Positions 1 through 28,832 of a DNA stretch of 28,832 nt are shown here, one piece after another. Position 1 is the first letter of the stretch; each line of letters starts with the position of its first letter. Source of the stretch: a virus; the IMG/VR virus record IMGVR_UViG_3300006990_000119, positions 1 to 28,832 of that record, one strand, 5' to 3'. Position numbers and translations under genes: made by a program. The notes beneath the pieces are model-generated. The model had not been told where the DNA came from. It did not search any database and worked only from the letters and a program-made list of their open reading frames with translations.

Positions 1-866
1 AGTACCATTGCCCATTCTAGTTTACTAGTGCCCAAGAAGTGCATTAAATCTTGTTTACCTTTTTCAAGCAACCCGTCATGTCCAAGAATAACAACTCTGC
101 GTAGTGCAAGATGCAGATCACACATGTTTTGACCGCCCATTGCCCACCCGTTAAAGTGTGCGTCCGGATACTGCTTAGGATCACTGAAGTGTTTCATTTG
201 CGTATACCAGTCATCTGCTTGTGCAAAGTTCTCTCCTTGCAGTACGTTTAAGAACTTGCAGTTACCATTACGATTCTTAATAAAGTACTCGTTGTTGTAC
301 TTTGTGCCATCTACAGCTTCTTGATATGAACTGATCTTACTTGCAGCACTGCCTTCTGGTGACCTGTCCACCCATGCTGGAATATCAAGTATCATTCCAT
401 AGTCCATAAATTCGTCCATCCAGCGTAGCACACCATCACGTTTCTTTTGTGCTTTTTGACAACCACTGCCTGCACGCCAGTCGCCTTCCCACTTTCCTTT
501 ACCAATTTGGAAACCGCCACTATCACCTAACAACCAACTAGTTTCTCTGTTGCGAACGCGGTACATATCTTCTCTGTACAGATCCTTTTCAAGATCCAAA
601 CTAGCATGTCCTGCACTGTGTAGGCTCCAATTGTACTGCCAAAGTCCTTCGGGTGCAAGCCAGTTAAGACTTTCTACACCGTGAGGTAATCCTTGTGGGA
701 TACGAGCAGGATCAATGTAAGGTGTGCCACTGGCTTTTAGATTTTCATCATAAGGCAGTAGACCTCTGCGTTGTCTGCCTACAAACAGTGCATAGAATGT
801 ACTCAGTGCTGGCAAAAACAAAGCATAGTCATTTTGATTTGCTGTTAGATTAGTTGGCAGTTCCAT
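1..866 (-). CDS. TGT/DpdA-like guanine transglycosylase, 3' end cut by window edge
   Basis: The frame opens with ATG at 866 and stays open to base 1 (288 residues seen, C-terminus missing). Several tRNA-guanine transglycosylase motifs appear in order: LLGDSGGFQ (residues 112-120, with the catalytic-type Asp115), LDIPAW (160-165), LNVLQG (206-211, like the VQG loop), GWAMGG (240-245) and HFLGT (276-280). TGT enzymes swap guanine for a 7-deazaguanine base in tRNA. The phage relatives called DpdA do this on DNA and protect it from restriction. A phage replication block favours the DNA role, but that is inference. The second active-site Asp region lies outside the window. The start overlaps the clamp stop as TAATG, so the two are probably translationally coupled. 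No queuosine-precursor genes (queC/D/E, folE) are visible here, so the base would come from the host or from elsewhere in the genome. Confidence 0.8.
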   Translation of the reverse strand, partial: MELPTNLTANQNDYALFLPALSTFYALFVGRQRRGLLPYDENLKASGTPYIDPARIPQGLPHGVESLNWLAPEGLWQYNWSLHSAGHASLDLEKDLYREDMYRVRNRETSWLLGDSGGFQIGKGKWEGDWRAGSGCQKAQKKRDGVLRWMDEFMDYGMILDIPAWVDRSPEGSAASKISSYQEAVDGTKYNNEYFIKNRNGNCKFLNVLQGENFAQADDWYTQMKHFSDPKQYPDAHFNGWAMGGQNMCDLHLALRRVVILGHDGLLEKGKQDLMHFLGTSKLEWAMV

Positions 867-1597
867 TACTTGCTCTGTGCTGGCAACAAGTAACGATATT
901 CTGCAAGTCCGCTGTCAACAACAATTTCAGCAACACCATCGTCACTTACTTTAAATGTTGTATCGCCGCCAAGACTTAGAATCTTGCTGACTTGCTCAAC
1001 GGGCCAAGCCCAACCACGTGTTACTTCACCTGCTACATCATGTTGGAATACAAAGTTACCAGCATGTGTACTATGGTCACCAAAATAAAACTTGAGGTTT
1101 TTGTCCTCTGTTTTAGCAATGAATGTAGTTTCTTCGCTATTAGCACTGATCATAAACTTAAAACGCTGAATGCTTGCTACTGTAGGCTCAAATTCAATGC
1201 CCCAGTTTACATCACGCATCTTAACAGTCTTAAGTTTTTCGTTAATGATCTCACTTGCCATAAAGCGATAATCATTCTTAAAGTCACCGCCGGCATTTTC
1301 AAAAGCAATACCAACTGGTACATTTTCACCGTTGCGCTCTTGTGTGTTAATACTAATGTTTGCGTTTTCTGCATACTCTGGAATACGCAGAATAACACCT
1401 AGTTTGTCCAAGTTAGGCATACCAAAAGTGCCCATAAACTCTGCTACTGGTGTCTTAGTTGTTGCTTGCAGGATAACACTACGGTCTTCTGCAAGTCCTT
1501 CAAAGGTTGTTGTTTCGTCTGTGCCTGTTACTTTAACAAGACTAATAAAGCCAAGCGAATGTGTGTGCTTGACGATGTCGAGTAGATAATCTTTCAT
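866..1597 (-). CDS. probable DNA polymerase sliding clamp (gp45-like)
   Basis: The protein has 243 residues, close to the roughly 228 of T4 gp45. The sequence alternates short beta-strands and a few helices as expected for a clamp. A segment around residues 52-75 (EFMGTFGMPNLDKLGVIL) resembles the 'DLNGFLGILSL' stretch of T4-type clamps. A gp45-type clamp is a trimeric ring that tethers polymerase to DNA and, in T4, also activates late transcription. Support comes from the polymerase gene a little upstream in the same direction, whose C-terminus ends in a clamp-binding-like tail. The clear Shine-Dalgarno AAGGA lies about 8 bases before ATG 1597, and a sigma70-like promoter sits just before it. 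Sequence similarity to T4 gp45 is weak by eye, so the call rests partly on context. Confidence 0.68.
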   Translation of the reverse strand: MKDYLLDIVKHTHSLGFISLVKVTGTDETTTFEGLAEDRSVILQATTKTPVAEFMGTFGMPNLDKLGVILRIPEYAENANISINTQERNGENVPVGIAFENAGGDFKNDYRFMASEIINEKLKTVKMRDVNWGIEFEPTVASIQRFKFMISANSEETTFIAKTEDKNLKFYFGDHSTHAGNFVFQHDVAGEVTRGWAWPVEQVSKILSLGGDTTFKVSDDGVAEIVVDSGLAEYRYLLPAQSK

Positions 1598-1626
1598 CGA
1601 AGTGTCCTTATGTTTATAATATTAGT

Positions 1627-1655
1627 ATTATATTTAGGTTTTGGGATAAAGTCAA
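1627..1655 (-). promoter_or_regulatory. sigma70-like promoter upstream of the clamp gene
   Basis: On the minus strand a -35 box TTGACT (1650-1655) is followed by a 17-base spacer and a perfect -10 box TATAAT (1627-1632). Transcription would start near 1620, leaving a leader of about 22 bases with the AAGGA ribosome site. This suggests early expression of the clamp and the TGT-like gene by the unmodified host polymerase. Confidence 0.65.
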
Positions 1656-1663
1656 GTAAAATA

Positions 1664-2578
1664 TTAAATATTTTTATCAATTGATACCAATGGTGCTGAA
1701 AGTTTTTGTGTAGTAAGGTTACCGGGCTTTTTGACAACCATCCAACTGTGTGTACCGTTGTCTGTGGAACCCGATGCTACTACATCAAATCCAATACTAT
1801 ATGCTAAAGTGCTCATTAGTTGTTTAGTGTTATAGCATCTATAAGTGTCAACACATAGATCCAAACTTGCTATTTGTTCGCAATCGTTGTATGTGAATAA
1901 AAAATGTCCGCCTGGAGCAAGTACATTAATAATTTCTTTCATTTCTTTCTTAATAGGATCAGTTGGCATAAATTCATATGTGCCGATGTTTACTGCAAGT
2001 CCTAGTTGACCGTCAGGAAGATCATCTATGTTCTTATAAAAAAACATACGCTTTTTACCAAAGAAAGAATTAAATTGACTTCTAACTTTTTCAGGATTTG
2101 TGGCATGTCCTTGATAAATGTATAATGGGTCACATGCAAGAAATTTATTAGTTAATTTTCCTGTACTAGGATTTAATTCAACTCCGGCATATTGCCAACT
2201 ACTATATCTGCCAATTTGCAAAGACAACTCATTAATGGCAGCTGGAGTATATGAATCTATTCTTTCTTGTATAATCTGTATGTCAACAACTTCTTGGTAG
2301 TTGTAGTAGTCTTTTTGTCGTATTTCATTTTCTTGTTTACGAAGTAACTTTGATGCTTCTTCGTTGACATGTGAGATTTGTTTATTATACTGATCTGCTA
2401 ACTCTTGCATCTCTTGCAAAATGTTAATAATAGATTTGTGGTTAGATTTGTCCTTCCACAGTAAAGATTGTTTTTCAAAAAACTCTTGTTTTTCGAGTAA
2501 ATTATCATTCGTCAGAAGAGACTCGCTGTTATTTTTTATTACAGATGATAATGCGATCATTTTATCTACGAGTTTCAT
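1664..2578 (-). CDS. coiled-coil protein with degenerate class I methyltransferase-like domain
   Basis: The protein has 304 residues. The first 110 or so are highly helical and charged (probable coiled coil around 60-110). The rest resembles the SAM-methyltransferase-like domains common in marine phages. The motif INVLAPGGHFLFTYNDCE near residues 215-235 matches the 'LRPGGxFLFTYND' core strand and turn. It is followed by a 'GFDVVASGS' strand and a C-terminal MVVKKP strand. I do not see a GxGxG SAM-binding loop, so activity is uncertain and the domain may be structural. ATG 2578 has a GGAG ribosome site, and a perfect T4-type late box lies 17 bases upstream, which points to late expression distinct from the polymerase gene next to it. 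The substrate is unknown. Confidence 0.55.
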   Translation of the reverse strand: MKLVDKMIALSSVIKNNSESLLTNDNLLEKQEFFEKQSLLWKDKSNHKSIINILQEMQELADQYNKQISHVNEEASKLLRKQENEIRQKDYYNYQEVVDIQIIQERIDSYTPAAINELSLQIGRYSSWQYAGVELNPSTGKLTNKFLACDPLYIYQGHATNPEKVRSQFNSFFGKKRMFFYKNIDDLPDGQLGLAVNIGTYEFMPTDPIKKEMKEIINVLAPGGHFLFTYNDCEQIASLDLCVDTYRCYNTKQLMSTLAYSIGFDVVASGSTDNGTHSWMVVKKPGNLTTQKLSAPLVSIDKNI

Positions 2579-2594
2579 TGACGTTCTCCAGTTG

Positions 2595-2602
2595 TATTTA
2601 TA
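2595..2602 (-). promoter_or_regulatory. T4-type late promoter box TATAAATA
   Basis: Exact minus-strand TATAAATA lies 17 bases upstream of ATG 2578, followed by CAACTGGAGAACG with the ribosome site. T4 late promoters consist of just this -10 element, recognised by gp55-programmed polymerase. It falls in the short gap after the polymerase gene start region's downstream partner, before the methyltransferase-like gene. Confidence 0.7.
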
Positions 2603-2610
2603 TGCGTATA

Positions 2611-5271
2611 TTACTCAAACGAGAATAAATCATCAAACGTGTTAGCAGTTTGCGTTGCTCCCTTAAGATCCCATTTGAGAACACTGAGCAAGTTGTCAAT
2701 CTTTTGATCTACAATAGTTGCTTCCATCAAACTGTCATCGAACGGAAGTTCTTTGAACCAAATTGGTAATTGCGTTTCATCTGTAGGATAACCAATGCTA
2801 GTCCAGCCCAGAGGATTACTTTTAAGTTTGCACACAATAGTTTTAGCACCGTCCATAATCTCACTGCTATACTTGTCACCGTTCATTTTGCGCATTGTAT
2901 TCCAATTCATTGCTGCTCTAACATGCCCGGGCATGTTTGCTTTGCCTAGTCTCTTTTCTTCTGCACTGTATTTGGTTAAGTTATTAACACGTTTCGGTGT
3001 ACCTTTTTCCCAGCCTGGGCGTTCGTGAAAATTATTTTTAAACTCTTTGATCTTTTCGATAATCTCTTCTCGCTGGCTACCAGTTAGTACATCTAATAAT
3101 AATTCGCTCATGAAGTCTTGCATAACCTTTGGAGTATCACTGCGCTTGAGATCCAGTCCCATTGCTTTTACTTTACCAGGCTTACCATCTGTGTCTAGTC
3201 TAAAACCTTCTAAGTCATATATCAGTGCCGCATAACGCTTCTTTGTGATATACAATCCTTTAGTTGCAACAATCTCTCTGCCGCCTTTGATGATCTCGCC
3301 ATTCTCACGCGGGCAATGAAAAGCACGTTCCATAAACACTGGAAACTCGTCGTTTACTTGGTCTGCAATTCCATCATAAAGTGCTGTAACAATTTCTTTT
3401 GTCCACTCTTGTCTGCCACTTTCTACTTCGTCTTTCATCATGGGCCATGCACTGAAGTACACACTATCAGTATCGCCATATACAATAGCATCTCCTACAT
3501 GATCTTCCTTTCCTGTAAGGAGACCATTAACTGTTTCAGCCATACGCTTGGAGATGCACCTTCCAGTAAGAGTTGTTGATTGCCCAATACGATGGTCAAA
3601 AAAACGACAACCTGGATTAAGAATAGCACCGTATAAACTATTAAGATTAATCTTCTTAACCAATTGTCGCTTATCCCAATATTCCACATCGCCTTGTTCA
3701 TCCTTTGCTTTTTTCAGTTCTTTTTGCATATCTTTACGCTCTGCGTACCACCGCTCTAGTAGTGCAGGGATGATACCTTTACGTTCATAAGTAAAGATAG
3801 TACCATTAGCACTTAGTGTCCACGGCTGATTACTATCAAACATAAGACGCCATACATCATATGCACTGAGCGTATCTTCATCACCGTTCTCCCAGTCAAT
3901 GGTAATCTCAGTGCCGCGCTCCATATTCATTACTGCTTGGTATTCTTTACTACCAAACTCTCCTTCCCATGCATCTGCAAATGACTTTTTATTTGCCATT
4001 TTTGTACGTACTGCATGTTCAGTCATTGTTTGTCGGAGTTGTCCAACAACAGTTTCTGGACCCATATTAAGTGCGCGAATCACACTAGGATACAGACTGT
4101 TAATATCAATAGCACCAATCCAGTCATGCAATCCTTTTTTAGGATATGCCACATAAGCACCTGCTGCTGTAGTGCTTTCACCGTCTCTGTTTTTACGATT
4201 AGGAACAACCATACCGCGAGCATGTGCATCATTAATGATAGCCTGCTCTGTTACAGCAACAGCACCCATAGTAGTCATAAGCAACACTGTGTTTTCATGT
4301 GCCAACACATTACTTAGGTCAATAAAGCGTAGTTTCTTATCTAGTTTGTTTAGCAGTGCAGTATCTTGTCTGTTATAGTCAATGAACTTTTCAAAGTCCT
4401 GATTATATAACTGATCAAGTGTGCCTTCATATGCAACTTTACGTTCATCTAGTTCATGTTCACCGATAGCATCCAATGTATAACTATGACGCTCTTCGTA
4501 TGTGTATTTGCGATACAATTGCATATAGTCTAAGTGTACACGACCTACTAGGTCAAATGTAACACTTTCTTTACCAAAGCGTTCAAATGTGCGTTTCTTA
4601 GGCAACTGTCCAAACAAACACCATTTACGATTATCATCTTTACTAAGCACTCGAGTGATACGATTTACAGTGTACGGAATATCATATCCTTCGCTGTTCC
4701 ATCCACTTACAATGTCTGCATCTTCTAACAAGTCTAAGAAAACTTCAAGCATTTCTGCTTCGCTTGTAAACAAGTAAGTATTATCGAAACGCTTGCATAA
4801 GTCAGTAGCAGTTTCCATTGTCATACCACCTGGTGGAATAGCCAATGTTACAAGTTGATCTGTCCAGTCTAAGTATATTGAGATTGCTGTAATAGGATTA
4901 AAAGGATCCTCAGGACTACTATAGCCCTTCTCTTTGTGAAAGTCTACTTCAATATCGAAAAAAGCAGTTTGCAGTTTAGGAGCATCTGCACCAAGATAGT
5001 TATCTGCTAAACAACGAAACACAGGATTAATATCACTTTCCCATATACCTTTGCCGCCTTGAATCTTCAGTTCACGCTGGAACTCTTTGCGATTGCGTGT
5101 ACTAAATCTGCTTACTGGCTTATCATAGATAGTTTTGTATTTTCCACGTGGATCATCATAATAAAACACATAGTTAGCAGGATACTCACGATATTCTCGT
5201 TTACCATCTACACGTTCAACTACATGAATACGATCATGTTCTCTATCAAAATATGCGTCTACGTAACTCAT
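2611..5271 (-). CDS. 43: family-B DNA polymerase (T4 gp43-like)
   Basis: The protein has 886 residues, close to the 898 of T4 gp43. All exonuclease and polymerase motifs are present: Exo I FFDIEVD (104-110), Exo II GWNSEGYDIPY (190-200), Exo III YNRQDTALL (299-307), Pol A DINSLYPSVIRALNMGPET (389-407), Pol B KKINLNSLYGA (540-549) and Pol C YGDTDSVYF (598-606). The enzyme should have both 5'-3' polymerase and 3'-5' proofreading activity. The C-terminus NTFDDLFSFE resembles the T4 tail 'ASLDFLFG' that binds the sliding clamp. ATG 5271 overlaps the upstream stop as ATGA, so it is translationally coupled to the small membrane protein before it. No intein or split is seen. Confidence 0.97.
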   Translation of the reverse strand: MSYVDAYFDREHDRIHVVERVDGKREYREYPANYVFYYDDPRGKYKTIYDKPVSRFSTRNRKEFQRELKIQGGKGIWESDINPVFRCLADNYLGADAPKLQTAFFDIEVDFHKEKGYSSPEDPFNPITAISIYLDWTDQLVTLAIPPGGMTMETATDLCKRFDNTYLFTSEAEMLEVFLDLLEDADIVSGWNSEGYDIPYTVNRITRVLSKDDNRKWCLFGQLPKKRTFERFGKESVTFDLVGRVHLDYMQLYRKYTYEERHSYTLDAIGEHELDERKVAYEGTLDQLYNQDFEKFIDYNRQDTALLNKLDKKLRFIDLSNVLAHENTVLLMTTMGAVAVTEQAIINDAHARGMVVPNRKNRDGESTTAAGAYVAYPKKGLHDWIGAIDINSLYPSVIRALNMGPETVVGQLRQTMTEHAVRTKMANKKSFADAWEGEFGSKEYQAVMNMERGTEITIDWENGDEDTLSAYDVWRLMFDSNQPWTLSANGTIFTYERKGIIPALLERWYAERKDMQKELKKAKDEQGDVEYWDKRQLVKKINLNSLYGAILNPGCRFFDHRIGQSTTLTGRCISKRMAETVNGLLTGKEDHVGDAIVYGDTDSVYFSAWPMMKDEVESGRQEWTKEIVTALYDGIADQVNDEFPVFMERAFHCPRENGEIIKGGREIVATKGLYITKKRYAALIYDLEGFRLDTDGKPGKVKAMGLDLKRSDTPKVMQDFMSELLLDVLTGSQREEIIEKIKEFKNNFHERPGWEKGTPKRVNNLTKYSAEEKRLGKANMPGHVRAAMNWNTMRKMNGDKYSSEIMDGAKTIVCKLKSNPLGWTSIGYPTDETQLPIWFKELPFDDSLMEATIVDQKIDNLLSVLKWDLKGATQTANTFDDLFSFE

Positions 5272-5528
5272 TTTCTACCTTTGTACCATTTTGCTATACC
5301 CCAGACACTCATTACAGCCCAAAATATCTCTAGTGTTATGTTAGCAAGAACTGGCTTAAAATACAAGTTAATTCCTAACAATATTGCTACTACTAGGTTA
5401 AAGAAACTGTACCAAAAACCTTTAGCATCTACTCTATCTGTTTGTAGAGCCCAGTAAGTACCAACCAGTAATAACATACCGCATTGTCCTACTACGTCAC
5501 TCCAATGTAATGTATAATAATCTACCAT
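5268..5528 (-). CDS. small membrane protein, CBU_0592-like
   Basis: 86 residues from ATG 5528. A longer reading to 5615 is possible but would run deep into the upstream gene, so I chose the internal ATG, which overlaps the upstream stop by 7 bases. There are three hydrophobic segments (about 11-28, 38-57 and 62-80). The pattern GQCGMLLLVGTYWALQ, then WYSFFNLVVAILLGINLYF, then LEIFWAVMSVWGIAKW matches the short CBU_0592-type membrane domain found in bacteria, whose function is unknown. The gene sits directly before the polymerase with an ATGA overlap. A role in the envelope is inferred from topology only. Confidence 0.65.
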   Translation of the reverse strand: MVDYYTLHWSDVVGQCGMLLLVGTYWALQTDRVDAKGFWYSFFNLVVAILLGINLYFKPVLANITLEIFWAVMSVWGIAKWYKGRK

Positions 5529-5803
5529 AATCCTGCGGCTACTCCATAACCAAAAACGTTGATACAAGCAAAGTATCCTGTTAGTAACATAATCCAAGCG
5601 GCACCTCTGCGCCAACTTGCATATAATTGTGTTACACTTCCTACAAAAAATGCAGGGTATACCACTAGCATATTGGGATCGTCTGCGTTAACTGCTAGTG
5701 TCAGACTTGCATATACAGTGAATAAGAAACTTATTAGTTCAAAGTAAAATGCAATACTATCACTGCGATAACTGTTTACCCAAAATTGTTTTACACTGCT
5801 CAT
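5522..5803 (-). CDS. small multi-pass membrane protein, unknown function
   Basis: 93 residues from ATG 5803, chosen because it forms a classic ATGA overlap with the preceding nucleosidase-like gene; the longer reading to 5851 would overlap it by 50 bases. Three hydrophobic stretches are visible (about 14-36, 44-58 and 67-88), joined by short loops with an SWRRGAAW motif. I recognise the general look of a small marine-phage membrane protein but no characterised family. It lies in a tight four-gene run (nucleosidase, two membrane proteins, polymerase) with overlapping starts and stops. Confidence 0.7.
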   Translation of the reverse strand: MSSVKQFWVNSYRSDSIAFYFELISFLFTVYASLTLAVNADDPNMLVVYPAFFVGSVTQLYASWRRGAAWIMLLTGYFACINVFGYGVAAGLW

Positions 5804-6366
5804 AGTACTGACAAGAAGTCCCTTACGCCATTGGCAACATTTTGTTCCCATATGTCTGCTTGATGCGGTGTACCTACATAATCTGTTACATACTTGTAGC
5901 AGTCAAACCATACATTCATACGTTTGCAAACACTTGCAATAGCGTATGCTTCCATATCTACAATATCAATATTGTTATCTACAAGCCACGGTTCAAGTTC
6001 ATGTACAAACTGATCGCCGGTGCCTACAGTAAGTCCATGCGTCATGTCTGCACTAAACTCTAGATAGTTATAACCTGCTTCAAAAGGTGTAACACCTCTT
6101 GGTGCTTGTGGTTCTGCGTTCATGTCTCGTTGTACAAAACGTGTAACACGATGCAACCCTGTTAGCTCTTTGTTGCAACTACCCGCAGTGCCATAGTTAA
6201 CCACACGAGGGTGGAAGCCTAAACTATTTGCTTCCATGATTGCTTGTGCAGTTGCTACAGCAGCGTTGACTTTGCCAACGCCAGTATAGATTACTTTGTA
6301 GTTCTTAGGTGCTTGTTTGTATGGAAGTTCGGCTTCCAGTGCAACTAACAATATGCGATATTGCAT
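5800..6366 (-). CDS. MTA/SAH-nucleosidase-like phosphorylase-superfamily enzyme
   Basis: The 188-residue protein belongs to the PNP/UDP phosphorylase superfamily. Visible motifs are LVALEAELP (7-15, with the Glu11 typical of MTA/SAH nucleosidase), YTGVGKVNAAVAT (27-39), YGTAGSC (58-64), VDMEAYAIA (136-144, ribose-binding Met-Glu) and VTDYVG (160-165, with a candidate catalytic Asp162). Such enzymes remove adenine from methylthioadenosine or S-adenosylhomocysteine, or cleave other nucleosides. At 188 residues it is shorter than the usual 230 or so, with loops trimmed. Its place beside the replication genes suggests nucleotide salvage, or relief of methyltransferase product inhibition (inference). 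It starts one base after the stop of the DsbA-like gene. Confidence 0.8.
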   Translation of the reverse strand: MQYRILLVALEAELPYKQAPKNYKVIYTGVGKVNAAVATAQAIMEANSLGFHPRVVNYGTAGSCNKELTGLHRVTRFVQRDMNAEPQAPRGVTPFEAGYNYLEFSADMTHGLTVGTGDQFVHELEPWLVDNNIDIVDMEAYAIASVCKRMNVWFDCYKYVTDYVGTPHQADIWEQNVANGVRDFLSVL

Positions 6367-6627
6367 TTAGATCTTGCCAACTGTAGCAAGAATTGTTTCC
6401 AGTGTTTCATGGTCTTCGCTTGCTTTGTCAAAATCTGCTTTGTATGCTGTGCGTACTGCTTTTTTAAGTACAGCAGGCTTGATCTGCATTTCTTCTGCAA
6501 TTGCTTTTACAGTGTCGTTTAGACCTTCATTAAGGTCATCAACTTCCTGCATTACAGTAAGTCCTTCGTTTACTAGTTGTGTTAATTTTGCTTTTTCTTC
6601 ACTCGAAAAAATACGTGCGCCACTCAT
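6367..6627 (-). CDS. DsbA-like double-stranded-DNA-binding protein
   Basis: 86 residues from ATG 6627, which has a strong AAGGAG site 8 bases upstream; an upstream in-frame start at 6702 would lie inside the previous gene. The protein is all helical and charged. A coiled N-terminal half (VNEGLTVMQEVDDLNEG) is followed by a KAIAEEMQIKPAVLKKAVR helix-turn-helix-like part and a final helix. Size and pattern resemble T4 DsbA, which binds late promoters, and similar small proteins in marine T4-like phages. The match is by pattern only. A sigma70-like promoter precedes it, giving an early operon with the nucleosidase, membrane proteins and polymerase. Confidence 0.6.
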   Translation of the reverse strand: MSGARIFSSEEKAKLTQLVNEGLTVMQEVDDLNEGLNDTVKAIAEEMQIKPAVLKKAVRTAYKADFDKASEDHETLETILATVGKI

Positions 6628-6661
6628 GTGAGTACTCCTTGATATATCTTTATTAGTGTTT

Positions 6662-6690
6662 AGTATACTACTTAATACCTTGTGCGTCAA
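6662..6690 (-). promoter_or_regulatory. sigma70-like promoter before the DsbA-like/polymerase operon
   Basis: Minus strand: TTGACG (6685-6690), 17-base spacer, TATACT (6662-6667). It lies in the last codons of the upstream membrane-protein gene. Transcription would start near 6655, about 28 bases before ATG 6627. It separates an early replication operon from the late-type membrane module upstream. Confidence 0.6.
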
Positions 6691-7135
6691 GCACAAAATC
6701 ATAACTTTCGTAGTTACCTTTGTTTAATGGTCCGCCATATCCACTTGGAGGGAGACTGCCCTTCATTTGTTGTGGTATACCTTTTGCAGATCGTTGTTTT
6801 GCATTTTCTAATGCTTGCTTGTTTTCTTCTGTGTTTAATATGCGAACATTTTTCGGACGATCTTCTTTTGGCTGTATAATCCATACAAATATAAACTGTT
6901 CATTAGGATCGTTAGTGTGTGCCAAATATAAACTTTCATCAGGTATAGTTTGGAATATTGGATAACCGAGTATATCAGTTACAGTCTTGTACGTACTAAA
7001 AACACATACAAGAGCAACAGGAATAACTAACATCATAACAAATAAATTTCTAGCAAAATGGATACCAATGCCCAACACAATTAATGTTAGTATAAGAACA
7101 CTTACAAACAGCGGTAGTAAACTAAAATCAAACAT
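6668..7135 (-). CDS. two-TM membrane protein of the channel module
   Basis: 155 residues. Two adjoining hydrophobic segments (about 5-26 and 30-48) precede a soluble, Pro/Gly-rich C-terminal part (about 55-155) with a QFIFVWIIQP strand. The C-terminus would lie on one side of the membrane. I recognise no family. The gene is the last of a four-gene run with the ExbD/MotB-like and MotA/ExbB-like genes. Its ATG overlaps the preceding stop by one base (TAATG) and is served by an AGAGGAG site within the end of that gene, so it is probably made in fixed ratio with them. I infer a role as a third component of the same membrane complex. Confidence 0.75.
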   Translation of the reverse strand: MFDFSLLPLFVSVLILTLIVLGIGIHFARNLFVMMLVIPVALVCVFSTYKTVTDILGYPIFQTIPDESLYLAHTNDPNEQFIFVWIIQPKEDRPKNVRILNTEENKQALENAKQRSAKGIPQQMKGSLPPSGYGGPLNKGNYESYDFVLDAQGIK

Positions 7136-7812
7136 TAGTTTCTCCTCTGATGAGAAAAGTGTCTCGGTCTAGTTATAATTTCATGTCTTACTTTGTCAGA
7201 TGATACAAAGTCTCCATTGTCATCTAATGTAAAGTTAACTAAAGTAATTTGTTGTCCGCGCTCGTTATATGTAAATTTATCAACAACAGTTTCAATATAA
7301 GGATTTACTTTTATAAGTGTAAATTCTATCCAACCAGTAGTATTGATTGGGCGTTCGCCTGCTTCTATTTGATCTATAGGATAATTTCGACTATACACTT
7401 GTGCCATTACTTTGTATTCTCCTGGCACAGTTCCTCGCAGAGTAACAACTTCTCTGTTTATCATAATTGTTTTTTTAATTGGCTTGCCTGCCGTTTGTGA
7501 TTCTACAAACTCGATCACATCGCTCGAATGACCTAGATCATCTCTTTCTAGGTGCATGAGTCCGCCTTCTCTTGCATTAAAATTAATTAAATTGCCTGCA
7601 GGATCCTTAACCCATATGTCAATATCATCATTTAGTTCAGGATCCCATTCCATAACAAGCAACCATTCCGCTTTACTTGGAACATCGGAATTTTTTGCAA
7701 CTGGATTAATAAGAATAAAAGCAATCATGAATAGGTAAACAAATCCAATCAGAAGATTGAATAATAAATCAGTAAAGCCAATGCTGCTCTTATATCTACT
7801 TCTGTCTTTCAT
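7135..7812 (-). CDS. ExbD/MotB-like protein with DUF2135/YfaP-like periplasmic domain
   Basis: 225 residues from ATG 7812, which has an AGGAAG site; a TTG one codon earlier is less likely. A short basic cytoplasmic head is followed by one transmembrane segment (about 14-36, GFTDLLFNLLIGFVYLFM). Its Asp15 sits where ExbD, TolR and MotB carry their essential proton-binding Asp. The periplasmic part has DIDIWVKDPAGNLINFN, a later ERDDLG and PGEYKVMAQVYSRN, which match the 'DxDLxVxDPxG ... RDD ... PGxYxV' pattern of DUF2135/YfaP-type beta-sandwich domains. No OmpA-like peptidoglycan-binding domain is seen. The MotA/ExbB-like gene lies just upstream in the same run, which strongly supports a channel pair. 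Confidence 0.72.
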   Translation of the reverse strand: MKDRSRYKSSIGFTDLLFNLLIGFVYLFMIAFILINPVAKNSDVPSKAEWLLVMEWDPELNDDIDIWVKDPAGNLINFNAREGGLMHLERDDLGHSSDVIEFVESQTAGKPIKKTIMINREVVTLRGTVPGEYKVMAQVYSRNYPIDQIEAGERPINTTGWIEFTLIKVNPYIETVVDKFTYNERGQQITLVNFTLDDNGDFVSSDKVRHEIITRPRHFSHQRRN

Positions 7813-7942
7813 CAAACTTCCTTTGAAGATGTTTTACTCTACGCACATACTCTGCGTAAGTCATGGTACATCCACAACGTTCGCAATGTTTTGTCCATTC
7901 AGTACTGGACATTGTTAATCTAGGTTTAATCTGTTTCGACAT
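7796..7942 (-). CDS. 48-residue Cys-containing small protein between the channel genes
   Basis: An ATG at 7942 opens a frame of 48 residues ending TAG at 7796-7798. It contains HCERCGC (residues 19-25), a CxxC pair with an extra Cys and His that could bind zinc, followed by a charged helix (AEYVRRVKHLQRKFDERQK). It overlaps the MotA/ExbB-like stop by 17 bases and the ExbD/MotB-like start by 17 bases, and fills the only gap in the module. No strong ribosome site is seen, so coupling to the upstream gene would be needed. The gene is plausible rather than proven. Confidence 0.5.
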   Translation of the reverse strand: MSKQIKPRLTMSSTEWTKHCERCGCTMTYAEYVRRVKHLQRKFDERQK

Positions 7943-8375
7943 TTACTAGTTGCACTTTCAAAGCCTGACTGCACACAAGTCCAACTAGCGTTGTATAAAG
8001 TGCAGTACTCATTCCCAGAGCCATGTCTGTTAATGCTGTCTTTACGCTTGTTGTATCTGATACATTTAAACTCTCGAAACTGCTACCCAGCATTAGAATA
8101 AATCCTATAACGGTACCTATCATGCCTAATGCCAGCATCATCTCTGTAATGAACCATGCTATATTGGTCCCACTTTCTACAGACTTGCCTTTACTCTTTT
8201 TGTAAGTTTCATAACCTACAAAGATACTTGATCCAAAAAATAATGTGATAATAACAAAACTTAAACGTGTTATGTCGTTGTCTAGCAATGCTTGGGTAAA
8301 TCCAAACGCATGCACAATAAACATAGCTGCCATACTTGTGCAGAATAGCAGCCACCAACGTAAAAACATCGTCAT
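7926..8375 (-). CDS. MotA/TolQ/ExbB-like proton channel protein
   Basis: 149 residues with four hydrophobic segments (about 5-27, 38-55, 77-98 and 117-138). The stretch MLALGMIGTVIGFILMLGS (80-98) and the later ALTDMALGMSTALYTTLVGLVCS (114-136) match the two signature helices of the MotA/TolQ/ExbB family, whose core reads 'xGLLGTVxGMxxxF ... I..AL.TTA.GL..A.P'. In bacteria these proteins form pentamers around two ExbD/TolR/MotB helices and convert ion flow into motion. The next large gene downstream encodes an ExbD/MotB-like partner. ATG 8375 has a GGAGAAC site and a late-type promoter box just upstream. The family call is strong; the role in the phage is unknown. Confidence 0.8.
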   Translation of the reverse strand: MTMFLRWWLLFCTSMAAMFIVHAFGFTQALLDNDITRLSFVIITLFFGSSIFVGYETYKKSKGKSVESGTNIAWFITEMMLALGMIGTVIGFILMLGSSFESLNVSDTTSVKTALTDMALGMSTALYTTLVGLVCSQALKVQLVNVETD

Positions 8376-8390
8376 ATTTGTTCTCCGTTG

Positions 8391-8398
8391 TATTTATT
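8391..8398 (-). promoter_or_regulatory. late-type promoter box AATAAATA
   Basis: Minus strand AATAAATA (one mismatch to TATAAATA) followed by CAACGGAGAAC. This is the same arrangement as the perfect box at 2595, where CAACTGGAGAAC follows. It lies 16 bases before ATG 8375 and would start the MotA/ExbB-like membrane module. Confidence 0.5.
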
Positions 8399-8669
8399 TA
8401 CGTTCGGTGATTTCTAATACTAGTTCAGTACTGCCTTTAATAAGTCTGTGATAAACTTCTTTAGGAATAAAATATTCTCTGTTGGGCAAGAGTGATAAAG
8501 GTAAACAGTTATCTAACTGTAAAGCCCAGCCCTTGCCTTCTAACACAGTTACAACTCTGTGTTCTCTGTCGCGATGCCAGCACAAATCGCTATTGTCAGC
8601 GTCTGCTGCAAAAGTTCTAATAAATGTATCGTCTGAAATTTTCTTGTGTTCGTAGGGTGTTACCACCAC
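8394..8669 (-). CDS. small cupin-fold protein
   Basis: 91 residues. WHRDREHRVVTVLEGKGWAL (31-50) followed by LLPNREYFIPKEVYHRL (60-76) is a compact cupin motif pair. His32, His37 and His74 are candidate metal ligands, and the VLEGKG and YFIPKEVYH turns are typical. Such single-domain cupins bind a small ligand or act as sugar-modifying or dioxygenase enzymes; the substrate here cannot be told. No ATG is available near the front, so it starts with GTG 8669 inside the last codons of the preceding gene (10-base overlap). It closes the head-protein block just before a late promoter for the membrane module. Confidence 0.7.
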   Translation of the reverse strand: MVVTPYEHKKISDDTFIRTFAADADNSDLCWHRDREHRVVTVLEGKGWALQLDNCLPLSLLPNREYFIPKEVYHRLIKGSTELVLEITERK

Positions 8670-9211
8670 TGCCCGCCTTTAACGCCTAATGCTTTGTAAC
8701 GTGGAGTACGACAACTCCAGTATCGTGCAGTCGTCTTATCATTTGCTTGCTTACACTTGTGTCGTGCTACAAAACTTTTAACTGCACCTCTGTCATTTGC
8801 TTTTACACTAAGTCCAGTTGTGTCGCCCCATGATACTTTAATCACGTTGCCTTTTTTATTCTTTGTATACACATAAAACTTCTTACTACCGCCACGCTTT
8901 GGACTATTAAGTTTTACTTTACGTCCTTGGTACTCTGCTTCATCAAGTTCTTCTTCTTCGATCATAGGCACATCAAGTGCTACCATTTCATCTTCGATCA
9001 TAATACATTCGCCGATGTCTGTAGCAATTAGTTCTTGATCTTCCCAATCTAAGTTTAGTTCTTCAGCACGTTCACGTACTTGCTTATAGAATTCAGTAAA
9101 TGCTAAACTGCCGGGACGGAACATGCACTCTGTGAATGGAATATTCTTTTTAATATGTTCAGCAATAGTTTTGTTTACTGTTGCTTTAATGTCAAATTCA
9201 CTTACTCTCAT
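8660..9211 (-). CDS. head-associated-type phage protein with basic C-terminal domain
   Basis: 183 residues. A helical N-terminal part (about 1-75) leads into an acidic linker with EEEELDEA (85-92). It then reaches a basic domain (about 97-183) with LNSPKRGGSKKFYVYTKN, an SWGD turn, FVARHKCKQ and ARYWSCRTPRY, ending in GGQWW. That C-terminal pattern recurs in many tailed-phage proteins of unknown function. The N-terminus MRVSEF resembles other proteins of this block. L89-D90-E91 followed by Ala fits the I/L-x-E consensus of T4-type prohead protease and would release the C-terminal domain. ATG 9211 overlaps the previous stop by 14 bases. Confidence 0.7.
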   Translation of the reverse strand: MRVSEFDIKATVNKTIAEHIKKNIPFTECMFRPGSLAFTEFYKQVRERAEELNLDWEDQELIATDIGECIMIEDEMVALDVPMIEEEELDEAEYQGRKVKLNSPKRGGSKKFYVYTKNKKGNVIKVSWGDTTGLSVKANDRGAVKSFVARHKCKQANDKTTARYWSCRTPRYKALGVKGGQWW

Positions 9212-9359
9212 TGCGCATACTTTCTATAAGTTTCTTCATTATTTCACCGCGTTGTATTACACTAAGTCTTTGTAGTTCGTTAAACTTAATTTGTTCAACA
9301 TACTTGTCGCGGTTTGCTGGTATTGCTAAAAGTTCTTCAATACTCTTAGTTGCTGACAT
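9198..9359 (-). CDS. small helical protein, unknown
   Basis: 53 residues from ATG 9359, which overlaps the preceding stop by 14 bases; a longer reading to 9458 would lie largely within that gene. The sequence is helical (SIEELLAIPANRDKYVEQIK, then QRGEIMKKLIESMR). No family is recognised. Its position inside the run of head-type genes suggests a structural or assembly role. Confidence 0.6.
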   Translation of the reverse strand: MSATKSIEELLAIPANRDKYVEQIKFNELQRLSVIQRGEIMKKLIESMRNESK

Positions 9360-9654
9360 TTTTAGCCTTACCTTTACGATTCTTGTTTGGGTCTTTTGCT
9401 CTTTTGCGTTTAACAGCACGTGCAATGCCTGCCTTGCCATCTTTTTTACCATCACCATCTTTGTCTGCGTTGCGCAGTTTTGCTGCCGCGCTCTTACTCA
9501 AACATTTAGGTTTTGCTTTGCCTTTGGTATCGCCACACTTGCCAATACGGTTACCTGAACTATCATAAGCATCCCAGCCACCGCCGCCTGCACCACCTTG
9601 TTTGCCTTTGCCAAACCAGGCACGTAGGTCCTCATGTAATTCTTCAATACGCAT
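9346..9654 (-). CDS. small basic Gly/Lys-rich phage protein
   Basis: 102 residues. The N-terminus MRIEELHEDLRAWFGKGK leads into a Gly-rich turn (GGAGGGGWDAYDSSGNRIGK). After that come KCGDTKGKAKPKCLSKSAAAKL with two cysteines, and a very basic tail with repeated K/R, D and G (DKDGDGKKDGKAG, KRKRAKDPNKNRKGK). This 'GKCGD..GK.KPKCL' domain recurs in marine phage proteins. The basic tail would suit DNA binding in the capsid (inference). L6-H7-E8 then Asp fits a prohead-protease site. Start and previous stop are adjacent. Confidence 0.7.
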   Translation of the reverse strand: MRIEELHEDLRAWFGKGKQGGAGGGGWDAYDSSGNRIGKCGDTKGKAKPKCLSKSAAAKLRNADKDGDGKKDGKAGIARAVKRKRAKDPNKNRKGKAKNVSN

Positions 9655-10434
9655 TTATTTCTTCTTTGAATTGCCCCAGTTGGCGGCACCAACTTTGCGG
9701 CATTTTACAAGTGCGCCACTTGCATACGCACTGGGCCATACTTTGTAGCGTGATTTAACTTTACGGTAACAAGCATCTTTTTTACCTGCTGCTTCATCAA
9801 ACTGTTCTTCTGTTAGTGATTCTTCAACACTTTCACTTAAACCTAAACGCTGTGTAATTTCTCTGTGTAAGAAGTTTGATCTACCTACAGTATCACTTGG
9901 ATCGCCACCTGCGATACTATATGCACGTTCCATTTCTTCTGAGTCATAATTGCGCATATGTTCGACACTATAGTTTATGTTACCTTCTTCATCTGTACCA
10001 GCATAGTAATCTACAACCATGTCAACAAACTGTTCTTCTTCAGCGTTCATTTCTTCATCGTCATCATATGGTGTAGAGCCTTCATTGGCTTTAACCTGAT
10101 CTGCATTACTGCCCATCATTTTGCCCTGTGTGGCACTTGTGTTAGCCGGAAACATGTCACCTTTAAGCGTATCCATTGCACGTTTCATCATGCCAATGTT
10201 TTGATCCACGCTGTACTTTAGATCAGGATCTTCTGCTTTTGCTTGTAGTTCTGCTTTAGTAAGAGCAGTTAGCGCACGTGCAAGTTTTAACTTGTCACCT
10301 TTGCCCATTTTAACCATGCGTACTAGTTTATTAACTTCGTCCTGTACTACTTTGCGTTCGTCACTGAAGTTCTTTTTAACTTGTAGTGCAGCTTTTTCAA
10401 GTGCAGAATTTTCATTAAACTGTTTAAAACGCAT
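9655..10434 (-). CDS. putative internal head protein with conserved C-terminal Cys domain
   Basis: 259 residues. The N-terminus MRFKQFNENS is followed by a helical region (about 10-100), an acidic stretch (DDDEEMNAEEEQ) and a mixed region. It ends in a conserved 42-residue domain, KKDACYRKVKSRYKVWPSAY (218-237) and then ASGALVKCRKVGAANWGN, a module seen at the ends of many phage proteins. Possible I/L-x-E protease sites lie at L199-S-E201 and L207-T-E209, and F212-D-E214 comes just before the C-terminal domain. GAGGA lies ahead of ATG 10434. I infer a core or internal head protein; the biochemical function is unknown. Confidence 0.72.
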   Translation of the reverse strand: MRFKQFNENSALEKAALQVKKNFSDERKVVQDEVNKLVRMVKMGKGDKLKLARALTALTKAELQAKAEDPDLKYSVDQNIGMMKRAMDTLKGDMFPANTSATQGKMMGSNADQVKANEGSTPYDDDEEMNAEEEQFVDMVVDYYAGTDEEGNINYSVEHMRNYDSEEMERAYSIAGGDPSDTVGRSNFLHREITQRLGLSESVEESLTEEQFDEAAGKKDACYRKVKSRYKVWPSAYASGALVKCRKVGAANWGNSKKK

Positions 10435-10437
10435 TGC

Positions 10438-10974
10438 TTAGTCCTCAGGCTGTTGTTCTGGTGTATTTCCTAATGCATCGTAATGTGCAGTTTCACTTGC
10501 TTCGTATGCATTGCTAAGTGCCTCACGCATGTCTGCTAGTGCAGCAACATCGCCACCTGCTTGTGCAATTTTAGTTTCAAGCATACCACCTTCACGAACC
10601 ATCTTTTCAAGTGTATTGATTGTTTCAGCCATTTTAGCAAATGCACGATCAGCATACTCATATTCTGCTGTGCCTTCGTCAATCAATGACTTCATTTCTT
10701 CAACTTCAGTGCCTGCTGTGCGTTCTGCTTTCATAAACTTAGCAAAACGATCCTGCATAGTTTCTTCAACTTCTGCTTCTTCTGCTTCGTTAACAACAGG
10801 AGTATAAGGATTCTCTGCACTAATAGCATCAAATTGCTGTAGTAAGTTTTTAGTTGCACCTGTTTCTGCCTGCAAAGAGCCTGTCTCTACAACGTCTGTG
10901 CTTTCAACTAATTGTGTTGATTCATTTGCTTCAATAGCATTTAGTTTCTGTACTAATGAGAAAAAGTCAGACAT
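10438..10974 (-). CDS. acidic helical protein, scaffold/core-like
   Basis: 178 residues from ATG 10974, which overlaps the preceding stop as TAATG; an in-frame ATG at 10989 lies five codons earlier. The protein is strongly acidic and nearly all helix (EEAEVEETMQDRFAKFMKAE, then long Ala/Glu-rich helices) with no Cys. This composition is typical of prohead scaffold or core proteins. No specific family is recognised. It lies between other head-type genes in a tight run. Confidence 0.65.
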   Translation of the reverse strand: MSDFFSLVQKLNAIEANESTQLVESTDVVETGSLQAETGATKNLLQQFDAISAENPYTPVVNEAEEAEVEETMQDRFAKFMKAERTAGTEVEEMKSLIDEGTAEYEYADRAFAKMAETINTLEKMVREGGMLETKIAQAGGDVAALADMREALSNAYEASETAHYDALGNTPEQQPED

Positions 10975-11642
10975 TATTTTTTGCTCCATTCTGAAAATTT
11001 ACTTTGTGTTTGCATTTTTGCTGCCGCGTTTGCTTGCTTTTGCTTTGTAACTGCACTTACCTTAGGACCTTTAGGCGCTGGGCTACTAGGCTGTGATACT
11101 CTATCAACTTGCTTAACAAGTCTTGACATTCTCTCACTATCTGATTTAGTATAGCCTGGTGCTTTAGATTGCTTTGGAAGTTTTGCAATAATGTCTCCAA
11201 TTACATCTTCTTCAACTGCTTCATCAAGTTCTTCTTCTTCAACTGCTTCATCAAGTTCTTCTTCTGATGCTTCACTTGCAGTTTCTTCTTCAACACTTTC
11301 TTGTGGCATTGTCATAGCGTCTGTCATATCACCAGCAACAGGAACAACTGCTAGTTCTACGTCTGCCATCATTTCACCTTCCATGTGATGCTTTACTGCA
11401 CTCAAATAGTCAGCAGCTTTAGTAATCTTTGCTGCTACCCAACCATCAACGCCTTCCATTTCAGAAACATCTTTCATCATTTTATGGATTGCTACTGCAT
11501 ACTTTGCAGTCTTGTATAGATCGCTTCGCGCCATTTGTACTTCATGATCCATTTCAGCCTCATGTGCCATGTCGCCTAAGCCTTCGTTAAGTTGTGGTTT
11601 CTCAACGTTCATTTCTTCTAGTTTTGTAATAATATCACGCAT
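10974..11642 (-). CDS. putative prohead core/internal protein with repeated acidic linker
   Basis: 222 residues. A helical domain (about 25-90; DLYKTAKYAVAIHKMM, then VDGWVAAKITKAADYL) resembles one found repeatedly in marine myovirus head-region proteins. It is followed by an acidic linker holding a tandem nine-residue repeat EEELDEAVE (128-145) and a basic Lys/Gln-rich tail. Prohead-protease-like sites are L18-N-E20 then Gly, L130-D-E132 then Ala and L139-D-E141 then Ala. A late promoter box lies 31 bases upstream. The role as a processed core protein is inferred. Confidence 0.7.
   Translation of the reverse strand: MRDIITKLEEMNVEKPQLNEGLGDMAHEAEMDHEVQMARSDLYKTAKYAVAIHKMMKDVSEMEGVDGWVAAKITKAADYLSAVKHHMEGEMMADVELAVVPVAGDMTDAMTMPQESVEEETASEASEEELDEAVEEEELDEAVEEDVIGDIIAKLPKQSKAPGYTKSDSERMSRLVKQVDRVSQPSSPAPKGPKVSAVTKQKQANAAAKMQTQSKFSEWSKK
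11212..11265 (-). repeat. tandem 27-base repeat coding for EEELDEAVE
   Basis: Two nearly identical 27-base units (11212-11238 and 11239-11265) lie in frame inside the putative core protein. Each encodes one copy of the nine-residue acidic unit with an L-D-E-A site. The repeat keeps the frame, so it changes only linker length. Confidence 0.8.
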
Positions 11643-11672
11643 TGTATTGTTCCTGTTTCAATTAGTATCTTA

Positions 11673-11680
11673 TATTTATC
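11673..11680 (-). promoter_or_regulatory. late-type promoter box GATAAATA
   Basis: Minus strand GATAAATA, one mismatch to the T4 late consensus, lies 31 bases before ATG 11642 and partly inside the end of the 67-residue gene upstream. It would drive the head-protein run from the core-like protein onward. Confidence 0.45.
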
Positions 11681-11879
11681 CGTTACGCTTGAGCGGGCCG
11701 CCAAAGATACTAGTGCCTTTCATGTCAAGTGCATTGTCAGTAGGCTTTTGCTTCTTGGGCTTTTTTTGCGCACTTTTATGTGCATATGGATTTGTAGTCT
11801 GTGGATTAACTACTGTTGCAAAGTTTCCACTTGCTGTAGCAGTTGCACTTGCTGTTTCTGTTATATCTTTAATTTTCAT
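11676..11879 (-). CDS. small phage protein, unknown
   Basis: 67 residues from ATG 11879, which has an excellent AAGGAG site; a start at 11897 would lie inside the previous gene. MKIKDITETASATATASGNF resembles small proteins common in marine myoviruses. The rest is basic, with a KKPKKQK patch. I6-T-E8 then Thr fits the I/L-x-E protease pattern near the N-terminus, as in T4 internal-protein targeting peptides. No biochemical function is known. Confidence 0.7.
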   Translation of the reverse strand: MKIKDITETASATATASGNFATVVNPQTTNPYAHKSAQKKPKKQKPTDNALDMKGTSIFGGPLKRNG

Positions 11880-12102
11880 CAATCTTCTCCTTAGCACAGT
11901 AACTATCGAGTGTTACTGCCACATCTGTTAAGCTCTCAACTTTAATATCATAGTTGTCAGAGTTAACTAGTTGTACACGTAATGTATTAGAAACAGTGTC
12001 GGGTATGATAGTATAATAACGTTCTGTTATTAGTTCATTGTTAATATACACTCTATACGGAGTGTTGTCAACATCACATTTCAATACTGCTTCTATAAAC
12101 AT
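11869..12102 (-). CDS. small beta-rich protein, unknown
   Basis: 77 residues. Alternating hydrophobic strands (MFIEAVLKCD, YRVYINNEL, TLRVQLVNS, IKVESLTDVAVTL) suggest a small beta-sandwich, as in minor virion or fibre-associated proteins. The end overlaps the next start by 11 bases. No family is recognised. Confidence 0.65.
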   Translation of the reverse strand: MFIEAVLKCDVDNTPYRVYINNELITERYYTIIPDTVSNTLRVQLVNSDNYDIKVESLTDVAVTLDSYCAKEKIDEN

Positions 12103-12103
12103 T

Positions 12104-12352
12104 TTAGTCTCTCATATTAAATGCAAAACTTACTTGCCTTGCTAGTTGTGTGCCTCTATCTCTTTCGGCTTTTTTACTGCTCTTCTTCATTTTATTAGCC
12201 TTTGCACGGAGTCTTTTGAGATCCGTTTTGCTAAGTTTATCTCCGGCGCCCTTACCCAAATACATTGCTGCTTTGCGTTTTAAACTCCCTGGTCGGCTGC
12301 CTGGTTTTGCTTTTTGTGTAAAGTCCTCAGTTAGTTTCTGTAGTTCCTCCAT
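12104..12352 (-). CDS. small basic helical protein, head-region type
   Basis: 82 residues from ATG 12352 (MEELQKLTED). An in-frame ATG at 12400 would add a low-complexity Asn/Gln-rich front and overlap the upstream gene by 74 rather than 26 bases, so the inner start is preferred but not certain; neither has a clear ribosome site. The body is strongly basic (SLKRKAAMYLGKGAGDKL, LKRLRAKANKMKKSSKK) and would suit binding to nucleic acid or to an acidic scaffold. L7-T-E9 fits the protease-site pattern. Function is unknown. Confidence 0.6.
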   Translation of the reverse strand: MEELQKLTEDFTQKAKPGSRPGSLKRKAAMYLGKGAGDKLSKTDLKRLRAKANKMKKSSKKAERDRGTQLARQVSFAFNMRD

Positions 12353-15300
12353 CAGACTGTTTACTTGGTTGTTGTGATTGTTGGGCTGATCGTTTTCCAT
12401 CGTTCTGCTCTTTTTGTTGTTTGATCCACGCTATTGCTTTTCTATTCTTAGGTGGAGTGTTTAAAAATCTCTGTGTCTCATTGTACACTTTATCAAAGTT
12501 TTTCTGTCTATCAAGGTCTTCTAATCCTCCACTGTTATCAATGATGTGAAAACGGTCTGCACCAAAAATCTGTTGAAACTTCATCAAATTTTGTTGTACA
12601 TCATTCCACATTTTTTCTACTTTTGCAGGTTCTAAACTGCGTTCTCTTTGTTGGTTACGCTGTTGTGCAACTTCCAGACTTGTGTTTACATATATCATAC
12701 TAACATCATAACCAATTGCTTTTAGTTTTTCTGCCATCACTTGATACTTGGAAACATCCTTGCCTGTGCCGTCAATGATCAAACCTAAGCGTCCATCTAA
12801 GTAAGTTCTTTCGCGCTGTCTAGATAAACCTTTTGCTTTGTCACGAATCTCTTGACCCTGGGGTGAAAAAATAGTCTCAGGATCCAGAGAAAGACCCTGC
12901 TTTTTCATTAAAAATTCATATACTTCATCGCTGTTAATACTGCGTAGTCCTGTGCCGCCAAGTATGTTCTTAGCAACAAAACTCTTGCCACTGCCTGGTC
13001 CACCTGCTAGGAACACTGCTTTAAAGATATGCGGATCGTTAACGCCTTCTTCTAGTTCAGCTTCTCCCATTACATTGTCCCATGCACGTTTAAGCATGCT
13101 AGGCTTTTGTTTTTTCTTTGGCTTGTAATGATTTGGTTGTGAATATACGCCAGTGCCTCTTTGATAAGTAGCACCTTTTCTACTTTTCTTCACTGCTCTG
13201 CCTGGAGTACCGCTTCTATTACCAAATGTATTTCTCAAAGATCCTGAAACTGCTTCCCAGTTTTCATCCATTATGTCCTTTACAGTGTCAATACTCTGAG
13301 GACCTGATGGATGTGTAGGATTAATACTAACAGTCTTACCGTTCATTAGTTCACTAATGTTTGCTGATTTGCCAATTTGATCCAGTAGTTTATGTAGTGG
13401 ATCGTTTGCATCATGATCAATTTCATAGTTAGGCTTGCCACGTACTTCACTGCGTTCACCTGTACTAGTATCCTTAATGTGTAGGATTAACTGATCTTCG
13501 TCATTTTCTAGTTTTAACTGATAACCTTCAACAGCAAATTCTTTATTACTTGTCTTAAAGTCTTTCTTACGCATTACAGTTTTAGCAATCAAATCTAATT
13601 CGTTATTTTCTCTGTCATACTGTAGTGCAAAGGGCAAGTTAATATCTGTTTGCAAGTCTTTCATTACTGCTTCTTGACCAGGACCCATTTGTGCAATAGG
13701 CTTTGCCCAACGCTTGTATTCTTGTTTGAATAAGCGTGTAAGTTCTGCAGGTGTAATAGGCTTTTTGTTACGAGGATCATTAACACGATCTAGGAAGTGG
13801 CGTGTAAACTCTACATCAATACCTACTTTAGAAAACAGTTTGTCTGCAAATGTTTCTAGTTGGTCAATGTCAACTTGTGTTACTGCTTCCATTGCAACAG
13901 GTCTAGGCACTGCCAAACGCTTTTGACGTTCACGCTTGCGTTCTTCTGCTTTTTGTGCAAGATACTTTTTCATTTTAAGATAATCGCCTACTGGATCATC
14001 TTCTTTGTGTCCAAGCATATTGTCTATCCAACTACCAATATCTTCGTAACGTAGTTTGCCAGGCGTGCTTGGCTTTATTTTAAGCGGACGATGTGGGAAT
14101 ATATTAATTGCTCCACCAGAAGTTGGTACACTAATTGCACCTCGAGTTTCATCATAAATGTCTTTATAGTAAACATCATCAAATTTGTTAACAAGTGCAT
14201 ACAGTTGCTTTGCTGGCATATTAACACGGAAAACATTAAGATCATTACCTGTATTCATTGCTGCTAACCAACGATGATGTCCGTCGATAATATAATTGTC
14301 ACTGCTAAGGATAATTGGCTTTGTGTTAGGACCTAGTTCTACATTCTTTTTAAGTTGCTTAATAACACCTGCATCACTAAACTCATCCTGCATTGCCTTA
14401 ACATCACGTGCTGGAATTATTTCCTTTTTAAATGTAACACCATTATCTCGCATGTAGTCTAAAAACTTTGGATAGTCTTTACTCTTTACCTGTGGCATAT
14501 CCTTGCGCTTTATGCCCAGTGTATCTTTTGCGTCAGGCTTTTGTATTTTTAGTTCATCTAATTGAACACTAAATGCTGTACTAGGAATAATGCCGTTGTA
14601 TGCTAGTGTACTGTCATCATCCATTACATTTGGATCATCTTCTAACTTTTCAAGATCCAGTTTGCTTGCATCAATTACGAGTACAACAATATTATCAATG
14701 TATTCGTCTGGCACTTCTTCATTTGCTTCTGCATGACTTACAGCAACTTCATAGTCCTTGGCGAGGTATACATAACCTGGCTTACTATCTTCCCATTGTG
14801 TTTGTGCGCCACTACCGCCTAGTCCATTCTTCATAATACTATCAAGGAACGGTTTGTATGTTGCATGATACAATGATGCAGGTTCTTCATTTACGTCCTG
14901 TGTAAGTGGCTTTACTATGTTCTTGTATGTCCAACTGTCTTTGTTAATGTTGCCTTTACTAATATTTTTAGCAACATCTGCTACTTCTTCGCCACCACGT
15001 TTAGCAATATCTAATACTTTTGCACCACCACGTTTAGCAACATCCAATGCTGTTTTTTTAAGTTCTGGCTTTGCCGCATCCCATGCTTGGCTGACTTTAC
15101 TAGTAATTTTATCTGACAAACTAGGTTCAGGTTTTTTACTAGCAATATGCTTTTGTATTTGACTGTCTGTTGGCCCATCAACAATATCAATAGGCTTGTA
15201 CTTTGTAGTAAGTGGTTTTTTAGGAATACCTTGGTAATCTTTTACACCAGCCTTCGCCGCTCCGTACCATTGACCCCAGCCACTTTTTGCAGCATTTTGC

Positions 15301-15782
15301 AATGCAAAATCAATTTGCTGTTGGATACTAGTTGCATCATTTGCACTGCGTAAATCTTTGCCGTATGTCTTTTCCCATTCGTTACCTAAGCCGCCGCCTC
15401 TGTATAACTGGAAAGGACCCCAACTATCTTCTTTGCCTTTGTACTTTTGTTGATTGCCTTTTTTAACAGTACTCTGATAATTCATACCGCCTTCAGATTT
15501 CCATACTTTAACTGCTGTGTCAGGATCTACACCATGGCGATCTGCATATGCACGAATCCAAGTTTCCATTTTTTCTGGACTAATTTCTTTGTAGTCTTCA
15601 GAAAGTCCCACGTTAAACAACGTGTTTGGATCACTATTCTTTGCGGCAGTTTTGTGTAGCAGTTTAGGCTTACCGTTCATCAAACCAAGTTTTTTTGCTT
15701 GGCGTTCTGTTTCACCAGGTTTAACGTCTTTAGTTGTATTTTGTGCAGTAATACGACCTACACCAAATTCGTCTAGTTTCAT
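12327..15782 (-). CDS. giant polyvalent protein: lysozyme-like, ART-like, ParB-like and P-loop kinase modules
   Basis: 1151 residues with modules in order. (1) Short N-terminus MKLDEFGVGR. (2) Residues 70-190, a lytic-transglycosylase-like domain (KVWKSEGGMNYQ with candidate Glu97, then SWGPFQLYRGG). (3) An 11-residue amphipathic repeat, 241-275. (4) Residues 302-412, an ADP-ribosyltransferase-like domain (SLYHATYKPFLDSIMKNGL, GYVYLAKDYEVAVSHA). (5) Residues 450-535, a ParB/sulfiredoxin-like domain (IIDGHHRWLAA 498-508). (6) Residues 640-760, a conserved phage domain (FTRHFLDRVNDPRNKKPIT). (7) Residues 918-1115, a zeta-toxin/polynucleotide-kinase-like P-loop domain (FLAGGPGSGKS 924-934, IIDGTGKD 1002-1009). 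This fits the published concept of 'polyvalent proteins' that phages inject to counter the host. I/L-x-E sites at 62 and 912 mark module edges. Activities are inferred from motifs. Confidence 0.85.
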   Translation of the reverse strand: MKLDEFGVGRITAQNTTKDVKPGETERQAKKLGLMNGKPKLLHKTAAKNSDPNTLFNVGLSEDYKEISPEKMETWIRAYADRHGVDPDTAVKVWKSEGGMNYQSTVKKGNQQKYKGKEDSWGPFQLYRGGGLGNEWEKTYGKDLRSANDATSIQQQIDFALQNAAKSGWGQWYGAAKAGVKDYQGIPKKPLTTKYKPIDIVDGPTDSQIQKHIASKKPEPSLSDKITSKVSQAWDAAKPELKKTALDVAKRGGAKVLDIAKRGGEEVADVAKNISKGNINKDSWTYKNIVKPLTQDVNEEPASLYHATYKPFLDSIMKNGLGGSGAQTQWEDSKPGYVYLAKDYEVAVSHAEANEEVPDEYIDNIVVLVIDASKLDLEKLEDDPNVMDDDSTLAYNGIIPSTAFSVQLDELKIQKPDAKDTLGIKRKDMPQVKSKDYPKFLDYMRDNGVTFKKEIIPARDVKAMQDEFSDAGVIKQLKKNVELGPNTKPIILSSDNYIIDGHHRWLAAMNTGNDLNVFRVNMPAKQLYALVNKFDDVYYKDIYDETRGAISVPTSGGAINIFPHRPLKIKPSTPGKLRYEDIGSWIDNMLGHKEDDPVGDYLKMKKYLAQKAEERKRERQKRLAVPRPVAMEAVTQVDIDQLETFADKLFSKVGIDVEFTRHFLDRVNDPRNKKPITPAELTRLFKQEYKRWAKPIAQMGPGQEAVMKDLQTDINLPFALQYDRENNELDLIAKTVMRKKDFKTSNKEFAVEGYQLKLENDEDQLILHIKDTSTGERSEVRGKPNYEIDHDANDPLHKLLDQIGKSANISELMNGKTVSINPTHPSGPQSIDTVKDIMDENWEAVSGSLRNTFGNRSGTPGRAVKKSRKGATYQRGTGVYSQPNHYKPKKKQKPSMLKRAWDNVMGEAELEEGVNDPHIFKAVFLAGGPGSGKSFVAKNILGGTGLRSINSDEVYEFLMKKQGLSLDPETIFSPQGQEIRDKAKGLSRQRERTYLDGRLGLIIDGTGKDVSKYQVMAEKLKAIGYDVSMIYVNTSLEVAQQRNQQRERSLEPAKVEKMWNDVQQNLMKFQQIFGADRFHIIDNSGGLEDLDRQKNFDKVYNETQRFLNTPPKNRKAIAWIKQQKEQNDGKRSAQQSQQPSKQSDGGTTETN
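14992..15057 (-). repeat. 33-base in-frame repeat coding for an 11-residue helical unit
   Basis: Two 33-base units starting at 14992 and 15025 share the block ccaccacgtttagcaa. They encode LDVAKRGGAKV and LDIAKRGGEEV, followed by a partial third unit (ADVAKNI). An 11-residue period suggests a long amphipathic helix that could lie on a membrane or form a bundle. Confidence 0.7.
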
Positions 15783-17818
15783 TAGATCTTATTCTTTCCT
15801 GTTAGTGTTTTTGTACGCTTCGCTACCATCTTTTTTACAGGCTTAACAATATAGTCATCAATTACGCCTTCGTTCTTACTTGCACAGTGTGCTTTTTGTG
15901 AAAAACCTTTTGGATTATTGCAGTTGATGCTTGCTTTATACTTTGCACTCCATGCTTCGTCAAGTCCAATTTTATTACGTAAGTCTGCAATCATTGCAAC
16001 AACTTCCTTGTGTGCCGGACTGCCCGCAGGAAGTTTCATTCCTTTGTTGTATAATTTGTATAACAATGCGCGATCATCAGCATGCGCTGGACCCATTGGA
16101 TCGTCACAATGTTCTTTCATTTCTTTTTCTTCATCTGAACTATGACCAAAATACTTGTGTACTAGTTTGTCTAACTCAACATGGAAAGCATCCATTTCTT
16201 CTGAGCTGAGTTGTTCATTAACATCACCAAATGGATCAAAATCTAACGGAGCTCTACTGCCTTTGCGCTTGCCGCTTGCTGATGGCATTACTTTTTGGAT
16301 AATGTCGTCATCTTCATCAGGTAACGCACCTTTGTGCCATGCGTGTTTTCCTCTGCCAAAAAACTTGTCCCAGCGGTCATCATCTTCGCTAATGTCTTTG
16401 TCTATACCCTTACTTGCTGTGCCACCACGCTTACGCTGTTGTGCTAGTTCGCTGTATGCTTCTTGTATACCATCATTATATGTCGCAAGTAATCCCATGT
16501 AGCGATCAAAGCTATCCTGTATGCCTTTAGCGTCTTTTACTTTAGCAAGGTTAGAAACAGTTGATGCCATTTCACTGACTTGTTTAAGCGCACTGCTAAT
16601 ACTCATTGTACCAATACCGCGAATAGCGATAACACTGTTCATTGGATCTTCTTTATTAAAATCAGTAATTTCTTCTTTCACACCAAATGCTTTGCCTTGC
16701 CATTCAGCACTTTCTTTTTCAGTTTTGATAGGACCACCTTTAGCCCAAGTATGGCAACTTCTTGCACTGTGACATTTAAAGTGATGCATCCAACAATAGC
16801 CTAGTTCGCCGTCATCATCAAATGTATCACCAGGCAAACAATCCTTCATACGTTCACTAATGTCAAATGCTACACATTTTCCGCAGTTACTAGCACGTGC
16901 AGCTTCTTCGGTTGTATTCCAGTACTCGCCGATGTCTTTCCAATAATCACCCGGAACATCAACATTAAGTGGACCATAGTTAAACTGCTTAATAGTTCTG
17001 TCTCTGTTCTCTGTATTAACTGCTAGGTCTTGTGTAGCAACTGGACATGCTAGTTCTGCCTCAGTAATGGGCAAACTATGACCACCTTCCATAATTGCTT
17101 GGTATAGTGTCTGTCGTCTCTGTTTCATGTTAACGTTCTCCACAAGTGCATCAACTCTTGCACATGCCTCTACAATGTATGCATCATCTGCACCCATTTC
17201 AATAAGTTGTTCTAGTATTTCATCTGCACGAATCAATTGTTCTACAATCTTCTTAGACATCGTGCTGTGTGTTTTTGGATCATAGCGTCCAAATAAATCT
17301 GTAATCATAGCCTTTTGTGTTTCGCTGTCTGCTCTTGCAAAGTTTGCACGAAACTCACTAGCACTGCGCATAGGCTTGCCCAGTACATTAAAGTCCAATG
17401 TAGGTACAGTGATAATGTAGCCATGCTTGTCAAAGCCCTGCATGTCTTTACTTGCTGGCTGATAATAACTTGGACTACCATCTTTCTTGGGTTTGAATGA
17501 GAAGCGAGGATCCTCTGCCATGTCTTTGTCACTGACTGCAAACAACGCTATTGTGTTTTGGGGATTGAAGTTGTCTGTAATTTCAGTTGCTTGGTATGGA
17601 TTTTTTACTTGTACCACACGGCTTGGATCGACACCTGTAAGTGCCATCATTGCTCGCTTCTCGTCAAATGTGAATGGGGACTTTGGGGGATCTACCTTAT
17701 TACTGGTAGCAATGTATACACGATTCTTACCGAAACGCTTTACAAGAGCATCGTAAACACTCTTATGACCTTTATGAAACGGGTGAAAACGACCCGGGTA
17801 GATTACTACTGTATCCAT
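15782..17818 (-). CDS. nucleotidyltransferase fused to Cys-rich phage head-type domains
   Basis: 678 residues. Residues 1-160 form an HxGH nucleotidyltransferase of the NMNAT/cytidylyltransferase type: VVIYPGRFHPFHKGHKS (4-20, with HKGH 15-18) and RSASEFR (151-157), in the place of the ISSTxxR motif. Residues 255-365 hold a conserved phage domain (CPVATQDLAVNTENRDR, SNCGKCVAFDI, LGYCWMHHFKCHSARSCHTW) with many Cys and His likely to bind zinc. A helical middle follows, then a C-terminal INCNNPKGFSQKAHC motif. I-T-E253 then Ala and L-D-E621 then Ala lie exactly at module joints and fit prohead-protease sites. Its stop overlaps the next start as TAATG. An AGGGA site and late box precede it. The nucleotide substrate is unknown. 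Confidence 0.8.
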   Translation of the reverse strand: MDTVVIYPGRFHPFHKGHKSVYDALVKRFGKNRVYIATSNKVDPPKSPFTFDEKRAMMALTGVDPSRVVQVKNPYQATEITDNFNPQNTIALFAVSDKDMAEDPRFSFKPKKDGSPSYYQPASKDMQGFDKHGYIITVPTLDFNVLGKPMRSASEFRANFARADSETQKAMITDLFGRYDPKTHSTMSKKIVEQLIRADEILEQLIEMGADDAYIVEACARVDALVENVNMKQRRQTLYQAIMEGGHSLPITEAELACPVATQDLAVNTENRDRTIKQFNYGPLNVDVPGDYWKDIGEYWNTTEEAARASNCGKCVAFDISERMKDCLPGDTFDDDGELGYCWMHHFKCHSARSCHTWAKGGPIKTEKESAEWQGKAFGVKEEITDFNKEDPMNSVIAIRGIGTMSISSALKQVSEMASTVSNLAKVKDAKGIQDSFDRYMGLLATYNDGIQEAYSELAQQRKRGGTASKGIDKDISEDDDRWDKFFGRGKHAWHKGALPDEDDDIIQKVMPSASGKRKGSRAPLDFDPFGDVNEQLSSEEMDAFHVELDKLVHKYFGHSSDEEKEMKEHCDDPMGPAHADDRALLYKLYNKGMKLPAGSPAHKEVVAMIADLRNKIGLDEAWSAKYKASINCNNPKGFSQKAHCASKNEGVIDDYIVKPVKKMVAKRTKTLTGKNKI

Positions 17819-17841
17819 TGTTGGTATCCCTAAACACAGTG

Positions 17842-17849
17842 TATTTATG
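17842..17849 (-). promoter_or_regulatory. late-type promoter box CATAAATA
   Basis: Minus strand CATAAATA, one mismatch to the T4 late consensus, lies 24 bases before ATG 17818 in the only gap of this area. It would drive the two giant genes. Confidence 0.5.
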
Positions 17850-17851
17850 CA

Positions 17852-18304
17852 CTAAAGATTTTCAAGTAGCCAAATATAAACAGGTGTTTCAAACTTAAGA
17901 GTTGTACGTCCATTCCAACTAAGTTTAGTTGCATCAAACCCTGTTGATGATACACCGTTAGGATCAGTTGATTCATATACTAGTGTTTCTTTATCTAACA
18001 ATTGAAAGAAGTCTAATTCAATATCATCGAATGCAATTTTGTCTATTTCTACTCTTTTATCTAGTTCAATCGCGCCACTCGAGTCTATTACAATATCATT
18101 TATTGCATCTTTATTATTATATTCTATTGTTAGTGTGTGCGCTTGATCTTCTTCTAGTTCTATATCAAATTCTATTTCCTGGCTCTCGCTACAAAAATCA
18201 CTAAACTGTGGATACCCGTTAACACTTATATTAACATACGGATGTTCGTTAACAGCATTGTGTGTAACAACACCCAAGTCAATCTTTACATTAATTGTTT
18301 CCAT
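17852..18304 (-). CDS. beta-rich protein with two similar halves, unknown
   Basis: 150 acidic residues with many beta-strands (VNISVNGYPQF, EIEFDIELEED, HTLTIEYNN, DIVIDSSGAIEL) and a C-terminal LSWNGRTTLKFETPVYIWLL. This looks like a carbohydrate-binding or fibre-type jelly-roll. No enzyme motif is seen. Its ATG overlaps the stop of the glycosyltransferase gene by 14 bases, which suggests a shared role with the sugar-handling genes, such as binding or decorating virion glycans (inference). Confidence 0.65.
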   Translation of the reverse strand: METINVKIDLGVVTHNAVNEHPYVNISVNGYPQFSDFCSESQEIEFDIELEEDQAHTLTIEYNNKDAINDIVIDSSGAIELDKRVEIDKIAFDDIELDFFQLLDKETLVYESTDPNGVSSTGFDATKLSWNGRTTLKFETPVYIWLLENL

Positions 18305-18968
18305 TTTTCAATGCTCCCATGTCTGGCTGGAATCTATGAGTTCCAACATGCTCTAGTCCGATGCTTGTATCTGCCCAAATCTTGCCACCTAGTTCTCGCC
18401 AGCGTCTACAAAAACTCCAATCCTCAGTTAAGTATCTTCCTTGACTATCAATAGTACACTGGAAGAAATCATATTGATTGGCATTTTCTTGTTCACTTAA
18501 ACCAATTTGATCTACATAAGGAGTTGCGCCTGCTTCAATCATACGTTCAAATACTTGACGTTTGATTAACATAAAGCCTGTACCTATTGTACCTACTTCA
18601 ACCAAGTCGCCTTCACTTTTTCCATTTTTTAATGCATTAACAACCATCTTAGGCGGCAATACTTTTTGTGGATAAATGCCACCTACAATGTTCAAGTTAT
18701 GCGAAACAAGTTTTACAACGTCTGCTGGATTAAATCTTATATCAGCATCTACAAACATTAAGTGTGTACAGTCTCCGCTTAGAAACTTTGCCGCACAACT
18801 GTTGCGAGCTCTGTTGACATTGCTTTCGTTACTGAGTGTATCAATTTGAAAGTCTAACCCATTTTGCATTGCCATAATAGTCCATTGCAAGTAACTACTA
18901 AAACATACTTCAGTAATTTGTCCGCCGTAACAAGGTGTTAAAAAATGTATCTTGGGTTGCTTTTCCAT
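18291..18968 (-). CDS. GT-A-fold glycosyltransferase
   Basis: 225 residues from ATG 18968, which lies one base beyond the previous stop; a longer reading to 19022 would overlap that gene. KIHFLTPCYGGQITE (6-20) is the first strand of a GT-A nucleotide-sugar fold. HLMFVDADIRFNPADV (69-84) carries the metal-binding DxD (Asp74/Asp76). IGTGFMLIKRQVFE and EDWSFCRRWRELGG match the acceptor-side and catalytic regions of family-2-like enzymes. Likely targets are phage DNA, virion proteins or the host surface; the substrate cannot be told. Confidence 0.8.
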   Translation of the reverse strand: MEKQPKIHFLTPCYGGQITEVCFSSYLQWTIMAMQNGLDFQIDTLSNESNVNRARNSCAAKFLSGDCTHLMFVDADIRFNPADVVKLVSHNLNIVGGIYPQKVLPPKMVVNALKNGKSEGDLVEVGTIGTGFMLIKRQVFERMIEAGATPYVDQIGLSEQENANQYDFFQCTIDSQGRYLTEDWSFCRRWRELGGKIWADTSIGLEHVGTHRFQPDMGALKNGNN

Positions 18969-18969
18969 A

Positions 18970-20181
18970 TTAATATTCCAATTGGTTGAGTAATTTGTTG
19001 ATTCTATTTGCTTTGGGAGCAAGGAAATGTCTTTGATTGTGATATAATGTATCTGCTAACAGTGTTTGCATTCTAATATGATGTTTATGATCAAGTATAG
19101 ATATATCGTAACTTATTTTTAAAAGCTCGCTCATTCGTATTCTATGGTCAGTTTGTAAATCATATGATTCTTTTATTACATCCTGGAATGTTTTATATCC
19201 TAAATCTTTAAGTAACGCCAGACTACCGGGATTTCCAATAATAATAAACGGCTGTAAGTTAAGTATAGGTTTGAAAGTTTTTTCTGTTAAAAAACATGTA
19301 TTGTTATCAAAATGAGTTTCAACTACAAAATTAAAGTATGCATTCTGATAAAAGTCTTGATTGATAAGTTTGTGATTATTATGTTCTTTGTCAGACAAAT
19401 CATCACATCTGTAAGGCATATGTAATTCAAAACTTAATAAATCTGTCTCTAATGTATCATCAAAATCTATCCAGTCGCTAATGTCATCGACTCCACTGTG
19501 GCTTGTTTCGTATTTGTATCCTGTGTAACTGAAGTATGCATCTCCGGTAATATTCAAATTATGTATAAAACTTGCATAAATTTTACGCCATACTTTATCG
19601 GCACGTATTAAACAAGTAAATTTTTTATCTCTTTTTTCTGCGCTAACAGTCTTTACATACAAAGGATCTCGTTGCATTAAGTGTAAGTATCTATAATAAA
19701 CTTCGTCATCTGGAAAGTATACAAATGAAGGTTTGTTTCTTAGTTTGTAATTTGCTGTAACAAACTTTACTTGATCCAGTGTTAAACTGTGCGTTTGTAA
19801 CATTCTATCCATACTAGTATAAATTTCTGGATCTGGATTGTCACCTTCACTGTAGTAAAACAGCAAACGAAAATCTCCGCGTTTTAATCTTGCAAGACTT
19901 GCAGGATCCATTAATGCTATGTAATCAATTTCTGGATCAAAAAAATTTAAATTTATTGGATAGTACGCACTTGTTGTTGTTGCAATATAATCACTTACTA
20001 GTCTACAGTCTTGTGGTATTTTGTCAAGTTTACAATATTTTAAAAATCTAAACTCGTAACTAAACGGAGGAGTAATGCATAAGTCGTACCATTCTTGTGT
20101 ACCGGGAACTATTGTTAAGTTTTTAACAAGATTTGGAACGAATCCGTGTTCGTTTGCATTATCGAATAGCCATGTTATCAT
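18970..20181 (-). CDS. probable glycosyltransferase (fucosyltransferase/exostosin-like C-terminus)
   Basis: 403 residues. The C-terminal part has CFLTEKTFKPILNLQPFIII followed by GNPGSLALLKDLGYKTF, the pattern 'TEKxxxxxxxxxPFIIxG..G....L+.LGY+TF' of GT10/exostosin-like enzymes and of similar phage proteins. The N-terminal half is not recognisable (perhaps the acceptor-binding lobe). A one-base gap separates it from the next glycosyltransferase, so the two probably work as a pair. An AAGGACC site precedes ATG 20181. Confidence 0.65.
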   Translation of the reverse strand: MITWLFDNANEHGFVPNLVKNLTIVPGTQEWYDLCITPPFSYEFRFLKYCKLDKIPQDCRLVSDYIATTTSAYYPINLNFFDPEIDYIALMDPASLARLKRGDFRLLFYYSEGDNPDPEIYTSMDRMLQTHSLTLDQVKFVTANYKLRNKPSFVYFPDDEVYYRYLHLMQRDPLYVKTVSAEKRDKKFTCLIRADKVWRKIYASFIHNLNITGDAYFSYTGYKYETSHSGVDDISDWIDFDDTLETDLLSFELHMPYRCDDLSDKEHNNHKLINQDFYQNAYFNFVVETHFDNNTCFLTEKTFKPILNLQPFIIIGNPGSLALLKDLGYKTFQDVIKESYDLQTDHRIRMSELLKISYDISILDHKHHIRMQTLLADTLYHNQRHFLAPKANRINKLLNQLEY

Positions 20182-20194
20182 CGAATGTTGGTCC

Positions 20195-20452
20195 TTATTG
20201 ACCGGTAACTTCTACTGTAAAATCTTCTATATGAGGCATAAGGCTGTCGCAAATTGCCTCTACCATTTTTTCGTTTAATTCTTCACTTAGCGTAAATTCA
20301 ATACTGTGTCCGAGTTCTGTTTCATACACAGTAGCATCCATGCCATCTTCGCTCTCAGTTAAACTTTCATTAACAAAATGCTCAACTGCAAGTGCAAACT
20401 TGTCAATTGTACTTTCGTCTAGTTCTTTTACTGTAAAGCGAATATAATCCAT
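20195..20452 (-). CDS. small acidic protein, unknown
   Basis: 85 residues, acidic and of mixed alpha/beta character (MDYIRFTVKELDESTIDKFA, HSIEFTLSEELNEKMVEAI). No family is recognised. It overlaps the preceding stop by one base (TAATG) and leads into the glycosyltransferase after a 13-base gap. Confidence 0.65.
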   Translation of the reverse strand: MDYIRFTVKELDESTIDKFALAVEHFVNESLTESEDGMDATVYETELGHSIEFTLSEELNEKMVEAICDSLMPHIEDFTVEVTGQ

Positions 20453-20826
20453 TAGTGTGCCATATATACATTGTTGATTGTACCAGCAGTAAAATCACTT
20501 ACTGCAATACGTACCCAAACAAAGTTACCTGTAAAGTTATTGAGGTAACTGTTTGTAACTGCACTACTGCCGTCACTTGTAACTACACTTGCAATATCTA
20601 CCCAGTCTGTACTAGTAGGTGCTTTTTGCAGTGTGCCCTGTATTTTAACTGTGCCTATCAAACTAGTAACACGAGTTTGCACTGTGTGTACACCATCACT
20701 AAATCCATAGTAACCGTCACCTTTAAAGTCGTCACTGTTAAACGCTGTTGCAGTCCCGTCATAGTTGCCCGATTCGGTACCGAACGTTGTTGTTGCTAAT
20801 AATGTTACACTAGTTGTTGCTGGCAT
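20452..20826 (-). CDS. putative virion beta-sandwich protein
   Basis: 124 residues, rich in Thr, Ser, Gly and Val with no charged helix. Strands alternate regularly, and the final NFVWVRIAVSDFTAGTINNV is a motif common in small structural proteins of T4-like marine phages. It is probably a minor virion protein or a fibre accessory. It sits two bases after the small gene upstream and shares its late promoter. Confidence 0.7.
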   Translation of the reverse strand: MPATTSVTLLATTTFGTESGNYDGTATAFNSDDFKGDGYYGFSDGVHTVQTRVTSLIGTVKIQGTLQKAPTSTDWVDIASVVTSDGSSAVTNSYLNNFTGNFVWVRIAVSDFTAGTINNVYMAH

Positions 20827-20828
20827 TG

Positions 20829-20993
20829 TTATTCCTGAATAATTTCTACTACTTTGCCTGCACCTGCTAGTTCGCCGATCACTGCTTCTAGTTGTGCAAG
20901 TACTTCTGGATCAAGTGGCGGAGTTGCTTCTTGATTGTCTCTAAGTAATTCACTAACTTTGATTACTAACATTTGTTCGTTGAGTTTTGCCAT
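20829..20993 (-). CDS. 54-residue acidic protein, short gene behind a late promoter
   Basis: ATG 20993 has a perfect TAAGGAG site and a late-type box 19 bases upstream; the frame closes with TAA at 20829-20831. The product begins MAKLNEQMLVIKVSELLRD, then has a Pro-rich turn and a helix (EVLAQLEAVIGELAG). No family is recognised. The strong start signals and tight spacing to the next gene make it a convincing small gene. Confidence 0.75.
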   Translation of the reverse strand: MAKLNEQMLVIKVSELLRDNQEATPPLDPEVLAQLEAVIGELAGAGKVVEIIQE

Positions 20994-21011
20994 AATATAC
21001 TCCTTATTGTA

Positions 21012-21019
21012 TATTTATG
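21012..21019 (-). promoter_or_regulatory. late-type promoter box CATAAATA
   Basis: Minus strand CATAAATA is followed by TACAATAAGGAG, 19 bases before ATG 20993. The layout matches the boxes at 17842 and 2595. It would drive the virion-type genes and the two glycosyltransferases. Confidence 0.55.
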
Positions 21020-21020
21020 C

Positions 21021-21833
21021 TCAAACAGTATCTCCAGTTTTAGTAATCATGACACGTTTTTTAAGTTCTTCTTGTTTTCTAATATTTTCACGAGCATCGT
21101 CTGTAATTTCTACAGTTTCATGATCCCAGTTATCATAATTGTCTGTGCCTCGTACAAGCAATCCACTAAAACGTTCTCCTGTTTTTTCCATACTACACGG
21201 AATATAGTCTAGTATAATACCAATTCTGTTATCAGTACTTGTGTTAGGTCCCGACTTGTGTGCCGTGTGATAGTGAAACATTGCCATTTCGCCTGCACGA
21301 AGTGGAACATTTACAACTGTACTTTTATCAAAGTCGTCTGTGATACTCTGTGTTGCACTTAGTATACTTGTTTCGTCTTGTGTTTCTTTGTGTGTTAAAT
21401 CGCCCCAATTGTGACTACCTGGAATAAACTCTAAACATCCGTTTTCTTCTGTAACATCTGTTAAAGCAAGCCAACAAATTACGTAAGGCTTTTTAAGATA
21501 TTTCATATATGCATCATCTTGATGCCAAGCTGCATGTGTAGTACCATCCGGCTTTTTATCTCGCAAACTCATATTCCACAAGAGTATATCTTCTCCGGCT
21601 ACATCTTCAACTGCATCTAGTATACTCTCACGTTTTCCTAAACGATCCATAAATCCTGCAATATGATTGGCTTTAAAATCTAAACTATTCACAAGATCCG
21701 GGTATGCTTCACTAAATTCATTCAGTTCTTGTCTTACTGCATTTGCTTCTTCGGGTGTCATAACACTAACACCTCCAACAAATCCATCTTGTTCTAATTT
21801 GTTTATTTGTTCCTGTGTTAGTAATTTAAGCAT
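21021..21833 (-). CDS. phytanoyl-CoA-dioxygenase-like Fe(II)/2-oxoglutarate oxygenase
   Basis: 270 residues from ATG 21833; a GTG at 21851 is the alternative, but the ATG overlaps the previous stop by 8 bases. The facial-triad motif is HQD (His104-Asp106 in AAWHQDDAYM) with His192 in YHTAHKSGPN, plus Arg203 (DNRIGI) for 2-oxoglutarate. NGCLEFIPGSHNWGD (131-145) is the signature of the PhyH family. Members hydroxylate small molecules, lipids or modified bases; the substrate here is unknown. Such genes are common in marine T4-like phages. Confidence 0.85.
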   Translation of the reverse strand: MLKLLTQEQINKLEQDGFVGGVSVMTPEEANAVRQELNEFSEAYPDLVNSLDFKANHIAGFMDRLGKRESILDAVEDVAGEDILLWNMSLRDKKPDGTTHAAWHQDDAYMKYLKKPYVICWLALTDVTEENGCLEFIPGSHNWGDLTHKETQDETSILSATQSITDDFDKSTVVNVPLRAGEMAMFHYHTAHKSGPNTSTDNRIGIILDYIPCSMEKTGERFSGLLVRGTDNYDNWDHETVEITDDARENIRKQEELKKRVMITKTGDTV

Positions 21834-22095
21834 GCTTTGGTTTGCGTCCACGCTTTTTATATTCTTTAGTTGTACCGTCAGATTTTATATTATATGCTTT
21901 AGCAAAACGCTCTGGAGTCATGCCTTCAATATCATTGATTGCTTCTGCAGGCATACCAGGATACCAATAAACATCTTTTTTAATAAAAATATCTTTGCCG
22001 CCGAGACCTTTAGATTTTACATTTGCATATACAATAGTATTATCATTTACTAGATTACGTTCTACTAGTGTAGCGAGTAGTGATTCATTCATCAT
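21826..22095 (-). CDS. small protein with basic C-terminus, unknown
   Basis: 89 residues (a second ATG at 22092 is equally possible). There is a helical front (NESLLATLVERNLV), a middle of mixed strands and a basic end with KKRGRKPKHA, which resembles an AT-hook core (RGRKP) for minor-groove DNA binding. It overlaps the previous stop by 11 bases. Function is not known. Confidence 0.6.
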   Translation of the reverse strand: MMNESLLATLVERNLVNDNTIVYANVKSKGLGGKDIFIKKDVYWYPGMPAEAINDIEGMTPERFAKAYNIKSDGTTKEYKKRGRKPKHA

Positions 22096-22795
22096 TGTTT
22101 TCTGTGTTCCTAATTTGATATTCTATAATTTTGTTGATATGTGCGCCTAATTTAAATTGGGCAAGTTGTAGCATTTTTTCATCTTCTACATAACCTAATG
22201 ATTCTCCTGCCCAAATTCCATTTGTCCTAGTCCAATGCCTGGACCAGATTATTTTCGTATGTACTGTAGTACCATGAGTGCCATACGGAGAAAGTTTTAT
22301 TTTGTCTGGGTACTGTAATGCCCATTCACGCCAGTTAAGTATTTCTTGATGATCCATACGACTACCAAATAGTTGAAATTTATATTTTTTATGTGGTAGA
22401 TTCTTTTTGCGATAGCGAATATTGCGTTCAGTGACTTCTCCTGGAAATACACTAATACAATCAACATACGCATAGTGCAAAACATATTCATCATCGTTTG
22501 CTTGCGTCCGGGCTATTTTATTTGTATACTGTATAAGTTTATCTATGTCATAGAGATTATTTGAATAATAATTAACGAGATAGTTTCCCTCAACACGTAC
22601 TCTGTCACCTTGCTTTTTAGCAAACTTTCTTATTACAGAAATTTCACTAGGTGAGCCTAAATGCCAAACATCTCGATACTTAGGAAGCATTATAGATAGT
22701 CTGTATATGTATTTTGAATAAAATAATCTATCGTTATGCTTTAACAGTAGACTGTTCTGATCCAGAATCTCTTGTAATTTCTGCTGTTGATCCAT
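22085..22795 (-). CDS. unknown protein, 236 residues, overlapping the clpA end
   Basis: The sequence is mixed alpha/beta, with aromatic and basic motifs (RLFYSKYIYRLSIMLPKYRD, KYKFQLFGSRMDHQEI, VHTKIIWSRHWTRTNGIW). No family is recognised. The start at ATG 22795 makes a 62-base overlap with the clpA-like gene, which is long. The RLFYSKYIYRL part lies just after that stop and looks genuine, so a start inside clpA is likely; the next ATG (22690) would remove it. The ribosome site is weak. Confidence 0.6.
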   Translation of the reverse strand: MDQQQKLQEILDQNSLLLKHNDRLFYSKYIYRLSIMLPKYRDVWHLGSPSEISVIRKFAKKQGDRVRVEGNYLVNYYSNNLYDIDKLIQYTNKIARTQANDDEYVLHYAYVDCISVFPGEVTERNIRYRKKNLPHKKYKFQLFGSRMDHQEILNWREWALQYPDKIKLSPYGTHGTTVHTKIIWSRHWTRTNGIWAGESLGYVEDEKMLQLAQFKLGAHINKIIEYQIRNTENNDE

Positions 22796-25016
22796 CTAAA
22801 TACCTAAATTTAACAAGTATATTATTGTTTACATTTCTTACTTTAATTTTACATCCGTTTAGATTTTTGTCAACTAATAATTGTTTAGCAATAGGCATAC
22901 GAAGTTTCGTGTCGATTGTTCTCGCCATAGGTCTTGCGCCCATTCGATCATCGTAACCTTCTTGTAATATTAGATCTATACTAGGCTCGTCAATACTTAG
23001 GACAATTCCTTTTTCATTTAATTGTGCTTCTAACTCTTGAATAAATTTCAGTGCAACTTTACGTTTAGCAAGATCATTTAACGATCCGAACTTACATACT
23101 GCATCAATACGATTGCGGAACTCTGGAGCAAAATAATTTTTATATGCATCATCAACTGCATCGTCATGGTATTCTACATCATTAAATCCGATAGTGCGCT
23201 TTTCTGCTTGTGCAGCACCTAGGTTAGTTGTTAAAATAACAAAGCAATTTCTTGCATCTGCACGTTTTCCATTTGAACCAGTAATGAATCCTTCATCCAT
23301 CAATTGTAGTAACACACTACTAACATCCGGATGCGCCTTTTCAATTTCGTCAAATAGTATTACTGCATGCGGGTTGCGTTCAATATCTCTAATAAGTAAG
23401 CCGCCACTAAGGTTAGCATCTTCATATCCTACATATCCAGGAGGTGCACCGATAAAACGTGCAACTGTGTGACGTTCTTGATATTCACTCATATCATAAC
23501 GTAACAGTTTCATTCCATTTGCATCTGCAAGTTGTTTTGCAAGTTCTGTTTTGCCTGTGCCAGTTGGTCCAGTAAAAACAAAAACACCTAATGTTTTGTC
23601 ACGTTTGTTAAGTCCTGCTTTAGCAACCCATACTTTATCAAGTACTGTATCAACTGCATTATCTTGTCCGTATACTTTAGATTTTATTTTGCTCTCAACA
23701 TTCGATGGAATAATTTTGACTTCTTTGTTATCAAGTTGATCCATTGGAATCTTAGCATATCTACTAATCTCTTCTAAAATATTTTTCTTATCAATTACAG
23801 CATCTTTTACACCAAGTCTGCGTTGCTTTGCGCTAGCACTATCAATCATATCAAATGCTTTGTCAGGCAATTTTTTATCTGTTAAGTATCTAACACTTAA
23901 ATCAACTGCTGAGTTGACTGCATTTTCGGTAATAGTACATCCGTGAAACTGTTCGTAATACTTTTTACTATTGCTAAGAATAGTTTTTGCTAATGCAGGA
24001 GTTGGCTCATCAACTGTAATATGATAAAAACGGCGCATTAATGCTCTGTCTTTTTCAAAACTAGCAGTATATTCTTCCCAGGTTGTGCTTGCAATAACTT
24101 TAAGTTTTCCTCTACCTAAATACGGCTTTAGCATATTAGCAAAGTCTGTGCCGCCACTGCCGCCGGCGCCTGCTCCTTTAAGTGTATGTGCTTCGTCGAT
24201 GAATAGAATACAGTTCTTTTTTGCAATCAGTGCTTCTAATACTTCTTTAACACGTTCTTCAAATTGACCACGATACTGTGTGCCAGCAAGCATATTTCCT
24301 ACATCTAGATTATAAACAGTGTGTTTTTGTAAATATTCTGGCACTTGGTTATTAACAACCTTTACAGCAAGTCCTTCGGCAACTGCTGTTTTACCTACGC
24401 CTGGATCGCCAACCATAAGCACATTACTTTTATTACGTCTAGCAAAAGTTTGTGCAATATCATCAATAATGTCATCTCTGCCAATTACAGGATCTAACTT
24501 ATTGTTCTTTGCTTGCTCGGTCAGATCTTCGCAAAAATCGTTTATTACGCCTTCTAGGTATTGTTCTTGTTGTTTGTCTAGTGCGCCATTATTATGATTC
24601 TTTTTTATGTGATGTATAATTTCATCTTTGTTGACACTATATTTCATCAAGAAGTAACTACTGTGAGTATTGTTTTCACTCATAATACTAATGAAAATAT
24701 CTAGTAATGTTACTTCTTCTCTTCCGCTAAACAGCACACTAGTAAGTGCGCGATTGAACACTCTCTCTAGAGCTTGTGTTTTAACTGGAGATTTTTTAGT
24801 CGAAGTAGTTTTGTCGTATGTAGTTGAAATATGACTTTCTAAATCTATAGAAAGTTCATTTACTTGTGCTCCATAATCTTGTAAAAGTTTATGCAAATCC
24901 TTATTTGCTAAAATAGCAAGTAACATATGTTCAGTACTGACATATGCATGTCCGTATTTGACTGCAATATCTTCGCCTATCTTTAACGCTTTATCTACTT
25001 CTTTTGATGTTTTCAT
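22734..25016 (-). CDS. clpA: ClpA-like AAA+ unfoldase keeping a ClpP-docking IGF loop
   Basis: 760 residues, the size of E. coli ClpA (758). Residues 1-145 are a double Clp-N domain. D1 has GDPGVGKT (203-210) and LFIDEAH (271-277). D2 has GPTGTGKT (483-490), ILFDEIEKAHP (553-563), FRNRID as sensor region and MGARPMART. No ClpB middle domain is present. Between the D2 Walker B and the sensor lies EKRTIGFND (605-613). IGF/IGL is the tripeptide by which ClpA and ClpX dock into ClpP, so a partnership with host ClpP is possible. The gene begins with an ATGA overlap to dnaJ. It likely unfolds protein substrates, perhaps host or phage regulators (inference). Confidence 0.93.
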   Translation of the reverse strand: MKTSKEVDKALKIGEDIAVKYGHAYVSTEHMLLAILANKDLHKLLQDYGAQVNELSIDLESHISTTYDKTTSTKKSPVKTQALERVFNRALTSVLFSGREEVTLLDIFISIMSENNTHSSYFLMKYSVNKDEIIHHIKKNHNNGALDKQQEQYLEGVINDFCEDLTEQAKNNKLDPVIGRDDIIDDIAQTFARRNKSNVLMVGDPGVGKTAVAEGLAVKVVNNQVPEYLQKHTVYNLDVGNMLAGTQYRGQFEERVKEVLEALIAKKNCILFIDEAHTLKGAGAGGSGGTDFANMLKPYLGRGKLKVIASTTWEEYTASFEKDRALMRRFYHITVDEPTPALAKTILSNSKKYYEQFHGCTITENAVNSAVDLSVRYLTDKKLPDKAFDMIDSASAKQRRLGVKDAVIDKKNILEEISRYAKIPMDQLDNKEVKIIPSNVESKIKSKVYGQDNAVDTVLDKVWVAKAGLNKRDKTLGVFVFTGPTGTGKTELAKQLADANGMKLLRYDMSEYQERHTVARFIGAPPGYVGYEDANLSGGLLIRDIERNPHAVILFDEIEKAHPDVSSVLLQLMDEGFITGSNGKRADARNCFVILTTNLGAAQAEKRTIGFNDVEYHDDAVDDAYKNYFAPEFRNRIDAVCKFGSLNDLAKRKVALKFIQELEAQLNEKGIVLSIDEPSIDLILQEGYDDRMGARPMARTIDTKLRMPIAKQLLVDKNLNGCKIKVRNVNNNILVKFRYLDGSTAEITRDSGSEQSTVKA

Positions 25017-25840
25017 ACTTTGTAATCTCTCAATTTAGTGCATATATTTAATTGTTGCTCAGACAAGTTTTCAGGTATTTTTACTAATACTTGAACAAGT
25101 AAGTTGTCTCTGTTTCCTTGCTTGTTATACATTCCGTGACCGGGTAATTTAAGGGTAGTGCCGTACTGAGTTCCGGCTGGTATATTTAGATTGATTATCT
25201 TATTATCAAGTGTATTTATTTGTACAACTGTACCTATTATAGCATCCCATACACTGATTGTCAAGTGCATTTTAAGATCATTGTTTTCTCGAATAAATTT
25301 ATCATGCTCGTCAACAACAATTGTTACAGTAAGATCACCAGGAGGTAAATTGTTATTACTCGAATCACCTAGTCCATTGTATTTTATTTTTGTAGAATTT
25401 TTAACACCTCGCGGTATTTTAAAGTTTACTAAATGTCTGCTACCATCAGTGTGTTTGATACTTACTGTTTTATCTTGTTCCGATAGTAATTCTTCAAGTG
25501 TTACATTTACTGAGATGCCTAAATTTTTATTAATTTTAGCACGTTGGTATTCTCTTTTACTAGGATGAAACCCAGCACTCCCAAATATAGTAAACATATC
25601 ATCAAATACATCTCCGTTATGTGTTATGTCTGGGTATCTCTGCTTGCGTGAATTTCTGTGATCAAACATAGCACGTTCATGTGGATCTTTTAATTTTTCA
25701 TATGCTTCATTAACCGCATGGAAACGCTCAACATCTCCTCCATTATCTGGATGATGTTGTTTTGCTAGTGTACGGTATGCACGTTGTATATCACTAACAC
25801 TACAGGTTGGGTCAAGTCCTAATACATCATAGTAATTCAT
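25013..25840 (-). CDS. DnaJ/CbpA-like co-chaperone
   Basis: 275 residues. The J-domain at 1-70 (NYYDVLGLDP, AYRTLAKQHHPDNGG) has the essential HPD at 30-32. The rest matches the two C-terminal substrate-binding domains (VTLEELLSEQDKTVSIKHTD, LNIPAGTQYGTTLKLPGHG). The Cys-rich zinc finger and long Gly/Phe linker of true DnaJ are missing, as in CbpA. The J-domain stimulates Hsp70 ATPase, here presumably that of the host. ATG 25840 has no ribosome site and lies 1-2 bases after the predicted transcription start. The gene feeds directly into clpA. Confidence 0.92.
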   Translation of the reverse strand: MNYYDVLGLDPTCSVSDIQRAYRTLAKQHHPDNGGDVERFHAVNEAYEKLKDPHERAMFDHRNSRKQRYPDITHNGDVFDDMFTIFGSAGFHPSKREYQRAKINKNLGISVNVTLEELLSEQDKTVSIKHTDGSRHLVNFKIPRGVKNSTKIKYNGLGDSSNNNLPPGDLTVTIVVDEHDKFIRENNDLKMHLTISVWDAIIGTVVQINTLDNKIINLNIPAGTQYGTTLKLPGHGMYNKQGNRDNLLVQVLVKIPENLSEQQLNICTKLRDYKV

Positions 25841-25847
25841 ACTTGTA

Positions 25848-25876
25848 ATTATACTATACTAATACCTGGGTGTAAA
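25848..25876 (-). promoter_or_regulatory. near-consensus sigma70 promoter before dnaJ-clpA
   Basis: Minus strand TTTACA (25871-25876), 17-base spacer, perfect TATAAT (25848-25853). The expected start is about 7 bases further at 25841, almost touching ATG 25840. The mRNA would therefore be leaderless or nearly so. Confidence 0.65.
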
Positions 25877-25879
25877 GAA

Positions 25880-26212
25880 TTACTTTTTGGCTTTGCCTAC
25901 TGCTTGTGCGCCAAAGAATGCCGCTACAATTGCCGCAACTGAAACAAAATACACTGCCGCCATATCGCCTAGTATCTTAGCAGCTTGATCAACACCGCCT
26001 AATACTGCAATCAATACAATTGCTGGGTACAGCAACATGCCTGCTAAACTAAACCATGCCATTTTACGTTGCGCATCACGCATTGCATCTGCATCTTCAA
26101 GTTCTTTACGCTTAAACTCCAGATACATTTTTTCTTCTTCTTTTGAAACTTTACCGTCGCCGTTTGTGTCTGCTGGGTGGTGACCCGATGCTTTTACTTC
26201 TTCTTCTGACAT
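25880..26212 (-). CDS. two-TM membrane protein with EF-hand-like loop
   Basis: 110 residues. The N-terminus has HPADTNGDGKVSKEEEKMY (12-30), a canonical EF-hand calcium loop (DTNGDGKVSKEE). A charged helix follows, then two hydrophobic segments (about 51-71 and 80-104). Similar small proteins occur near lysis genes in marine myoviruses, so a holin-like or accessory lysis role is possible. A perfect late box and a strong GAGGAG site precede ATG 26212. Whether the single loop binds calcium is unknown. Confidence 0.75.
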   Translation of the reverse strand: MSEEEVKASGHHPADTNGDGKVSKEEEKMYLEFKRKELEDADAMRDAQRKMAWFSLAGMLLYPAIVLIAVLGGVDQAAKILGDMAAVYFVSVAAIVAAFFGAQAVGKAKK

Positions 26213-26232
26213 TGAAATTCTCCTCTACTAAA

Positions 26233-26240
26233 TATTTATA
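26233..26240 (-). promoter_or_regulatory. T4-type late promoter box TATAAATA
   Basis: Exact minus-strand TATAAATA lies 21 bases before ATG 26212. Its last base is the first base of the ATG of the opposite-strand gene at 26240, so the box doubles as the front of that gene. Confidence 0.7.
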
Positions 26241-26647
26241 TGCGTTGGGGAATTATACACAACTACTTTACAGAACAAGAACTTAATAATTTTTGGCAAG
26301 GTAAGGATCCTGAATGTGGTTACATTAGTAAGTATCGTAAAACTTTTGGTGTAAATCTTAAACTGCACATTGCACAGTATACTCACTGTACAAATCCAGT
26401 ATCAGCACATGTGGATGCAGAGTTTGAAGGCATGCCAAATTATATGCAGTTTCTTGTACCCATTAGTGTAGATAGAGATACTACACTATGCCATCAGGCA
26501 AGTACTGTAGTTGAAGGTGACGAGTTATGGTGGAGTAGAGGTAGTTTACTCTGGTGGTATAGCGACTGCACACATTGGAGCGGCGACTATACTAAAACAA
26601 ATACTAGCAAGCAGGCTTGGGTTATTCAGACTGGTCTTCAAGTTTAG
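26240..26647 (+). CDS. small 2OG-Fe(II)-oxygenase-like protein, the only plus-strand gene
   Basis: 135 residues. YTHCTNPVSAHVDAEF (47-62) holds a possible HxD metal motif (His57-Asp59). MQFLVPISVDRDTTLCHQAS and the Trp-rich LLWWYSDCTHW resemble strands of a small double-stranded beta-helix oxygenase. The distal ligand is not certain. No minus-strand frame covers this 380-base stretch, and the composition looks like real protein, so I call it a gene. No ribosome site precedes the ATG, and no good plus-strand promoter is visible. It ends with a 26-base convergent overlap with the next minus gene. Confidence 0.6.
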   Translation: MRWGIIHNYFTEQELNNFWQGKDPECGYISKYRKTFGVNLKLHIAQYTHCTNPVSAHVDAEFEGMPNYMQFLVPISVDRDTTLCHQASTVVEGDELWWSRGSLLWWYSDCTHWSGDYTKTNTSKQAWVIQTGLQV

Positions 26648-26903
26648 CAATACGAGCTTCTAGTTCATCAATCTTTTTAGTGACATGAGGATACTTTTTG
26701 CGCCATGCATTGGGGTCGTTTTGCAACCAAGTCCAGCCCCACTTGTTTACCAAGCATTCGCAACTAGCATCAAACTTACCAACTGCCCATATTGCCATTC
26801 TAGTATCTTTGAACCAAAACAAAAATGCAGCGCCAAAAAGTGATCCTGCTATTGCTGTATAAATCCATAGTGTATCACCAAACATTCTATCAAGTAGTTC
26901 CAT
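26622..26903 (-). CDS. single-TM protein with C-terminal coiled coil, lysis-region
   Basis: 93 residues. One hydrophobic segment (about 13-31, IYTAIAGSLFGAAFLFWF) leads to a Trp-rich region (WGWTWLQNDPNAW) and a charged coiled coil (KKIDELEARIAKLEDQSE). Similar proteins lie beside spanins in marine T4-like phages. A role in lysis or the virion membrane is inferred from the neighbours. Its ATG overlaps the o-spanin stop as TAATG. Confidence 0.7.
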   Translation of the reverse strand: MELLDRMFGDTLWIYTAIAGSLFGAAFLFWFKDTRMAIWAVGKFDASCECLVNKWGWTWLQNDPNAWRKKYPHVTKKIDELEARIAKLEDQSE

Positions 26904-27304
26904 TATTTTTCCTCGTTTTCATTTTCATTAGGAGTAACTGCTTTTTCATAATAGACAATAACTTCAGTTTGTTGATTTATAAAGCGTCTTAGTTCAGCAA
27001 CATTAAGTGCCAAGTTTTCATAGTCTTTGATTGATAGCGCAACAATAGCAAAGTCACCGTTTTCAGCAGTAAACTCAGCAATAAACTCATCTAAGTTATC
27101 GCTGTTCACTACGTATATACGTGTGTCAATTAAATCAATTGGCTTTGGGCGGGCTGCTAGTGGCACTGTCAACTGTTGTACTGTTGTCACTACCTTTACT
27201 TCCGGTTCCGGCATCATCCTGCTGCAACCAGTTAGGAAGAGGCTGGTCATTAGCACCGCCGCTGTCGCCCATGATGTCACGCCATATTTTTGCTGTTGCG
27301 CCAT
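26903..27304 (-). CDS. o-spanin-like outer-membrane lipoprotein
   Basis: 133 residues. A signal peptide ends in LFLTGCSRM, where LTGC (24-27) is a lipobox and Cys27 would carry the lipid. The mature part is Pro-rich at first (PEPEVKVV, AARPKPIDL), then folded (ALSIKDYENLALNVAELRRF). It resembles cyanophage and pelagiphage o-spanins. The start lies inside the i-spanin gene in another frame (170-base overlap), as in Rz/Rz1 pairs. With the i-spanin it would fuse the inner and outer membranes at lysis. Confidence 0.82.
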   Translation of the reverse strand: MAQQQKYGVTSWATAAVLMTSLFLTGCSRMMPEPEVKVVTTVQQLTVPLAARPKPIDLIDTRIYVVNSDNLDEFIAEFTAENGDFAIVALSIKDYENLALNVAELRRFINQQTEVIVYYEKAVTPNENENEEK

Positions 27305-27629
27305 TCATGCGTCCTTCGAGATTTTCTGGATCACGCAAAGCATCACCAATTAAGTCTAGTTTACGTAATTTCCTACGTAAATTATCACCATATGCTTCTG
27401 CTTTTTGTAATTTGTTTTGTAGTTCTGTAGTCAATTTTGCATTTTTATTCGCAGCTTCATTTAACGCACTAACACTTGCTTCTGCTGTTTGCACAGCAAC
27501 TTCTAGTTTTGCATTATTTTCTGCTAGAGTTTGTATCCTTTGTTGCGTACTAGTATAATAACTATAGCCGGCATAACCTACACCGCCTAGTAAGCCTAGT
27601 ATAACCAACATAGCATAAACTTTAATCAT
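27135..27629 (-). CDS. i-spanin-like inner-membrane protein
   Basis: 164 residues. One N-terminal transmembrane segment (about 4-24) precedes a long periplasmic coiled coil (TQQRIQTLAENNAKLEVAVQ and on to about 90). Then come DPENLEGRMNGATAKIWRDI and a low-complexity Ser/Thr-rich tail. This is the layout of an i-spanin. GGAG lies before ATG 27629. Its 3' half also encodes the o-spanin in another frame, which may explain the loose tail. Confidence 0.82.
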   Translation of the reverse strand: MIKVYAMLVILGLLGGVGYAGYSYYTSTQQRIQTLAENNAKLEVAVQTAEASVSALNEAANKNAKLTTELQNKLQKAEAYGDNLRRKLRKLDLIGDALRDPENLEGRMNGATAKIWRDIMGDSGGANDQPLPNWLQQDDAGTGSKGSDNSTTVDSATSSPPKAN

Positions 27630-27696
27630 TTTTACTCCACAATTTGTTTAGCACAAAGAAGGGCCAAAACATGTAGTATGTAAGAATTTTCTTCAC
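27622..27696 (-). CDS. possible 24-residue hydrophobic microprotein (GTG start)
   Basis: A GTG at 27696 overlaps the upstream stop as GTGA, and the frame runs 24 residues (MKKILTYYMFWPFFVLNKLW plus SKND) to a stop that overlaps the i-spanin start. It is basic at both ends with a hydrophobic centre, like a tiny membrane peptide. It is too short to be sure of, but it tiles the gap exactly. Confidence 0.3.
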   Translation of the reverse strand: MKKILTYYMFWPFFVLNKLWSKND

Positions 27697-27857
27697 TCTG
27701 ATTTCCAAATTGTCCATGCGCCATATCCGATAGCAATGTATGCTGCTAGTTTAGCGAATGGGCCTGCAATTAGTACAATTAGTCCGACGCCAATAAGCAT
27801 AGCGCCGTCCCAACTTGTTCTTTCTTCTAATCTACTTGTAATAAACTTTTTAATCAT
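27693..27857 (-). CDS. 54-residue membrane protein, holin-like candidate
   Basis: ATG 27857 overlaps the upstream stop as ATGA, and TGA closes at 27693-27695. A charged front (MIKKFITSRLEERTSWDGAM) precedes one or two hydrophobic stretches (LIGVGLIVLIAGPF, then LAAYIAIGYGAWTIW). Such short proteins are found beside spanins in marine myoviruses. A holin or accessory role is inferred from size, topology and neighbours. Confidence 0.65.
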   Translation of the reverse strand: MIKKFITSRLEERTSWDGAMLIGVGLIVLIAGPFAKLAAYIAIGYGAWTIWKSE

Positions 27858-28832
27858 GCTGCTTGCTCCTGTTGTACTTTGTTTGCTAGAGGATGCATAG
27901 GATTAACACCTAGCATATCGCCCCAAGCTGCATAGTAATGACGCATGCCAACTTCATCATGGATAGTTCCGCCTTCATGTCTGCCATGTAGGATACGTCT
28001 TGCTTCAGTACCTTCACGCATTGTGGTACCTTGTCCTGCTACACCAATTAAATCTTCATGCAGGTTACGTCCAAAAGGTCCCCAGATTGAGTTATGATGC
28101 TCAATTCTAGTAGCACGTTCTTCAGGTGTATCTTTCTTTAGTCCGTAGCCACGGAACTCAATAAGCACTTTGTTTGGTCCTAGTGGAGTAACACTATCAC
28201 TGCGATAAGCACTGCCACGTAAGTTAAAGTTAAAGCCAGGGAACAGGTCAACCATGTACCACTGGTTCGGTGGAAGATTAGGGAAACTTAAATCACCTCT
28301 ATCCTCAAAACCTTCATACTCTTCATATTGCACAGTAAATGAACTTACATTTACATGACCATTATCGAACGGGATATTCTTACGTGCAAAGTATGCATCG
28401 TTAAAGCCTGTCACACGGTTATGGTAGTGCATGAAGTCATGATAAAACTCGCTGTTTGTATCATGCCATAGTTTATAATTAGTGTCAATAATTGACTTGT
28501 GATAATGGAAAACTTCCATTTCTTCTGTGTCGATGGCTTCAGCAATACAATCAAATGCACCGCATGTCCATTCTTCGACACTCTGTGTTGAGTTAGGATC
28601 AAGTGTTGTCCATACCATGCCGCCATGCTTGACTTCACAGTGCAGTTCAGTTAATCCTTCAAGTTCACTTACAGCAATGCTTCCTGTTGGATACATTACA
28701 CTGTGATCACGATATGCTTTAACACCTGTTCCAGTGTTAACTGCAATAACGTTTACGCCTGCAATCTGTGTAACTCTGTAGTTACTTGGGTTATACATCT
28801 CACTGATGTGGCACATAGGTACCCATACTTTA
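27854..28832 (-). CDS. Rieske-oxygenase-like protein, 5' end cut by window edge; Fe-S ligands not seen
   Basis: The frame is open to the right edge (KVWVP precedes Met at 28816), so the true start lies outside. Numbering from that Met: TNYKLWHDTNSEFYHDFMH (112-130) matches the mononuclear-iron motif of ring-hydroxylating oxygenases, with His126, His130 and Asp255 (in HEDLIG) as likely ligands. The C-terminus HDEVGMRHYYAAWGDMLG is typical of the alpha-subunit. WVPMCHISEMYNPSNYRV looks like the start of a Rieske domain. But the segment from AYRDHS (34-39) runs almost straight into HGGMVWTTLDP (64-74), without the CxH and CxxH pairs that hold the [2Fe-2S] cluster. Function without the cluster is unclear. 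Confidence 0.78.
   Translation of the reverse strand, partial: KVWVPMCHISEMYNPSNYRVTQIAGVNVIAVNTGTGVKAYRDHSVMYPTGSIAVSELEGLTELHCEVKHGGMVWTTLDPNSTQSVEEWTCGAFDCIAEAIDTEEMEVFHYHKSIIDTNYKLWHDTNSEFYHDFMHYHNRVTGFNDAYFARKNIPFDNGHVNVSSFTVQYEEYEGFEDRGDLSFPNLPPNQWYMVDLFPGFNFNLRGSAYRSDSVTPLGPNKVLIEFRGYGLKKDTPEERATRIEHHNSIWGPFGRNLHEDLIGVAGQGTTMREGTEARRILHGRHEGGTIHDEVGMRHYYAAWGDMLGVNPMHPLANKVQQEQAA

Follow-up and report, generated by a model that had tools for sequence, protein, structure and literature searches.

Relation of the locus to known ion-driven systems

To our knowledge, few systems use the passage of ions to drive motion across the bacterial envelope, namely, Mot, Ton, Tol, Gld, Agl, and Zorya. 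The periplasmic axle of GldL/GldM, the motor of type 9 secretion, is β-rich and not of the OmpA type. In Zorya (PMC11890865) and in the Mot motors (PMC9389320), an Asp packs against Ser/Thr residues of the surrounding subunits. Here, we describe a set of three genes, A-B-C, that represents a further probable family of ion motors, common to Alphaproteobacteria and to phages of rhizobia and of marine bacteria. Subunits B and C have no family name in Pfam, PHROGs, NCBIfam, or PADLOC: B matched no family in these libraries, and C received no family name from any profile library searched.

The window, that is, the whole stretch of DNA analyzed, is a virus record of 28.8 kb in which the module lies on the minus strand, from position 8375 down to 6668. 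Gene A (7926-8375) encodes a four-helix subunit of the MotA/TolQ/ExbB type with 149 amino acid residues and a minimal cytoplasmic loop. Gene B (7135-7812) encodes a partner of 225 residues, counted from the ATG, whose topology resembles that of ExbD/MotB, with an Asp15-bearing helix at the N-terminus followed by a predicted periplasmic β-sandwich, and gene C (6668-7135) encodes 155 residues with two helices followed by a small α/β domain, also predicted to be periplasmic. An ORF for a 48-residue CxxC protein (7796-7942) is located between A and B. The overlaps A/CxxC, CxxC/B, and B/C are 17, 17, and 1 bases, respectively, and a GGAG/GGAAG/GAGGAG-like ribosome site precedes each of A, B, and C. 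When the ORFs were rechecked, the four overlapping genes at 6668-8375 named by the original prediction were found to be correct.

Gene A encodes a compact MotA/TolQ/ExbB-type subunit

The original prediction had read the 149-residue protein as a relative of MotA/TolQ/ExbB, and it indeed matched PF01618 above the cut-off (E 2.9e-8; 33.9 bits against 22.9); 25 of 34 A family members matched it at E ≤ 0.01. The top PDB matches of the A family profile were MotA, ZorA, PomA, TolQ, and ExbB chains. Conserved residues place the signature helices (LGMIGTVIGF...TALYTTLVGLV) at residues 77 to 140 (7956..8147, minus strand). Among 59 representatives, G87 and G132 were found in all 59, G84 and A125 in 57, and G91 and T129 in 56, and the 40 cellular A homologues keep largely the same signature residues. 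The conserved Gly and Thr of the two C-terminal helices would face the channel, and the retained T129 can be compared with the Ser/Thr ring of Zorya and the Mot motors.

These features, together with a small one-helix partner carrying an Asp, are shared with MotA/TolQ/ExbB systems, whereas the length of about 149 residues and the near absence of a cytoplasmic part are not; A ends approximately 10 residues past its last helix. The median length of A was 149 residues in phages versus 255 in cells, and the segment containing the cytoplasmic loop was 44 versus 88 residues; the extra length of cellular A lies mostly in this loop and at the N-terminus. A tblastn search with A in isolated phages gave no match, although A is present there, because the protein is too short and too diverged for a single-sequence search. 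No usable scanning patterns could be derived from the A and C alignments because of their variability.

B and C combine membrane anchors with predicted periplasmic domains

In the AlphaFold2 model of B (mean pLDDT 82), the transmembrane helix spans residues 9 to 35 (7708..7788, minus strand). The conserved Asp that the original prediction had placed at residue 15 lies inside this helix (codon 7768-7770), and its numbering fits the ATG form. The Asp was present in 58 of the 59 B representatives, including every phage and prophage protein; the sole exception was the cellular protein of L055, a locus from a Rhizobiales genome. It occupies the usual position in 36 of the 41 cellular B proteins. 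The five that lack it there are those of L055, L160, L161, L162, and L172, four of which have a nearby FDP motif; the motor may therefore be altered in these cells.

Two helices had also been predicted for C, and its model (mean pLDDT 74) agrees, with helices at residues 4 to 27 and 31 to 56 joined by a positively charged loop. The mean net charges of this hairpin (+1.5), of the loop between helices 2 and 3 of A (+1.6), and of the N-terminus of B (+1.5) contrast with negative charges on the opposite A loops (-0.5 and -1.3). According to the positive-inside rule, these charges indicate the orientation of MotA/MotB, with the domains of B and C in the periplasm. An OB-like fold was rejected for the C domain, as the Z score was at most 7.2, which is inside the background that the tool warns of.

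The β-sandwich of B comprises residues 46 to 206 (7195..7677, minus strand). VIA-align of the model gave TerD as the highest match (3ibz; Z 11.0, 3.7 Å over 138 residues), followed by 9a6r_B (9.9), 2qng (9.6), the TerD homologue 2qz7 (9.3), and 7jtk_A (9.3), after which the score fell to 6.3; the Foldseek match was non-significant. Within this domain, W56, D63, D65, L88, D91, D92, G94, and E121 were invariant (59 of 59; 40 to 41 of 41 in cells). B resembles the TerD family of tellurite-resistance and stress proteins in its predicted fold and in an acidic RDDxG...E pattern in a similar register, but it is membrane-anchored and periplasmic by prediction and has no significant profile match. B had no TerD (PF02342) match in Pfam, the hhalign probability against seven TerD proteins was 0.1, and the profile-profile comparisons, for which the TerD alignment was drawn mainly from plasmid ter operons, were non-significant; the short B-TerD profile alignment falls in the expected register, though it too was non-significant. 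We therefore describe B as having a TerD-like fold and reject its placement in the TerD family by sequence. Our guess is that the invariant acidic set D63, D65, D91, D92, and E121 may bind metal.

Other assignments of the B domain found no profile support. The original prediction had proposed a DUF2135/YfaP-like β-domain; none of the 35 family members matched PF09906 at E ≤ 1, two cellular B homologues reached only 12.6 to 13.8 bits (cut-off 22), and a DUF2135 search of four rhizobial genomes gave no match; this identity was rejected by profile. The expected relation to ExbD/TolR also failed, as PF02472 was unmatched at E ≤ 1 in B of the window and in all 35 members. The predicted lack of an OmpA-type domain was borne out, with no OmpA-type match in Pfam and a β-sandwich in the model. 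By profile, B is thus neither ExbD/TolR nor OmpA-like, and this, along with the constant third subunit C, sets the module apart from MotA/TolQ/ExbB systems. A non-OmpA, β-rich periplasmic axle would be shared with GldL/GldM (PMC9389320), but no sequence match to these proteins was found, and GldM is a long four-domain shaft, whereas B has a single domain. A comparison with viral folds yielded nothing informative.

A-B-C is a strict three-gene module in phages

A tblastn search with B retrieved 27 phage records, and every host was Rhizobium or Sinorhizobium. The carriers comprise Pootjesviridae of approximately 155 kb, one 171-kb phage, 68-kb phages such as N3_13, and 16-3-like temperate phages, and viral contigs contributed 44 further loci. 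Using profiles, we detected A-B-C in this order in essentially all phage loci (approximately 90 viral loci); the exceptions were L022, with no detectable C, and L046 and L050, which are cut by the contig end. Because the first loci had been chosen by B, the search was repeated from A, and both B and C were present in order in all 36 A-seeded loci. A and B were never apart in phage loci long enough to judge, which, together with the PF01618 match, upholds the predicted stator-like A/B pair.

A-B-C is therefore a strict three-gene module. Of the four genes in the original prediction, A, B, and C form the constant core, and the CxxC gene is lineage-specific and limited to the window, near-identical contigs, and L045/L079. 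In comparison with L045, dN/dS of the three core genes was 0.08 to 0.17 (B, 0.17), and values overall were mostly between 0.02 and 0.3, except for A in the pair L025-L036 (0.65); the three genes are under purifying selection. Their pairwise distances were correlated over 96 taxa (r 0.82 to 0.90; permutation maximum, 0.10). Homing endonuclease genes often lie between module genes, as in L006, L007, and L009, leaving the module genes intact, and a metallophosphoesterase-like gene is inserted among A, B, and C in L018 (5417-5944). A literature search, mainly of journals readable without subscription, found no description of a phage-encoded ExbB/ExbD-type pair, no naming of the pair in AP-16-3, and no function ascribed to the three-gene set.

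Several phages carry a trypsin-like protease beside the module. It is a secreted protein in the 16-3-like group, whereas the marine contig L053 encodes, directly after C (3049-4059), a PDZ-containing lipoprotein of the DegP type (lipobox seen by eye); the latter pairing is independent of the former. Other loci with such proteases are L004:2286-3185, L035:4191-4856, and L041:4501-5148, and the side of the module on which the protease lies differs by phage group. No protease was found beside the cellular operons. In another marine phage contig, a gene for an SbmA/BacA-type peptide transporter (L047:2839-3855; Pfam E 1.3e-73) lies directly upstream of A.

Chromosomal operons and origin of the module

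A homologous operon was found at 7199-9195 of L055, where it is flanked by prfA and murB/murC. Of 385 genomes from the class of the L055 genome, 60 matched the B profile, versus 20 of 398 from its phylum; as indirect evidence, these counts fit a family belonging mainly to Alphaproteobacteria; about 15% of the sampled class genomes, or one in seven, carry the operon. Forty cellular loci were taken with their flanks (L145-L184), giving 41 with L055. A adjoins B in 40 of them, and C was detected in 38 and, by eye, also in L184. The operons lie on contigs of up to 8 Mb with ordinary housekeeping neighbors, for example, the suf operon (by eye). The original reading of a phage stator-like pair is supported for A and B but was too narrow: the system has three subunits and also occurs as an operon in alphaproteobacterial chromosomes.

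Within one cellular lineage, a gene for a DUF3108-like lipoprotein follows C in seven loci (L149, L152-L156, and L182; best score 28.8 bits against a cut-off of 27), with several copies in L152 and L182; the system may therefore reach the outer membrane in some bacteria. Genes for PQQ-type dehydrogenases or β-propellers adjoin the operon on the opposite strand in L157, L158, L163, L184, and L145 (by eye).

The maximum-likelihood tree of B (100 rows) splits into two large parts, both of them containing cells and phages: 16-3-like phages group with one set of cells, and lytic and T4-like phages, including the window, group with another. Its supported branches require at least two changes between the cell and phage labels. 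The root is the midpoint, so the direction of transfer is inferred; the wide chromosomal spread and the longer cellular A favor transfer from cells to phages. The module would thus trace back to an operon of alphaproteobacterial chromosomes, taken up by phages on at least two occasions. We are highly confident of the architecture and shared origin of A-B-C.

Proposed function and alternatives

By analogy with the MotA/TolQ/ExbB class, A, B, and C would form an autonomous inner-membrane motor driven by ions, in which two B subunits have their helices enclosed by five A subunits and ion passage at the Asp of B moves B relative to A. B would hold its TerD-like domain in the periplasm, where the domain of C probably touches it, so that the output would be mechanical work on the envelope and not on a cytoplasmic partner. 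Phage A appears to have shed much of the cytoplasmic loop. As read from gene position, the module is probably made early or midway in infection, and it may alter or protect the envelope of the host, for example, by excluding competing phages or by keeping the envelope working.

In our judgment, A-B-C is most likely a stripped phage version of a new alphaproteobacterial 5:2 ion-driven envelope motor that modifies or guards the host envelope, and we rate the chance of this reading as even. The specific envelope role of the phage module is itself proposed tentatively, its leading forms being to exclude other phages or to maintain the envelope. The broader view of A-B-C as a new class of alphaproteobacterial trans-envelope motor, with a TerD-like axle and a third subunit, captured by phages at least twice, minimized, sometimes coupled to a protease, and controlling the envelope of the infected cell, falls a little short of an even chance. 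If the inferred working is true, this would be a very small natural motor of its kind, tractable by phage genetics through genes p038, p040, and p042 of phage 16-3, and it would provide a testable explanation of why a virus drives the envelope of its host.

Alternatively, phage A, B, or C could mix with the A-B-C motor of the host (or with Tol, Exb, or Zorya) and jam or redirect it. The homology of the phage set to a host operon and the shortened phage A would suit such a decoy or inhibitor, but the phages retain the complete set, including B and C proteins of their own that co-evolve, and an invariant Asp, neither of which a decoy needs, and we consider this explanation unlikely. A Zorya-like exclusion device, in which the motor would detect a phage arriving at the envelope and block it, also appears improbable. 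A aligned with ZorA models (E 6e-6 for the window and 7.5e-9 for phage 16-3) and with the NCBIfam ZorA model (7.6e-5); the Asp partner and the phage context are common to both systems, and phage Ter proteins have been proposed to act in superinfection competition (PMC7824862). However, A lacks the long ZorA tail, B has no detected peptidoglycan-binding domain and no match to ZorB models, and no nuclease gene was seen adjoining the module, whereas the tail and the peptidoglycan domain are essential in Zorya (PMC11890865). The missing tail and ZorB match rule out the set as Zorya itself.

Gene position bears on lysis timing and virion injection, both of which the original prediction had suggested and which are disfavored by the arrangement in several phage groups. 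The order in the 16-3-like temperate phages (tail genes, lysozyme, accessory genes, protease, A, B, and C) would accommodate a module for lysis or envelope disruption at the end of infection. By contrast, the module lies amid replication genes in N3_13 (68 kb), where lysozyme and the structural genes occupy the other strand; in Pootjesviridae, it has gyrase A on one side and a late sigma factor on the other; and in the group of the window, it is upstream of DNA polymerase. Because the module sits among replication genes in several carriers, and because its homologues are chromosomal and a spanin-like pair of overlapping lipoprotein and one-helix genes is already present in the window (26903-27629; LysC/Rz1-like match sub-threshold), we give a lysis role very little credence. 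The late promoter of the original prediction was not recovered: no exact TATAAATA lies upstream of A, and the nearest match to it, AATAAATA at 8391-8398, has one mismatch, a class of match seen 50 times versus 66 expected. An auxiliary metabolic role, in which the motor energizes uptake or periplasmic metabolism of the host during infection, could be read from the transporter gene upstream of A in one phage contig and from the PQQ-type and β-propeller genes beside several cellular operons (by eye); the PQQ-type neighbors, however, are mostly on the opposite strand and were seen at only 9 of the 41 loci, a TonB-like partner was not seen, and we regard this role as highly unlikely.

Other features of the window

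The DNA polymerase of the window is nearest to that of the Sinorhizobium jumbo phage Phosso (48%), followed by the Agrobacterium phage Atu_ph07, and neither A nor B was found in these two phages. At 5800-6366, the window encodes a nucleosidase of the phosphorylase superfamily (PF01048, E 2.6e-11), whose gene overlaps that of a small membrane protein. Genes for a ClpA/B-like ATPase and a DnaJ-like protein adjoin each other at 22734-25840 (by eye), and a protein of 1151 residues encoded at 12327-15782 has a C-terminal zeta-toxin/AAA_33 kinase-like domain (Pfam E 8.7e-13).
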